Below the pieces are notes generated by a model that saw only the letters and a program-made list of their open reading frames with translations, searched no databases and was not told the DNA's origin. A DNA stretch of 64,000 nucleotides from a bacterium (GTDB lineage: Bacteria > CSSED10-310 > JAFGSJ01), in the NCBI GenBank assembly GCA_016934675.1, contig JAFGSJ010000030.1, positions 1-64,000 of the forward strand, in the 5' to 3' direction. Both the position numbers and the translations under genes were made by a program. How positions within the stretch are numbered: the stretch's first letter is position 1; every line of letters begins with the position of its first letter. Positions 1-64,000 of this stretch are shown piece after piece.

Positions 1-100
1 AAACCTGTTTTGCTTCGCTCGAAACTCCTGGGGCCTTCTATGTGCCATCATCCAGAAAATCAAAACCGAGACATCGCACATAGCTCTTCATCTTTTCATC

Positions 101-129
101 TTGACATATATAACAAGAACATGTATCGT
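101..129 (+). promoter_or_regulatory. Candidate sigma70 promoter of the TSUP permease gene
   Basis: A perfect -35 box TTGACA (101-106) is followed by 17 bp and then TATCGT (124-129), a four-of-six match to the -10 consensus. It lies about 75 bp upstream of the first likely start codon. The rest of positions 1-205 shows no gene: one frame is open from the left edge but its translation has no protein character. Confidence 0.45.
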
Positions 130-205
130 GACCTGACATTTTTGGGCCAGATTCGTGTCAATACATACAGAATAATGGATCGGGGTGATAATGGGGAGAG
201 ACGGA

Positions 206-1240
206 ATGGAAGAGATAAAAACCATGGGATGGGAAGTTGCCCAGGAGTTGGAGCGGGAGAAGAAAACAATTCTGGAGAGGTTGAAACCTGATAATCGGGT
301 ATTCAGAGCGGTGATGGTCGGTTTCATTGTTTTTATTCTGATATTTATGGCGAGTTGCTGGTTAGCCGGGAATCCTTTTACTGCAACGCAACGCGTGCCC
401 TCGGAGATAGTTCAGGCAAGGGGTTGGGTTGGGACCAGCCAATGGGGAATTTTTTGGTGGGTCGTCCTGATTGCAATTGTGCTGGAATTTCTCGATGCAT
501 CGGCGGGAATGGGTTATGGGACGGCAATAACGCCTTTATTGTTGATTTTGGGCTTTGATCCGATTCAAATCGTGCCGGCGGTCATGATCCAGCAGGCAAC
601 GGCCGGTCTCTTAGGTGCCTATCTGCATAATGAGTTTGGAAATGTGGAATGGCGGTTAAAGCCCATGTCCGAAACGATCAGGTTATGGTTGATTATCAGT
701 GTCATTGGCTGTTTTGCAGTTGCTTTTTCCATAACCGCCGTGTATGGTTTATTGAAGGTGGCTAAGATTTGGATAAATTTTTATGTTGCGATTTTACTGG
801 TTGGTATGGGAATCATATCGCTGATCAAGTCGAAGCGTTCCACGCATTATAATCCTCGCAAGATGTTTTTCTTTGGCGCTCTGGCTGGTTTCAACAAGGG
901 TATTGGTGGGGGAGGTTACGGCCCGGTTGTGACGGTAGGAGGACTCTTATCCGGTGTACCGGTCAAAAGTATGATGGCAGTGACTGCGTTGTCTGAAGGC
1001 TCTGTCTGTATTGTCTCGATCGTGGTTTGGTTGGCCATGCTGACCCAAGGTGTCGTCATCGATTATATTTTGTTGCCATCGATGATGCTGGGCAGCATGG
1101 TGGCTGCCGTTCTAGCTCCATATGCCACGCGGGTTTTCCCCGAGAGGGTCTGGAAGGTATTCGTGCCGATCTACTGTTGTATTCTGGCGGCATATAGTTT
1201 CTGGAAAATAATACCCGATGTCCTCAACAAATTGATGTAA
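206..1240 (+). CDS. TSUP (TauE/SafE) family membrane permease
   Basis: This is a 344-residue multi-spanning inner-membrane protein of the TSUP (TauE/SafE) superfamily, whose members export or import sulfonates, sulfite or related anions; the substrate here is unknown. After a charged cytoplasmic N-terminus of about 30 residues come a first membrane helix (about residues 33-52) and a hydrophobic block near 80-115 containing the glycine-rich motif GMGYG. A second glycine-rich loop, GIGGGGYGP, lies near residue 235; paired motifs of this kind mark the two family repeats. Start chosen at ATG 206 because GGGGAGAG (193-200) sits 5 nt upstream; ATG 191 and GTG 185 are in frame and possible. It appears monocistronic, with a gap of about 115 bp to murG. 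Confidence 0.85.
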   Translation: MEEIKTMGWEVAQELEREKKTILERLKPDNRVFRAVMVGFIVFILIFMASCWLAGNPFTATQRVPSEIVQARGWVGTSQWGIFWWVVLIAIVLEFLDASAGMGYGTAITPLLLILGFDPIQIVPAVMIQQATAGLLGAYLHNEFGNVEWRLKPMSETIRLWLIISVIGCFAVAFSITAVYGLLKVAKIWINFYVAILLVGMGIISLIKSKRSTHYNPRKMFFFGALAGFNKGIGGGGYGPVVTVGGLLSGVPVKSMMAVTALSEGSVCIVSIVVWLAMLTQGVVIDYILLPSMMLGSMVAAVLAPYATRVFPERVWKVFVPIYCCILAAYSFWKIIPDVLNKLM

Positions 1241-1355
1241 CGTTATTGTTCAGGAAAGAAAAGGGATATATAAAGCTGGGGTAATTGCTGGGTTGTGTTC
1301 TGCTCAAGAATATGCGATAATGAAGTAACACGGTGATTCTCGAGGGGCTGAAGTG

Positions 1356-3344
1356 ATGTCCGGACAGTATCGAGTTCTACTGACGGGTGGTGGCACCGGC
1401 GGTCATGTCTATCCCTGCATTTCGATTTTTACTTATTTGAATGAGCATGGTCTTATATCAGAATCTCTGTATCTGGGGGTTCAGGGTCGGGCCGAGGACC
1501 AGATCGTGCCTCGGGCGGGAATAAGTCTAGCCCATATCACATCTGCGCCTCTCGCGAGTGGTTCCCTGTTTTTTCGTTTACAAGGCATGTTATCGTTGAT
1601 ACGGGGGACTATTCAGTCTCTCAGGCAAATCATTCGTTTCAAACCGGACCTGGTGATTGCTACTGGCGGTTATGTATCGGCCCCGGTTTTACTGGCAGCA
1701 TATCTGGCCAAGTTTTTCCGAACAATAAAAATTGTGGTCGAGGAACAAAATCTGGTCCCGGGTCTGTTGAATAAGGTCGGTTCGCTCTTGGCAGATGTTG
1801 TTCTGGTAACTTTCAAGGAGAGCGTCTATTTTACCTGGGGTAAAAAAGCAGTCAATGTGGGTTATCCGCTCCGAGAGCAGTATTACACTGACCGTCCTGA
1901 TAAAGCCTCACTCAGGGCTTCCCTGGATATTCCGATTGATAAATTTGTCGTTCTGATAACGGGGGGTTCGTTGGGTGCTCGCAGTATCAATCGGGTCGTG
2001 GCCGAAAGCATGCCCGAATTGGCGAGTCTGGAACAACTTCATATCATTCATAGTATTGGCATGTCAGAAACGGATGAATACCACGCGCTCGCGGAAACGT
2101 GTTCATTGCTTGAGGCGAGTATGGGGGCACGTTTCGATCGAGATCATCTGACTGCAACCAATGACCAGGGCCAAATTTTTTATCAGGCCTTTCCCTTCAT
2201 TCATCGCATGTTCGAATACCAGATAGCCGCAGACCTGATTATCAGCCGGGCCGGGGCCGGGGCGTTGGCTGAAATTGCCGCCGTGGGTGTAGCTTCGATC
2301 ATAATACCCAAACGTGGCCTCCCCGGGGACCATCAAGAACTGAATGCCATCAACATGGCTGATCGTGGTTGTTGTTCTATCATTTTTGAAAAGAGGGATA
2401 GGCAAAGCCAACGAGACTGTGTTCCGACGGGAGAGTTTCTCGAGCTGTTGCGGGCAATGGTTACTGATCGCGCTAAAAGTCAGGAATTGGCCCACAATAT
2501 TCAAAAAATGCATGCACGGGACGCGCATCACAAAATAGTCGACACAATACAAAAAGTCTTGGCAGGTGAGGCGGTCAATTATATTGATGAGATTATCGAG
2601 CCACGTTTTGTCAAATTTCAACGTCAATTCGACCATTTGGTCGCTTACCTGGACCAGGTCAGGCAAGACAGAGACTTCGACAATCCTTATCTTCGTTATT
2701 ATTCGTTGAAAATCAGCGATTATTTACAATCTTCGGATTTTCTGGTGGTCAATAAGGGCATCAAGTTGATCGGACCGTTACAGCGTGAGGACTTATACGA
2801 ATATCTCCGAGATAATTTCCGAAATTTCAAGGGGTTCCTCCGTCGTAACAGCTTGATCAGCCTGAGAAAAGCCGACTTTTTTTCCCCGATTATGCGCCAG
2901 CTTATCGACTGGGGCCTCGCCGATTCCTACTACGAAGTGCGACGGGAAGCTATCGCTCTCGTCTACCGTTTTGTCGAGGAATATCACAATGATCCGGCAA
3001 TGAAAACAGCAGTTCGGGGCATTTTAAAGAATACATTCGAAAGTTTTGAGGTCAAGGTTGAAGCCATCAAGTTGGCCGTTGTTCTCTTTGAAGAAGGACT
3101 CTTTTTTGAGCTTGTGCAGCCCTTCCAGGGATCGCGCAATATCCGCCTGCGGGAGGCCTTACTCGAAAGTATCATAATCGGTCTGGTCCGGCAGCGATTA
3201 TCACGCGATGAACGACTGAAAATCTTTTTGAAAAACACGTTGATCACAACGTCTGAATTCAAACCTGAATTTAAGATTCGCGAGAATTATCTATCGGTCT
3301 TAAAGGAACTGGAAGGGGTCCCGAATGGTAATGCTCGTCATTGA
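1356..3344 (+). CDS. murG: MurG glycosyltransferase with a large extra C-terminal helical-repeat domain
   Basis: MurG transfers GlcNAc from UDP-GlcNAc to lipid I, making lipid II on the inner face of the cytoplasmic membrane. Residues 1 to about 390 are a complete GT28-fold MurG: the N-terminal loop GGGTGGH (near residue 10), the acceptor-side motif ATGGYVSAP, the C-domain loop GGSLGARSIN and the donor-binding stretch RAGAGALAEIAAVG followed by GDHQELNA (about 297-330). MurG is normally about 360 residues; this protein is 662. The extra 270 residues are predicted almost all helical with a recurrent HEAT/armadillo-like rhythm (for example LRRNSLISLRK, VRREAIALVYRF, VKVEAIKLAVVLF). There is no stop or frameshift at the junction. 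ATG 1356 follows GAGGGG; GTG 1353 is adjacent. The 3' end overlaps mraY by 20 bp. Confidence 0.93.
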   Translation: MSGQYRVLLTGGGTGGHVYPCISIFTYLNEHGLISESLYLGVQGRAEDQIVPRAGISLAHITSAPLASGSLFFRLQGMLSLIRGTIQSLRQIIRFKPDLVIATGGYVSAPVLLAAYLAKFFRTIKIVVEEQNLVPGLLNKVGSLLADVVLVTFKESVYFTWGKKAVNVGYPLREQYYTDRPDKASLRASLDIPIDKFVVLITGGSLGARSINRVVAESMPELASLEQLHIIHSIGMSETDEYHALAETCSLLEASMGARFDRDHLTATNDQGQIFYQAFPFIHRMFEYQIAADLIISRAGAGALAEIAAVGVASIIIPKRGLPGDHQELNAINMADRGCCSIIFEKRDRQSQRDCVPTGEFLELLRAMVTDRAKSQELAHNIQKMHARDAHHKIVDTIQKVLAGEAVNYIDEIIEPRFVKFQRQFDHLVAYLDQVRQDRDFDNPYLRYYSLKISDYLQSSDFLVVNKGIKLIGPLQREDLYEYLRDNFRNFKGFLRRNSLISLRKADFFSPIMRQLIDWGLADSYYEVRREAIALVYRFVEEYHNDPAMKTAVRGILKNTFESFEVKVEAIKLAVVLFEEGLFFELVQPFQGSRNIRLREALLESIIIGLVRQRLSRDERLKIFLKNTLITTSEFKPEFKIRENYLSVLKELEGVPNGNARH

Positions 3345-4431
3345 CTATCTCCGCTCATTGGGCATTGATTTTGGCTTTTTCAGATTGCTGAATTATATTA
3401 CTTTTCGAGCCATAATGGGTATGACAACCGCCCTGCTTTTCAGTCTGTTTTTCGGTTTTAGATATATTCTTTTCCTATACCGCAAAAAACTTCGGGATTC
3501 TTCCGGTGATATTTTGTCCTTAAAGGTATTCTCCAAGCGAGGCACACCAACCGGCGGTGGTTTACTCATTATCAGTTCAGCCCTTTTTTCATTATTGTTA
3601 TGGGCCGACTGGAACAATATATTTATGCTCGTCCTGGTTTGCGCCTTTGTCTACTTCGGGCTGGTCGGTTTTATCGATGATTTCCAGAAGAGTCGTCTCC
3701 GCTCGTCACTCTCCGGGCTCAGTCAGCTATGGAAAACGATTTTGCTGTTGCTTTTTATCGTTCCGTTCGCCCTATTCTTTGTCTCACCGGTGAACCCGGT
3801 GCCACCTGAAGTGAAAACATTGCTCTGGCTCCCCTTTTACAAATTTCCTATCCTTGAATTGAGTGCTTTCACTTTCATTCTATTCGCTATTTTTGTCCAG
3901 TTTTCAATCATAAACGCCATTAACATAACCGATGGTATGGACGGACTTCTGCCCGGTATTTCGGCACTTAATCTGGGTGTTTACGCAATTTTTGCCTACA
4001 TTATCGGCAACGCAATTGCTTCAGGGCATTACCTCTTTCCCCATATCGAGGGCGCCGGAGAAATCTCGGTCTTTGGGGCAACACTCATTGGTGCTCTGCT
4101 TGGCTTTTTATGGTTTAATACTTATCCGGCCGAGGTTTTTATGGGAGATACCGGCTCGCTCAGTATCGGGGGAGCCCTGGCAATAATGTCATTTTTTACC
4201 AAGCAAGAACTTTTGTTTCCGATCGTTGGTGGTATCTTTGTATTGGAAATTTTTTCGGCCTTGATCCAAGAAAAAGTGGGAACGCCGCTTGGACGTCGAA
4301 TATTTTACCGGGCCCCCTTTCATTACACCCTGACCCATCGGGGCATTCCGGAACCCAAAGCCGTCGTTCGGCTTTGGATTATCTCCATTCTGCTGGCCCT
4401 GGTTGCCCTTTTATCCCTGAAAGTCCGCTGA
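3325..4431 (+). CDS. mraY: Phospho-N-acetylmuramoyl-pentapeptide transferase
   Basis: MraY joins phospho-MurNAc-pentapeptide to undecaprenyl phosphate to give lipid I, the substrate of the MurG encoded just upstream. The 368-residue protein has about ten membrane helices and the cytoplasmic-loop signatures of the family: GFIDDFQKSRL near residue 115, NAINITDGMDGL near 197-208 with the catalytic aspartate, and GDTGSLSIGGALA near 273. The last loop reads PFHYTLTHRGIPEP, whereas most MraY enzymes carry a triple histidine (HHH) there; only the first histidine is kept in place and another appears four residues on. The start overlaps murG by 20 bp, so the two are probably translationally coupled. 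No murD, murC or ftsW is adjacent. Confidence 0.93.
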   Translation: MVMLVIDYLRSLGIDFGFFRLLNYITFRAIMGMTTALLFSLFFGFRYILFLYRKKLRDSSGDILSLKVFSKRGTPTGGGLLIISSALFSLLLWADWNNIFMLVLVCAFVYFGLVGFIDDFQKSRLRSSLSGLSQLWKTILLLLFIVPFALFFVSPVNPVPPEVKTLLWLPFYKFPILELSAFTFILFAIFVQFSIINAINITDGMDGLLPGISALNLGVYAIFAYIIGNAIASGHYLFPHIEGAGEISVFGATLIGALLGFLWFNTYPAEVFMGDTGSLSIGGALAIMSFFTKQELLFPIVGGIFVLEIFSALIQEKVGTPLGRRIFYRAPFHYTLTHRGIPEPKAVVRLWIISILLALVALLSLKVR

Positions 4432-4449
4432 CGGACTGTTCCCGGGAAC
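4422..4449. terminator. Tandem hairpins between convergent mraY and MBL genes
   Basis: AGTCCG (4422-4427) and CGGACT (4432-4437) form a 6-bp stem with a four-base loop that includes the mraY stop codon. They are followed immediately by GTTCCCGGGAAC (4438-4449), a perfect 12-bp palindrome. There is no T-tract, so a classical intrinsic terminator is not proven; the placement between convergent genes suggests a transcript-end structure. Confidence 0.35.
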
Positions 4450-4478
4450 GGCTCTTGATAGTAACGTCCGTGAAAAAT

Positions 4479-5432
4479 TCAGCGAGAGTGAGCTGGACCA
4501 GATGCCTCGGCACTCTTGGGGCCGGTCGAGACGAGGACAAGCCTTCCATCGGCAAAACCGCGTAATACTATCGTTCCGGATACATCTGTTCTCAACAAGA
4601 GTCCAGGCAGGCTTTCAATGAATGATATCGTCTCGGCACGTGGATTCCGCCATGGATTCTGACCGACTGACAGGGTCATGAACGATGCACCGACCCACTC
4701 ATAATAGGGTAAATATGCCCAACCACCATGGTGAGCGATCGTGCAGAAATTGCTTCGAAGCGAAGTTTGATACTGCCCGACGAGCTCTTGTTGAACACGC
4801 GGTCCAATATCGGCATTCAGGAGGAGGCTGAGCTGGCCGAACCTTATTTGACAAACGAGGGATGAATCGTTCAGGTCTGGCACCAATTCGACCGGGTTGA
4901 GAAAGTGAAGTTCGATCTCGGGACCCCATGACCAGGTGAAACCTCTGCGAATCTCCTTATATGGTATCTTGCGATTCTCGATCACGCGGCGAAACTCAAT
5001 CGGTATCTCCCGGTAGTCGAGATTATGACTTCCCCATGCCTGTTTGACCCTGAACGCTTCGAGAATGGCACTCAAGCCACCGATATGGTCCGGATGTGGA
5101 TGACTGTTGACCACCACATCAAGCTCGTGGACCCCCAAGGAACAGAGATAAGCCCGGACCATCTCTGCGCGTTCCGGATAACCGCCATCCCAGAGCAGAA
5201 AATGCCGGTCTGGTGAGACGATAACAATAGATTCGCCATACCCCACATCCAGAATGTGAATTTCCAGTGGTTGGGTGAGCGGGGAATGTAAAACCTCAAT
5301 CTCCCCCCTGGTAATTGGGCAACAACCCTCGAGTGTCCCCAGAATTGTCCCCATAATAAGAAACAGGATAAGAACTACAGTCCGTTCTGAGAAGAATGTT
5401 ATTTGGAGGTTGAGTGTTCCGGGCCGCATCAT
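4479..5432 (-). CDS. ComEC-like metallo-beta-lactamase-fold lipoprotein
   Basis: This 317-residue protein carries one metallo-beta-lactamase domain of the type found at the C-terminus of ComEC/Rec2 DNA-uptake proteins, but without ComEC's membrane channel. The metal-binding motif SHPHPDHIGG supplies H111, H113, D115 and H116; further on come NADIG and AHHGG. The opening LDVGYGES corresponds to the ComEC LDVGQGDS, with two changes. The N-terminus is hydrophobic and ends in LEGC (C37), consistent with a lipoprotein signal, so the enzyme is probably periplasmic and membrane-anchored. It starts 9 bp after the priA stop with AGGAG ahead of ATG 5432, so it is the last gene of the minus-strand udg-priA operon. 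Its substrate is unknown; phosphodiester or nucleic-acid hydrolysis is an inference from the family. Confidence 0.75.
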   Translation of the reverse strand: MMRPGTLNLQITFFSERTVVLILFLIMGTILGTLEGCCPITRGEIEVLHSPLTQPLEIHILDVGYGESIVIVSPDRHFLLWDGGYPERAEMVRAYLCSLGVHELDVVVNSHPHPDHIGGLSAILEAFRVKQAWGSHNLDYREIPIEFRRVIENRKIPYKEIRRGFTWSWGPEIELHFLNPVELVPDLNDSSLVCQIRFGQLSLLLNADIGPRVQQELVGQYQTSLRSNFCTIAHHGGWAYLPYYEWVGASFMTLSVGQNPWRNPRAETISFIESLPGLLLRTDVSGTIVLRGFADGRLVLVSTGPKSAEASGPAHSR

Positions 5433-5441
5433 CTCGTCTCC

Positions 5442-7991
5442 TTACAGTATAAAGATTGGGTCGATATCGACCGTGATGGTGATCGAAGACTTACCATAAT
5501 TCTGATTGAACCGGGTGATTGTGGTCCGGATGAAATCACCAAGGAACTTGGCTTGGTGACACTTGACAATGATTTGCCAGCGGAATTTACCTTTAAGCAG
5601 CGATAGGGGGGCTGGGGCGGGGCCCAAATACTCAATTTCGGGGGGATGATCTTCGAGCAGGACGACAAAGGCCCGTGCGGCGCGAATGACCGCTTGTTGG
5701 TTCGAACTGGACAGTATAATTTGAGCCAACCGCCGATATGGCGGGAATCTGAAACTTTGACGAAAGAGACGTTCCTTTTCAAAAAAAGCCCGATAATCAT
5801 GCTGACTTGCCGCTTGAATGCAATGATGGTCGGGATTAAGGGTCTGGATGAGGACACAGCCGCCCTGTTTACCGCGGCCCGTCCTGCCGGCAACCTGAGT
5901 CAATAGCTGAAATGTCCGCTCCGCAGCCCTGAAATCCGGTAGGTGGAGGGTCGTATCCGCAGCAAGAACTCCAACCAGGGTAATATTCTGGAAATCGTGC
6001 CCCTTGGTTACCATCTGAGTACCAATGATAATATCGATCTGGCCTTGGGCGATGGCCTGGATTATTGTATACAGATTGCGGCCTCTGATCGAATCCGTAT
6101 CGATGCGGCATATTCTGGCCTTGGGGAAAAAATGTCGTGTCTCTTCCTCGACTGTCTGGGTCCCGATTCCGACGCCCTTGAGTTCTTTGCCTTTACATTC
6201 CGGGCAAATGACCGGTCGTGAAGCCGTTCGATCACAATAGTGACACTTGAGTTGATCGATCTGCTTATGATAGGTCATCGAGACACTGCAACGTTGACAC
6301 ATAAAGACATAACCACATTCATGGCAGAGTATTGTGTGTGAATAACCCCGTCGCGGAACGAACAGGAGTGTTTGTTCACCATGGGCCAATCGTTGTTCCA
6401 TGGCCTCAAGCAAGTCGTTGCAAAAGATGGACGAACGTCTCTTTTTTTTATGTTTCAAGCGCATATCCACGATAGAAACGGGCGGTAACGGTCTATGATC
6501 GATTCGTTCCGACATGGTCAGGAGTTCATATTTACCCTGTTGAGCATGAAGAAAGGATTCGAGCGAGGGTGTAGCGGAGCCCAACACAACCGGAAATTGT
6601 CGGAAATAACCCCGTAAGATAGCCACATCGCGGGCGTTGTACATTGGATTGTTGGCCTGTTTGAACGAGGTATCATGCTCTTCATCGACGATAATAAGAC
6701 CGGGGTTGTAAAGCGGTGCAAAAACGGCAGATCGAGTACCCAGGACGAGTTTTGGGCTTCGTTCACGAGCCGCATACCACTGTCGAAGTCGTTCTGATTT
6801 TTCGAGTCCGCTATGCAAGACAATAGTCCGATCTGGGAAACGATTGGTCAGATAGGCAATCATGGCTGGGGTCAAACCGATCTCCGGAACGAGGAGCAGG
6901 ACATCATATCCTTTATTCAGGGCAAATTCAGCCGCTCTCAAATAGACTTCTGTTTTACCGCTTCCCGTCACGCCGTGGACCAGAAAAACCCTGAATCGAT
7001 CGGCAATCGCCCCACAGATGGTAGTCAAGGCATCCCGTTGCTGGTCCATTAAGGTATCAATCTGGACCGGCCGTGCTTCCCTGAGAGAAGTCGTAGTTTC
7101 TTCGATGAGGTTAGCCGGGGCTATAAAACCCTCTCGGGCCAAATCACTCAAATATCGTGAAGCACCGGATTTCAAAACATTAAGATCGCGTGCCCCAAAA
7201 ACCGGCATTTTAGTGCTCAATTCAACAATCCGGGTCATGATTTCGGCCTTTCGGGGCGCCCGCTGAATGGTGAAGGCAATGACCTGATTGGCCGCGTTTT
7301 CTTGCAGGGCAAGGCGATACAGAACTGACTTTTTCCCCGTTGATCGTTTTTGAACATCGTATTCGAGTTCGATCAAACCTCTTTTTTCCAGTTTTTTTAA
7401 CAGGGGCCAAGCCGAAGATTCGTTCGACTTCAATTGCTGGGATACCTTTTTAACGGTCAGGTCAGACTGTTGATGTTCGAGTAATTGGAAGAGTTTGATC
7501 ACAAGGGGGTCCTCGGCCAAGTCGGTCATGGTCGAAAGCTGGGTCGGTGCACTTGGGCTGAGTTTGATCCGCTTAATCTCTTCGGGCTGTATGCCCGGAG
7601 GTAGTGCGTTTTTTATGACCCAGCCCCATTGTGATTGATAGTATTGGGCCACCTCCCGGGTCAGATGCAATAACTCGCTGCTCAGAACGGGCTCCGGATC
7701 GAGAATGGCAACTATCCTCTTGAATCCCGTATCATCAGTAACAGGTGTTGTCTCGATCTGAATAACATAACCGGTTGTTAAGGTACGGGCCAGTGGAACC
7801 AGGACCTGGCAACCGGGTTGAAGCAGTTGGTACTGTTCCGATGTGGCCAGATACGAGAGTGGTTTCTCCAAGGGTCTGGCCAGGACCACTTCTATACGAT
7901 AGAGAACGCCTTCCGTTTGACCGATCTCGAGCTGGGCCTTGTGGACGCCGCCATATGGATTCTGGCCGGTTTGCTCGCTCTTAACGGCCAT
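5442..7991 (-). CDS. priA: Primosomal protein N' (PriA) 3'-5' DNA helicase
   Basis: PriA recognises stalled or D-loop forks and reloads the replisome. The 849-residue protein has an N-terminal DNA-binding region, then a superfamily 2 helicase core with Walker A GVTGSGKTE (about residue 340) and a DEEHD box (about 435), motif GSATPSLESF, and a zinc-binding insert with CHECGYVFMCQRC and CHYC...CPEC pairs (about 555-605). GTQMVTKGHDF and QVAGRTGRG are the late helicase motifs. Start set at ATG 7991 (MAVKSEQ), overlapping the udg stop by 11 bp. The frame stays open for 45 more codons inside udg, but those residues have no PriA character. It is longer than the roughly 730 residues common in proteobacteria, mainly in the N-terminal half. 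Confidence 0.95.
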   Translation of the reverse strand: MAVKSEQTGQNPYGGVHKAQLEIGQTEGVLYRIEVVLARPLEKPLSYLATSEQYQLLQPGCQVLVPLARTLTTGYVIQIETTPVTDDTGFKRIVAILDPEPVLSSELLHLTREVAQYYQSQWGWVIKNALPPGIQPEEIKRIKLSPSAPTQLSTMTDLAEDPLVIKLFQLLEHQQSDLTVKKVSQQLKSNESSAWPLLKKLEKRGLIELEYDVQKRSTGKKSVLYRLALQENAANQVIAFTIQRAPRKAEIMTRIVELSTKMPVFGARDLNVLKSGASRYLSDLAREGFIAPANLIEETTTSLREARPVQIDTLMDQQRDALTTICGAIADRFRVFLVHGVTGSGKTEVYLRAAEFALNKGYDVLLLVPEIGLTPAMIAYLTNRFPDRTIVLHSGLEKSERLRQWYAARERSPKLVLGTRSAVFAPLYNPGLIIVDEEHDTSFKQANNPMYNARDVAILRGYFRQFPVVLGSATPSLESFLHAQQGKYELLTMSERIDHRPLPPVSIVDMRLKHKKKRRSSIFCNDLLEAMEQRLAHGEQTLLFVPRRGYSHTILCHECGYVFMCQRCSVSMTYHKQIDQLKCHYCDRTASRPVICPECKGKELKGVGIGTQTVEEETRHFFPKARICRIDTDSIRGRNLYTIIQAIAQGQIDIIIGTQMVTKGHDFQNITLVGVLAADTTLHLPDFRAAERTFQLLTQVAGRTGRGKQGGCVLIQTLNPDHHCIQAASQHDYRAFFEKERLFRQSFRFPPYRRLAQIILSSSNQQAVIRAARAFVVLLEDHPPEIEYLGPAPAPLSLLKGKFRWQIIVKCHQAKFLGDFIRTTITRFNQNYGKSSITITVDIDPIFIL

Positions 7992-8688
7992 TGTCGAGTA
8001 TCCCGGTCTTGAGATAGTGCATGACCTTGCGCACATCTGCCCATGTCTCGCGTTTTTTTTCCGGGTTATGCAACAGGTAAGCGGGATGAAAGGTCGGCAT
8101 GACCGGAATGCCGTGATAGCTGGCAAACCGTCCCCGCAACCGACTTATCGGCGTGCCGGTTTGGATAAGAGTCTGAGATGCTGGCGCACCCAGGGTAATA
8201 ATGACCCGGGGTTGTATCAAGGCTATTTGCTTTTTAAGAAAGGGAAAGCAGGCGGCAATCTCATCTGGCTCCGGAATGCGATTACCTGGTGGCCTGCACT
8301 TGACGATATTGGCGATATAGATATCTGCCCGTTTCAGATTCATGGCTTGGATGATCTTTTCGAGTAATTGACCGGCCGGCCCGACAAATGGTCGCCCCGT
8401 ATTGTCTTCGACCTCGCCGGGCCCCTCGCCGATGAACATCAGTTCCGCAGCGCTATTCCCCTCACCATAGACAACCTTTTTCCTTTTTTGAGCCAGGACA
8501 CAGCGTGAACATGTATTCAAAGCCAGGGCCTCTTTCCGAAGAAGCATGGTCCGCGTCTGCGGCGTCATGATCTGAAAAGAGGTCCCCGTCAGACCAGAAA
8601 GGTGGGTCAGTCCTCCAGCTCCCAATCGTGTCAATTGGTCCTCAATGTTTTGAATGATCGTAATAATGGGATGATTCGGTGTTTTCAT
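7981..8688 (-). CDS. udg: Family 4 (iron-sulfur) uracil-DNA glycosylase
   Basis: This enzyme removes uracil from DNA in base-excision repair. The 235-residue sequence shows the family 4 pattern: CSRCVLAQKRKKVV with the first cysteine pair (near residues 58-61), catalytic motif GEGPGEVEDNTGRPFVG, later cysteines in NIVKCRPPGNR and AACFPFL that complete a 4Fe-4S site, and the HPAYLL motif near the C-terminus. It overlaps priA by 11 bp and is followed by the ComEC-like gene, a repair/replication-restart grouping. No clear Shine-Dalgarno is visible before ATG 8688, so translation may depend on an upstream message. It lies about 60 bp downstream of the unknown 713-aa gene. Confidence 0.92.
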   Translation of the reverse strand: MKTPNHPIITIIQNIEDQLTRLGAGGLTHLSGLTGTSFQIMTPQTRTMLLRKEALALNTCSRCVLAQKRKKVVYGEGNSAAELMFIGEGPGEVEDNTGRPFVGPAGQLLEKIIQAMNLKRADIYIANIVKCRPPGNRIPEPDEIAACFPFLKKQIALIQPRVIITLGAPASQTLIQTGTPISRLRGRFASYHGIPVMPTFHPAYLLHNPEKKRETWADVRKVMHYLKTGILDNGR

Positions 8689-8749
8689 GCTTTGTGTGTG
8701 AACAGCCCGATCTTAATCCGCAACAAATACCAGTCGGCTGCTTATGAAA

Positions 8750-10891
8750 TTACAGTCCCAGTTCACTTTTAACCTGATTGCCCAGGGGAATAAAAATATC
8801 ATCAATCAATTTTCCAACAATGTAACCCATGATCAGATATTTCTGCCATTGAAAAGCCTTCAGACTGAAACTTTCCACGGGTAACATGAGAAAATGAGAT
8901 TGCTTGTTGTCGATCATGGTTTGTAACGAGGTTAAACCTTGCTCGTCCCAAATTGATAGCTGTTTGGAACGTATTGCCTGCATTATTTCATCGTGTGAAT
9001 GATAAAAATGGATCATCGTTTCCAAACCATAGGCGCAGCGATGCAGGTGAAGCATAGTGCCCTCGAGGGCCAGTTCCGGACTATCGGCAGAATCCTCGCG
9101 GATCGGGATCAACAGTTGGGCCAGGATCGAACCTTCCCGATACAGGATCATATCTTCCTTGGGTTCACTTCCAATTGTTTTTTGTTCAAACTGGAGTGTG
9201 AATTTTTTGCCATTCGGTGTGATGGCCTTGGTACTGTTTGGATTAAAGGGATGACCCTTGAGTTGTTGGGTTAGATCGAAACCATACAAGGAATCGATCT
9301 TTTTAACTTTTTTCTGATAACTCAGGCTATCGGTTTCGGTCAGACATCCCAGAATCAGAAGTGAACGTGACAATAAATCGTGTTTGAAGGCACGTGATAT
9401 GAAATACATACGCTTAAGTGCCTCTTTTATCCGCAGTTCTTCCCGCCATCGAAACATATCGAGAAGGGGCGATGTTTTCCGGTCCTTTTCCGAAATACTC
9501 TCAGACAATAACCGGGACAGAAGCGTAAAAACATCGATTTCCGGGATAGTTTCAAGTTCATCCCGTAAAGATTGCACTGTGCTCGTCGGAATTTTTTCGA
9601 GTAAAACATATAAATGTTCTATTAAACGTGTCTTACGGTCCTGTAGATCATTGATTTTAGCAATGATAACATCGTTGGTCACCTGTAAAAGTTTTTCCTG
9701 CTCGGCCTGGGCGATCATTTCCTCGACATTGACCACCAGCAATCGTGTTTCGGCCGTACTTTTTCTGAACTCCTCAGCCAGATCGGTCAAATCGTTCTTG
9801 ATCAAGCTGTACTTCGTGTCCTCAAAAAAATCCTGTTGGGCAATGATTCCCAACCATTTTTTAATGGTGAGTTCCTTGGTCTTCTCACGGGTCGTTTTCT
9901 CGATCTGATCGAAAAATTCATTCTCTTTCTGTTTCATGACAGAAACAAGGATTTTCCGGATAACTGACCGCTTCTTTTGCCAGGGAAATATCTCGACCAG
10001 CCGGTCAATCCGGATTTTCCGTTCGAATGCGGATACCGATCGTATGATTTCCTCGGCCAGATCGTGCTCAAGATATTCAAATACTCTCAGATAGATGATT
10101 TTGATCAGAGGACTCAAATTGTTGATTTGTATTCCCTGGAGAAAACGAATGATAAAATCGTCCGGTTCAAGCTCGAAATCTGCATCGGTCGAATAGATTT
10201 GATGAAGCGACTTGCCCAGCAAACCATGCCCCAAATTCTGTTCGATCCAGCCGAGAAGGTTCTCCATAAAGACTTGTAAAACCGGGAAATTCTGCCGGGT
10301 GATGTGCAGGATTTGAATGGATTCATCCGATAGTTTGCACAAAGTATCAGCACCACTCATCTCTTTATCAACCAGGTCCTTCTTGGGTCCCGCTTCTCCA
10401 CCGATTGGACCTCTTGATACCTCTCCCTGCGTTGGAGAACTGAACGGGGAAGCGGAGGGAGCTTCTTTTATGATTGGGGATGGGGCGACCGAAGCGCGTT
10501 TTATTGATGCTGCTTCGTTCACAATCTGCGACAGCTTTTCGTCTCGTGTTTTATGTATTTCCTGCAGCAATTCAGACGCTGTCAATTCAAGTGTCCGGGC
10601 CTCCTGAATCTTTTCCTGAAGTGTGTGCGGGTCACTCATTCGGCCTCGCGACTCCTCGTGTTTGACTCCAGATGATTGACTCTTGGTGGTTTTTATCGAA
10701 ACCGGCGTTTTCTCGGATTGTGTCTTTTCGGAAACGGGTGGCCTTTTTTTTTGTTTCAGAAGATAATCTTCCTTCAACTGGGCCACCTGATCATTAACGG
10801 GACCACGCCTGAAAAAGATTTCTTTTAACTTTTCCAGAAACGATGTCTTAACCGGTTTTTTGACCGGTTTGTTAGTATCTTGTCTGGTCAT
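8750..10891 (-). CDS. Unknown 713-residue helical cytoplasmic protein
   Basis: I do not recognise this protein. The first 200 or so residues are charged and low-complexity (KKPVKKPVK-like start, runs of K, E, S and T), with a predicted coiled-coil patch around LQEKIQEARTLELTASELL. Residues about 200-713 look like a mostly helical globular region with no membrane segment and no catalytic motif I can name. Around residues 150-175 a Gly/Pro/Ser-rich stretch (SPFSSPTQGEVSRG) looks like a translated GC-rich palindromic repeat inserted in frame. Start set at ATG 10891 because GGTGG lies 7 nt upstream; ATG 10936 is in frame but has no ribosome site. It is the first gene of the minus-strand unit leading to udg and priA, which hints at, but does not prove, a DNA-related role. 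Confidence 0.75.
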   Translation of the reverse strand: MTRQDTNKPVKKPVKTSFLEKLKEIFFRRGPVNDQVAQLKEDYLLKQKKRPPVSEKTQSEKTPVSIKTTKSQSSGVKHEESRGRMSDPHTLQEKIQEARTLELTASELLQEIHKTRDEKLSQIVNEAASIKRASVAPSPIIKEAPSASPFSSPTQGEVSRGPIGGEAGPKKDLVDKEMSGADTLCKLSDESIQILHITRQNFPVLQVFMENLLGWIEQNLGHGLLGKSLHQIYSTDADFELEPDDFIIRFLQGIQINNLSPLIKIIYLRVFEYLEHDLAEEIIRSVSAFERKIRIDRLVEIFPWQKKRSVIRKILVSVMKQKENEFFDQIEKTTREKTKELTIKKWLGIIAQQDFFEDTKYSLIKNDLTDLAEEFRKSTAETRLLVVNVEEMIAQAEQEKLLQVTNDVIIAKINDLQDRKTRLIEHLYVLLEKIPTSTVQSLRDELETIPEIDVFTLLSRLLSESISEKDRKTSPLLDMFRWREELRIKEALKRMYFISRAFKHDLLSRSLLILGCLTETDSLSYQKKVKKIDSLYGFDLTQQLKGHPFNPNSTKAITPNGKKFTLQFEQKTIGSEPKEDMILYREGSILAQLLIPIREDSADSPELALEGTMLHLHRCAYGLETMIHFYHSHDEIMQAIRSKQLSIWDEQGLTSLQTMIDNKQSHFLMLPVESFSLKAFQWQKYLIMGYIVGKLIDDIFIPLGNQVKSELGL

Positions 10892-10982
10892 AATCGGTCC
10901 ACCCGCGCATGTGTCCTCCACGCTCATATATATCAAACAAAAACCATAAAATACAAGCCCAAAAATTTTTATCCTATTATCA

Positions 10983-11014
10983 TTGATGGTTAAGAAAAAA
11001 TTTCGTGCTATAAT
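10983..11014 (+). promoter_or_regulatory. Candidate extended -10 promoter of the TPR membrane protein
   Basis: TGCTATAAT (11006-11014) is an extended -10 element with a perfect TATAAT. A TTGATG sequence (10983-10988) lies 20 bp upstream, a long spacer that an extended -10 can tolerate. It sits in the divergent gap between the unknown minus-strand gene and the TPR gene. Confidence 0.4.
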
Positions 11015-11101
11015 GGGCTTAAAAGAAGCGTGGCCAGACCACAGTTAAGAAAATGTCTCGGGATTACACCGACACTCGACTGAACATGCGTGGATTTGGT
11101 G

Positions 11102-11995
11102 ATGGGTTCACGAATGAGAAATTTCATTTTAAGAAGCGGTTTGATTCTTACTATAATATTGAAATCTGGATTGGGTCAGGCCCAGGTCGACTGCACGAGT
11201 CATGGTGCAATTATGGGCTTTGCTGATCACCTGTACAATCAGGGAGAATACTACCGAGCCATAACCGAATACCAACGGTATTGCTTTCTGTGTGAGAATG
11301 CCGAAACATGTGAGCTGGCCCAATTCCGTATAGGTATGGCCTATTATCACGGCGAACGATATCAAGATGCGTTCGATGAAATGTCCTCCTTTCAGAAACA
11401 CTACCCTGAGAGTCACCTTTTACCCAGTTCTTTTTTTCTCAGTGGTCGCGCCGCCTTGCAATTGAATGATTTTTCTATGGGTCGGAATTATTTCTGCAGG
11501 GTCCTGCAAACAGATAGTTCCCTGGCTTCACGGGCCCAAGTTCAGATTGTCTGGAGTCTCTTACTCGAGCGGAACTGGGAAAAAGCCCGGAAAATGGTCA
11601 AACCTGATCCGCCCTATGACCCGCTTTGGATTCCGGCGTTCTATGATGATCTGGGCTCCAGTCGGGCCATTCCGCATAAGGACCCAATTCTGGCCGCTGT
11701 TCTTTCTGCCGGATTACCGGGATCCGGACATGCTTATTGCCGGCGCTATCGGGACATGATCACGGCTTTCCTGGTTAACAGCGTCCTGATCTGGGGAGCT
11801 CTTACCGCGTTTGATCACGAGGAACAAAGTCTTGGACTGACTTTAAGTTGCGTCGAACTCTTCTTTTATAGTGGGACCATACTCAGTTCATATTCTTCGG
11901 TCCGGAAATTTAATCGGGAACAGGAAAAAAGATGGTTGGACCGGATGCGCGAGAATTATTTCCTGGACGATATCTCGGAATTGCCCCCCCCTTGA
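11102..11995 (+). CDS. Exported TPR protein with a C-terminal membrane hairpin
   Basis: The roughly 297-residue protein starts with a signal-like segment (MRNFILRSGLILTIILK, ending near GQAQ). Then come tetratricopeptide-type units with the pattern seen in BamD/YbgF proteins (ADHLYNQGEYYRAITEY, ELAQFRIGMAYYHGERYQDAFDEM). The C-terminal third begins with AAVLSAGLPGSGHAYC and continues with two hydrophobic helices, a layout like small membrane proteins with a PGxGH/Q...G turn. Starts at GTG 11090, ATG 11102 and ATG 11114 are all in frame and no ribosome site decides between them. The function is unknown; an envelope scaffolding role is a guess from the TPRs. The neighbours (aminopeptidase, DUF202) give no strong hint. 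Confidence 0.75.
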   Translation: MGSRMRNFILRSGLILTIILKSGLGQAQVDCTSHGAIMGFADHLYNQGEYYRAITEYQRYCFLCENAETCELAQFRIGMAYYHGERYQDAFDEMSSFQKHYPESHLLPSSFFLSGRAALQLNDFSMGRNYFCRVLQTDSSLASRAQVQIVWSLLLERNWEKARKMVKPDPPYDPLWIPAFYDDLGSSRAIPHKDPILAAVLSAGLPGSGHAYCRRYRDMITAFLVNSVLIWGALTAFDHEEQSLGLTLSCVELFFYSGTILSSYSSVRKFNREQEKRWLDRMRENYFLDDISELPPP

Positions 11996-12132
11996 TTGAT
12001 CTCGATTGTCCTCCTATATAGACTTGTTCGAAAAATGTGTCTGCTCCAGAGCAGATAATAGTGGTTGACATAACTCACTATAGACCGGGCACATTGATGT
12101 GTGCTCTTGTATTTCAAGAGGAGATAACGGGA

Positions 12133-13683
12133 ATGGTTAATATTGAAGTCAGTAGTTGTACAATTTCTGATATTGATGCTGATGCAGTCCTTGTGGGAAC
12201 ATTCGAGGACACCGATTCACACGAAAGGACCCTGGGTGGGGATGATAAGGAATTTATCAAACTGATCCGCCCCCTGATCGAAGAGAGAGAAATAACCGGA
12301 AAGTTGGGTTCGACCACCCTGATCCACTGCCGGGGCGAAATACGTCCGAAACGTATCCTTTGCATTGGACTGGGACCAAGTAATGAATTGTCGCTCGATC
12401 GTCTACGCGGTATGTCTGCGGTATCGGGTCGTTATTTACGGGACATTCATTGTCAAAATATCGGGATACATCTCGGTTTTTTACCCACAGGTTTCCGCTA
12501 TAAAGACTCGACCACTGCTGCGGTTGAGGGGTTTCTGCTCGGACAGTACCGCTTCACCAAATATCTCAATGAACCGGACCCCGAGGAAATCAGAAAGTTT
12601 GGCATTTATTTCCCGGCCGGCATCGATTTTGATCCGGAGGAGATCAGTCAGGCCATCAGAATGGGCGCAATCATAGCACAATCCACGAACTTGACCCGCA
12701 ACATATGCAATGAGCCGGCCAACGTGGTTACGCCATCGAAGTTCGCCGATATAGCTCTGGACCTGGCCCAGAATTATGGTTTTAAAGTAACGGTTTTGGA
12801 TGAAAGCGAGATCGAACAACTTAAAATGAATATGATCTTGGCCGTCAATGCCGGCAGTGTCGAACCGCCCCGCCTAATTATCCTTGAATATCTCGAGGCC
12901 GGACCCGATGAGCCTGTCCATGGATTACTCGGTAAGGGTGTCACCTTCGACAGCGGCGGCGTCTCGTTGAAAACCCAAACCTCTATCAGCCACATGCACC
13001 TCGATAAGACCGCCGGCGCCGTCGTGCTGGGGACCGCCGTGGCCCTCTCCCTCCTCAAAGCAAAGGTGAATTTTATCGGGGTCATTCCCGCCGTGGAAAA
13101 CATGCTCGACGGGCGGGCCTACAAACCCGGTGATATATTCGAATCCATGTCGGGTAAAACAATAGAGGTGATAAATACCGATGCTGAAGGTCGACTGATT
13201 CTGGCTGATGCTCTGACCTATATGCAGCGAAATCTCGGTCTGCAAAATCTGATCGATTTCGCAACTTTGACCGGTGGCTCAAAGAGAACACTTGGCTCAG
13301 ATATTATCCCTGTCTTTGCAAATGATAACCAGATGTTTGATGCCTTCAGGGAGGCTTGCTGGCATAGTGGTGAAGCCTGTTGGCGCATGCCCCTCTTTCG
13401 TAACTACCGCAAGGGGCTATTCTCACACGTCGCCGAGCTGAAAAACGATGATAATGATACACCCTCGACCATTTTAGGGGCTTTGTTTCTCCAGGAATTC
13501 GTTGAAAAAGATACAAAGTGGATGCATATCGATATTGGCGGTCATGAATTCAGAGAAGAAGAATTCTCCTATCAACCCGTGGGGGCAACAGCCCTGGGCA
13601 TGCGATCCTTGATCCGCTATTTTTTACGTCTGGCCGGTCAAGATACGGGACGAGACCAGGACAATCCCCCCCACCAACCTTGA
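12133..13683 (+). CDS. pepA: Leucyl aminopeptidase (M17, cytosol aminopeptidase)
   Basis: This two-metal cytoplasmic exopeptidase releases N-terminal residues from peptides. The C-terminal catalytic domain is typical: GKGVTFDSGGVSLK (about residue 267) and the family signature NTDAEGRLILADAL (about 349), which together supply metal ligands and the catalytic lysine and arginine. The N-terminal macrodomain-like region is more divergent, as usual. Start moved to ATG 12133 (516 aa) because GAGGAG (12118-12123) lies 9 nt upstream and the 32 codons before it are not protein-like; M17 enzymes are usually about 480-510 residues. The DUF202 gene begins 10 bp downstream, so the two are probably cotranscribed. 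Some PepA proteins also bind DNA; nothing here tests that. Confidence 0.94.
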   Translation: MVNIEVSSCTISDIDADAVLVGTFEDTDSHERTLGGDDKEFIKLIRPLIEEREITGKLGSTTLIHCRGEIRPKRILCIGLGPSNELSLDRLRGMSAVSGRYLRDIHCQNIGIHLGFLPTGFRYKDSTTAAVEGFLLGQYRFTKYLNEPDPEEIRKFGIYFPAGIDFDPEEISQAIRMGAIIAQSTNLTRNICNEPANVVTPSKFADIALDLAQNYGFKVTVLDESEIEQLKMNMILAVNAGSVEPPRLIILEYLEAGPDEPVHGLLGKGVTFDSGGVSLKTQTSISHMHLDKTAGAVVLGTAVALSLLKAKVNFIGVIPAVENMLDGRAYKPGDIFESMSGKTIEVINTDAEGRLILADALTYMQRNLGLQNLIDFATLTGGSKRTLGSDIIPVFANDNQMFDAFREACWHSGEACWRMPLFRNYRKGLFSHVAELKNDDNDTPSTILGALFLQEFVEKDTKWMHIDIGGHEFREEEFSYQPVGATALGMRSLIRYFLRLAGQDTGRDQDNPPHQP

Positions 13684-13693
13684 AGAAAATGAT

Positions 13694-14014
13694 ATGAATG
13701 ACCCGTTCTATTCAAAATATGTCTGCGAAGATTTGATTTTGAGGGATGAACTCGCCATTGACCGGACCCTCCTGGCCAACGAAAGAACCCTTTTGGCCTA
13801 TCTGCGTTCCGGCGTGTCTCTGTTGATCGCGGGTGTATCCATCATCCATTTTGCACAGGTGTATTGGTTCAGCGTCATTGGTTTCGCCTGCCTTCCCTCG
13901 GGGATTATCACCCTTGTCATCGGTGTTTTTCGCTTCATGCGTATTAACAAGTCTCTTGCTCATATCCGAAGAATATCAAAAAAGCGGGTCGCGAAAGAGA
14001 AAACCAGATCGTGA
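13694..14014 (+). CDS. DUF202 (YidH-like) small inner-membrane protein
   Basis: A 106-residue protein with the DUF202 hallmark LANERTLLAYLRSGVSLL (residues 27-44) followed by two to three hydrophobic helices and a basic tail. DUF202 proteins are small inner-membrane proteins of unknown biochemical role, related to E. coli YidH and to a domain of eukaryotic VTC proteins. It begins 10 bp after pepA and about 180 bp before nuoE, so it more likely belongs with pepA than with the complex I genes. Confidence 0.85.
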   Translation: MNDPFYSKYVCEDLILRDELAIDRTLLANERTLLAYLRSGVSLLIAGVSIIHFAQVYWFSVIGFACLPSGIITLVIGVFRFMRINKSLAHIRRISKKRVAKEKTRS

Positions 14015-14022
14015 ACCTTATC

Positions 14023-14040
14023 GACCCCGGGTCTCTTTTT
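14023..14040 (+). terminator. Weak candidate terminator after the DUF202 gene
   Basis: GACCCCGGGTC (14023-14033) can form a short GC stem and is followed by TCTTTTT (14034-14040). The stem is only four base pairs, so this is a weak call supported mainly by its position 9 bp past the DUF202 stop and ahead of the nuo promoter candidate. Confidence 0.3.
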
Positions 14041-14109
14041 GGGCCGAAAAAGTGGGCTGGGCGATACCACAATCCGGGTTTGCCTCGTGCCCTTCGAGAT
14101 CGGTTGTGC

Positions 14110-14139
14110 TTGACAGGCCCAATGCCGTGTGGTAACAAT
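14110..14139 (+). promoter_or_regulatory. Candidate sigma70 promoter of the nuoE-N operon
   Basis: A perfect TTGACA (14110-14115) is followed, 18 bp later, by AACAAT (14134-14139), which matches four of six -10 positions. It lies about 60 bp upstream of the nuoE start. A second TATACT (14173-14178) has no partner -35 box. Confidence 0.4.
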
Positions 14140-14197
14140 TTCGATTACAATCAAGATAATCCAAGATAATTTTATACTGTAGGGCAAGCGAGGAAAC

Positions 14198-14677
14198 ATG
14201 GATTTGAAGCATGTCTTCGAGCAGGTGGATGGTATTCTGACCCGCTATCCTCAAAAGGAAGCAGCCTTGCTGCCCACCCTGCACCTGATCCAGCAGCTCG
14301 AGGGTTATCTGAGCCAGGAATCGATTGCGGCGGTGTCAACTCATCTGAACGTGCCTCTCGTCCGGATAGAGCAAGTGATTTCTTTTTATTCCCTATTTCG
14401 TCGAAAACCTGTTGGGCGCTATCTGGTCCAGCTTTGTACCAATATTTCGTGCTCACTTCTGGGAGCTGACCGCTTATTGGACAGGCTCGAAGCATTATTG
14501 GGTATTAAGGTTGGTCAAACGACACCTGATGGCCTTTTCACCCTGGAAACGGTCGAGTGTCTCGGTTCCTGCGGTACGGCTCCGGTCGTGCAGATCAATG
14601 ATGTCTATTATGAAAACCTGGATGAAGATAGGTTGCAAGCGATTATTACTTCACTGCGAGAGAAGATGAAACCATGA
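14198..14677 (+). CDS. nuoE: NADH-quinone oxidoreductase subunit E (2Fe-2S thioredoxin-like)
   Basis: NuoE carries the N1a 2Fe-2S cluster in the NADH-input module of complex I. The 159-residue protein has the paired cysteine sites CTNISC (near residue 79) and CLGSCGTAP (near 122) within the expected thioredoxin-like fold, after an N-terminal helical part (YFSRYP-like start, LIQQLEGYLSQESI). ATG 14198 follows GAGGAAA. It overlaps nuoJ by 4 bp (ATGA), so it is coupled directly to a membrane subunit; its usual partners NuoF and NuoG are not next to it. NuoE-like proteins also serve NAD-reducing hydrogenases and formate dehydrogenases, but the membership of this operon favours complex I. Confidence 0.92.
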   Translation: MDLKHVFEQVDGILTRYPQKEAALLPTLHLIQQLEGYLSQESIAAVSTHLNVPLVRIEQVISFYSLFRRKPVGRYLVQLCTNISCSLLGADRLLDRLEALLGIKVGQTTPDGLFTLETVECLGSCGTAPVVQINDVYYENLDEDRLQAIITSLREKMKP

Positions 14678-15195
14678 TCTGGATCATTTTTACGGTCCTC
14701 ACTATTGGACTGATTGCCTGCTCTATTCTGGTGATCATTCAGAAAAATCCTCTTCACAGTGCCCTCTTTCTGATTCTGGCCCTGTTATTTCTCGCCGGTT
14801 ATTATCTTCTGCTCAATGCGGAATTTGTGGCCTTCGTTCATATAATTATCTATGCTGGGGCAATTATGGTCTTGTTTCTTTTTGTCATCATGTTACTCGA
14901 TGTCCGCTCTGACGTGGGAACATTTATTGTCGGCACACAGCGGAGAATCATTGCCGTGCTGCTTGGTATGCTGGTTTTTGCCTTTATTGCCCTCATGCTC
15001 CTGCCAGACACGCAAAGTCCAACCCGGGACAATGGGGCTACTCAGGCGATCGTGCTCGAATTGGGTCAGGACAATATCCAGAGGGTCGGTTTCTTGTTGT
15101 ATTCACGCTACCTGGTCCCTTTTGAAATCGCTTCGGTTCTTCTGCTTGTAGCCATGATCGGGGCAGTCGTCCTGGCGAAGAAAGACGCGAATTGA
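14674..15195 (+). CDS. nuoJ: NADH-quinone oxidoreductase subunit J
   Basis: A 173-residue membrane subunit of complex I that links the quinone module to the proton-pumping arm. Five hydrophobic helices are apparent, and the conserved segment EFVAFVHIIIYAGAIMVLFL (near residues 50-69) is the NuoJ/ND6 signature containing the pi-bulge helix. The C-terminal helix holds LLLVAMIGAVVLAKK. It starts inside the nuoE stop and ends about 36 bp before nuoK. The length is close to the 165-185 residues usual for the family. Confidence 0.94.
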   Translation: MIWIIFTVLTIGLIACSILVIIQKNPLHSALFLILALLFLAGYYLLLNAEFVAFVHIIIYAGAIMVLFLFVIMLLDVRSDVGTFIVGTQRRIIAVLLGMLVFAFIALMLLPDTQSPTRDNGATQAIVLELGQDNIQRVGFLLYSRYLVPFEIASVLLLVAMIGAVVLAKKDAN

Positions 15196-15231
15196 ATCAA
15201 ATAACTGTCATATGCTAATGGGGAGGTTGGG

Positions 15232-15534
15232 TTGGTCCCGCTCATGTTTTATATTATCGTGGCCGCATTCCTTTTTTGTGTTGGTGTCACGGGTGTGCTC
15301 ATCAAACGAAACGCCTTGATCATGTTTATGTCGATTGAGATCATGCTGAATGCGGTCAATTTGACGTTTGTAGCCTTTTCTCATTCACTGAAAATAGTGG
15401 ACGGGCAAGTCTTTGTTTTTTTTGTCATGGCAGTTGCCGCGGCTGAAGTCGCTATCGGTTTGGCTATCATCGTTCGGATAGCCCGTATACATGATTCGAT
15501 CAATGTGGATAGATTGAATTTTTTGAAATGGTAA
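15232..15534 (+). CDS. nuoK: NADH-quinone oxidoreductase subunit K
   Basis: A 100-residue, three-helix subunit homologous to ND4L. The middle of the protein reads NALIMFMSIEIMLNAVNLTF and contains the conserved glutamate in helix 2 that takes part in proton transfer; a second acidic residue lies in AAAEVAIGLAI in helix 3. The start is a TTG at 15232: GGGAGG (15221-15226) sits 5 nt ahead of it, whereas the next ATG (15244) would be 17 nt away. It is located between nuoJ and nuoL, in the canonical order. Confidence 0.94.
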   Translation: MVPLMFYIIVAAFLFCVGVTGVLIKRNALIMFMSIEIMLNAVNLTFVAFSHSLKIVDGQVFVFFVMAVAAAEVAIGLAIIVRIARIHDSINVDRLNFLKW

Positions 15535-15550
15535 TTCGGAAGCACGGCTC

Positions 15551-17521
15551 ATGAAGATCGTTCTTGCTTTGATTGTGGTTATCCCATTCCTGGGTTTTAT
15601 CATCAACGGTGTGTTCGGTCGATGGATTACGCGGGACCGATCTGGCCTGATCGCCTGTTCAACCGTTTTGCTTTCGATGTTACTGGGCTTGATGTCAGTG
15701 CTCTTTCTGGCTCAGGAACCGATTGATCAACGTCTTTTCGAAACCAGGTTCTTCGTTTGGATTGAGACAGGGCCGTTACAGGTGGATATCGGTTTTCAAT
15801 ATGATCCGCTTTCGGCAATCATGGTCCTTATCGTAACCGGTGTGGGCTTTTTGATCCATGTCTACTCGATTGGTTATATGGAACATGAACAGTCTTATGC
15901 CCGTTATTTTGCATATATGAATCTCTTCACGTGCGCCATGCTGGTCCTGGTCCTTGCCGATAGTTTTCTACTCATGTTTGTTGGCTGGGAAGGCGTCGGT
16001 CTTTGTTCCTATCTGCTGATAGGTTTCTGGTATACCAAAAAGTCGGCCGCTGATGCGGGCAAAAAAGCATTTATTGTCAATCGGATCGGAGATTGTGGTT
16101 TTATTGTGGGGATTATCGTCATTTGTGCAATCTTTGATTCACTTGATTTCACGGAGGTATTTACTACGCTTTCCGCACACGAGCTCCTTTTACATAAGGA
16201 GTTCCCGTTAGGAATATCGCTGATAACATTGATTTCACTGGCCCTTTTCGTTGGTGCGATTGGAAAGTCTGCCCAGATACCGCTTTATGTTTGGTTGCCG
16301 GATGCCATGGAGGGCCCGACGCCGGTCAGTGCCTTGATTCACGCTGCCACCATGGTCACGGCTGGTGTCTATATGGTTGCCCGCTGCCATGCTCTTTTTC
16401 TGATGTCGGGAACAGCGTTGCAGATCGTGGCCCTGGTCGGCGGCATAACGGCGTTTTGGGCAGCAACCATTGCGGTGATGCAGCATGATATCAAGCGGAT
16501 ACTGGCCTATTCTACGATAAGTCAGCTAGGGTATATGTTCCTGGGTTGTGGCGCGGCAGCGTTCAGTGCCGGAATATTTCATTTAATGACCCACGCTTTT
16601 TTTAAAGCTTTGCTGTTTCTTGGTGCAGGCAGTGTGATTCATGCTCTGTCAGCCGAACAAGACATCCGAAAAATGGGTGGTCTCCGTCATAAATTACCGA
16701 CAACCTACTGGGTGTTCCTGGTTGCAACGCTTGCCATTACAGGCGTTCCGGGGTTCTCGGGTTTCTTCTCGAAAGAGGCAATACTATGGTCTGTCTATAC
16801 GGGGGTCCCGGATCAAGGTCTGAGTGGCTTATTGTGGCTGATCGGGCTCATCAGCGCGGGCATGACTGCTTTGTACATGTTTCGTTTATTCTTTATTACC
16901 TTCAGTGGCAAAACGCGGATTGAAGCTGAATGTTATCATCAGCTTCACGAATCCCCGAACATTATGCTGATACCACTGATTATTCTGGCGTTTTTTGCTT
17001 TTTCCGGTGGTTATCTCGGTCTGCCCGAGCTTTTGGGTGGGCATAATATCTTCCAAAATTTTCTTGAACCCGTTTTCGCCGAAAGTGCTTGGTCTATGGG
17101 TCCAGTTTCGGTTATAAATCACAGTCATGTCATTGAGTCCCTGTTCATGTTGATCACCGTGCTTGTAACCGCTGGTGGTATTGTATTAGCTGCAGTTATG
17201 TATCATTGGAAGACCGATATTCCCGGGAAACTGGCAGATATTTTTCCCGGAATTTACGGACTCGTGCGGAACAAATACTATATTGATGAACTGTACGAGC
17301 GTATCATTATTCTTCCTGTTCGAAGAATTTCAGAACGGTTCCTGTGGAAACTGTGCGATATAACACTTATTGACGGTCTTGTGAACGGTTGTGCTCGTGT
17401 AATCTACAGTACCGGTGCGATTGTTCGTCTCATTACCAATGGTTCCATTCACCGTTATGTCAGCGCCCTGGTCGTTGGTTTCATCGGTTTTCTCATATAT
17501 ATAGTCATCCTGCTTCATTAA
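15551..17521 (+). CDS. nuoL: NADH-quinone oxidoreductase subunit L
   Basis: The 656-residue antiporter-like subunit at the far end of the complex I membrane arm. The sequence has about 14-16 hydrophobic helices. Typical motifs include SIGYMEHEQSYARYFAYMNL, GWEGVGLCSYLLIGFW (near residue 148) with the conserved glutamate, GKSAQIPLYVWLPDAMEGPT with the conserved lysine, ALIHAATMVTAGVYM and SAYSTISQLGYM-like AYSTISQLGYMFLG. The C-terminal part after residue 560 contains the long lateral helix region (KYYIDELYERIIILP). Length matches the family (about 610-660). It begins 16 bp after nuoK. Confidence 0.95.
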   Translation: MKIVLALIVVIPFLGFIINGVFGRWITRDRSGLIACSTVLLSMLLGLMSVLFLAQEPIDQRLFETRFFVWIETGPLQVDIGFQYDPLSAIMVLIVTGVGFLIHVYSIGYMEHEQSYARYFAYMNLFTCAMLVLVLADSFLLMFVGWEGVGLCSYLLIGFWYTKKSAADAGKKAFIVNRIGDCGFIVGIIVICAIFDSLDFTEVFTTLSAHELLLHKEFPLGISLITLISLALFVGAIGKSAQIPLYVWLPDAMEGPTPVSALIHAATMVTAGVYMVARCHALFLMSGTALQIVALVGGITAFWAATIAVMQHDIKRILAYSTISQLGYMFLGCGAAAFSAGIFHLMTHAFFKALLFLGAGSVIHALSAEQDIRKMGGLRHKLPTTYWVFLVATLAITGVPGFSGFFSKEAILWSVYTGVPDQGLSGLLWLIGLISAGMTALYMFRLFFITFSGKTRIEAECYHQLHESPNIMLIPLIILAFFAFSGGYLGLPELLGGHNIFQNFLEPVFAESAWSMGPVSVINHSHVIESLFMLITVLVTAGGIVLAAVMYHWKTDIPGKLADIFPGIYGLVRNKYYIDELYERIIILPVRRISERFLWKLCDITLIDGLVNGCARVIYSTGAIVRLITNGSIHRYVSALVVGFIGFLIYIVILLH

Positions 17522-17531
17522 AGGAAAAGCT

Positions 17532-19127
17532 ATGCCACTCTTGACCTGTGTTGTTTTTTCGCCGTTAATCGGGATCGTCCTCCTGCTGCTGGTCGCCCGG
17601 GAAAACCATAGGGCCTTGAAAGGTATTGCTTTTCTTACTTCAGTCCTGACCTTTCTGTTGTCACTTGGCCTGTATCTTGGATTTGATCATACGATCGCCC
17701 GGTTCCAGTTTGTGGAAATGCGGGAATGGATACCACAACTCGGCATTGTCTACTACCTGGGCATTGATGGTATCAGTCTTCTTCTGATCCTGTTGACCAC
17801 TTTTTTATCCAGTCTGGCAATTATCGCTTCGTGGACCGCGATCACGAAACAGATCAAGGAATATATGATCTGCATGTTACTGCTCGAGATCGGAATGACC
17901 GGTGCTTTCTGTGCACTCGATCTCTTTCTTTTCTATATTTTTTGGGAAGCCATGTTGATCCCGATGTATTTTTTGATCGGTGTCTGGGGTGGTGAGGCTC
18001 GGATCTATGCGGCGATCAAGTTTTTTCTCTACACCATGGCTGGTTCTGTTTTAATGTTGGTTGCCTTTCTCTTTCTTTACGCACAGGGTGGTAATTTTTC
18101 TTTTAATTACATGTATTTACAGCAAATAGCCCAGAGGTTGCCTCATGAAACGCAAGTATGGCTTTTTCTGGCCTTTGCCATAGCATTCGCAATTAAAGTG
18201 CCCATGGTACCTTTTCATACCTGGCTACCCGACGCACATGTCGAAGCCCCCACTGCGGGCAGTATGATATTAGCCGGTGTTCTTCTGAAGATGGGGACCT
18301 ACGGTTTTATCAGATTTGCCATCCCTTATTTTCCCGAGGCCGCCGTCGTAATGGCACCGTATGGAGTCACCTTGGCCGTCATCGGCATTATTTTTGGTGC
18401 ACTGGTGTCCATGGTCCAGTCAGACCTCAAAAAATTAGTTGCCTATTCCAGTATCAGTCATCTCGGTTATGTCATGCTGGGCTTGTTCAGCTTCAACATG
18501 ATTGGATTTAAGGGGGCCCTCATTCAGAATATCAACCACGGGTTATCGACCGGTGCCTTGTTTTTCATCGTGGGCATTCTCTATGAACGTCGTCACAGTA
18601 GACAGATAGCCGATTTCGGTGGGTTAGCCCGGACCATGCCCATGTTTGCCGTTTTTTTTATGATTGTGACTCTGTCTTCGATCGGACTACCCGGCTTGAA
18701 TGGCTTTGTCGGTGAATTTCTGGTCTTGCTCGGAGCTTTTAAGGGCGGTTATTATCTGATGGTTGTGCTGGCAGCCACCGGCATCATTCTGGCTGCGGTT
18801 TATATGCTCTGGATGTACCAACGGGTCATGTTCGGCGAAGTGACCCATCAGGAAAACAGGGGCCTGAAAGATATCAATGGGCGGGAAATCTTTGTTCTCA
18901 CGGCCATAATCATTTTTATTATCTGGATTGGCGTATTACCTCAACCCTTTCTCGTTACCATGGATGCAACAATTGAACCGATTGTGCAGATTTTAACGAA
19001 CGCTCAGGCAGGAGAACAGACCGCCCTTTTCCAATCATTATCCGATGCCGAAATGAACGCTATTGGGCATAAGGCGAGACCGAGCCAAGGTAACCATGTT
19101 ACTTCTCAGACCGGGATAAGCTTATGA
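17532..19127 (+). CDS. nuoM: NADH-quinone oxidoreductase subunit M
   Basis: A 531-residue antiporter-like proton-pumping subunit of complex I. The sequence shows about 14 helices, with LGIDGISLLLILLTTFL near residue 77, FYIFWEAMLIPMYFLIGVWG holding the key glutamate (near 140), KVPMVPFHTWLPDAHVEAP with the conserved lysine, and SSISHLGYVMLG. ATG 17532 is preceded by AAGGAAAA. The C-terminal tail beyond about residue 490 is polar and slightly longer than usual. The stop overlaps the nuoN start by 4 bp. Confidence 0.95.
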   Translation: MPLLTCVVFSPLIGIVLLLLVARENHRALKGIAFLTSVLTFLLSLGLYLGFDHTIARFQFVEMREWIPQLGIVYYLGIDGISLLLILLTTFLSSLAIIASWTAITKQIKEYMICMLLLEIGMTGAFCALDLFLFYIFWEAMLIPMYFLIGVWGGEARIYAAIKFFLYTMAGSVLMLVAFLFLYAQGGNFSFNYMYLQQIAQRLPHETQVWLFLAFAIAFAIKVPMVPFHTWLPDAHVEAPTAGSMILAGVLLKMGTYGFIRFAIPYFPEAAVVMAPYGVTLAVIGIIFGALVSMVQSDLKKLVAYSSISHLGYVMLGLFSFNMIGFKGALIQNINHGLSTGALFFIVGILYERRHSRQIADFGGLARTMPMFAVFFMIVTLSSIGLPGLNGFVGEFLVLLGAFKGGYYLMVVLAATGIILAAVYMLWMYQRVMFGEVTHQENRGLKDINGREIFVLTAIIIFIIWIGVLPQPFLVTMDATIEPIVQILTNAQAGEQTALFQSLSDAEMNAIGHKARPSQGNHVTSQTGISL

Positions 19128-20578
19128 ATTGGACAGCACCTGTCATGAACTGGACCATTCTGTTGCCTCAACTCGCTCTGCTCACGACGGCACTGATAGT
19201 CCTGATCACGGGGACCTTTTCATCATCCGGTGGCAGGGGGCGGACCGTCTATCTCGCCCTGTCTGGAAACATAGCTTTTGGTTTACTCTCTTTCTTCAGA
19301 TGGGGAACGAATAGTACTGGTTTTGAAGGCATGATTATCATGGATTCCTTTGCCCTTTTCATGAATCTTGTTTTCGCCCTCTCTGCAACAATAACCATGC
19401 TTATCTCGATTTCTTTCACTCGGCGTGAAGGAATTCCCGAGACTGAATACTATACCCTGGTCCTTCTGTGTGAATTGGGGATGAGTTTGCTGGCGAGTAG
19501 TGCCAATCTCCTTGTTCTCTTCCTGGGTCTCGAAATAATGTCTCTTTCCATATATGTTTTGACTGCTATCGTCCGTGAAAGAACCCTGTCCCATGAAGCG
19601 GCCATGAAATACTTTATTATGGGCGCATTTGCATCGGGTTTCCTGCTTTATGGCATGGCCATGTTGTTCGGTGCAACGGGTTCAATTGATGTTCAGGCCA
19701 TTGGTATGAGCATCAAAACACAGTCACTCGGTCACTCTCCTTTGGTCCTGCTCGGTTTTTGCCTGGTTCTAACGGGTCTTGCTTTTAAGGTTGCCCTTGT
19801 GCCCTTTCACATGTGGATACCTGATGTCTATCAGGGCTCACCAACCACAATAACCGGATTTATGACTACCGGTATCAAGGCGGCTGGTTTTGCCATGATT
19901 CTGCGTGTTTTCACGGGTTCATTCAGTGTATTGGCCGATGATTGGCGGGCGATTGTGTGGGTTTTGGCAGTACTGACCATGAGTCTGGGCAATATTACGG
20001 CCCTTGTCCAAAACAATATCAAACGGATGCTGGCCTATTCTTCAATCGCCCAGGCCGGTTATCTGGCTGTCGCCCTGGTGGTCCTTTCCCAACATGCCTG
20101 TAGTGCAATACTCTTCTACCTGGTCGTCTATACCCTCATGAATCTTGGGGCCTTTGCCGTCGTGATCATGCTTGAACGACGGGGCGAAGACTACCTGGAC
20201 ATTAAAGACTATCGCGGTTTGGCAACACGTCACCCCCTCATTGCCCTGGCCATGTCCCTGTTCATGTTCTCTCTAGCCGGTATTCCCCCTACAGCCGGTT
20301 TTATCGGTAAGGTCTACATTTTTGCCGAGGCTGTCCGGAATGGCTATGTCCTTTTAACCGTTATTGCTGTTCTGAACAGTGTCGTCTCGGTATATTATTA
20401 TCTACGGGTAACAATAAACATGTACATGAAAGCGATGGAGAACGATATACCGGCTCCACAGTATGATGCCCTCCACCTGCTAGCACTGGTCATTACAGCG
20501 ATTGGAACGGTGTGGTTGGGTATTTTCCCGGCATATCTCCTTCATTATGCGCTCCGATGTTTCAATACTGGATTCTGA
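19124..20578 (+). CDS. nuoN: NADH-quinone oxidoreductase subunit N
   Basis: A 484-residue antiporter-like subunit of complex I next to NuoK. Motifs include LGLEIMSLSIYVLTA (near residue 132), AFKVALVPFHMWIPDVYQGSP (near 222) with the conserved lysine, and MLAYSSIAQAGYLAV. About 14 membrane helices are apparent. Two in-frame starts encode the same first four residues, MNWT, at 19124 and 19145; the first overlaps the nuoM stop by ATGA and is preferred. This is the last nuo gene here: nuoA-D and nuoF-I are not in the window. Confidence 0.94.
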   Translation: MNWTAPVMNWTILLPQLALLTTALIVLITGTFSSSGGRGRTVYLALSGNIAFGLLSFFRWGTNSTGFEGMIIMDSFALFMNLVFALSATITMLISISFTRREGIPETEYYTLVLLCELGMSLLASSANLLVLFLGLEIMSLSIYVLTAIVRERTLSHEAAMKYFIMGAFASGFLLYGMAMLFGATGSIDVQAIGMSIKTQSLGHSPLVLLGFCLVLTGLAFKVALVPFHMWIPDVYQGSPTTITGFMTTGIKAAGFAMILRVFTGSFSVLADDWRAIVWVLAVLTMSLGNITALVQNNIKRMLAYSSIAQAGYLAVALVVLSQHACSAILFYLVVYTLMNLGAFAVVIMLERRGEDYLDIKDYRGLATRHPLIALAMSLFMFSLAGIPPTAGFIGKVYIFAEAVRNGYVLLTVIAVLNSVVSVYYYLRVTINMYMKAMENDIPAPQYDALHLLALVITAIGTVWLGIFPAYLLHYALRCFNTGF

Positions 20579-20642
20579 CCGATTCCCACGGTTAATAATC
20601 AAGTGGAGTCTGTCTCTCGTGAACCGGAGGGTATAGTAAATA

Positions 20643-21518
20643 ATGAAACCATGTCGGATCGAATTAGAACGTATTCTTGAGTGTCCCGAACTCTATCAGA
20701 TCAAGTCGTTGATGACCCTGCCCGGATTAGGCCATTGTCTGACCGGTCGAGGGGGTGGGGTCAGCCGGGACGAATGCGCTTCGCTCAACCTTTCCTTCTC
20801 GGCAGGTGATGATCCGGAGCGGGTCAAAGAGAACAGGCGACGTGTTTTTACGGGTCTCGGGCTCAAAGCCGAACGTATCTTTTTCCAGCACCAGGTCCAC
20901 GGGGACCGGGTCACGGTTGTTCCCGAAGAATGGCCACAACCATCGCCCTATAACAGGGTCGATGCCGTTCCTGAAACAGATGCGCTGATCACAACCAGAC
21001 CGCAGACATGTTTAGTGGGTTTGGCCGCTGATTGTTTATTGGTGGGCTTATATGATCCGATCGGTTGTGCCGTTGCTGTTGTCCATGCGGGCTGGCGTTC
21101 AACGATCAAGGGCCTTGTGGCCAAAACAGTGATGAGGCTGACCGAACTAACGGGCAGCTCCCCCTTGACCATCAAAGCTTTTTTCAGTCCAAGTGCCGGC
21201 CCATGTTGCTATGAAGTCGGCCCGGAACTCCTCGAAGAAGCACACCATACAGGTTGGATCAAGGCCGAGCACTTTCACCCGATCTCGAATAGGGGCTCGG
21301 AAGAAAAGGAAAATCGCTTCAGGCTCGATTTATGGTTGGCAAATGTCTGGCAACTAAACCAATGTGGACTTTCTCCACATAATATCGTTAATCCAGCCCT
21401 CTGTACCATCTGTCATCAAACACAGTTTTTTTCATATCGCGCTCTCGGAAAAAACACAGGCGGTCATGCCCTTTTAATCTGGCTGACCGATGGAGCAGTA
21501 AACACGGAGACTTTCTGA
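20643..21518 (+). CDS. yfiH: YfiH/LACC1 family multicopper-like purine nucleoside phosphorylase
   Basis: Members of this family (PF02578) were first called polyphenol oxidases; later work shows purine-nucleoside phosphorylase/deaminase activity for some, and in E. coli a role in editing peptidoglycan precursors. The 291-residue sequence shows GRGGGVSRDECASLNLS, QVHGDRV, the metal-site segment ADCLLVGLYDP, VHAGWRSTIKGLV and GPCCYEVGPE, and ends in TICHQTQFFSYR. GGAGGG lies about 11 nt before ATG 20643. It is followed at 116 bp by an M23 peptidase gene; if the peptidoglycan-editing role holds here, the pairing is sensible. Confidence 0.9.
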   Translation: MKPCRIELERILECPELYQIKSLMTLPGLGHCLTGRGGGVSRDECASLNLSFSAGDDPERVKENRRRVFTGLGLKAERIFFQHQVHGDRVTVVPEEWPQPSPYNRVDAVPETDALITTRPQTCLVGLAADCLLVGLYDPIGCAVAVVHAGWRSTIKGLVAKTVMRLTELTGSSPLTIKAFFSPSAGPCCYEVGPELLEEAHHTGWIKAEHFHPISNRGSEEKENRFRLDLWLANVWQLNQCGLSPHNIVNPALCTICHQTQFFSYRALGKNTGGHALLIWLTDGAVNTETF

Positions 21519-21634
21519 TCAAAACGAACCTTTACAACAAAGGACAATTGGGATATAAAAACCTGAAACCAAGTTGGTTTTTTATTCTTTAGAGTATTAC
21601 AATCCTATTGGACAACACGAGACAAGGGGAAAGG

Positions 21635-22933
21635 ATGGACCAGGTAAAGAAAAGTGGTGTTTTTCCATGGCTACTGATAATGATCATCCCGTTATTCCTG
21701 GTCACGTGTTCCGAGGACAAGTCGATGGACCCGTCCCTCGGCGAAACGATCGACTCGGTCCCAGAACTTATCCCCACCTCACCCTCCACGCCAGTTACCC
21801 TCGAGCAGTACACCATAAAAAAGGGGGACACTCTTTTCGATGTGCTGATGAAGGCGGGTGTGACTCCGGCAAATATCAACTGTTTGAAAGAATCGTGTCG
21901 ATCATTATACAATCTTGCTGCGCTTTCTGTGGGACGGGTTCTGGAATATCATCATCAAAATGGCATTATCACTCACTTCAGGTATGCACCTGATGACGAA
22001 CACATCTTAATCATTGATCCCACCGATCAGGGCTACTCCTGTCGTTTCGAGGAAATACCTTATGATATTTGCCAGGCAACCTATCACGGAGTCATTCAAA
22101 CGACACTCTGGGACGCAGCCCTTAATGCCGGTATCGATCCCGGAACACTGACCCAGATTGCCGGAATATACGATTGGGAGATCGATTGCAACACGGAATT
22201 CAGAAAGGGTGACGAGTTTTATGTTCTAGTCGAAGAAAAACACTGTCAGGGTTCATTGCACCATCGTGGCCAAGTCCTGGCTGCAAATATCATTTTAAGT
22301 GGTCAGGAACATCCCGCCATCTTTTTTATCGCCGATTCCGGTCATCAAAGCTTCTATGATCTCGAGGGACGTTGCCTGCGCAAGAACTTCTTGAAAGCGC
22401 CCCTACAGTATTCTCGCATCAGTTCCAGTTATTCTGCCCATCGTTTTCATCCCATTCTCAAGATTGTCAGGCCCCATTTCGGGATTGATTACGCCGCCCC
22501 GAGCGGAACACCGGTCCGGGCCGTTGCCGATGCCACGGTCACTTTTGCCGGATGGAAAAGTGGCTATGGGCGCTATATCAAGTTGAAACATGGCTCGACA
22601 CCGTATTCCACGGGTTACGGGCACTTAAAAGGCTATGCCAAAGGTATAAAAACCGGTGCCCGGGTGAAACAGGGCGATGTAATCGGCTATGTCGGCGCGA
22701 CCGGTTTGGCCACGGGCCCACATCTTGATTATCGGGTTTACTATCATGATAAACCTGTTAATCCCAACTCGATAAAAACGGAACCGGTCCGTCAACTTGA
22801 GGCCACTGAATTGGACCAATTCCGCCCCCTGGCGCATGACGCCCTGGCCCGGTTTAATATTGAAATTGCGGCTCTCAACGAACTTGATAATGCCGGGTCT
22901 GCGCTAAAAGAATGCAACCCGATGGACCATTAG
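21635..22933 (+). CDS. M23 family peptidoglycan endopeptidase (MepM-like) lipoprotein
   Basis: This envelope metallopeptidase probably cleaves peptidoglycan cross-links. The 432-residue protein has an N-terminal hydrophobic segment ending in FLVTCSED (possible lipoprotein cysteine), then an OapA/LysM-like region (YTIKKGDTLFDVLMKAGV), a middle domain, and a C-terminal M23 domain from about residue 270 with HFGIDYAAPSGTPV (His and Asp zinc ligands) and GLATGPHLDYRV. In classical M23 enzymes the last motif is HxH; here the second position is Asp, a variant I recall in several M23 groups of delta-proteobacterial type, where Asp may replace His as ligand. The start is ATG 21635, directly after AAGGGGAAAGG; the upstream TTG 21608 lacks a ribosome site. 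The pncB gene begins 17 bp downstream. Confidence 0.88.
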   Translation: MDQVKKSGVFPWLLIMIIPLFLVTCSEDKSMDPSLGETIDSVPELIPTSPSTPVTLEQYTIKKGDTLFDVLMKAGVTPANINCLKESCRSLYNLAALSVGRVLEYHHQNGIITHFRYAPDDEHILIIDPTDQGYSCRFEEIPYDICQATYHGVIQTTLWDAALNAGIDPGTLTQIAGIYDWEIDCNTEFRKGDEFYVLVEEKHCQGSLHHRGQVLAANIILSGQEHPAIFFIADSGHQSFYDLEGRCLRKNFLKAPLQYSRISSSYSAHRFHPILKIVRPHFGIDYAAPSGTPVRAVADATVTFAGWKSGYGRYIKLKHGSTPYSTGYGHLKGYAKGIKTGARVKQGDVIGYVGATGLATGPHLDYRVYYHDKPVNPNSIKTEPVRQLEATELDQFRPLAHDALARFNIEIAALNELDNAGSALKECNPMDH

Positions 22934-22950
22934 AAAAGAAAGGTTGGCCC

Positions 22951-24537
22951 GTGCAGCTTTCAAGTAATTTTATCACCCCTCTCTTGACTGATTTCTATCA
23001 ACTGACCATGGCCTATGCATACTGGAAAGGCAGGCATCATGAAGACAGGGCCGTTTTCGATTTGATATTCCGAAAAAACCCCTTCGGAGGGGAGTTCTCT
23101 CTTTTTACGGGTCTCGAGGACGTTTTACGTTTTATCGAAGCATATTGTATATCTGATGAGCAACTCGGATACATTCGCCATACCCTTCCAGGATGTGAGG
23201 CGGGTTTTTTTGACTGGCTCAAGGGTGTCAATTGTCGAGATGTTATGGTCCATGCCATTCCCGATGGGACTATTGTCATGCCCCGCGTACCCCTCTTGCG
23301 GGTTGAGGGCCCCCTGGGTATCACACAGCTCCTCGAAACAACACTGCTCAACCTGGTCAATTTTGCCTGCCTGATCGCAACCAATGCTGCCCGTTTCAGG
23401 ATTGCAGCAGGAGACAATAAAATACTGCTCGAATTTGGCCTCAGACGTTCCCAGGGTCCTGACGGGGGCATGTCTGCTTCGAAATACAGTTACATTGGCG
23501 GTTTTGACGGGACGAGTAATGTCCAGGCCGGGAGCATTTTCGCCATTCCGATCAGAGGCACTCATGCCCATTCATTCGTGCAATCATTTTCTGGACTCGG
23601 AGACCTGAATAACAGCGGTCTTGTTGGTCCGAATGGTCAGAGTCATGATTTTGTCGAGATGGTCCTGGCCGCTCGCCAGAAACTTGAAGCCGGTCGGACC
23701 AACGAAGGTGAACTAGCAGCCTTTATAGGTTATGCCCAATCTTTTCCGGCCGGATTTTTAGCACTCGTTGATACCTACGATACCATCAAATCGGGTGTCC
23801 CCAATTTTCTATGTGTTGCAACCGCCCTCAAACAGATCGGTTATGAGCCAATCGGAATCAGGCTCGATTCGGGTGACCTGGCGTTTCTGTCCAAAGCGGC
23901 CCGACGGCTGTTTCGGCATGCCGAACAAAGTATGGGGCTTGACTTTTCGGGCTGTCAGATTGTTGCCAGTAATGATATAAACGAATCTGTTCTGGTCTCG
24001 CTGAATCAACAGGGTCACGAGATCGATATGTTCGGGATCGGGACCCATTTAGTTACGTGTCAGGCCCAACCGGCCTTTGGAGGTGTTTATAAACTGGTCG
24101 AGTTGAACGGTCATCCGCGGATCAAACTCTCGCAAGATATCAGTAAGGTTACCATTCCCGGTAAGAAAGAGGCCTATCGCTTGGTGGGGGCCGATGGTTT
24201 TCCTCTGGCCGACTTGATGATCCGGGTTGGTGAAGATAAACCGGTCGTGGGTAAGAAAGTTTTTTGTCGACACCCTTTTGATGAACGGAAAAGAGTCAAC
24301 GTCATTCCCACTGAGGTCATTCCTTTGCACCGCTGTGTGTGGGATGGAAAAATAAACTATCGTTCTCCGAACGCCCAAGCCATAAGAACTTATGTTCATG
24401 ACCAGATTACCCATTTCCGTAAAGACCACCTGCGTTTACTTAATCCGACCCCATACAAGGTTTCAGTCAGCAATACACTGTTCAACTATATGCACGATCT
24501 CTGGACCAGAGAATCTCCAATCGATGAATTATCCTGA
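22951..24537 (+). CDS. pncB: Nicotinate phosphoribosyltransferase
   Basis: This enzyme makes nicotinate mononucleotide from nicotinate and PRPP in NAD salvage. The 528-residue protein has the family N-terminus LLTDFYQLTMAYAYW, the motif FGLRRSQGPDGGMSASKYSY (near residue 168), the GTHAHSFVQ segment with the phosphorylated histidine region, and RLDSGDLAFLSK (near 305), followed by SNDINE and GIGTHLVT. It belongs to the longer clade that includes the animal enzyme rather than the shorter E. coli type. The start is placed at GTG 22951, with AAAGG 7 nt upstream; an ATG at 22912 inside the preceding gene would add 13 poorly conserved residues. Confidence 0.94.
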   Translation: MQLSSNFITPLLTDFYQLTMAYAYWKGRHHEDRAVFDLIFRKNPFGGEFSLFTGLEDVLRFIEAYCISDEQLGYIRHTLPGCEAGFFDWLKGVNCRDVMVHAIPDGTIVMPRVPLLRVEGPLGITQLLETTLLNLVNFACLIATNAARFRIAAGDNKILLEFGLRRSQGPDGGMSASKYSYIGGFDGTSNVQAGSIFAIPIRGTHAHSFVQSFSGLGDLNNSGLVGPNGQSHDFVEMVLAARQKLEAGRTNEGELAAFIGYAQSFPAGFLALVDTYDTIKSGVPNFLCVATALKQIGYEPIGIRLDSGDLAFLSKAARRLFRHAEQSMGLDFSGCQIVASNDINESVLVSLNQQGHEIDMFGIGTHLVTCQAQPAFGGVYKLVELNGHPRIKLSQDISKVTIPGKKEAYRLVGADGFPLADLMIRVGEDKPVVGKKVFCRHPFDERKRVNVIPTEVIPLHRCVWDGKINYRSPNAQAIRTYVHDQITHFRKDHLRLLNPTPYKVSVSNTLFNYMHDLWTRESPIDELS

Positions 24538-24611
24538 TCCCGACACGATGACTTCCAGGGAAACTCACATAATGTGATCTGCCTGTTGACAGGTTGTTTG
24601 GAAAATCAGCT

Positions 24612-25361
24612 TTACATATCGGCCATCAACTGTTCGACCAGTCTTTTCATTTTGTGGTAATGTGGCCCTTGCCAATAGACCCGTTGACAATCACGACAGC
24701 GGAAGAATTCAGAATAATTGAGTCTGGTTCCGGGTTGAAGGCGATCATCGATTTCGTCCCTGGTCACGTGTGCAATATATCCATTACATTTCAAACAACG
24801 CGAAAAAGGACGAAGGTGATTTTTCAGATCACAGCGCCGAATAATTTCGAGGATCTGTTGAGATGGTTTAGTCGAGCGCACCCAATAGCCATGAGTAACC
24901 CGACCGTTTTTCAGCAAACCCACATCACGCGTCAAGATAATCCGGGCCTGTTCCAAGGCTAGTGTAACAATCTGGGCATCCTCGTATGTATTGTCATAGA
25001 GACAATCAAAGCCAAGCAAGCGCATGATTCGAGCACATTTTCCAAGATTGACATCCAGAATAAAAGTCGGATTGCGCAGCGGTAACGGTCGAAGGCGGAT
25101 TATGGGCGAGATATCGAAACTCTCGAACATGGGGTAGACCGCGAGCCGTTCCCCATGATTAATGTGGTAATCGAAGCCGACCGAAACCCCATTAACCAGA
25201 ACGAGATCGACCTCGACATGGGGCACGCCTGCGGATTCAATAATGTCTTTAACTGTGGGATTGCCGTTGAAAGAGATGCTGAATGTGATTTTCCGCTGAT
25301 GTCGGGGAAGAAAATCATTGAGCTCTTCATAGAAACGGACGTCTATAGTATGCGAGTTCAT
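24612..25361 (-). CDS. Mut7-C RNase-domain protein with an N-terminal ubiquitin-like domain
   Basis: The 249-residue protein has two parts. Residues 1-85 form a ThiS/MoaD-like beta-grasp domain (RFYEELNDFLP, DLVLVNGVSVGFDYHI). Residues about 95-245 are a Mut7-C domain, a PIN-like nuclease fold (FILDVNLGKCARIMRLLGFD, ILTRDVGLLK, with acidic residues at expected places) that ends in a zinc ribbon with CLKCNG and CRDCQR. Mut7-C domains occur in the C. elegans exonuclease MUT-7 and in uncharacterised prokaryotic proteins; an RNase activity is predicted but not shown. ATG 25361 overlaps the esterase stop by 4 bp, so it is the third gene of a minus-strand unit. Confidence 0.85.
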   Translation of the reverse strand: MNSHTIDVRFYEELNDFLPRHQRKITFSISFNGNPTVKDIIESAGVPHVEVDLVLVNGVSVGFDYHINHGERLAVYPMFESFDISPIIRLRPLPLRNPTFILDVNLGKCARIMRLLGFDCLYDNTYEDAQIVTLALEQARIILTRDVGLLKNGRVTHGYWVRSTKPSQQILEIIRRCDLKNHLRPFSRCLKCNGYIAHVTRDEIDDRLQPGTRLNYSEFFRCRDCQRVYWQGPHYHKMKRLVEQLMADM

Positions 25362-26182
25362 CTGTCCTGTTGTCCGAAGAGAAATGTCAGCACACGGTCG
25401 AAACGCTCGCCCCAGGAAATTTCATCGTGGGAGGCCCCATAACCGGTAAAAGAACGCAGATTTCTGCCTCGTCGATAGCCCTTACCCATTAAAATTCGGG
25501 TCATGATTTCACTTTGTTCGAGTGGGGTCAAGTCGTCATCCCGTTCATCTTCAGATTCGGTTAGTTCATCCCGGTCTTCTTCGCATGTTCCCATATCCAA
25601 CCAGATAACGGGCTTTAGATGGGGTGGGGACCATGCTTGGAAAAACTTCAGTATGACGTAATTATCCCACCAGAGCGAGGGGGACATGGCGGCAATTTTA
25701 CCGAAACAATGGGAGTAACCGAGGGCGGCATAGAGAGAAATCAAACCACCCAATGAGGAGCCACCGATGGCGGTATGGCTTCGTGAGGACAAGGTTCGAA
25801 AATGCTCATCAACGAATGGCTTCAACTCACGGCTCACAAAGGCAAGATAATCATCTCCGCCCCCGCCTGTTTCTTCCTCCTGATCAAATGTTGGCGTGTA
25901 TTCGTATTCACGCCCACCCGAATGGGCGATACCAACCATAATGATCCCCCGTATCTGCTTCTTCTTCATGAGTTCAAGGGCTGTCAAATCGATATTCCAT
26001 TGGGGCAAGCCATCTCCAGCCGGAGGCGAAAAAATGCGCTGGCCATCCTGTAAATAAAAAACCGGATAACGGCGGCGAGGGCGCTGATTATAACCCGGTG
26101 GGAGGAAAACCCAGATCTCGCGTTCATTATCGAGTATTTCTGAAAAAAAAGGTGAAATTTTAATCAGCATCAACTGTTCCAT
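25358..26182 (-). CDS. Putative esterase, alpha/beta-hydrolase fold (PF00756 type)
   Basis: This 274-residue protein matches the esterase-D/Fes/IroE group. It begins with a beta-rich segment (EREIWVFLPPGY) and continues with the oxyanion-side motif PVFYLQDGQRIF and the nucleophile elbow GGSSLGG (Ser near residue 140). The catalytic His is probably in GASHDEISWGERF at the C-terminus. No signal peptide is evident, so it is probably cytoplasmic. The frame is open back to 26248 and overlaps the response-regulator gene; ATG 26182 leaves a normal 19-bp gap and starts MEQLMLIKI, so I prefer it, although no strong ribosome site is seen. The substrate is unknown. Confidence 0.8.
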   Translation of the reverse strand: MEQLMLIKISPFFSEILDNEREIWVFLPPGYNQRPRRRYPVFYLQDGQRIFSPPAGDGLPQWNIDLTALELMKKKQIRGIIMVGIAHSGGREYEYTPTFDQEEETGGGGDDYLAFVSRELKPFVDEHFRTLSSRSHTAIGGSSLGGLISLYAALGYSHCFGKIAAMSPSLWWDNYVILKFFQAWSPPHLKPVIWLDMGTCEEDRDELTESEDERDDDLTPLEQSEIMTRILMGKGYRRGRNLRSFTGYGASHDEISWGERFDRVLTFLFGQQDR

Positions 26183-26201
26183 GCACCGGGCATGATGACC
26201 A

Positions 26202-26564
26202 TCATGTTGGATTATCCCCGGTAAGATACTGTTTAATTTCCTGATCAAAATTCATTTTATCGATATAACCATTGTACTGTAAATTTTGAAGTTCCTGGGT
26301 GAACATATCTTCTCGGTAAGCCGACATGAGTATGATCGGAGCGGTGAAACCCCGTGTGCGCAGTTCGGCACATGCCTGAATACCTGCTGTTTTCGTTTCC
26401 AGTGAAATGTCAAGAATGAGGATATCTGGGTTGAGGACCAGGCTCAACTGAACAGCTTCCTTACCCGAGTAGGCTGGTTGGAGAACTGTATGTCCCAGGA
26501 TTTCAAGGACCATGATCAGTGATTCGGCAATGATGACTTCGTTCTCGGCAATAATGATCCTCAT
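26202..26564 (-). CDS. Single-domain response regulator (CheY-like receiver)
   Basis: A 120-residue stand-alone receiver domain without an output domain. The fold is clear: MRIIIAENEVIIAES at the N-terminus, the phospho-acceptor D52 in DILILDIS, and the conserved Ser in ILMSAY and Lys in YIDKMN. The acidic pocket reads E7-N8 where most receivers have E-D or D-D, which would weaken Mg2+ binding, and the Pro usually after the conserved Lys is Met. The start is ATG 26564, with GGGGGG 11 nt upstream; a longer frame reaching 26675 has no receiver character in the extra part. No histidine kinase is adjacent, so its partner must be elsewhere. Confidence 0.87.
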   Translation of the reverse strand: MRIIIAENEVIIAESLIMVLEILGHTVLQPAYSGKEAVQLSLVLNPDILILDISLETKTAGIQACAELRTRGFTAPIILMSAYREDMFTQELQNLQYNGYIDKMNFDQEIKQYLTGDNPT

Positions 26565-26659
26565 TATGAGCTCATCCCCCCGATGATAGAGAGCGCACCT
26601 TTCAAAGCCAGCATATATTTTCTCATGTGCAAAAAAAAACGGACATGTTCCTTCACTTT

Positions 26660-26688
26660 TTATTACCATAAACACTATGGATATTCAA
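26660..26688 (-). promoter_or_regulatory. Candidate sigma70 promoter of the response regulator-esterase-Mut7-C unit
   Basis: On the minus strand TTGAAT (26688-26683) is followed by 17 bp and TAATAA (26665-26660), with a TGG ahead of the -10, an extended -10 form. It points toward the response regulator start about 95 bp away. Confidence 0.45.
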
Positions 26689-26759
26689 ATTCAATGTTTT
26701 CTGTATGTTGGGGTCATGCCTTTTCATGCGATTGATGGGGCCAATACCCGAAAAAAAAT

Positions 26760-26788
26760 TTGCTTTCTTGGATAAATGCTGGTAAAAT
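26760..26788 (+). promoter_or_regulatory. Candidate sigma70 promoter of the lytic transglycosylase gene
   Basis: TTGCTT (26760-26765) is followed by 17 bp and TAAAAT (26783-26788), with TGG directly before the -10. It lies about 55 bp upstream of ATG 26842 and is divergent from the promoter candidate at 26660-26688. Apart from these two promoters, the 277-bp divergent gap holds nothing I can identify. Confidence 0.5.
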
Positions 26789-26841
26789 ACACCATGAGAG
26801 CACTATAGGAAAATAAAGACCTTTTGAAAGAGCGGGCCGGA

Positions 26842-27534
26842 ATGCAATCAACGACACAACCCCCTGGTTTGAGAATATATATTGTTTGGCTTGGTTACTG
26901 TCTCTTGTTTCTCGTGTGTCTGCCCACAGCCCGTGCGGAAATATTTCAATTTTACGATTCCCAGGGCGTTCTTCACCTGACTGATAAACCAAGTAAAAAC
27001 AGCAAAGCTAAAAGAATATCACGGAATGCACGTCGGACATCATTTCATACTTCCAACGAATTGAAGAAAAAATACAACGGCTATGTCGACAGCATCTGCC
27101 GTGAACATAATATGGACCCATATCTTGTCCAGGCAGTAATCGAGGTTGAATCAAGCTACAATCACCTGGCGGTATCACCCAAGAATGCCAGGGGGCTTAT
27201 GCAACTCATTCCCGAAACGGCACGACGATTTGGCGTGAAAAATGTTTTTGATCCTTATTCAAATATCGAGGGAGGCGTTCTGTATCTCAAATATCTCTTC
27301 AAGCTCTTTGATGACGAATTGTCTTTGATTTTAGCCGCATACAACTGTGGTGAGCGCCGTGTCATCGAGTGTGGGGATATCCCGCCTTTCAAGGAAACAC
27401 AGGATTATGTAAAGAGGGTCATGGATATCTATAGCAAATATCAATCGGACTACGGTCTTCCCCAGCGTATTGTGCGTTATACCGATGATAATGGTACCGT
27501 GCATCTATCGAACAGACCGAATGCTTCCAATTGA
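26842..27534 (+). CDS. Exported lytic transglycosylase (SLT domain) flanked by DUF4124-like strands
   Basis: This periplasmic murein transglycosylase cuts the MurNAc-GlcNAc bond. The 230-residue protein has a signal peptide (LGYCLLFLVCLPTARA), then a DUF4124-type segment EIFQFYDSQGVLHLTDKP. The SLT domain (about residues 80-185) has the catalytic glutamate in AVIEVESSYNHLAVSPKNAR, plus GLMQLIPETARRFGV and LAAYNCG. The C-terminus repeats the DUF4124-like pattern as IVRYTDDNGTVHLSNRP, so the catalytic domain is bracketed by two copies. The start is taken at ATG 26842; a TTG at 26824 is in frame. It has its own promoter candidate. Confidence 0.9.
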   Translation: MQSTTQPPGLRIYIVWLGYCLLFLVCLPTARAEIFQFYDSQGVLHLTDKPSKNSKAKRISRNARRTSFHTSNELKKKYNGYVDSICREHNMDPYLVQAVIEVESSYNHLAVSPKNARGLMQLIPETARRFGVKNVFDPYSNIEGGVLYLKYLFKLFDDELSLILAAYNCGERRVIECGDIPPFKETQDYVKRVMDIYSKYQSDYGLPQRIVRYTDDNGTVHLSNRPNASN

Positions 27535-27655
27535 CATGCAGACAGTGTTCCCTACCGGCTGATTATTCTTCTCCTGATGTCCACGGTCTCATCGTACGAA
27601 AGTATTCAGGCGGTAATACGTTAACATAAATGACCTGCTTTCGAGAAAGAAATAC

Positions 27656-27916
27656 TTGCCTCGAGGGAAGGTCAAATCCTTTGTAAAGAGTATCGAGAAT
27701 ATGTTCTGGGGCAAAGTGTTCATCAGCAAAAATATGAATTATCAGATTTATTCAACTGTTCGGAGCCAATTGCCGCACGGTGAGATTCTGTCTCTGACTG
27801 AGATTGACCGGACTGATTCATCGGTGACTGTTTTCGATTCTGGTCGCGTTATCATCAAAACGCCGGACAAACGGGTTGAATATGATATGAATACGGGGAA
27901 TATCGTCGTCCTTTAG
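27656..27916 (+). CDS. Small hypothetical protein
   Basis: I do not recognise this 86-residue protein. It has a basic N-terminus and a C-terminal half that alternates hydrophobic and charged residues in a beta-strand-like way (SVTVFDSGRVIIKTPDKRVEYDMNTGNIVVL is the tail, read in parts). It lacks a signal peptide and cysteines. The frame opens with TTG 27656; an alternative ATG at 27701 would give 71 residues. It lies 28 bp ahead of the PEGA-protein start and may be cotranscribed with it. Confidence 0.45.
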   Translation: MPRGKVKSFVKSIENMFWGKVFISKNMNYQIYSTVRSQLPHGEILSLTEIDRTDSSVTVFDSGRVIIKTPDKRVEYDMNTGNIVVL

Positions 27917-27944
27917 TGCAGATGATGGTTGGGAGAATTTGATA

Positions 27945-29087
27945 ATGACCCGGAAATGTACATGGTATCTGGTCTTGTTGTTCGTGGCGGCATTTTGCTT
28001 AATCGAGCCGTGGGGTGTTATTGGTCAGTCCAGGGGGACCGATCTTGAGCGTAAGCCTGTCGGTGTCGAGGACATTCTTGAGTTAAAAAAAGCTGGTGTT
28101 GGAGACGATCTGATCATTGAGACGATTCAGAAAACCAACACGACACTGGAATTGACTGTCAACGAGATCATCGAATTGAAGAGAAAGGGGCTCAGTGATG
28201 CGATTATCCGGGCCCTTTTGGCGCCCAAAGGAGCGGATAAACAGGTCGAGCCACCCCGCACACCAATTCCGACCGTGATTCCGGTCTATACTCCCACGCC
28301 CACGATCAATCCAGGCTCTGACACATCCGAACAAAATACGGCAGGACCCGAGGCCACACCTGAGGCGGGTGCCGGAGAGCAGGCCGTGGAATCTCTTGCC
28401 GATCCAACGGCCACGATTGACAGTCGTCCCGACCGTTCCATTTTCAAAATCAGCTCCGAACCGTCCAAAGCCAAGGTGTATCTTGATGAACGCTATGTCG
28501 GCGTGACACCTTATTATACCAATATCGGCCTGGGGGGCAAACATGTTCTGGTCCTAAGAAAAGAATTTTATCGCGATCTGAAGGTGGAAATTGATCTCGA
28601 AGATGAATCGATCGATGATCTGCACTTGGAAATGAGACTGGAACAGCCACTCGTGTCCATCAAGTGGCTGACTATTGAAAACGAGTATGTTTCCGCCTTC
28701 AAATGGTCGGCCCGAAATTGTGACATTGCCGGTTCCGAAGAAATGATCCATCTGGAACCGGTGCAGCTCAATCAGGAGTTCGAAGAACGCTATCTTGTTC
28801 AACTGCCCGATCTCAAACGTATGTCCCCGGGCGATTTGGCTTGTCTCGAGTTCTTTGTCTGGTTCAAATCGACCTGGTCAAAAAAAGAACTGTATGGTTT
28901 GACACCACGTCCGGATATTCACTTCCTTATTACCGATATTCCCCTTGTTTATGATGAACCGGTGGTAATTAACCTTGCCCTGCAACACCACAACCGTTAC
29001 CCTCAGGGCACCAGGATTATTCTTGATAGCAAATGGGGCAAACTGTTTCGGATGGACCCTCGGAATACTGCGGAACGAAAAAAATGA
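27945..29087 (+). CDS. Exported PEGA-domain protein with a Pro/Thr-rich linker
   Basis: The 380-residue protein starts with a signal peptide (WYLVLLFVAAFCLIEPWG). Residues about 35-85 hold two copies of a short helical motif (VEDILELKKAGVGDDLIIETI and VNEIIELKRKGLSDAIIRALL). A disordered linker rich in Pro and Thr (TPIPTVIPVYTPTPT) follows, then a PEGA domain near residues 165-230 (SSEPSKAKVYLDERYVGVTP). The last 150 residues are unassigned. PEGA domains are extracytoplasmic beta domains, often attached to surface-layer or sensor proteins. ATG 27945 is preceded by GGGAG. The stop overlaps the rsmD start by 4 bp, an odd partnership for an envelope protein. Confidence 0.8.
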   Translation: MTRKCTWYLVLLFVAAFCLIEPWGVIGQSRGTDLERKPVGVEDILELKKAGVGDDLIIETIQKTNTTLELTVNEIIELKRKGLSDAIIRALLAPKGADKQVEPPRTPIPTVIPVYTPTPTINPGSDTSEQNTAGPEATPEAGAGEQAVESLADPTATIDSRPDRSIFKISSEPSKAKVYLDERYVGVTPYYTNIGLGGKHVLVLRKEFYRDLKVEIDLEDESIDDLHLEMRLEQPLVSIKWLTIENEYVSAFKWSARNCDIAGSEEMIHLEPVQLNQEFEERYLVQLPDLKRMSPGDLACLEFFVWFKSTWSKKELYGLTPRPDIHFLITDIPLVYDEPVVINLALQHHNRYPQGTRIILDSKWGKLFRMDPRNTAERKK

Positions 29088-29644
29088 GAATCATCGGCGG
29101 CGCCCTCAAGAATATCCAGTTAAAAACCCCCCTGGGGTTCCAGGTCAGACCGACTTCGGAAAAAGTCCGTGAGGCCCTGTTCAATATTCTCCGCGATACG
29201 ATCGAGGGGTCCCGATTTCTCGATCTTTATGCCGGCTCGGGTGCAGTCGGTATCGAAGCAGCCAGCCGAGGTGCTACCAAAGTGACCTTCGTCGAAGAAA
29301 AATCAAGTGCGATCAAGGTCCTACGCAGTAATCTCCAAATATGTCATCTGCAGCACATGGCCACGGTTATCCATTTTGATGTCATAGGAACAGTGCGGAC
29401 TCTGAACAACCGACAACTCTTCTTTGATCATATTTTTCTGGACCCGCCCTATGAAGGTGAGCATCTTGCGACCTGTTTGCAACTCATGTCCAAATATCCT
29501 ATTATGACGAACAATTCAATTATTATTTGCCAATCTTTTTACAAAACGCCTCTGGTTAAAACTGAATGTATTAAACCATATCGACAGGATAAATATGGCG
29601 AAACAATGCTGTCATTCTACCGCTGGGGAGAAGCCACGGGGTGA
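29084..29644 (+). CDS. rsmD: 16S rRNA (guanine966-N2)-methyltransferase RsmD
   Basis: RsmD methylates G966 of 16S rRNA in the small subunit. The 186-residue protein has the family N-terminus MRIIGGALKN, the segment RPTSEKVREALFNIL, the SAM-binding loop DLYAGSGAVGIEAASRGA (near residue 47) and the catalytic DPPY (near 124). Length matches the family. ATG 29084 lies in the PEGA-gene stop (ATGA); a longer frame into that gene is not needed. coaD follows, a gene order (rsmD-coaD) common in bacteria. Confidence 0.94.
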   Translation: MRIIGGALKNIQLKTPLGFQVRPTSEKVREALFNILRDTIEGSRFLDLYAGSGAVGIEAASRGATKVTFVEEKSSAIKVLRSNLQICHLQHMATVIHFDVIGTVRTLNNRQLFFDHIFLDPPYEGEHLATCLQLMSKYPIMTNNSIIICQSFYKTPLVKTECIKPYRQDKYGETMLSFYRWGEATG

Positions 29645-30137
29645 TGTTGCCACGCTCAGGCGGGCCATATATCCCGGGACCTTTGACCCGATTACCAATG
29701 GTCATCTCGATATTATTTATCGAGCCTTACAGGTTTGTGACAATTTAATTGTGGCCGTAGCTGATCACACTGGAAAGAATACGTTGTTTACAGTCGAGGA
29801 GAGGGCCCAATTGATTCGGGATGTAATTGGCGATCACGATCATATTGTCATATGTGTTTTTCAGGGTCTTCTGGTCAATTTTGCGGCCCATCATGATTGT
29901 CATCTCATCATCCGAGGCATCAGGGCCATCTCTGATTATGAATACGAGTTCCAGATGGCCTTGATGAATCGCCGTCTCAACCAGAAGATCGAGACTGTTT
30001 TCATGACCCCGAATGAGGAGTATTCCTATTTATCGTCACGATTGGTCAAGGAGGTCTGCGCTTTGGGGGGCAATCTTGAAGGTTTGGTCCCGGCCAAAGT
30101 CGAAAACGAACTGAAGCGGAGATTATCGGGAACCTGA
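29595..30137 (+). CDS. coaD: Phosphopantetheine adenylyltransferase
   Basis: CoaD adenylates 4'-phosphopantetheine in coenzyme A synthesis. Motifs present are YPGTFDPITNGHLDII with the nucleotidyltransferase T/HxGH signature, IIRGIRAISDYEYEFQMA and the C-terminal SSRLVKEV. The only conventional in-frame start upstream of the motif is ATG 29595, which puts 24 extra residues before RRAIYPGTFDP and makes the gene overlap rsmD by 50 bp. CoaD usually begins two or three residues before that motif, so the extra residues are either real or the true start is an unusual codon such as ATA near 29667. The total of 180 residues compares with the usual 160. Confidence 0.93.
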   Translation: MAKQCCHSTAGEKPRGDVATLRRAIYPGTFDPITNGHLDIIYRALQVCDNLIVAVADHTGKNTLFTVEERAQLIRDVIGDHDHIVICVFQGLLVNFAAHHDCHLIIRGIRAISDYEYEFQMALMNRRLNQKIETVFMTPNEEYSYLSSRLVKEVCALGGNLEGLVPAKVENELKRRLSGT

Positions 30138-30205
30138 TCCTCGAAGCGGGCTGGGTCAAGATCATGTTTCTGATACTGCTTTACCCGGAAGGTTGAGGTG
30201 AATAC

Positions 30206-31669
30206 ATGAATAATCAAAAGCGATCAGGCTGCCCCTTCAAGAGAACGAAAATAGTGGCCACTGTCGGGCCGGCCTGTCGTCAGGAAAGCGTTCTTAAAGC
30301 CATGATTGAGGCCGGTGTGGATGTATTCAGAATCAATTTTTCCCATTTCGAGCCTTCATCTGATCAAAGAATCCTGCACTCGATTAAAAAATTACGAGAG
30401 CTGCTGAATCGTCCCGTTGCTTTACTCGGTGATCTGCGCGGTCCACGGATCCGGGTCGGCGACGTAACAAATGGCGAAATTGGCTTGACCAATGGACAAG
30501 ATATCTTGCTGACACCGGAGTCGGTGTTGGGAACAAAAGAACGAATCTCGATCAGTTATCCGGGTTTGGCCCAGGACGTGAAGCCAGGTACCCTTATTCT
30601 CGTTGACAACGGTGTTCTCATCTTCGAGGTCCTTGATTGTAATCCCGACGGTTCGATCAAATGCTCGGTTAAACAGGGCGGTCTGCTGCACAGCCGGCGA
30701 GGTATCAATCTTCCCGGTGTTCGACTCAGCATACCGGCATTAACCCAAAAGGATTATACCGATATTGCATACGCCCTCGAACATGATTTTGATTTTTTAG
30801 CTTTATCCTTTGTGCAATCCGCTCAGGATATTATCGAGCTCAATCAATATCTTGCCTCGAAAAATAAGGTTGTCCCCGTTATTGCCAAAATCGAAAATCA
30901 GTTTGCTTTGAAAAATATCGAATCTATTGTCGAGGTGGCGTATGGTGTCATGGTTGCCCGGGGCGATCTGGCACTGGAAATGAGTATCCAGGACGTGCCG
31001 ATTGCTCAGAAAAAAATTATTTCGATCTGTCGTCAGCATGCTGTCCCCGTGATTACCGCGACCCAAATGCTTGAAACGATGATTGAAAATCGTCAACCGA
31101 CCAGAGCCGAGGCAACGGATATTGCCAATGCCATCCTTGATGGGACGGATGCCCTGATGCTTTCCGGTGAAACAGCCATAGGTGCCTTTCCGATCGAAAC
31201 CGTTACAACCATGTCAACTATTGCCTGTAAAACGGAACAGGCCTGGTTTTCCGGACAGGTCCCGGGGCCGAGTCGTCTTGAACCGAAACCTGAAATTGAT
31301 GCGACGATCGGCCATGCCAGCACTATCATAGCCGAAACCCTGCATGCAGTCGCTATTGTGACCCATACAACCCGGGGCAGTACCGCTCGACGTGTTTCCC
31401 AAAACCGCCCGCCGATCCCGATTATTGCCCTATCGAGCACGGTCAAGACCCGCTGGTGGCTGGCCTTGAGTTGGGGCGTATCAACTGAAATCGTCACCGA
31501 GTTGATAACCGAACAGGAGATCGTCGATTCAGCCATCAGGCACGTGTGTCAATCAGGACTGGCAAATCCAGACGATATCCTGATCATTACCGCAGGAGTG
31601 CCTTTTAAAACAAGCGGCAAGACCAATTTGATCCGTGTCGAAAGGACCCCCTCGACATCAGCCACCTGA
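30206..31669 (+). CDS. pyk: Pyruvate kinase
   Basis: Pyruvate kinase converts phosphoenolpyruvate and ADP to pyruvate and ATP at the end of glycolysis. The 487-residue protein has the TIM-barrel A domain (KIVATVGPACR at the N-terminus, DLRGPRIRVGDV), the active-site lysine region PVIAKIENQ, GVMVARGDLALEM, and ITATQMLETMIENRQPTRAEATDIANAI read in parts, followed by SGETAIG and a C-terminal domain with HTTRGSTARRVS. ATG 30206 has GAGGTG upstream. It is about 70 bp after coaD and converges with the propeller gene. Confidence 0.95.
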   Translation: MNNQKRSGCPFKRTKIVATVGPACRQESVLKAMIEAGVDVFRINFSHFEPSSDQRILHSIKKLRELLNRPVALLGDLRGPRIRVGDVTNGEIGLTNGQDILLTPESVLGTKERISISYPGLAQDVKPGTLILVDNGVLIFEVLDCNPDGSIKCSVKQGGLLHSRRGINLPGVRLSIPALTQKDYTDIAYALEHDFDFLALSFVQSAQDIIELNQYLASKNKVVPVIAKIENQFALKNIESIVEVAYGVMVARGDLALEMSIQDVPIAQKKIISICRQHAVPVITATQMLETMIENRQPTRAEATDIANAILDGTDALMLSGETAIGAFPIETVTTMSTIACKTEQAWFSGQVPGPSRLEPKPEIDATIGHASTIIAETLHAVAIVTHTTRGSTARRVSQNRPPIPIIALSSTVKTRWWLALSWGVSTEIVTELITEQEIVDSAIRHVCQSGLANPDDILIITAGVPFKTSGKTNLIRVERTPSTSAT

Positions 31670-31678
31670 AATAAGGTG
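31663..31678 (+). terminator. Weak hairpin at the pyk stop codon
   Basis: CACCT (31663-31667) and AGGTG (31674-31678) form a 5-bp stem with a 6-base loop spanning the pyk stop codon, followed shortly by TGTTTT. It lies between convergent genes. The stem is short and the T-run broken, so confidence is low. Confidence 0.3.
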
Positions 31679-31698
31679 AGTGTTTTGAACAGGGGAAC

Positions 31699-33861
31699 TT
31701 ATTCGCCTGACAAAGCCTGGTCTTGTGTCGGAGGAGCACTCCTGATAAAAACGGTTTGGGGAACCTGGTCGATCTTTCTGTTTTCTTCAAGCCAATGGAC
31801 CAGAACCACTCTCGTTTTGAATTGAGTTGCATCATGGGGAATGCTCCGACCAAAATTTTCGAGTGCATAACGCATCAAACCATCCGAGACGGCCACCCGA
31901 TATTTTTTTTGGGCCTCGAGTGATATCTGTTCGATCACGTTCTGACTATCGGCTTCATGGTCACTATACGAAATAGTGAAACCGGATATGGCAACCCGCT
32001 CCTTTTCAGCCAGCTTGAAATTATACTCGATTAACGTCTGGATTTCCTCGCCGCTCATGGCAAAGGTGCAGATAACGTGGTCCTGATTGGTCCGAAACAC
32101 ATCATCGAGAGTGATCGGTCCCGGTTTTAAATCACCCAAAACGCTGTAAGGGGAAACCAGAGCAATATCTGCCTGAGCCGCCTGACGGATCACTTCCGCT
32201 TTCCAGGTGGTATAACTCGAACCATGACCTCGTCCGTTCAGGGGGATATCTGTCTTACCCACTACCCTTTGTTCCGGGACATACTCCTCACGTTGTATTC
32301 GGACCGGTTTGGCCTTCCATTTTCCATTTTTGGCCAGCTTGCACTGCCAGGAAAGAGTCTGTATGGCCTCATTATTGAATACGTTCTGTTCGTTGATCCG
32401 TAGACTGACCCGCCCGCTCGGATTCTGACTATTCGACCAGGGATTGAAAACAAGCAATTCACTAACATTACTGACCGTTACCTCAAGTTCATGCTCACCG
32501 CGGATTATCCCGCTAATCGTGGCCGGCTCAGCCCATTGCTGCCAGGTGGTGAGGGCTGTCCAATACCATTGACCCTCAGCCGGGATTTCGGCGACACCAT
32601 GAAAACTCGAAGGAAATTCGTGGTTGGGGCTTAATTGTCCGGGTTGTCCGACAAGGGAACTGGTTTTAAAAATATTTCCATCTTCCATGCCCAGGAGAAA
32701 GGACCCGTCATGATATTCCAGACAACGGACCCCTTTTAGATTCCCGGGTAATCCGTACTGGGTCCAATGGCACAAATCCTCGGTTTCGACGATAGAGATC
32801 AACTGTTCATGGACCATCAACAGATACAGGCGGTTGTCCTTAACCACAATGTCAATCAAATAGTCATAATCAAGATCAATCGGTTTCGATTCCTGGCCAT
32901 CATAGTAGTAGAGACGAGTCCGGGCCTGCTCGGGTCGTTGAGTACGTAATTGCATATAATCGAGATATTCCCCGGAAAGAACCGCTAGCACCATCTTTTC
33001 GCCCAAAACAACCGCCGATATGGTACAGACTTGTTCCTCGGGCACAAGATCAACCAGGCCCCAATGAGAACCGTCATAGACGATAGCATCTCGTGAACCG
33101 AACAAATCTGGAGCCAAGACAATATAACCGCCTCCATATCCATCACCCAAGGAAGCATGGTATCGGACCGGAATCTGGTCCTTGGTTAAGGTCAACATCG
33201 CATAATAAAACCCATAGAGTTTACCCTGAAAGGAAACAAGCCTGTTGACCCGGTATACCGAACCCTCGTCATAGGGAGTGCCATAGGCCAATTGCCAGTG
33301 CTTGCCCTCATCCGCTGAGCGAAAAATACCCCCAAAAGGATAAGTCTCTTCCGTTTCCTGGCCAAATTGATAAAAACATCCGGTGCTGCAATACCAGTGA
33401 GGTCCATAGGCCACGATATCATTAATATGAATCCCGTTTGGTATGGTCCGCTCTTTGGTCCAACCGTGCTCAGCCAAAACATAGATGTTGCCGAAGTCCC
33501 ACGATTCGGTCGCATCCGGACCCGGAATAACCAGTTGACCCGATACAACCTCGTAACGATAAATAGCTTCGTCATCAACGGTAAATTCTGTCTTGTACTC
33601 AGACTGAGCAAAATCGTAATAGATGACATCGGTCGGCCCCGTATTGACGACCGCATCACCATGCCCCAGATACAGACGATGATTAAACACCTTGAGCGCA
33701 TTGATTTTTCTCGCTGCGAATTGTTTGGACTGGGTCGGTAGACCCAAAGATTCAACCTGAAGAATCTGCATGGTTGTTTCTCCAAACACTTCCGTACCAA
33801 AAAGATACAGACTCAGAATGATCCCGATAATGATGATTTTGATTGTCATTGTTCCCTTCAT
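31699..33861 (-). CDS. Exported beta-propeller-like protein with an orphan 5'-nucleotidase C-terminal domain
   Basis: The 720-residue protein has an N-terminal signal (IKIIIIGIILSLYLFGTEVFG). Residues about 30-430 look like propeller or BNR-type repeats, with recurring strands such as FRSADEGKHWQLAYG and VYDGSHWGLVDLV. The C-terminal 170 residues match the 5'-nucleotidase C-terminal domain (PF02872): ADIALVSPYSVLGDLKPG, ITLDDVFRTNQD, MSGEEIQTLIEYN and YRVAVSDGLM. In UshA-type enzymes this domain binds the nucleotide and follows a metallophosphatase domain. No such domain with its DxH/GNHD motifs is present here, so a nucleotidase activity cannot be assumed. ATG 33861 is preceded by AAGGAAG. 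It appears to be monocistronic. Confidence 0.78.
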   Translation of the reverse strand: MKGTMTIKIIIIGIILSLYLFGTEVFGETTMQILQVESLGLPTQSKQFAARKINALKVFNHRLYLGHGDAVVNTGPTDVIYYDFAQSEYKTEFTVDDEAIYRYEVVSGQLVIPGPDATESWDFGNIYVLAEHGWTKERTIPNGIHINDIVAYGPHWYCSTGCFYQFGQETEETYPFGGIFRSADEGKHWQLAYGTPYDEGSVYRVNRLVSFQGKLYGFYYAMLTLTKDQIPVRYHASLGDGYGGGYIVLAPDLFGSRDAIVYDGSHWGLVDLVPEEQVCTISAVVLGEKMVLAVLSGEYLDYMQLRTQRPEQARTRLYYYDGQESKPIDLDYDYLIDIVVKDNRLYLLMVHEQLISIVETEDLCHWTQYGLPGNLKGVRCLEYHDGSFLLGMEDGNIFKTSSLVGQPGQLSPNHEFPSSFHGVAEIPAEGQWYWTALTTWQQWAEPATISGIIRGEHELEVTVSNVSELLVFNPWSNSQNPSGRVSLRINEQNVFNNEAIQTLSWQCKLAKNGKWKAKPVRIQREEYVPEQRVVGKTDIPLNGRGHGSSYTTWKAEVIRQAAQADIALVSPYSVLGDLKPGPITLDDVFRTNQDHVICTFAMSGEEIQTLIEYNFKLAEKERVAISGFTISYSDHEADSQNVIEQISLEAQKKYRVAVSDGLMRYALENFGRSIPHDATQFKTRVVLVHWLEENRKIDQVPQTVFIRSAPPTQDQALSGE

Positions 33862-34045
33862 CGGACTTCCTTTCACTGTGAAGCATTTCGCGTCCAGATT
33901 GTGAATACTTTTACCACTTCCACCATATCAGATCCACTCTTCGAATAACAGTGTTTTGCCGGAAAAAATCGCCGTATTCGAAATTGCTTTATTTTCAGTG
34001 TTTTTTTTCACACCATCCCGACCTCACCTCTCTTTTATTTACCAC

Positions 34046-34074
34046 TTGACATTTTCCCTACGCCCCACTATTTA
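34046..34074 (+). promoter_or_regulatory. Sigma70 promoter of the TetR-RND efflux operon
   Basis: A perfect TTGACA (34046-34051), a 17-bp spacer and TATTTA (34069-34074) form a good sigma70 promoter. Transcription would start near 34081, just before the inverted repeat at 34094-34108 and about 75 bp ahead of the tetR start. Confidence 0.6.
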
Positions 34075-34079
34075 CTAAA

Positions 34080-34117
34080 CCCGATATTATTAAATGACCC
34101 GTAGTCATAAAATCGGG
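34080..34117. promoter_or_regulatory. Candidate TetR-family operator
   Basis: ATGAC (34094-34098) and GTCAT (34104-34108) are inverted around a 5-bp spacer, in the size range of TetR-family operators. An outer pair, CCCGAT (34080-34085) and ATCGGG (34112-34117), flanks it. The site overlaps the expected transcription start of the operon, so binding by the encoded TetR protein would block its own transcription. The remainder of the roughly 290-bp gap (33862-34155) shows nothing else I can name. Confidence 0.5.
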
Positions 34118-34155
34118 ATAAGTCAAATTTGTGAGGGTGAGGCAAGGGGTTCGGC

Positions 34156-34803
34156 ATGGGGATTGTAGAACGCAAACAACGGGAAAAAGAGCAGCGCCGA
34201 AACGCTATAATCGATGCGGCGGAGCGAATTTTTTTTTCAAAGGGTTGGGATAATGCCACGATTGAAGAGGTGGCTGACGCTGCCGAGTTAAGCAAGGGTA
34301 CTATATATTTGTATTTCAAGACCAAGGAGGATTTGTATTTAGCGATTCATCTGCGCGGTCAAGAGATATTGTTACTTTTATTCGAAGCAGCGATTCAAGA
34401 TAAGGAGACGGGTTTTGCGAAGATTCGGGCTGTTGGTGAGGCCTATTTTGAATTTTATTTTAAGTATCCGGCATATTTTAATGCCCTGACATATTATGAG
34501 ACTCGTGATTTTGATACTCGGGACCAGGATTCGTTGGCTGGCCAGTGTTTGACGAAGGGGTTACAAATCAACACGTTATTGAGCCGGGTCTTGGGTGAAG
34601 GTATGGAAGATGGTTCGATCCGATCTGACCTAGATCCATTTCAGGTTTCGCTCATTTTATGGGGACAGACCACGGGTCTGATCCAGTTTGCCTCTCTGAA
34701 GGGGGATTTGTTGCGGCATAAATTTGGGGTAGATCAACGTGATTTATTTTCATTTTATCTGCAGTTTGTATCTGATGGTTTGCGTGGTCCTGCCCGGGAT
34801 TGA
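34156..34803 (+). CDS. TetR family transcriptional regulator
   Basis: A 215-residue repressor of the TetR/AcrR family. The N-terminal DNA-binding domain is classical: RRNAIIDAAERIFFSKGWDN followed by the helix-turn-helix segment ATIEEVADAAELSKGTIYLY and FKTKEDLYLAI (residues about 14-62). The C-terminal 150 residues form the helical ligand-binding and dimer domain. It is the first gene of an operon with a TolC-like protein, an adaptor and an RND pump (19 bp to the next gene), so it most likely senses a pump substrate and represses the whole unit through the inverted repeat upstream. Confidence 0.92.
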   Translation: MGIVERKQREKEQRRNAIIDAAERIFFSKGWDNATIEEVADAAELSKGTIYLYFKTKEDLYLAIHLRGQEILLLLFEAAIQDKETGFAKIRAVGEAYFEFYFKYPAYFNALTYYETRDFDTRDQDSLAGQCLTKGLQINTLLSRVLGEGMEDGSIRSDLDPFQVSLILWGQTTGLIQFASLKGDLLRHKFGVDQRDLFSFYLQFVSDGLRGPARD

Positions 34804-34822
34804 TTCGAGTGGAGGTCTGGTC

Positions 34823-36283
34823 ATGAAAGTGTGGGGAGCAGTATCGGGTCAAGCGATAATCATTGGTCTTACCGGGTTGATGGTGTTAGGTCGACTGATG
34901 AGTATCCCTGCTGTGAGAGCTGATGATTGCATATTGGAAAAGTATCTGGTTGAAGGTCTGACGGGGAACCTTGCTTTGCAGCAGGGTCGTTATGCGTATG
35001 AGAAAAGCCGGTTGGCTTTGACCGAAGCGCGAGGCGCTTATTTTCCGACCCTTGATGTCCAGGCACGCTATACCCGGGCTGGTGGTGGGCGGACCATCGA
35101 GTTTCCGGTGGGCGATTTATTAAATCCGGTGTATGGGACTTTAAACCAGATACTGTCATCACAGGGTCAACAGCCTCGTTTTCCGGAGAATATAGAAAAC
35201 GAAGAGATTGCGTTTATACCAGAGAAATATCAGGAGACCAAAGTCCAATTGATTCAGCCGTTATTCCAGACCGCGTTATACCATAATGTCCGGCTCAAAA
35301 AGAATATTCACGCTCTTGAACGGCTTGAACTCGAGCGGCGATGTCGTCAGGTGATCAGGGAGATCAAAACAGGTTATTATAATTATCACAAGGCGGAAAA
35401 CGTGATCGGTTTGTTGGATCGGACCCGGATGGTACTTGAGGAGAATCTGAGGCTCAGCCAGAGACTCTTTGAAAATGATAAGGTGACCCAGGATGTTGTG
35501 TTCAGGGCTGAAGCAGAACTCCGTTCTCTTGAGCAGCAGCAGGCGGAGGCCGAGAGGGACCGCGATTTAGCTAAAAATTGGTTTAATTTTTTGTTAAATC
35601 GCGAACTTGATGAGCCGATCGAGATGTGCGTGACCGATGAGATAGCACTGGATCGGCTTATTGATCCTGAAGAGGTCTTGAGCCAGGCGTTGACGGGCCG
35701 GGAAGAACTGAAACAGCAGGTCTTGGCTATCGAGAGCGCGCACCAACTGGTCAGGATCGAAAATCACCAGAATTTTCCCGGTTTAACCGGTGTAGTTGAT
35801 TACGGTATTGAAGGTGAGATGTATCGCTTATCCGGAGAAGACGATTTCTGGACGGCTTCCCTGGTTCTGCACTGGAATTTGTTTCATGGTTTTCAGGACA
35901 GGGCCCGTCAACGTCAAGCTCGTTGTGATGTCACTCGGGCCCAGTTACAAGAGCACGAATTGCACAATCAGGTCATTGTTCAGGTGAAGGATGCCCTGGC
36001 TGGGGTTGAAGTAGCCCATAAGGCCATAACTTCGACCCGGGAACGTTTGCGAAGCGCTCGACAGTCTTTTACCATTATGTCGCGAAAATATGAGGTGGGA
36101 CTAGCCCGTCAAATCGAATTTCTCGATGCCCGGGCCACCTATACCAATGCCGAGATAAGTCATCTTCTGGCCCGTTATGATTACGAGATCAAATATGCCG
36201 AACTCGAATATGTTGCGGCCCTGGTCGATCTCAGTCTTTATCCGTTGCCACTTTCGGAAGGGGGGCAAGCAGAACATGAATAG
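34823..36283 (+). CDS. TolC family outer-membrane efflux channel
   Basis: The outer-membrane exit duct of a tripartite RND pump. The 486-residue mature-size protein has a signal peptide (IIIGLTGLMVLGRLMSIPAVRA) and long alpha-helical stretches with two TolC-type halves: LTEARGAYFPTLDVQARYTRAGG marks the first repeat, and ARQRQARCDVTRAQLQEHEL and RQIEFLDARATYTNAE the second. The start is ATG 34823, with GGAGG 7 nt upstream; the frame is open back into tetR but that part is not needed. Its stop overlaps the adaptor start by 8 bp. Confidence 0.9.
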   Translation: MKVWGAVSGQAIIIGLTGLMVLGRLMSIPAVRADDCILEKYLVEGLTGNLALQQGRYAYEKSRLALTEARGAYFPTLDVQARYTRAGGGRTIEFPVGDLLNPVYGTLNQILSSQGQQPRFPENIENEEIAFIPEKYQETKVQLIQPLFQTALYHNVRLKKNIHALERLELERRCRQVIREIKTGYYNYHKAENVIGLLDRTRMVLEENLRLSQRLFENDKVTQDVVFRAEAELRSLEQQQAEAERDRDLAKNWFNFLLNRELDEPIEMCVTDEIALDRLIDPEEVLSQALTGREELKQQVLAIESAHQLVRIENHQNFPGLTGVVDYGIEGEMYRLSGEDDFWTASLVLHWNLFHGFQDRARQRQARCDVTRAQLQEHELHNQVIVQVKDALAGVEVAHKAITSTRERLRSARQSFTIMSRKYEVGLARQIEFLDARATYTNAEISHLLARYDYEIKYAELEYVAALVDLSLYPLPLSEGGQAEHE

Positions 36284-37388
36284 GATAAATATTCGGATAG
36301 TAGGTATGTGTTTGATGGTTGCGACTTTCTGCTGCCACTGTGATCAAGCCCCTGTCGGGCGTAATCATTCCAAAACGATCCAGGTCAGGATTTCTCAGGT
36401 CCGGATACAGGAATTGGCCCAACCGATCAGGGTCAGCGGTAAACTGGCTTCAAAAGCAGAATTTAAACTATCATTCAAGATTGGCGGTATTGTCCGGACC
36501 ATAGGGGTGGATGAGGGCCAACCGGTCAAGCGGGGCCAGGTTTTGGCCCGCCTTGATCTGCAAGAGATCGAAGCCCAGGTTAATCAGAGCCGTTCATTGT
36601 ATGAAAAAGCAGAAAGGGACCTGGCCCGCGTGAAACAGCTTTATGAGGACAAAGCTGTGACCCTCGAAAATTACCAGGATACACAGACCGGACTCGACAT
36701 TGCCCGAGCGAATTTAAACATAGCTGAGTATAATCTTCGTCACGCCACCATTACCGCGCCGTCAAACGGGAAGATCATGCGTCGTTTTGTTGAAACGAAC
36801 GAGATGGTTGGATCTGGTCAGCCTGTTTTTCTGTTTGGTTCATCGGACCAGGATTGGATCATTCGTTTGAGTGTCACCGATCGAGATATCATCAGAATTG
36901 TCCTGGACGATCCCGTGCTGGTCGAGTTTGATGCCTATCCCAACCAGGTATTCCCGGCTTCGATTTCCGAGATTGGTGAAAGTGATGACCCCAGGACCGG
37001 GTTGTTCGAGGTTGAAGCCCGGCTTGCATCGACTGAGCAGAAACTCGTTTCTGGTTTTATAGGTCGAGCGAGGATTATCCCCGAACGAAAAGAAAGGTAT
37101 TTGGTTATCCCGATCGAGGCCCTGGTTGATTGTCGTGGTAAAGCCGGTTTCGTATTCAGCTACGATCAAAGCCTGGGTCGGGCAAAGAAAAAAGCTCTTG
37201 TCATCAGTCATATCTTTGAGAATAGAGTTGCCGTGGTATCAGGTCTTGAGCCGGGAATGTTCGTCATCACGGACGGTTCACAGTATGTTATCGATGGTAG
37301 CCAGGTCAGTCTTTTCGAACCGGCTCCGCCAGACAACGCCTTATCCACTCCCACACAAGCTGAACTATCCGAAACAACCGGCCCCTGA
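36276..37388 (+). CDS. RND efflux periplasmic adaptor (HlyD/AcrA family)
   Basis: The 370-residue membrane-fusion protein bridges the inner-membrane pump and the TolC channel. It has an N-terminal export segment (IRIVGMCLMVATFCCHC; a lipoprotein cysteine is possible but the lipobox is not canonical). Then come a lipoyl half-motif (VDEGQPVKRGQVLARLDLQ), a coiled-coil hairpin (SRSLYEKAERDLARVKQLYE), the second lipoyl half (ATITAPSNGKIMRRFVETNE) and a beta-barrel. ATG 36276 lies after GGGGGG within the tolC-like stop. It is 14 bp upstream of the pump gene. Confidence 0.92.
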   Translation: MNRINIRIVGMCLMVATFCCHCDQAPVGRNHSKTIQVRISQVRIQELAQPIRVSGKLASKAEFKLSFKIGGIVRTIGVDEGQPVKRGQVLARLDLQEIEAQVNQSRSLYEKAERDLARVKQLYEDKAVTLENYQDTQTGLDIARANLNIAEYNLRHATITAPSNGKIMRRFVETNEMVGSGQPVFLFGSSDQDWIIRLSVTDRDIIRIVLDDPVLVEFDAYPNQVFPASISEIGESDDPRTGLFEVEARLASTEQKLVSGFIGRARIIPERKERYLVIPIEALVDCRGKAGFVFSYDQSLGRAKKKALVISHIFENRVAVVSGLEPGMFVITDGSQYVIDGSQVSLFEPAPPDNALSTPTQAELSETTGP

Positions 37389-37402
37389 ACGTGGAGACAA
37401 AG

Positions 37403-40400
37403 ATGAAATTGCCTCGCCTGGCCCTTGAAAATTATCAATTTACGCTGATTGTGATTATTTTGATGGTCGTCTCGGGTATAGTATCGCTGGTGACCATGCC
37501 CCGTTCCGAAGACCCCCAGGTGACCAATTCTGGTGCTAGTGTTTACGTTATTTATCCGGGAGCAAACCCCACCGATATGGAGCAACTTGTGGTGGACCCG
37601 CTCGAAAAAGCCATAAATGAGCTTGAAGACATCCGTAAAATGAGTGCTTATATGGAAGATGGTCTGGCAGTGATTCACACCGAATTCGAGCTGGGCACCG
37701 ATCCTGACGACAAATACTCTGATTTTCTTCAGAAAATAAATGGTGTCCGTTCAGATTTACCTGCTGATATTAAGGACCTCAGCACTGAAAAGTGGGCTGT
37801 CTCGAATGTCAATATAATTCAGGTTGCTCTGGTATCTGAGACGGCAGAGTTCTCCGATCTTCAGGCGGAGGCGGAACGCCTGGAAAGGGCTTTTGAAAAG
37901 GTAGCCGGCGTCAAACAGGTTGAACTGTGGGCTTTTCCCAAGCGTCAGGTCCAGATTATTCTTGATCCCGAGAAGATGGTCCAGATGAATGTGCCCCTGT
38001 CACAAATGATCGGTGCGGTCCAGGGTTCGAGTCTCAATATCCCCGGTGGTTATATCGATCTCGGGAAAAAAAGGTTCAATATCCAGACGAGTGGCAATTA
38101 TCAGAATCTCGATGAAATATCCCGGACAATCGTAAACTCAACCGGTACTGAAACTGTGCAGGTCGGCGACGTGGCCACAGTCAATTTTGATTACGAGGAC
38201 CCGAACTATTATGCCCGGGTCAATGGGAAAAGGGCCATTTTCATTACTGCCAGCCAAAAAGAACAGACCAATATTTTTACGATAACGGACCAACTGAAAC
38301 AGGTCCTGGCTGATTTTCAGGTTGCATTACCGAGTTCGATGGAAGTCCGAATGGTTTTCGATCAATCGGTCAGTGTGGCATCTCGACTCAGTACATTCTT
38401 CAATAATCTGTTGCAGGGACTGGTTCTGGTCTGTCTGGTTGTCTTGGCAGGGGTCGGCTTGCGTGCGTCGTTCATCGTGATGATGGCCATCCCGATTTCG
38501 ATCTTCATAGGCCTGAGCCTGCTGGATTGGAGTGGTTATGGCATCGAGCAGATGTCCATAGCCGGTTTGGTTATTGCTCTCGGCTTATTGGTGGATAATG
38601 CGATCGTGGTCATTGAGAATATCTCTCGTTTTTTAAGTCGCGGTCACGCTCACAAACAGGCAGCGATCGGGGCCACATCCCAGGTCGGTTGGGCTATTGT
38701 CAGTGCGACGGCCACAACACTTCTGGCTTTTTTGCCGATCATCATGATGCGTAATGTCACCGGTGAGTTTATTCGAAGCATGCCCTTGACGGTGATCTAC
38801 ACTTTATCCGCCTCACTCCTGATCGCTCTGACCCTGACCCCTTTTCTGGCCAGTAGAATGTTACGTCCCCGCCAATTTACCGAAAAACCACTTGTTCAAA
38901 GGCTTGTTCTTTCTTTTATCGATACGCGCTATAAACGTTTTTTGGAACAGGCACTTGATCGAAAAAAAGCCGTCCTGATCAGTGCGGTATTTATTTTTCT
39001 GATGAGTCTCAGTCTTTTTCCCCTGATCGGGGTCAGTTTTTTCCCCAAGGCAGAAAAACCACAGTTCATCATCAATGTCAATACTCCCCAGGGAACCAGC
39101 CTTGATAAAACGAATGAAGCCGTGCAATATGTAGAACGGGCTCTGGAAAAACGTCGAGACCTAACTCACTATACTGCAAATATCGGCTGCAGTAATCCCC
39201 GAATCTATTACAATGTCATTCCTAAACGTCCCCAAAGCACTCATGGACAATTGTTTGTCCAACTCGAACACTATGATCAGAGCCATATGAGTGCGTTGAT
39301 CGATGAACTCAGAGAGTATTGCGATCGTTATCCCGAGGCCCAGATCGAAGTGAAGGAACTTGAACAGGGCCCACCGGTCGAGGCGCCGATTGCCATTAAA
39401 ATACTGGGGGAAAACCTGAATACATTGAAAAACATAGCCGATGATGCCGAACGTTTTTTCAGTGAGACACCTGGTACGGTTAATATTCTGAACCCCTTGT
39501 CGACCAGTAAAACAGACCTGCATTTTGTCATCAACAGGAACAAGGCCGGGCTGTTAGGCATTCCCATCCACGAGATCGATACAACGATCAGGATGTGCAT
39601 TGCCGGATTGAATATCGCTACCTTCCGTGATGAGACGGGTGAGGAATACGATCTTGTCGTTCGCCTGAAAAACGGTCGTGAGCTCGAGATCGAGGACCTT
39701 GATCGGATTTTTTTATCGTCAGCCAACGGTCAAGCAGTCCCGCTTCGTCATCTTGCCAGTATTGAATTCAAATCGAGTCCACTTGAAATACATCATTATA
39801 ATTTGGAACGAAATGTGACCATCACAGCAGATGTGGAGCGAGGTTTCTCTGTCGATGCGGTTACTCGACAGATTGTGTCCAAACTCGAGGCATATGATTG
39901 GCCTAAAGGCTATCGCTATTATGTTTCCGGTGAGGTGGAAGAACAGGAAGAATCGTTTGGGGGACTGTTTCAGGCAGTCATTGTAGCCATGATCGCCATC
40001 TTCGGCGTATTGGTCCTCCAATTCCGTTCGTTTGCCCAACCGGTCATCGTCTTCGTTGCCATACCGCTCGCAGTGATCGGCTCTATGATCTCACTGTTGA
40101 TCACCGGTAATACCTTCTCGTTTATGGCATTTATCGGAATGGCTTCCCTGGTGGGCATCGTGGTGAACAACTCGATTATCCTGGTTGATTATTGTAATCA
40201 ACTTCTCCGGGAGGGATTGTCAGTGAGAGATGCTGTCGTTTCCGCCGGTACCGCCCGCTTCCTCCCAATACTCTTAACTACTGTTACCACGATTGGCGGC
40301 TTGCTTCCCCTGACCGTATTGGGCGGAAGTGTCTGGGCGCCCATGGGCTGGACCATTATCGGTGGATTGACCACATCCACTTTTCTGACCCTGATCATCG

Positions 40401-40474
40401 TGCCCATCCTCTATTCGATCGTGACGCACGAACCGGATACCAATAAGGAAACGAAAGCCCCTATCGAACCATAA
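37403..40474 (+). CDS. RND family efflux transporter (inner-membrane pump)
   Basis: The proton-driven pump of the TetR-TolC-adaptor operon, 1023 residues, AcrB-like in layout. TM1 is in [20 protein letters not shown], followed by the first large periplasmic loop ([20 protein letters not shown]). Motif [17 protein letters not shown] lies in TM4, where AcrB has two adjacent aspartates; here the second is Asn. The second half starts near residue 500 with TM7 and its own periplasmic loop. The TM10 region [17 protein letters not shown] lacks the lysine seen in AcrB, which resembles the HAE1-like subgroup common in many phyla rather than the drug-pump subgroup. The start is ATG 37403 with GGAG 6 nt upstream. 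The substrate is unknown. Confidence 0.93.
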
Positions 40475-40481
40475 ACTATTC

Positions 40482-40510
40482 TTGACAAGTCAGAGTTATT
40501 CCGATACATT
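40482..40510 (+). promoter_or_regulatory. Sigma70 promoter of the NUDIX gene
   Basis: TTGACA (40482-40487), exactly 17 bp, then TACATT (40505-40510). It begins 7 bp past the RND pump stop codon and lies 31 bp before the NUDIX start, so the NUDIX and diguanylate cyclase genes can be transcribed independently of the pump operon. Confidence 0.6.
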
Positions 40511-40541
40511 TTTCCGCAGGTCTATGGTATCGGGAGTGGAA

Positions 40542-40952
40542 ATGATCAATGCACATACATACAGGAATCCAATACCTACGGTTGATATTATCATCCAATG
40601 TCCCGGTTCGGGTATTGTGCTGATCAAGAGAAAGAATGAGCCTCATGGCTGGGCCCTGCCGGGTGGTTTTGTCGATTATGGAGAATCGCTTGAAGAGGCC
40701 GCGGTCAGAGAAGCACGTGAAGAAACCGGTTTGAAGGTTGTGCTCATCCGTCAATTTCATACCTATTCCGATCCGGCTCGAGACCATCGTCAACACACGA
40801 TTTCTACTGTTTTCATCGCCCGATCCGAGGGAATACCTCGAGCTGCAGATGATGCTCTCGATCTCGGGATTTTTTTTGAGAACACTTTACCGACACCACT
40901 CGTTTTTGATCATCCCCAGATTCTGCGTGATTATTTTGAGCGGCGCTATTAG
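40542..40952 (+). CDS. NUDIX hydrolase
   Basis: A 136-residue NUDIX-fold pyrophosphohydrolase. The NUDIX box is intact: [18 protein letters not shown] followed by REETGL (near residues 45-68), with the Gx5Ex7REUxEExGU spacing and the metal-binding glutamates. The preceding strand has GWALPGGF, often seen in ADP-ribose pyrophosphatase-like and related members, but the substrate cannot be told from sequence. ATG 40542 follows GGGAG by 5 nt; earlier in-frame starts would fall inside the promoter. The next gene begins about 60 bp away. Confidence 0.92.
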
Positions 40953-41015
40953 TCACGAAACTTTGTTTTGGTATGCATTCATCCTGTTTTGTTTAGCTCT
41001 GTTTGGGACGAGATC

Positions 41016-42581
41016 ATGCTTAATGATGATATCGATATTGGCTCGAATGAAGATTTCCTCGATTGGTCTCGTGTCCGCGAGTATCTGATCAAGGCGGGCG
41101 GAGGCACTCTTTATCCGGTTTCGATCAATGAGCCCACCTTTTCTCCCCAGAACAACAATGAACTCTGTTCGCTCCTTCAGAAGCGAGCACTCGGTCGGAA
41201 TCGTTGTGTGGCCATTCATCAGCTCCATTTCAGAGAGGTGACCAAAAACCTGCGACCAACATTGTTTCGGTGCCATGCAGGCTTCTGGAACTTTGCTATT
41301 CCCCTGCATTATGAGGGAACTTGTCTGGGGGCGGTTATGGGCTGCGGCATCCTTGATCAATCCAGAAATACCTTAGACTATAAATTACTGGCCCAGGAAA
41401 TTGATCTCGAATATGATGAACTCTTGGCTGCAATCAGAAAAGTCCCGCTTTTGACCAAAGCGAAAATCAAGGCTTTTCAATCGCTGCTCTCCTTGTTTCT
41501 CCAGGATGTACTTCGAGCAAAAATCCTGTGCAATCGTGCCGACCATACCTTACAACGTTTCGAAAATGCCATTCTCAAATACAATACTATCTATAAAATT
41601 TACAAAGTCACCCGAACGACACCCGATTTCACTCATTTATTAGCCGGTCTGGTCACAATAATCGTTGATGATACGAACAGCGACGCCGTCTTGATCTATG
41701 TGCTCAACGAGCGTGATGAGCTCGTCCTGGTGGGAACAAGTGAGTCCGATCGGACAGCAATTGGCGAACGTCTTTATGCGGGTAGTGTCCTGAATTCAAT
41801 TTTATCGGATTATGATTATAGTGATATACGGGGACACACCATTCCCGATGTGCCCACACATTCGAGCCAGGTCCAGACTGACTTCAGTATGTATCAGGAT
41901 GAGTTAATGGTTCCGCTCATTTCTAATCTGGTCGTTATCGGGATGATTTCATTAAAGAGCATCAAGCCGGGACACTATGATCGGAATAACCGTCATTTTT
42001 TGACTTTTATTCATGTTTTATCGTCACAATGTGCAATCGCTATCGAAAATACGCTTTTACGACATCAAACGGAGTTATTGATATTAACAGACGAGATGAC
42101 CGGTCTATATAATTTCAGGTATTTTTCTCAAAAGTTAGTCGAGGAAATCACTCGTTGTACCAGATATGGCCATGTTCTCAGTTTGATTATGATTGATCTG
42201 GACCAGTTCAAACTGTTTAATGATTCTTTTGGTCATCCTTCGGGTGATGTTGCTTTAAAGACGTTCGCAAACATTCTGAAAAGCAGTATTCGTGATGTTG
42301 ATATCGCCGTTCGATATGGTGGGGAAGAATTCGCTGTTATCCTGCCTGAAACCGATCCGCGGGAAGCCTGTTTGATCATCGACCGAATTCGGAACAAGGT
42401 GGCTAACCATGATTTTTGTCCTTCAGGACACGAAAGGGAACAAGGGCTGACCATCAGTGCCGGGGTCGCTGCTTTCCCCATGGATGCTCAGACGGCGGAT
42501 GATCTTATTGGGCATGCTGATCAAGCCCTTTATCTTTCCAAAAGACAGGGCAGGAACCGGATCAATTGTTATAGTTCTTGA
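41016..42581 (+). CDS. PocR-GAF-GGDEF diguanylate cyclase
   Basis: A predicted cyclic-di-GMP synthase of 521 residues with three parts. Residues 1 to about 170 look like a PocR sensory domain (RALGRNRCVAIHQLHF, FRCHAGFWNFAIPLHYEG), a domain thought to bind small hydrocarbon-like ligands. About 195-345 is a GAF domain. About 350-520 is a GGDEF domain with DEMTGLYNFRYF, the active-site GGEEF (near residue 436) and an intact product-inhibition site RDVD (RxxD) five residues before it, so both activity and feedback inhibition are expected. There is no membrane segment. The start is ATG 41016; a frame open to 40968 adds nothing recognisable. Confidence 0.9.
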   Translation: MLNDDIDIGSNEDFLDWSRVREYLIKAGGGTLYPVSINEPTFSPQNNNELCSLLQKRALGRNRCVAIHQLHFREVTKNLRPTLFRCHAGFWNFAIPLHYEGTCLGAVMGCGILDQSRNTLDYKLLAQEIDLEYDELLAAIRKVPLLTKAKIKAFQSLLSLFLQDVLRAKILCNRADHTLQRFENAILKYNTIYKIYKVTRTTPDFTHLLAGLVTIIVDDTNSDAVLIYVLNERDELVLVGTSESDRTAIGERLYAGSVLNSILSDYDYSDIRGHTIPDVPTHSSQVQTDFSMYQDELMVPLISNLVVIGMISLKSIKPGHYDRNNRHFLTFIHVLSSQCAIAIENTLLRHQTELLILTDEMTGLYNFRYFSQKLVEEITRCTRYGHVLSLIMIDLDQFKLFNDSFGHPSGDVALKTFANILKSSIRDVDIAVRYGGEEFAVILPETDPREACLIIDRIRNKVANHDFCPSGHEREQGLTISAGVAAFPMDAQTADDLIGHADQALYLSKRQGRNRINCYSS

Positions 42582-42683
42582 ACCTAACCATAGAAGGGAG
42601 AAAGTAATAGGCCCAGTCCGGATTGATCAATCTGAACTATAATGGACGACTTGAATAATGCAATAATGAGGATGGTCTGAATT

Positions 42684-43898
42684 GTGCTCAAGGAAAAATC
42701 ATACATTCGACAGGGGCTCGATGCCTTTCTAGAAGGCCAGAACGAGACGCATGGATGTTTGCTTATTGGTTTCGATCATGATCAAGGTCGGATGATTGTC
42801 TTTGATGTTCTGGCACCCTATTTGATCATGAAGAATTGCCGTTTTCTGCGAATTGACTTTGATTATCTCTGTTGGTCGCCGGACCATTTTCGCGAACGGA
42901 CCCAAATACTTCTCAACCATTTTGCTGAAAACCTTTCTTATGCACGAAAAGCGCGAACTTCTGTCAAAACACTAAAAGAATGTTCAGATCAACACGGATC
43001 GAATGTGATGACTGGATTTCTCGATGATCTTGAGGAGATGTCAGAACAGCATGGTCTAAAAACAGTTGTATTTGGAGAAAATATTGATCGTCTTCAAGTT
43101 TTTTTTCATTATCATGGCTATCAAGATGTTTTTCGGGAATTGGCCGATTCTCTGACGACAAAGAGTCATGTCTATGTCATTCTGACCGGCCGGCCGGCTT
43201 TTCGTCGCGAAAATAGTTATGCATCTTTTTTCAGCTCTCACGGTTTGAAAACGGTCTGGATTCAACCTATGACCAGTTCGGAAATTCAACACTGGTTTGA
43301 GGAACATGGTCAAAAGTTGTCCTCTTCTGTGTGTGAACATATTTTTGAGATGACAAATGGTCTCCTGGTTTATCTGCCCTTCATTGAAGAAATGTGTGCT
43401 GCAATGCCTGATCGGCAAGAACAAAAAATCCTTGAACGTTTGAACCGTTTTGGGGATGAGTTTGATGAACAGGGCAAGCTGGATAACTATTTGCGATGCC
43501 GTTATTTTCTTTCGCTCGAACGCGCCAAGGGAGTCGGTGGGATAAGAACGATACTTTCACTTCTAGCCAGGCAATCCGGTTTGAATTTAAGCCAGGTAGC
43601 ATCTTTGATCCACAAAAGTCCGGCTGCCACGAAAGATTATCTCGATTCTCTCTGCGAGATCGGTCTCATATTGAAACAAAAGAAGGTCTATACGATCATG
43701 GATCCTGTCCTGGGACAATGGATCAAAGTCAATGAGCATAAATGGTTTGAGTCCGATTTGTCTAAACATCTTGAAAGATTGAGCCAGAAACCATATAAAC
43801 ATATCCTTTCGGATCGTAAACAACCGAATGAAATAATATCTCAGATCAAAAAAACAGGAAAGAAGGTCAAAGATCAAGCATTGATTGAATGTGATTGA
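42684..43898 (+). CDS. ATPase_2-like (archaeal-type/STAND) protein with a degenerate P-loop
   Basis: This 404-residue protein follows the layout of ATPase_2 (COG1672) proteins: a P-loop-like strand at the start, a Walker B-like segment near residue 130, a sensor-like strand (VYVILTGRPAF near 180), a QPMTSSEIQHWFEEHG segment, a TNGLLVYLPFIEE segment, then a C-terminal winged helix (LLARQSGLNLSQVASLIHKS, YLDSLCEIGLIL) ending MDPVLGQWI. However, the P-loop position reads GFDHDQGRM (residues 29-37): the GK[ST] core is missing. The Walker B analogue is FGENIDRL, also without the usual acidic pair. It may be a pseudo-ATPase that binds a partner or DNA. The start is GTG 42684. A perfect TATAAT (42638-42643) lies 40 bp upstream, but no good -35 box goes with it. 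Confidence 0.65.
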   Translation: MLKEKSYIRQGLDAFLEGQNETHGCLLIGFDHDQGRMIVFDVLAPYLIMKNCRFLRIDFDYLCWSPDHFRERTQILLNHFAENLSYARKARTSVKTLKECSDQHGSNVMTGFLDDLEEMSEQHGLKTVVFGENIDRLQVFFHYHGYQDVFRELADSLTTKSHVYVILTGRPAFRRENSYASFFSSHGLKTVWIQPMTSSEIQHWFEEHGQKLSSSVCEHIFEMTNGLLVYLPFIEEMCAAMPDRQEQKILERLNRFGDEFDEQGKLDNYLRCRYFLSLERAKGVGGIRTILSLLARQSGLNLSQVASLIHKSPAATKDYLDSLCEIGLILKQKKVYTIMDPVLGQWIKVNEHKWFESDLSKHLERLSQKPYKHILSDRKQPNEIISQIKKTGKKVKDQALIECD

Positions 43899-43973
43899 GG
43901 GGAGCCAATTCGACCCGACGCGATAATATCTCTTGATCAATCCTGTTGTGGACTCGAGAAAGGGGAAAGGGTA

Positions 43974-45980
43974 GTGGATTTACGAGAGGAAGATGTGCAA
44001 CGAATCCTGCCAGATATCGTGAAAACGATTAAGGGATTAACCTTGGATGCAACCAGGCAAGCTGCATCCGGTCATCCCGGTGCAGTAATGGGAACAGCTT
44101 TGTTGGCTTCGGTACTATGGACAGATTATCTCCGTTTTGATCCTGATCGACCGGATTGGAAGAACAGGGATCGTTTCGTCCTGAGTTGCGGCCATGCCTC
44201 GATGTTATTATATGCCATGTTGTATTTGACGGGCTCCGCTCTATCGCTCTCCGACATTCGTAATTTCAGGCAATTGCATTCGATAACACCCGGTCACCCC
44301 GAGTACCATCTGACACCTGGTGTTGAAGCCACAACAGGTCCCTTAGGTACAGGTTTTGCCACGGCGGTGGGCATGGCAGTGGCGGAACGTTTTTTTGCCG
44401 CTCGTTACAATCAACCCGGTTTAGAAGTGGTCGATTACAACACCTATGTCCTCGCCTCAGATGGTGATATCATGGAGGGTATCACCAATGAATCTGCTTC
44501 TTTTGCCGGTCATCAGCGACTGTCAAAGTTAATCTGTCTGTATGACTCAAACCGAATAACAATAGATGGATCGACATCCATGACCTTTAGTGAAGATGTA
44601 CTTACCCGTTTCAAGGCCATGGGCTGGTTTACTCAAGAAGTAGACGGTCAGAATGCGGCAGATATTTCAGCGGCACTCGCAACCGCGACCCAACAGCACG
44701 ATCAACCGAACTTTATTTTATGTCATACTCATATCGGCGAAGGTTCACCGAATACTCAAGACACTCCTCTCTGCCATGGCTCCCCCCTCTCTCCCGAAGA
44801 AATAGCCTTGACCAAAAAGGCTATGGATTGGCCACAAGAACCGTTTTATGTGCCTCAAAACGTCACAGATTTTTTCAAGACTCTCAAAAAATACCGGAAA
44901 CAACAATGTGAAAAGTGGTCTGAAAGGTATCACCATTGGCAAGAGCTCAATCCTCTTTATGCCCGAGAATGGGATGGCGTTTTTGATAATACCGATCTGT
45001 TTCAAGAACTAGATACTTTCTCTCTCCCCAAAAAAGCGAGCCTGGCCACTCGCTCGATTTGCCAGGATGTCATTCGGATAAGTTATAAGCATTGTCCGAC
45101 CCTGATGGGCGGTTCCGCTGACTTGGCCGGTTCGGTCAAAACCGAAATTACCAGCATTTCTCCTCTTTCTCCTGATGAACCCGACGGCCGGAGAATATTC
45201 TTCGGAATAAGAGAAAATGCGATGGGAGCCATCCTGAACGGTTTGGCCCTCTCCTCGCCGATACGGCCCTTTGGTGGCACTTTTCTCGTCTTCAGCGATT
45301 TTATGAAGCCGGGTATTCGTCTGGCTGCCCTGATGAAACTCCCGGTGATCTACCTTTTCTCTCATGACAGCTATGCTGTCGGTGAAGACGGCCCTACTCA
45401 TCAACCCGTTGAACAGATTATGAATCTCAGGTCTGTTCCCAATCTCTTTGTCTTTCGTCCCGCCGATATTAAGGAAACAATCGGGGCCTGGAAATTGGCC
45501 TGGCAGAGAAAGGATGGGCCGAGTGCCCTGATTACCTCACGACAGACCCTGCCTGTCCTTGATCATACTTCACGGGATATCAGTCGTGGAGGCTATATCC
45601 TCTACGATCCACCCGGCCCGGAAACCCCCGATTTACTTCTCATTGCAACCGGTTCTGAAGTCGGTTTGAGCCTTGAAACTGCCCGACAACTCGAACTCCA
45701 AAAAATCAGGACACGAGTCGTCTCATTACCCTGTTGGGAACTGTTCGACCTCCAACCGGAAGACTATCGCCTTGAAATCCTATCACCTAAGATTAAAACA
45801 AGGATATCAATCGAGGCTGGCATTACTTTAGGGTGGGACCGCTATGCACCTTTTCATATCGGACTCGACCGCTTCGGTGCTTCCGGTCCGCATGATGAAC
45901 TATCAGAATATTTCGGGTTTACCGTCAAACAACTGATCCAACGAATTACATCATACATGAAATATACCAGATCTCATTGA
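43974..45980 (+). CDS. tkt: Transketolase
   Basis: Transketolase moves two-carbon ketol units in the pentose phosphate pathway using thiamine diphosphate. The 668-residue protein has the N-terminal DATRQAASGHPGAVMG, TGPLGTGFATAVGMAVAE, the TPP-binding segment ASDGDIMEGITNESASFAGH (near residue 163), and in the pyrimidine domain FFGIRENAMGAILNGLAL and VFSDFMKPGIRLAALM, with HDSYAVGEDGPTHQPVEQ. The start is GTG 43974 after AAGGGGAAAGGG. The last 7 bp overlap the tail of the convergent PEGA/TPR gene. Confidence 0.95.
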   Translation: MDLREEDVQRILPDIVKTIKGLTLDATRQAASGHPGAVMGTALLASVLWTDYLRFDPDRPDWKNRDRFVLSCGHASMLLYAMLYLTGSALSLSDIRNFRQLHSITPGHPEYHLTPGVEATTGPLGTGFATAVGMAVAERFFAARYNQPGLEVVDYNTYVLASDGDIMEGITNESASFAGHQRLSKLICLYDSNRITIDGSTSMTFSEDVLTRFKAMGWFTQEVDGQNAADISAALATATQQHDQPNFILCHTHIGEGSPNTQDTPLCHGSPLSPEEIALTKKAMDWPQEPFYVPQNVTDFFKTLKKYRKQQCEKWSERYHHWQELNPLYAREWDGVFDNTDLFQELDTFSLPKKASLATRSICQDVIRISYKHCPTLMGGSADLAGSVKTEITSISPLSPDEPDGRRIFFGIRENAMGAILNGLALSSPIRPFGGTFLVFSDFMKPGIRLAALMKLPVIYLFSHDSYAVGEDGPTHQPVEQIMNLRSVPNLFVFRPADIKETIGAWKLAWQRKDGPSALITSRQTLPVLDHTSRDISRGGYILYDPPGPETPDLLLIATGSEVGLSLETARQLELQKIRTRVVSLPCWELFDLQPEDYRLEILSPKIKTRISIEAGITLGWDRYAPFHIGLDRFGASGPHDELSEYFGFTVKQLIQRITSYMKYTRSH

Positions 45981-47593
45981 CCTGTTATGTCTACCAAAAA
46001 AGGATATTTGGGATCATCTATGTAAGCCCCATCAACGGTAACAGTGACTTTCTTGCCGGTGGGCACATGCATATGCGAATGAATATATTTACCGGTTTGT
46101 TTATACAACTCCCCAAACGAGCACATCTTGATCGTATAGTCACCCGATGGCAATCGGACCGAATTATTGTCCAACTTCTCAAAAGGACCGTTAATCTCAA
46201 GTGTCTGCAAATCAAAACAATCCTGGTGCCATTTTATTTCCCCAAGATCGATCAGATTGAGTACGATACCGGGGCAATAATTCCTTGACTTCGCTCGAAA
46301 TGTCAGAATGCTCGATGAAAGTTGAATATTGAGAACCAGTTCGCCTTCAGCAATATTAGGCACTATTGTTTCTTCATAAGCATCATATGCATTTTTGACA
46401 ATTTTTATCTTTTGATCGCGATCAGGAACCTCAATTTTTAATGGGGTCTTACCACGAACCAAGCCATCGATATAGACCTCTGCTTGAGGCGGGTCTGTTG
46501 TGATCGAGATAACAGCCATACCTTTTATGGCCTGCCGAATCCGATCGTAATATACTTTTGCCTCTTTTGACAAGGGACTTGTTGGATGATTGAGATACAA
46601 ATTGAGAAATACTGATTGTGCATTCTCATAATCACGGGCTTTCATCAATGCTTTACCCTTATAAAACTGTATGAGATCACCCGACTCCTCCATGAATCGC
46701 TTGTTTTCAATCTTGGTATATTCATTGAGCCAGTTAACATATCCTTTGAAGTCATTCAAATTGTCAAAATACTTATAAACACTCTTAAAAATATCAGTAT
46801 AATCTTTTCTGATTGCATTCCAACCCTTTACCGTGATGTCATCATATTTCAGTTGAAGGTATCTGTTGCATAACTTTATGGTTTCTATCCAATTTGTATC
46901 TTCTTCATAGATTTTCTTAAATGCATTTATGGCATATATCTCATCATCATATCGCGATACCTTATGGTACACATTCAAAACACCATCGAAGTATTCCTTA
47001 CCCTGGTTCTTGTCCTTTTTATAAAGCTGAATACCCCGGTTAACGGCTTCACGAATACCCATTGAAACCAGTTCATTTTCTTCACGTGCCGTTTTGAGCG
47101 TCTCTATATATTCAACAAAATCAATGCTTTCTGAAAATTTTGTGGCAAATGCAGTATATTCGCTTATTCCTTCATCATATGATTTCAAAATTTTTAAACT
47201 GATAACTTTCAATTCATGTGCTCTGGAAAATTTTGGATCGATAGCGGTTACCAAACGTGTATATAAAATTGTTTCTTGAAAATTTCCCATTTTGTGGTTC
47301 TTTTGTGCCTCTGAAAAAAGATACTGAATGGTCAAGGGAATTGTCTTAAAATCCTTTTCACGTAAATCCTTGAGAATGGCCTTTTCCTTCATTGACATTG
47401 TCTGCTCATATGCACTTATCTGTCTTGATCCTATAGTTTGGGCCTCCTTTTGAGAAACTAATCGGACGGTATATGTATATGTATCTGCTATTTCTATAAT
47501 CAGTCTATCAGCCCAAGCAAATGATCCGATACTACAGAAGACAACAACAAAGGTCATATACAAGAATAATCGTGGCTTCTTTATCATCAACAC
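45974..47593 (-). CDS. Exported PEGA-domain protein with TPR-like helical repeats
   Basis: The 539-residue protein starts with a signal peptide (FLYMTFVVVFCSIGSFAWA). Residues about 90-360 are helical and repeat-like, with TPR-type sequences (YLFSEAQKNHKMGNFQETILY, ALMKARDYENAQSVFLNLYL). A PEGA domain lies near 375-445 (SITTDPPQAEVYIDGLVRGKTPLKI). The last 90 residues are beta-rich and unassigned, with several cysteines. GTG 47593 has GGGAGA 7 nt upstream; ATG 47587 is the alternative. It is transcribed away from the candidate origin, occupying the side where dnaA is often found, and overlaps the tail of the convergent tkt gene by 7 bp. The function is unknown. Confidence 0.82.
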   Translation of the reverse strand: MLMIKKPRLFLYMTFVVVFCSIGSFAWADRLIIEIADTYTYTVRLVSQKEAQTIGSRQISAYEQTMSMKEKAILKDLREKDFKTIPLTIQYLFSEAQKNHKMGNFQETILYTRLVTAIDPKFSRAHELKVISLKILKSYDEGISEYTAFATKFSESIDFVEYIETLKTAREENELVSMGIREAVNRGIQLYKKDKNQGKEYFDGVLNVYHKVSRYDDEIYAINAFKKIYEEDTNWIETIKLCNRYLQLKYDDITVKGWNAIRKDYTDIFKSVYKYFDNLNDFKGYVNWLNEYTKIENKRFMEESGDLIQFYKGKALMKARDYENAQSVFLNLYLNHPTSPLSKEAKVYYDRIRQAIKGMAVISITTDPPQAEVYIDGLVRGKTPLKIEVPDRDQKIKIVKNAYDAYEETIVPNIAEGELVLNIQLSSSILTFRAKSRNYCPGIVLNLIDLGEIKWHQDCFDLQTLEINGPFEKLDNNSVRLPSGDYTIKMCSFGELYKQTGKYIHSHMHVPTGKKVTVTVDGAYIDDPKYPFLVDITGQ

Positions 47594-48155
47594 AATGAGT
47601 TCTCCCGGTTTATATATGTTTTGGGAATACTGACTTTATATCCTTGTACAAAAAACCTAATTGAAAGTCAATATTCATTTTTTTTATAACAAAAAGTGTT
47701 ATTTGACAATAAGTTACAGAAGAAAGTGAGTTACTAACAATTGTGAGTAACTTTGTGAATAATTTTTAATTACAAGAGGTTATCGTTCAAAATCCTGAAG
47801 AAATATCCGTCAAGAATAGTGAGGCTTAAATCTGTATATAGTGCAAAGAAAGTGAATAAAAGGTGCATAATTCACAGAGATCGAGATTACTGGACTTGTG
47901 TTTGTGGAAAAATGTTGATAAACAGAATGACAAGGAAGCACTATTTGGGAAACATTCTCGGGTTGATAAGTCAGATATTGATTGGTTTGAAACGTCAAGA
48001 AGACTAACTAAGAAGTTGTGCACAGTATTTTTCTGTTTTTTTTCTGTAAGTTAGATTAGAAATTCAGATACTGACATCGGTTGATCTTTCTTATTGCTTT
48101 TCATATTATTTAGGGTACAATAAAGAAAAAAAAGAAGGACAAGAAGGAGGCATCA
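47594..48155. other. Candidate chromosomal replication origin (oriC), 560-bp gene-free region
   Basis: The gap between the PEGA/TPR gene and dnaN is AT-rich and has no plausible gene. It holds a cluster of DnaA-box-like 9-mers. Matches to TTATNCACA or TTTTCCACA, read on the minus strand: TTATTCACA at 47754-47762 and TTTTCCACA at 47903-47911. One-mismatch forms: TTACTCACA (47742-47750), TAATTCACA (47868-47876, plus strand), TTATCAACA (47913-47921), TTATGCACC (47862-47870), TTATTCACT (47851-47859) and TTGTGCACA (48016-48024, plus strand). AGTTAC occurs at 47712 and 47729 and inverted at 47747, like short iterons. An A/T-only tract at 47675-47695 could be the unwinding element. The location beside dnaN-recF-gyrB-gyrA fits a bacterial origin. 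Confidence 0.65.
48094..48121 (+). promoter_or_regulatory. Sigma70 promoter of dnaN
   Basis: TTGCTT (48094-48099), 16 bp, then TACAAT (48116-48121). It is followed by the strong ribosome site AGAAGGAGG (48142-48150) ahead of ATG 48156, so dnaN can be expressed without an upstream dnaA. Confidence 0.55.
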
Positions 48156-49253
48156 ATGAAATTCAATATATCCTCGAAGGAGTTTTTCTCTGTAGTGTCA
48201 AAACTACAGGGAGTTATCGATAAAAAAACAGCAATTCCGCTCTTATCGAATTTGTTATTGTGTACAGAGGACCAGTCAATAATCATAACAGGGACAGATT
48301 TAGGGATAGGTATAAAGATAGAGTGTATGGCAGATATCATCGATCAGGGCAAGGTCACCGTATCTGCCCGTAAACTCAACGATATACTCAAAGAGATACC
48401 GGAAGGGAATCTTTCATTTGAAGCGGCCTCGAACAACTGGGTGCATATATCTTGTCAGAATTCAAGGTTTAAGCTGGCCAGTCTTTCTGCGGAGAATTAT
48501 CCAGTTGTAACGGATTTTTCCACTGAAAAGAAATATATGCTTAATCCGGGTTTATTCAGGGAAATGACTTACAAAACTGAATATGCAATTTCACACGAAA
48601 CGAACCGACTTGTGTTCACGGGGATTCAATTCATGAAGGTGAACGGTCAGCTTAAAATGACGGCAACAGATGGCCATCGATTAGCGATAATAAAACGTCC
48701 TTTTGAAGAGGAGATGGCGGATTTTGAATTGATTATACCCAAAAAGACCTGCCGGGAGATTCTCAATCTTATCGATGAAGGTGAAGACAAGCTTCTCTTC
48801 AGTTGGACTGAGAGTAAGGTCATGTTTCAGTGTGGCAAAACACAGCTTGTTTCCAATTTGATTGAGGGCAAGTATCCCAATATGGAAAAAGCCATTCCCA
48901 AAATTGACGATAAGGTGCTTGTTTTTAATAGGACAGCGATCATTTCGGCCATAAAACGTGTCTCTGTTTTTGCTGATACAGTTTCGTGGGGAATACGGTT
49001 CGATCTGAATAAGGATCGCCTGACCGTTTCTTCGAGTGATCCGGAAATCGGGGAAGCTCAGGAAGAATTGGAAGTTTCGTATGATGGTCCATCGTTTACT
49101 GTTGGATTTAATTCACACTATCTTCTTGAAATTCTATCAGTCCTGCACTGTGAAGATGTTACCATGAAATTTACCGATGCGACCAGTTCAGCTTTGATCG
49201 TTGATCCTGATGATAAGGAATATGTTTGTTTGATCATGCCGATGCGTATATGA
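48156..49253 (+). CDS. dnaN: DNA polymerase III beta subunit (sliding clamp)
   Basis: The beta clamp encircles DNA and tethers the replicative polymerase. The 365-residue protein has the usual three-domain length (about 365-380) and family features: the N-terminal AIPLLSNLLL region, TGTDLGIGIKIE, FTGIQFMKVNGQLKMTATDGHRLA in the middle domain, and the C-terminal end YVCLIMPMRI (family consensus ends in MPMRL). Start and ribosome site are unambiguous. It is the first gene downstream of the candidate origin and is followed, after 136 bp without an evident gene, by recF. Confidence 0.95.
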   Translation: MKFNISSKEFFSVVSKLQGVIDKKTAIPLLSNLLLCTEDQSIIITGTDLGIGIKIECMADIIDQGKVTVSARKLNDILKEIPEGNLSFEAASNNWVHISCQNSRFKLASLSAENYPVVTDFSTEKKYMLNPGLFREMTYKTEYAISHETNRLVFTGIQFMKVNGQLKMTATDGHRLAIIKRPFEEEMADFELIIPKKTCREILNLIDEGEDKLLFSWTESKVMFQCGKTQLVSNLIEGKYPNMEKAIPKIDDKVLVFNRTAIISAIKRVSVFADTVSWGIRFDLNKDRLTVSSSDPEIGEAQEELEVSYDGPSFTVGFNSHYLLEILSVLHCEDVTMKFTDATSSALIVDPDDKEYVCLIMPMRI

Positions 49254-49389
49254 GTTTACGATTCATTTCTTCACCCTGGTCGTGATAGACGATCTCACGT
49301 AAATGCTCCACCGTACTGCCTAGTGGGAGATTTCCTTTCATACTTTCGGGAATCTTTATTGTGACCCTATCCTGCCCGGTTCAAAGATT

Positions 49390-52933
<3,544 letters not shown>

Positions 52934-52946
52934 AGAAGGTAGAACC

Positions 52947-55400
52947 ATGTCAGAAACAATGCAGACAAGCCAGCCGATTAACATTGAGGATGAATTGAAG
53001 AAATCGTTTCTAGATTATGCCATGTCCGTCATCGTGGCCCGGGCTTTGCCCGATGTGCGTGACGGTTTAAAACCGGTGCATCGACGGATCATTTATACTT
53101 TGAATGATTTGAATCTAACCCCAGACAAGAAATACCGGAAATGTGCGAAAATATGCGGCGATGTGAGCGGTAACTACCACCCTCATGGTGAATCGATTAT
53201 TTATCCCTCTCTGGTAAGGTTGGCTCAGCCATTTTCATTGCGTTATATGCTGGTCGATGGTCAGGGAAATTTCGGTTCGATCGATGGCGATCCACCCGCG
53301 GCCATGCGCTACACCGAAGCGAAGATGTCACCGATTACCCAGGAATTACTCAAGGACATCGAAAAAAACACGGTCGATTTTGTGCCCAACTATGATGATA
53401 CTCGCATGGAACCGGTCGTTCTGCCCACAGTTGTACCTAATCTTCTGATCAACGGCTCATCCGGAATTGCCGTGGGTATGGCTACCAATATTCCACCCCA
53501 CAACTTGGGTGAAATTGTCGATGCGCTCATTCACCTGATTGATTTTCCCAAGGCCCGGGTTGATGAATTGATGCAATACGTGCATGGACCTGACTTTCCG
53601 ACGGGTGGCATGATCCAGGGAAGACAGGGCTTTACTAGGGCCTATAATACCGGACGAGGCTCGATTGTCATTTCTGCCCGGACCACGATTGAAACGGTTA
53701 AAAAAACAGGTCGAGAACGGATCATTGTTACTGAAATTCCCTATCAGGTTAATAAAACAAACCTCATTCAAGCCATAGCTGAACTGGTTAAAAATAAAAA
53801 AATCGAAGGCATTGCCGACTTGCGGGACGAATCTGACCGTGATGGTATGCGGATTGTCATCGACCTGAAGAAAGGGGAAAACCCACAAGTTATCCTTAAT
53901 CAGCTCTACAAGTATACCCAGTTGCGCCAATCGTTCGGGATTATCATGCTGGCCCTCGATAATGGCGAACCTAAACTCTTGTCACTGAAAGCCATGCTCC
54001 AAGCCTTCATCGATCACCGGATCGAGATCGTGACCCGACGGACCCGATTCGAGCTCGAACAATCTCTCAGACGGGCCCACATTCTTGAAGGTTACAAAAT
54101 TGCCCTCGACCATATTGATGAGGTCATAGCAATCATCAGGAATTCACAAAGCGTGGCAGAAGCAAACCAGAATCTCGTTATCAAATTTGCTTTAACCGAA
54201 ATCCAGGCAAAAGCCATCCTTGAATTGCGTCTGCAACGCTTAACCGGTATGGAACGTGACAAGATCGAACAGGAATACCTCGCCTTGATTAAGGAAATCG
54301 CCCGACTCCGTTCCATTCTTGAAAGTCATCAACTGCTCCTGGAAGTCATTAAATCGGAACTGGTCCAGGTCAAAAAACAGTACAACGATCCACGAAAGAG
54401 CATTATCGTTGACGCTGTCGAAGAAATCGATCTCGAAGACCTGATTACCGAGGAAGATATGGTCATATTTGTTACTCATGAGGGCTATATCAAGAGAAAT
54501 TCGCTGTCGCTCTATCGGACACAGCACCGAAAAGGGCAGGGAATTACCGGCATCGTACCCAAAGAAGGTGATTTTGTCGAACGACTCTTTATCGCGTCGA
54601 CCCACGATTATATCCTGATTTTCACTAACCGTGGCCGGATTTATTGGCTGAAAGTCCACCAGATTCCAGAGGTTGGTCGGACATCAAAGGGGAAATCTAT
54701 CGTCAATCTACTCGATTTTCAGCCGGGTGAAAAAATCACGACCCTTTTTCCGGTAAGGACTTTCAGTGACGGACATTATCTGGTCATGGCCACGCAACGT
54801 GGTATCATTAAGAAGACAAATCTGATGGCTTATTCGAATCCGCGTTCAGGTGGCATTATTGCCCTGACCATTGATGATGACGATGAATTGATCAGTGTCA
54901 GCATGACCGATGGCAGTAGCGAGATTTTTATTGCCACCCGCTTCGGGTATGCTATTCGCTTTAACGAGAAAAATGTTCGACCGATCGGACGGACGGGACG
55001 CGGTGTGATCAGTATCAGATTGCGTCCGAAGGACAGTGTCGTGGGTATGGAGACCATCGATCATAACACTTCTATCCTGACTGTGACCGAGAACGGCTAT
55101 GGTAAGAGGACAGATCTCGAGCAATATCGTACTCAGGCCAGGGGGGGCAAGGGGATTATCAATATTAAAACCACAGAACGAAACGGATATGTGGTCGGTA
55201 TTCTCCAGGTCGAGAAAAATGATAATGTCATCCTGATTACCCACGAGGGGAAACTCATCCGGTTTGAAGTCAATGAAAACAGCCTTCGCTTGATCGGACG
55301 GGCCACCCAAGGTGTTCTTCTTCAAGCACTTCAACCGGGTGATACGGTTGTAGCCACGGCAAAATTGATTGAAGACAGCGAAAATAGCTACGATCAATGA
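52947..55400 (+). CDS. gyrA: DNA gyrase subunit A
   Basis: The DNA-breakage subunit of gyrase. The 817-residue protein shows [21 protein letters not shown] and [11 protein letters not shown] at the start, [26 protein letters not shown] with the catalytic tyrosine near residue 121, and a C-terminal six-bladed beta-pinwheel. The GyrA box, QRRGGKG in E. coli, reads QARGGKG, which keeps the protein on the gyrase side of the gyrase/topoisomerase IV division. The start is ATG 52947 after GAAGG; the frame is open back to 52815 inside gyrB, but those codons are not conserved. Its stop overlaps a TPR lipoprotein gene by 4 bp. Confidence 0.95.
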
Positions 55401-56227
55401 AAGGTATCTGCCTGAATTGCTGGTATTTGGTTTGTTTTGTATTGTTATTCTTACCGTTGTCTGGTTGTTCTCATAAAGACCTGGCCCTTTATACAAGGGG
55501 ACAGACTGCGTGCAATCATGGTCAATTCGACGAGGCGATCGAAGCATTCGATACCCTGGCCAGTAACTATCCTCAAAGCCCACACCGTGAAAAAGCACTT
55601 TTCCAACTCGGCGACATATATTATCGCTATGTTAAGAACCACGAAAAAGCGATCAATTACTACTCACAAGTCCTGAATAATTATCCTGATAGCCTCTATA
55701 TTTGTGATATCAGCCTGAATATTGGCGATATGTATTTCAAAACGTTCGAGGAATATGAACGAGCGGTCAATGAATTTCAGAAAGTGATTGTTCATTGTAC
55801 AGATATCGAAAAACAGGCGATCGCCCAAATGAGAATAGGTGATTGTTATTTCGAGGCTGGCAGTTATGAACAAGCTATCATCGAGTATCAACTGGTCATT
55901 ACTCAATTCCCCGAATCGACCCGAACCAGAAAGGCTCATAAACACATTGCAGATTGTTATTTCATTTTAGGGGAAATGAAAGAGGCTGAACGCAACTATC
56001 GGAAAAGTCTGACACTTCTCAACGATCAGGACCCCGATGAATCCATTAAAATCAGCCTGGCCCAGGCCCTGGTCAGCCAAGGCGAACATTGCCTGGCTGT
56101 CGAACTTTATCGGGAATTGCTCGAACGTGACCCGAACCGACACGGTCTCCAAACACTGCTACAGAAAGCAGAATCATTGTGTCATAAATCAGATGCTGGA
56201 AGTCAGGAAACAGAAGTTGGGAAGTGA
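55397..56227 (+). CDS. TPR-repeat lipoprotein (BamD/YbgF-like)
   Basis: The 276-residue protein has a lipoprotein signal ending in LPLSGCSHK, so it is probably anchored to a membrane on the periplasmic side. The rest is TPR units of the outer-membrane-assembly type: GQFDEAIEAFDTLASNYPQS, KALFQLGDIYY, HEKAINYYSQVLNNYPDS, AQMRIGDCYFEAGSYEQAI. Such proteins act as scaffolds in the Bam and Tol-Pal systems, but no other gene of those systems is nearby. It starts within the gyrA stop (ATGA), so it is coupled to gyrase expression, and ends 27 bp from the convergent NTPase gene. Confidence 0.85.
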   Translation: MKGICLNCWYLVCFVLLFLPLSGCSHKDLALYTRGQTACNHGQFDEAIEAFDTLASNYPQSPHREKALFQLGDIYYRYVKNHEKAINYYSQVLNNYPDSLYICDISLNIGDMYFKTFEEYERAVNEFQKVIVHCTDIEKQAIAQMRIGDCYFEAGSYEQAIIEYQLVITQFPESTRTRKAHKHIADCYFILGEMKEAERNYRKSLTLLNDQDPDESIKISLAQALVSQGEHCLAVELYRELLERDPNRHGLQTLLQKAESLCHKSDAGSQETEVGK

Positions 56228-56253
56228 AACAAGGACTGATGGACAGCACGTGG

Positions 56254-56739
56254 TTATCGAGAAAGTGCTGATAATGTGATCACACGATACTCTTTCAGAC
56301 CGAAAAACGAAACGATCTGTTCAAGATAACCCGTGCGCATACTGATATAAATCGTCCTGTTTTCTGTCAGAATTTTCCGAAAACTCTCACAATGACCCTT
56401 ACCCTCAAGTTCCAGGGCACCGATTTCATCAATGAACACAGGACTGATCCCTCGTTTAATAATGTCGTTGATGATTACCTCCGCAAACCTGAAACCCTCT
56501 TCGAAAAAACTGAATTCTCCCTGCACGTACCGGGGTTTTTCTTCAACCGGAAAATACTGTGATTTCACTGATAAAAGAACAGATTCATCCGTCGACAACC
56601 TCATCAGCTCATACCCGTAGAATTGAGTATCCCTGAAAACCTTTTGGGCGATAAAACCATCTCCGTTTTTTTCACGATACAGACGTTTCAATGCCGTTGT
56701 TTTGCCCTGATTACGCTCACCACATAGTATATGGATCAT
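56254..56739 (-). CDS. THEP1-like P-loop nucleotide triphosphatase
   Basis: A 161-residue P-loop NTPase. Walker A is ILCGERNQGKTTALK (residues about 4-18) and the Walker B region is FIDEIGALELEGKG (near 103), the pattern of the THEP1/NTPase_1 family, known from Aquifex as a slow NTPase of unclear cellular role. The family is about 160-190 residues, so this is a full-length member. It is a single gene on the minus strand, convergent with the TPR lipoprotein. The 230 bp on its 5' side, up to the beta-lactamase-like gene, holds no recognisable element. Confidence 0.82.
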   Translation of the reverse strand: MIHILCGERNQGKTTALKRLYREKNGDGFIAQKVFRDTQFYGYELMRLSTDESVLLSVKSQYFPVEEKPRYVQGEFSFFEEGFRFAEVIINDIIKRGISPVFIDEIGALELEGKGHCESFRKILTENRTIYISMRTGYLEQIVSFFGLKEYRVITLSALSR

Positions 56740-56970
56740 GGTCAGTCCTAGCTAAGCCTATGTCGAGGTTGCTTTCATCATCATATAGCATGGATGAAGG
56801 AGCTGGACAAGCCTTCATCGTCACCGATTACCGCAGAGTTACGATCGGATAGCCCGGAGGATATTCAGCACTATTTCTCTGTCATTTGATCAAGAAATAC
56901 CATTTGGATTACCTAATTTGTGAATATCGAAAGTCTAATGGGAAAAAGAAAAGCAGGCGAGGTTGAAGAT

Positions 56971-58212
56971 ATGCAAAACAGACACTCGATCACACCAATT
57001 CTTATCTTGGTCGGAATAATAACCTTATTTGTATGTCTGAACACCTGTTCAGATTCAGATAACGATTCAACTGCTGAACCGTCCGGTTTAATAGCTACCC
57101 TGACCCCGACTCCTGTCCCGACCGTCACGCCAACGATCCCCACCGAACTCGATCTATTTATAGAAAAGAATATGGTACGAGCACATTTACCGGGTCTGGC
57201 GGCGGGCATTGTGAAAGGAGACCATCTGGTCTGGACTCAAGGTTATGGTTGGGCTCAAATAGAATCTGCCATACCAGTAACTCCCGATACACTTTTCTTG
57301 CTGGCATCAGTCTCGAAAACAATTGCCTTGACCAGTATTATGCAACTTTGGGAACGAAACTGTTTTGAGATGGATCAGAATATCAATGATTTTCTCGAGT
57401 TCTCAGTATCAAATCCTCATTTTCCTGATGATAAGATTACATTTCACCAATTATTGACCCATACATCCAGCATCAGGGACAATTGGGCTGTACTGCTATC
57501 CCTTTATTACTACCACGGGGACTCGCCGATAAGTCTTGAAACTCTCATGGAAGAGTATTTTTCCGAAGGTGGAGATTATTACGATCAATCAGAAAATTTT
57601 TTTGCATTCAGGCCGGGTACTCATCATTACTATTGTAATCAAGCAGTGGCGTTATCAAGTTACCTGGTTGAACTCCTCTGTGGACAGGATTTTGCTGAAT
57701 TCAACCGGCAGTATGCACTTGAACCCTTAGGTATGATGCATTCAAGTTGGCACATCGAGGGCCTTGATATGAATCAGGTGGCCATGCCTTACCGTTATTA
57801 TGAAGATACGGGTTTCAAGCCCTACGGTTGGTATACCCATCCGGAATATCCTGTCTGTGGACTCCGCTCGAGCGTGAATGAATTAGCCCATTTCCTGATA
57901 ATGTACTTAAACAACGGCTACTACGAGGGAAGATCAATTCTCAATCAGGATACAATAGAATACATTTTATTGCCTCAAATTCCGGATATCAATGCCACTC
58001 AAGCAATGATTTGGTTTTCGTCACAGAGTAATGGTCAAACCTATTATGGACACGGAGGAGGAGATGATGGAGTGAAGACCAGGATTGGGATAAGGCCGGC
58101 AGATTCATCAGGAGTAATCCTTCTGGCTAATGGTGATTTAACCACCAGCGATGCGGGATCGGCCTTTTCAGAAATCTTCAACCGTCTGTTCGTTGAGGCG
58201 ACGAAATATTAA
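56971..58212 (+). CDS. Exported serine beta-lactamase-like hydrolase (class C / S12 type)
   Basis: A 413-residue member of the beta-lactamase/S12 family (class C beta-lactamases, D-aminopeptidases, esterases). It has an N-terminal export segment (ILILVGIITLFVCLNTC; a lipoprotein is possible), then a Thr/Pro-rich linker (TLTPTPVPTVTPTIP), then the catalytic fold with S113-x-x-K116 in LASVSKTIAL, the YxN motif YCN (near residue 223), and GHGGGDDG near 366 in place of the usual KTG/HxG third motif. Whether it hydrolyses beta-lactams, esters or peptides cannot be told. The start is ATG 56971 because GAGG is 8 nt upstream; earlier in-frame starts at 56920 and 56938 are less likely. Confidence 0.87.
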   Translation: MQNRHSITPILILVGIITLFVCLNTCSDSDNDSTAEPSGLIATLTPTPVPTVTPTIPTELDLFIEKNMVRAHLPGLAAGIVKGDHLVWTQGYGWAQIESAIPVTPDTLFLLASVSKTIALTSIMQLWERNCFEMDQNINDFLEFSVSNPHFPDDKITFHQLLTHTSSIRDNWAVLLSLYYYHGDSPISLETLMEEYFSEGGDYYDQSENFFAFRPGTHHYYCNQAVALSSYLVELLCGQDFAEFNRQYALEPLGMMHSSWHIEGLDMNQVAMPYRYYEDTGFKPYGWYTHPEYPVCGLRSSVNELAHFLIMYLNNGYYEGRSILNQDTIEYILLPQIPDINATQAMIWFSSQSNGQTYYGHGGGDDGVKTRIGIRPADSSGVILLANGDLTTSDAGSAFSEIFNRLFVEATKY

Positions 58213-58302
58213 GCCGTCACATGGATCTAGCTCATTCACCTACTTCGAGACCGTGAGTATTGAAAACATGCAGCTCCAGACCGATACTTATCAGTATGTG
58301 CC

Positions 58303-58329
58303 ATAACCCATATGATTCATCTGGGTTAT
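58303..58329. terminator. Inverted repeat at the 3' end of the MacB-like permease gene
   Basis: ATAACCC (58303-58309) and GGGTTAT (58323-58329) form a perfect 7-bp stem with a 13-base loop that includes the permease stop codon. It is the last structure of the minus-strand efflux operon, between convergent genes. No T-tract follows on either strand, so termination is only a possibility. The remaining 113-bp gap is featureless. Confidence 0.3.
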
Positions 58330-59537
58330 TCGTGTCTCAGAGCCTCGATCGGGTCGAGCTGGGCGGCTTTTCGAGCCGGGAAAAAGCCAAAAATGATCCC
58401 GACTGCAGCCGAAAAGAAGAAAGCCAGGACAATAATGCCCGATTCAACGATCAGAGGCATATGCAGCAAGTTTGCAACCAGAACTGAAACAAGCAGTCCC
58501 GCGATAATCCCGATAATCCCGCCAAAGGACGACAGGACGATCGCCTCGATCAGGAACTGGAGCAGGACATCGCGTTCGAGAGCGCCGATGGCTAAGCGTG
58601 TGCCAATCTCACGTGTTCTTTCGGTCACGGACACGAGCATGATATTCATGATCCCGATCCCGCCGACCAGGAGACTGACGGCGGCAACTGCGCTCAGCAG
58701 TATAGTCAGTGTCTTGGTGGTACTGGTCAGGGTACTGACTATTTCCTGCATGTCCCGAACATGAAAATTATCATCTTCACCGGGCAGAATCCGACGTCGT
58801 TCGCGCATCAGACGCTCGATATTGTGCTGGACGGTTGTGGTGGAGACATTGTTCTGGGCGGAGAGGTAAATGCTTCTGACATCGTTATTGCCGGCCATGC
58901 GGCGCTGCAGGGTCCTGATCGGGACGACCACAATATCGTCCTGGTCTTGACCAAAGTTGGACTGTCCCTTGGATTCAAGCACACCGATGATCTGGAATGA
59001 GAGTCGGTTGAGCCTGAGCGTTGCTCCAATCGGATCTTGCTCGCCAAACAATTCCTGTACGATAGTGGTCCCGACCAGACACACAGCTTGACCGGACCGT
59101 TCTTCCATACTGTTGAACAGACGACCGCTTTTCAGTTCCCAATCACGGACGGCAAAGTAGTCATTTGTAGTGCCCAAGGCCGTCGAGGCCCAGTTCTTGT
59201 TGCCATAGATGACCTGAGCGCCCTGTTGATTGGTCGGGGCCACTGCCTCGAGACCGGGAATTTCGAGTTTGATGACCTCGACATCATCCAGGCTGAATTC
59301 GGGTGCGGAGGAACGGATGCCACCCGGTCCATGAAAACCCTGTCCCGGTCTCATCTGGAGCATATTACTGCCCATGCTCGAAATTTCGGCCTGGACTTGG
59401 GCCGTAGCACCATTTCCGAGTGTAACCATAATAATGACTGCGGCGACGCCGATGACGATGCCGAGAATGGTCAGTGATGAGCGTAAGACGTTACGACGTA
59501 TGGCTTTGACAGCCAGCATGATTGTTTCCCAGATCAT
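58326..59537 (-). CDS. MacB-type ABC transporter permease
   Basis: The membrane subunit of a MacAB-type exporter, 403 residues. The N-terminal helix (IRRNVLRSSLTILGIVIGVAAVIIMV read in parts) is followed by a large periplasmic MacB_PCD domain (about residues 45-250), and the C-terminal FtsX domain has three helices (VGGIGIMNIMLVSVTERTREIGTRLAIGA is the signature stretch, read in parts). Total four membrane spans. Unlike E. coli MacB, the ATPase is not fused but encoded by the preceding gene, with which it overlaps by 4 bp. Last gene of the operon; substrate unknown, macrolides or other amphiphiles or peptides are family possibilities. Confidence 0.92.
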   Translation of the reverse strand: MIWETIMLAVKAIRRNVLRSSLTILGIVIGVAAVIIMVTLGNGATAQVQAEISSMGSNMLQMRPGQGFHGPGGIRSSAPEFSLDDVEVIKLEIPGLEAVAPTNQQGAQVIYGNKNWASTALGTTNDYFAVRDWELKSGRLFNSMEERSGQAVCLVGTTIVQELFGEQDPIGATLRLNRLSFQIIGVLESKGQSNFGQDQDDIVVVPIRTLQRRMAGNNDVRSIYLSAQNNVSTTTVQHNIERLMRERRRILPGEDDNFHVRDMQEIVSTLTSTTKTLTILLSAVAAVSLLVGGIGIMNIMLVSVTERTREIGTRLAIGALERDVLLQFLIEAIVLSSFGGIIGIIAGLLVSVLVANLLHMPLIVESGIIVLAFFFSAAVGIIFGFFPARKAAQLDPIEALRHE

Positions 59538-60259
59538 GGTTTCGGGTCTCCGTTGTTGATTTCGCTGGCAATCTGGCCATCGAGGAAGTTAATGACGCGT
59601 TGTGAATAATCGGCCATTTGGGCATTATGGGTTACCATGACGACTGTAACATTATGTTCCTGATTATAGCGACACAACAGTTCCATAATTTCACGACTTT
59701 TCTGAGAATCGAGGTTGCCGGTCGGCTCGTCTGCCATGAGAACATCGGGTTGGATGACCATAGCCCGAGCGATGGCGACCCGTTGCTGCTGTCCACCTGA
59801 TAGTTCGCTGGGGGTATGTGTTTCCCATCCATCGAGTCCGACAATATCGAGGGCATGACGGGCCCGTTTATGGCGTTCACGAGCCGGCACGCCTCGATAG
59901 ACCAGGGGCAACTCGACATTTTCCAGGGCAGAGGTCCGATTGAGCAGGTTAAAACCTTGAAAAATGAAACCTAGGTAATGTCGTCTGAGAAGGGCCCGCT
60001 GATTTCTGGTCAGAGAGCCGACATCGACCCCCTTGAACAGATAGGAACCGGCCGTTGGAACATCGAGACACCCCAGGATATTCATACAGGTCGATTTGCC
60101 GGAGCCGCTTGGTCCCATGATCGAGACAAATTCGCCCGGATCGATATGCAAATCGATCCCACACAAGGCTTTCACCGCAGCTCCACCCTGACCATAGACC
60201 TTGCTGATGCCCCGTAATTCGACCAGATGTTGATATTTTGGGTTGGCTTGACTGTTCAT
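59534..60259 (-). CDS. MacB/LolD-type ABC transporter ATP-binding protein
   Basis: The 241-residue ATPase of the split MacB exporter. All motifs are intact: Walker [10 protein letters not shown] (near residue 51), Q-loop region [21 protein letters not shown], signature [16 protein letters not shown], Walker [13 protein letters not shown] and the switch histidine in VVMVTHN. The LolD/MacB subfamily is clear from the [14 protein letters not shown] segment. It overlaps the adaptor stop and the permease start by 4 bp on each side, so the three proteins are probably made in equal amounts. Confidence 0.94.
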
Positions 60260-61575
60260 TGGGTTTGACTCACCATATTGACCACAACTTCCTGGCCGGG
60301 TTCCAGTTCGCCCTCGACAACCTCGGTCATGATACCGTTCGAAATTCCAGTCACCAGGGGGACTTTGCGCAATCGTCCCGCCTCTTCAATATAGACGATC
60401 TGTTGCTTCGAGCCCCTGAGTGCCGCGGTTTTCTGTTCCCGGTTTTGAGAACTATGCCTGGGAGGTCTGGGCATGATTTTTGAGATTACACTCGAATTAG
60501 TGTTCGAGGAGGATTGCCCTTTTCCTCCACTCGTCAGAACAGGTGGCTGAAATCGAAGGGCGGCATTAGGCACCAGGACCTTATTTTCAACCTTTTGAAC
60601 GATAATATCAGCCGTAGCAGTCATACCGGGTCGTAACAATAATTCCGAGTTGTTAACCCTGAGGACTGTTTCATAGGTCACAACACCTTCGGAGGTCTGG
60701 GCGCCGTAACGGACCTGAATGATTTCAGCGGCGAAAGTCCGGTCCGGAAAAGCATCAACGGTAAAACTCGCTTTTTGACCTGCATGGACCAGGCCCACAT
60801 CAGCTTCATCTACATCGACATGAAGCTCCATCTGGGTCAGGTCCTGGGCCAGAGTAAACAGGACCGGTGCCTGTAATGAGGCCGCGACAGTCTGTCCCGG
60901 TTCGATCTCCCTGTTCAAGACCACGCCATCGATCGGAGACAGAATTTTGGCCTTCGAGAGGTCTTCTTTGTTGGAAGCAAGCGTGGCCCGTGCCTCGGTA
61001 ACCGAGGCCTGGGCACTGATCAGGTCCGCTTCCGCCCGCTCATAGGACGCTTCCGCTGCCTCGATGTCATATAAAGACGGTATTTTACCACCACTCATTT
61101 CTCGGGCTTGCTTCATGCGTTCTCGTTTGGCCTTGGTCTCACGCACTGTCGCTTTAGCCTGAATGACACGGGCTTCGGCCACCTCGAGTGCCGCCTGAGA
61201 CTGCTTCACCTTGGCTTCGAGTTTGGCCGTATCCAGTTCGGCCAGGACCTGACCGACGGTGACCGTATCGTTGTAGTCAACCCAGACTCTCGATACAATA
61301 CCGGATAATTCGCTGCCCACATCAACCTGATTTGTCGGTTCGAGATTACCGGTCGCACTCACCGTATTGACCAGATCACCTCGTTCGACCATCTTTTTAT
61401 CATATTGGATACCCCGGGTTTCCGACTGGCCGGACAGAACAAACACAGCCACGATCGACACAAAAATGACGGCCAAGATCACCGAGATCAGCCAACGCCA
61501 TTTTTTATGACTGCTCTTTTGGTCAGTACCGAGAATTTCAGTAATGTCAGTTTCAGGTAAATCACTTGTGGTCAT
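60256..61575 (-). CDS. macA: MacA-type periplasmic adaptor of an ABC efflux pump
   Basis: A 439-residue HlyD/MacA-family adaptor. It has one N-terminal membrane helix (WLISVILAVIFVSIVAVFVL, near residues 28-47), a lipoyl half (VDYNDTVTVGQVLAELDTAK), a long coiled-coil hairpin (about residues 100-205, including SQAALEVAEARVIQAKATV and SAQASVTEARATLASNKEDL), the second lipoyl half (AKILSPIDGVVLNREIEPGQ) and beta-barrel/membrane-proximal domains. A Ser/Asn/Arg-rich insert (SSNTNSSVISKIMPRPPRHS) near residue 350 is unusual. It overlaps the ATPase gene and the outer-membrane gene by 4 bp each. Confidence 0.93.
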   Translation of the reverse strand: MTTSDLPETDITEILGTDQKSSHKKWRWLISVILAVIFVSIVAVFVLSGQSETRGIQYDKKMVERGDLVNTVSATGNLEPTNQVDVGSELSGIVSRVWVDYNDTVTVGQVLAELDTAKLEAKVKQSQAALEVAEARVIQAKATVRETKAKRERMKQAREMSGGKIPSLYDIEAAEASYERAEADLISAQASVTEARATLASNKEDLSKAKILSPIDGVVLNREIEPGQTVAASLQAPVLFTLAQDLTQMELHVDVDEADVGLVHAGQKASFTVDAFPDRTFAAEIIQVRYGAQTSEGVVTYETVLRVNNSELLLRPGMTATADIIVQKVENKVLVPNAALRFQPPVLTSGGKGQSSSNTNSSVISKIMPRPPRHSSQNREQKTAALRGSKQQIVYIEEAGRLRKVPLVTGISNGIMTEVVEGELEPGQEVVVNMVSQTQ

Positions 61576-63089
61576 GGTTTCTCTCCTTCGAGTATCTCGT
61601 GATGGTCAAAAGCGGCTGTCGAAATATCACCCGTGGATGGGCCCGTCTTGTTCACCGAAATCTGCCAACTGCCTCCCAAGGCCTTGAACAAACGGATGAA
61701 ATTATAAATGAGCTCACCCTGGCTCTGGACGAGCTGGTCTTCATATGAGTTCAGAGAGCGTTGTGTATCCAGCAGATTACTGAAATCGACCAGTCCGGAA
61801 TTATATTGATTCTGAGCCAGGTCCGCGGCAATACGTGCGGCCCGGACCGCCTTTTCGAGAGCACGGTAACGTTGCTGTTCCTGACCGTAAGCCATCAAAA
61901 CGTTCTCGACCTCCTCAAAAGCAGCCAGTATCGTGGCTTCATAGTCGATCAGAGCCTGCTCCTGTAAAGCCGACTGGACCTCGATGTTTTGTCTGATGGC
62001 ACCGGCATGGAAAATCGGCCAACTGAAATGCAGACCGTAATTGTATGAACCGCTTTCCGATTTGAATAAACTGCCGGATTCTGAAGCAGCCAAGCCGAGA
62101 GAACCGTTCAAACTCAAGCGGGGATACAGATCAGACGTTGCCACACCGACCCGGGCCGTCTGGGCAATCAACTCGTATTCAGCTTTCCGGACATCAGGTC
62201 TCTGTCGAATTGTGTCTGCCGGGATGCCGATCGTGACCGTTTCGGGTAGGAATGGGATGGTCCCTGTGGATTCAATCAGTGCCCCCAGCTCACCGGGCTT
62301 TTTCCCCAGGAGAACGGTCAGGCTGTTTTGTGCTTCCCGCAGCGAAATCCGGAGAGAGGGAATCTGGGCCTTGGTACTTTCGAAGTTGTACATGGCCTGC
62401 TGACGTGCCAGATCGTCGTCAAGACCAGCCATAACCCTGATCGCGGTCAAATCACTTGTCTCACGCAGCAAGGCCAAATTCTTCAGCGATGTATTCAAAC
62501 GTGACTGCAACGTACGGACTTCGATGTACGTGCGGGCAACTTCGGCGATAATGGAGATTTGCGTGTTGAGCAGATGCTCTCGAGCCGATAGAACACCGGC
62601 GTCAGCCGCTTCGATTGCCCGACGCGTTCCGCCAAAAATATCTATTTCCCATGAGGCATCAAATCCCAGCGAAAAGGAATTGTTTTCCTGTAACGAGCCG
62701 GTGTCGTCATGGTTCCCACTCCGACTGGCCGATCCCGATCCATCAGACAGAGGAAAAAGATCAGAACGGGCAATGGCTCTTTGGGCTCTTGACTGACGCA
62801 GGCGCGACTGGGCATCCCGAATGTCCAGGTTTCGTTCGAGGGCGATCCCGATAAGTTCGTTTAAAACAGGATCGCTCAGCCTTTCCCACCAGTTCTTCAT
62901 CTCCTCAACCGTAGGCCGGATTATACTTAAACCACCGGACAGTTCAGTTTGCCACGACTCAGCCAGCGATATTTCCTGGGGCACATAATCCGGTCCGACC
63001 GTTACGCAACCAGCCTGCATAATGAGGCCTATCCCGTATATCAGAATTGTTGAAAGCCTGATTGAAACCATATTCATCTGTATTTTCAT
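61572..63089 (-). CDS. NodT-family outer-membrane efflux lipoprotein
   Basis: The outer-membrane channel of the MacAB pump, 505 residues, TolC fold of the RND-associated NodT type. The signal segment ends at MQAGCVTVGPDYVP, close to the NodT consensus GCxVGPDY, with the acylated cysteine near residue 27. The two halves are typical: RNLDIRDAQSRLRQSRAQRA and ARTYIEVRTLQSRLNTSL in the first, RQRPDVRKAEYELIAQTARV and LAQNQYNSGLVDFSNLLDTQ in the second. The start is ATG 63089, with GGGGAG 5 nt upstream; the frame is open to 63116. It is the first gene of the operon. Confidence 0.92.
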   Translation of the reverse strand: MKIQMNMVSIRLSTILIYGIGLIMQAGCVTVGPDYVPQEISLAESWQTELSGGLSIIRPTVEEMKNWWERLSDPVLNELIGIALERNLDIRDAQSRLRQSRAQRAIARSDLFPLSDGSGSASRSGNHDDTGSLQENNSFSLGFDASWEIDIFGGTRRAIEAADAGVLSAREHLLNTQISIIAEVARTYIEVRTLQSRLNTSLKNLALLRETSDLTAIRVMAGLDDDLARQQAMYNFESTKAQIPSLRISLREAQNSLTVLLGKKPGELGALIESTGTIPFLPETVTIGIPADTIRQRPDVRKAEYELIAQTARVGVATSDLYPRLSLNGSLGLAASESGSLFKSESGSYNYGLHFSWPIFHAGAIRQNIEVQSALQEQALIDYEATILAAFEEVENVLMAYGQEQQRYRALEKAVRAARIAADLAQNQYNSGLVDFSNLLDTQRSLNSYEDQLVQSQGELIYNFIRLFKALGGSWQISVNKTGPSTGDISTAAFDHHEILEGEKP

Positions 63090-63301
63090 GTTCACTCCCC
63101 GAAAAATACTGGTCAACTACCTTGATATACCAATCCCACAACGATCAAGCGAGAAATTTTCTCATTATTCGACCTTCGCTGTATTGATTGTACTAACCAT
63201 TCATCAATCTGTTTTATATGACCATAATCCCTGAAAAAGGTTTAATCAAAGCATTGCTTCATTTTAAATGCTATTTCGCAGGCTTTGATGTCAAGCTCGA
63301 T

Positions 63302-63330
63302 TTGAAACGTTTGGGTAACTATGATATACA
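63302..63330 (+). promoter_or_regulatory. Sigma70 promoter of the DUF4390 gene
   Basis: TTGAAA (63302-63307), 17 bp, TATACA (63325-63330), with TG ahead of the -10. It lies about 90 bp before ATG 63420. The rest of the 330-bp divergent gap (63090-63419) has no gene I can support. Confidence 0.5.
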
Positions 63331-63419
63331 CAGGTGCAGCAATACGAAATGGGGACAACGATTGAAGCGGTCGATGTACGAATACTATGGAGGTGTACAC
63401 CCTGAAAGCGATTGAAACA

Positions 63420-64000
63420 ATGAACACAAGGGAGCATACCATTTCCGAATCGAGTCCGGCCGGGAGTCTCTCCGTGCCACCGTTCAAGTCGTGTGCACGT
63501 CTATTGATTCTGGCCCTGTCCTTTATACTGATCATATTCTGTTTTGGTTCGTTGGCAGAGTTGGCTGCACGGACCCGAGGCAAACCAAGACTTGATATGC
63601 CCGCCCTGACCGCAGAAAATTCTTTTCTGATCGTTTACTCGCAGTTGAAAGATGCTTTTACAACCGAGATAGAAAAAATATTGGCTTCGGGTAAGACAGT
63701 TGATTTTTGCTTTTATATGGAATTATGTCGGCCGCGTTTTTCATTTTTTTATCCGGACGAGAGAATCTGGCGAGAGACACACAAGCATTCTGTGCAGTAT
63801 AATCCGGCGACACGTGAATATACCATTGTTTTGGAGACGCTGGCGAACCGTGAGACCAGGTTTACAGAGAATCCGGAGGAGATGATGAGCCTGGTCAGCC
63901 AGATCAGGTTTCAGGTTCCACAAGTTATAAAGTCCGAATTCTTTCAAGAGGAGTATTATGTCAGGATGTGGCTGACCGCAGATACAAAACCCCTACCTGG
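63420..64000 (+). CDS. DUF4390 domain protein, 5' part (cut by the window edge)
   Basis: The first 193 codons of an exported or membrane-anchored protein that runs past the window. A hydrophobic segment (RLLILALSFILIIFCFGSLA, near residues 27-46) is followed by a DUF4390-like region: a Leu-rich SQLKDAFTTEIEKILASG, then VDFCFYMELCRPRFSFFYPD, VQYNPATREYTIVL and RFTENPEEMMSLVSQI. DUF4390 proteins often precede NtrY-type histidine kinases; the next gene is outside the window. ATG 63420 is 26 nt from GGAGG (63389-63393), so the true start may be an in-frame CTG at 63402, 8 nt after it, or GTG 63393. Confidence 0.75.
   Translation, partial: MNTREHTISESSPAGSLSVPPFKSCARLLILALSFILIIFCFGSLAELAARTRGKPRLDMPALTAENSFLIVYSQLKDAFTTEIEKILASGKTVDFCFYMELCRPRFSFFYPDERIWRETHKHSVQYNPATREYTIVLETLANRETRFTENPEEMMSLVSQIRFQVPQVIKSEFFQEEYYVRMWLTADTKPLP

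Follow-up and report, generated by a model that had tools for sequence, protein, structure and literature searches.

To our knowledge, it is not settled whether the lipid intermediates of peptidoglycan synthesis pass from MraY to MurG and on to MurJ by free diffusion or within a complex. The three proteins act in succession on lipid I and lipid II, and free diffusion along affinity differences is one view of this passage (PMC9046198). In Bordetella, one report describes oligomeric MurG as a scaffold on which cytoplasmic Mur enzymes assemble (PMC6420597); the idea of MurG as the hub of a Mur complex is common to both cases, but the partners differ, being the cytoplasmic enzymes there and, through a dedicated extra domain, MraY and MurJ here. 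The nearest described single proteins are the MurGs covered by TIGR01133, including those of E. coli (1F0K) and P. aeruginosa (3S2U), which were the top fold and sequence matches and share both GT28 domains and the catalytic residues. By comparison, the form studied here adds a C-terminal HEAT domain and a longer segment at residues 239-285.

The window, that is, the whole stretch of 64,000 nucleotides that was analysed, carries a MurG-HEAT fusion gene of 663 aa on the forward strand (1353-3344), which starts at GTG 1353 or ATG 1356 with GAGGGG about 8-12 bases 5' of the start. The frame encodes an intact MurG (residues 1 to about 405) and runs on without interruption into a HEAT-repeat domain (about 418-653). 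Within the catalytic part (1374-2525, forward strand), Pfam and NCBIfam models place GT28 N at residues 8-150 (E 2e-28) and GT28 C at residues 199-391 (E 5e-25), and TIGR01133 aligns with residues 2-399 at 218 bits, below its curated cut-off of 250. GGGTGGH (12-18), EEQN (130-133), E307, Q328 and N331 are retained and are invariant across 36 fused proteins. With both GT28 domains, GGTGGH and the donor-site Glu/Gln/Asn, the protein is a MurG (EC 2.4.1.227) and, judged from its sequence, the predicted lipid II synthase; it is the only GT28_N (PF03033) protein in the genome (5.45 Mb, 169 contigs, 96% complete). The lengthened segment (residues 239-285; 2067-2207, forward strand) is 47 aa long and follows the HxxG motif, where fused or HEAT-linked MurGs have 33-71 aa and unfused MurGs 23-32 aa. 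Elsewhere in the window, a TauE/SafE-family transporter (PF01925, E 2e-21; 185-1240, forward strand) lies directly 5' of the fusion gene with no evident link to it, and a 728 aa protein (8750-10936, reverse strand) has no convincing Pfam match (best E 0.48).

The final 260 or so residues of the fusion protein are all-helical. In an AF2 model of the whole chain built with 35 fused homologues (mean pLDDT 91.9, pTM 0.87), the extra helices span residues 418-653 (2604-3311, forward strand) as helical hairpins, and the pTM suggests a defined MurG-HEAT arrangement. The isolated domain was modelled at pLDDT 85.7, and its nearest PDB folds were alphaRep/HEAT and PP2A-type scaffolds (Foldseek; E about 1e-3 or weaker, probability 1.0). 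Pfam HEAT_2 and HEAT models (PF13646, PF02985) match 26 and 25 of 27 domain relatives. On the other hand, the window copy alone gave no match to the Pfam HEAT models at E<=1, comparison of the HEAT sequence with PDB entries returned designed helical repeats only (E 0.28 and worse), and a viral fold search gave no match. Tandem alpha-hairpins, together with HEAT profile matches in 26 of the 27 relatives and the PDB folds, identify a HEAT-repeat protein, so that the large HEAT-like C-terminal domain proposed in the preliminary description of this locus is borne out by modelling and searching of the isolated region.

Although the domain shares stacked helical hairpins with HEAT_2/HEAT proteins, alphaRep and PP2A scaffold A, it has motifs of its own (WxxRNxGVK, GFxRRN, DPYWEVR and the tail TSTxFxPxFPIK) and, unlike other HEAT repeat proteins, a dedicated linkage to mraY. 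Three motifs can be located in the window on the forward strand: GF-x-RRN at the start of a B helix (residues 494-499; 2832-2849), near-invariant in 48 sequences; D-x-Y-x-E-V-R (524-530; 2922-2942), in which D524, Y526, E528 and R530 are invariant in the same number; and the C-terminal tail motif T-x3-F-x-P-x-F-x2-R/K (632-643; 3246-3281), which is likewise conserved. Near-invariant positions (F/W463, N467 and K471; F495, R497, R498 and N499; Y526, E528 and R530; E566; R600) fall on, or just before, every second helix of the domain model (H5, H7, H9, H11 and H13). Because the concave face of HEAT repeats is formed by the second helices of the pairs, this alternation implies a putative conserved concave groove in the modelled domain; some conserved Asp and Arg residues are structural in all HEAT repeats, and the groove argument is suggestive.

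The domain is distributed well beyond this genome. When 60 genomes were searched with the whole protein, one from another phylum (G058) proved to have a full-length counterpart, whereas members of the same phylum had the C-terminal part alone. Among 386 genomes sampled across Bacteria, a domain profile gave 29 strong matches, with mraY directly downstream in 27 of them, and a larger profile matched 31 genomes at E <= 1e-12, the weakest few of which are probably generic HEAT proteins; the domain was present in all 16 genomes examined of the phylum of G118. Moreover, a scan of GTDB contigs with a 12-row alignment as query yielded 51 named loci from a dozen or so phyla, as read from record titles in which MAG labels can be wrong. 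These titles include Latescibacterota, Zixiibacteriota, Syntrophobacterales (including Desulforhabdus sp. TSK), Gemmatimonadetes, Planctomycetota, Acidobacteria, Krumholzibacteriota, Electryonea/Hatepunaea, Glassbacteria, Delongbacteria, Aminicenantes, candidate division CSSED10-310 and others. The record of Desulforhabdus sp. TSK (L083) bears a genus name and no MAG label. The domain is fused to MurG in 43 of the 51 loci (eight with a MurJ-length middle part), forms a separate ORF in six and is cut by contig ends in two. An open junction in 43 independent named loci extends the fusion beyond the assembly in which it was noticed and rules out an assembly or frameshift artefact.

The neighbourhood is nearly constant. 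In searches with the HEAT domain alone as query, mraY lies directly downstream in 48 of the 51 loci, the others being L095, L098 and L107, the last of which is ended by the contig end; overall, the domain stands without an adjacent mraY in four genomes or records (L058/L098, L063 and L095). At least four architectures hold the domain, some of them without murG next door. In G002 and G006 it has an ORF of its own, of 300 and 268 aa, respectively, which overlaps mraY, and the murG of G002, of normal length, lies about 30 kb away beside murC; altogether, HEAT adjoins mraY with MurG unfused and elsewhere in G002, G004, G006 and G049. Since the HEAT-mraY pair persists when MurG is separate, the domain is linked to mraY and is not primarily a decoration of MurG. 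The idea of an attachment to MurG holds for the 43 fused loci, but must be widened, as the domain also stands alone beside mraY and occurs in chains that contain MurJ.

Several loci show further features. In L018, L019 and L025, the frame is extended at the N-terminus by open sequence that matches no domain. L068 (G110) has the order murG, HEAT, mraY and a weak HEAT match; its MurG lacks the insert and falls outside the fused clade, yet its MraY has an altered loop E (PMHHSLQ), which makes it a possible intermediate or independent case. By eye, the gene before murG-HEAT in G058 is sugar/aminoglycoside-kinase-like (AmgK-like; L003, 3453-4529, reverse strand), and the one before HEAT-mraY in G002, as in G006, is glycosidase-like (L033, 4550-5797, reverse strand), hinting at wall recycling near the HEAT unit.

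In the window, mraY (3325-4431, forward strand) overlaps the 3' end of the fusion gene, with AAGGGG just upstream, and the two genes are likely to be translationally coupled. The genome's Mur ligase and MurJ matches are on other contigs, apart from this two-gene unit. The DDD aspartates of MraY are kept, and FIDD (118-119) and FMGDTGS are present. As the protein is the only PF00953 member of the genome and passes the curated model TIGR00445 (250 bits against a cut-off of 192), it is retained as a predicted variant MraY subfamily member. What sets it apart is loop E (4312-4344, forward strand), where APFHYTLTHRG replaces the canonical APxHHHxExxG, so that P-F-H-Y-T-L-T stands in place of PxHHHxE. 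The HHH motif is highly conserved and belongs to 13 MraY-specific residues with a proposed role in UDP-MurNAc-pentapeptide specificity (PMC5039524), and nucleoside inhibitors are contacted by H325 in the Aquifex enzyme (PMC6606608).

The same changes recur across the family. Long-branch rows aside, 55 HEAT-linked MraYs were compared with 39 others: 53 of the former lack the third His of PxHHHxE, which all 39 of the latter have. In the HEAT-linked form, moreover, Gln mostly takes the place of the loop-E Glu and RAP mostly that of MAP, and there is no longer a His ahead of KxGTPTMGG. Within CSSED10-310, loop E is canonical in G001 and G003, which have no HEAT domain, and altered in G002, G004 and G006 (separate HEAT) and in the window (fused HEAT). 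In L051 and L054 (G270 and G134), the HEAT-linked MraYs are about 485 residues long and their MraY matches break at residues 191 and 280, as would be expected from an insertion of some 90 residues.

Phylogenetic analysis gave a corresponding picture for both enzymes, in trees that are quick searches with SH-aLRT support only and no bootstraps. A total of 46 fused MurGs and three HEAT-adjacent unfused MurGs form one separate group (SH-aLRT 100), and a single branch (support 100, length 0.50) divides 56 HEAT-linked from 49 other MraYs. The no-HEAT MraY sample, which is not exhaustive, at first held only the best-scoring sequences, and the split held when 20 lower-scoring ones were added against bias. 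The closest MurG to that of the window comes from another phylum (G085), the other CSSED10-310 MurGs are placed elsewhere in the tree, and grouping with these phylum-mates is disfavoured (p-AU 0.023), which points to transfer or replacement of the unit in this lineage.

The lipid II flippase MurJ forms part of the chain as well in about nine genomes. These long fusions are open frames of 1260-1480 aa with PF03023 between MurG and HEAT, as checked with Pfam in L082, L085, L113 and G321 (L219; a protein of 1316 aa), and L090, L095, L114, L115 and L118 were assigned by the same length and layout. mraY follows every such locus except L095. Since MraY, MurG and MurJ act successively on lipid I and lipid II, the neighbour and the proteins fused to the domain represent consecutive steps of one pathway. 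Between MurG and MurJ, about 110 extra residues (L082, L085, L090, L095, L113-L115, L118 and L219) carry the pattern xxGxSxxxDIxL ... VNG ... GDxIxIG, which looks FHA-like by eye; Pfam gave no FHA match, and this reading was not kept.

Based on these observations, we consider it probable (roughly 60%) that the domain docks on MraY as an adaptor and thereby assembles a complex for lipid I and lipid II synthesis, to which MurG, and sometimes MurJ, has been added by fusion. A HEAT-repeat adaptor family that specifically serves the membrane steps in making peptidoglycan precursors would dock on the cytoplasmic face of a distinct MraY subfamily, probably via the conserved concave groove and perhaps around the altered loop E. 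Fusion to MurG would set the lipid II synthase beside the lipid I synthase, with lipid I going directly from MraY to MurG, and MurJ in the same chain would couple flipping to synthesis in some lineages. The computations establish the fusion and its fold, the all but constant mraY neighbour, the one MurG clade and one MraY split, the changed motifs and the MurG-MurJ-HEAT chains; physical binding, the binding face and substrate hand-off are what we infer. MraY is the most likely ligand of the groove because it is the constant element across architectures. Support comes from the position of mraY in both surveys (48/51 and 27/29), from the HEAT-mraY pairs that persist with MurG elsewhere, from the single branch between HEAT-linked and other MraYs, from the loop-E change that tracks HEAT within the window's phylum, from the pTM of 0.87, from the near-invariant residues on alternating helices, from the HEAT-linked MurG clade with its distinct insert, and from the fusion of the next pathway member, MurJ. 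Counting against it are the single-branch splits, the four genomes or records without an adjacent mraY, the general structural role of some of the conserved Asp and Arg positions, and the quick trees.

The separate HEAT genes beside mraY, with MurG elsewhere, would also be expected if the domain were a regulatory or structural subunit that completes the active site of this MraY subfamily and compensates for lost loop-E residues, with MurG fusion secondary and no channelling. The joint change of loop E and of the His before GTPTMGG together with HEAT would fit this explanation as well; however, MurG and MurJ have repeatedly been added to the same chain, and the MurG insert is common to the linked clade, which makes it rather unlikely. 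The MurG clade and the MraY split can also be read in another way: each is one branch, and the correlated changes could reflect one ancestral event kept by descent. An inherited operon with a near-neutral fusion, sharing no mechanism and with a domain that only stabilises MurG or holds it at the membrane, would be expected to leave HEAT-linked MurGs and MraYs as one group each. Nevertheless, gene order and R498, D524, Y526, E528 and R530 are kept in deeply divergent lineages and at least four architectures, also where no murG adjoins, and this explanation is less probable still.

A scaffold recruiting MraY, MreB or divisome partners had been suggested in the preliminary description. A scaffold role may be right, and its MraY part agrees with the adjacency in 48 of 51 loci; for MreB and the divisome, no supporting linkage was seen in the conserved immediate neighbours, and their recruitment to MurG was set aside as the main role. 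Protein binding is a common role of HEAT repeat scaffolds. In addition, according to a reference listed in PMC5039524, E. coli MurG reportedly forms complexes with proteins of elongation and division. Yet the neighbour that is conserved is MraY and the domain is fused to MurG and MurJ, and a stand-alone HEAT protein without an adjoining MurG would not recruit MurG, leaving this the most improbable of the explanations.

The HEAT domain is a real and widespread family of the lipid II pathway, with a putative mechanism, and apparently an undescribed one. This last statement is provisional, as a literature search of limited subscription coverage returned no paper with MurG, MraY and HEAT repeat together, and no title or abstract listed for MurG/MurJ fusions, or for HEAT repeats or scaffolds that take part in making peptidoglycan, described the domain; the architecture may already stand in domain databases as an automatic entry. 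A tentative extension of the adaptor reading, somewhat short of even odds, is that lipid II is made by a second type of machinery, defined by a so far undescribed adaptor subunit: the HEAT protein would physically unite MraY, MurG and, in some lineages, MurJ in a single complex for synthesis and flipping, and loop E of MraY would be remodelled to accept it. Natural covalent MurG-adaptor or MurG-MurJ-adaptor proteins, together with the matching MraY subfamily, provide constructs for a direct test of substrate hand-off. Moreover, HEAT-linked MraYs differ in residues of the loop-E region that contacts nucleoside antibiotics, and the sensitivity of this MraY subfamily to inhibitors may therefore differ.
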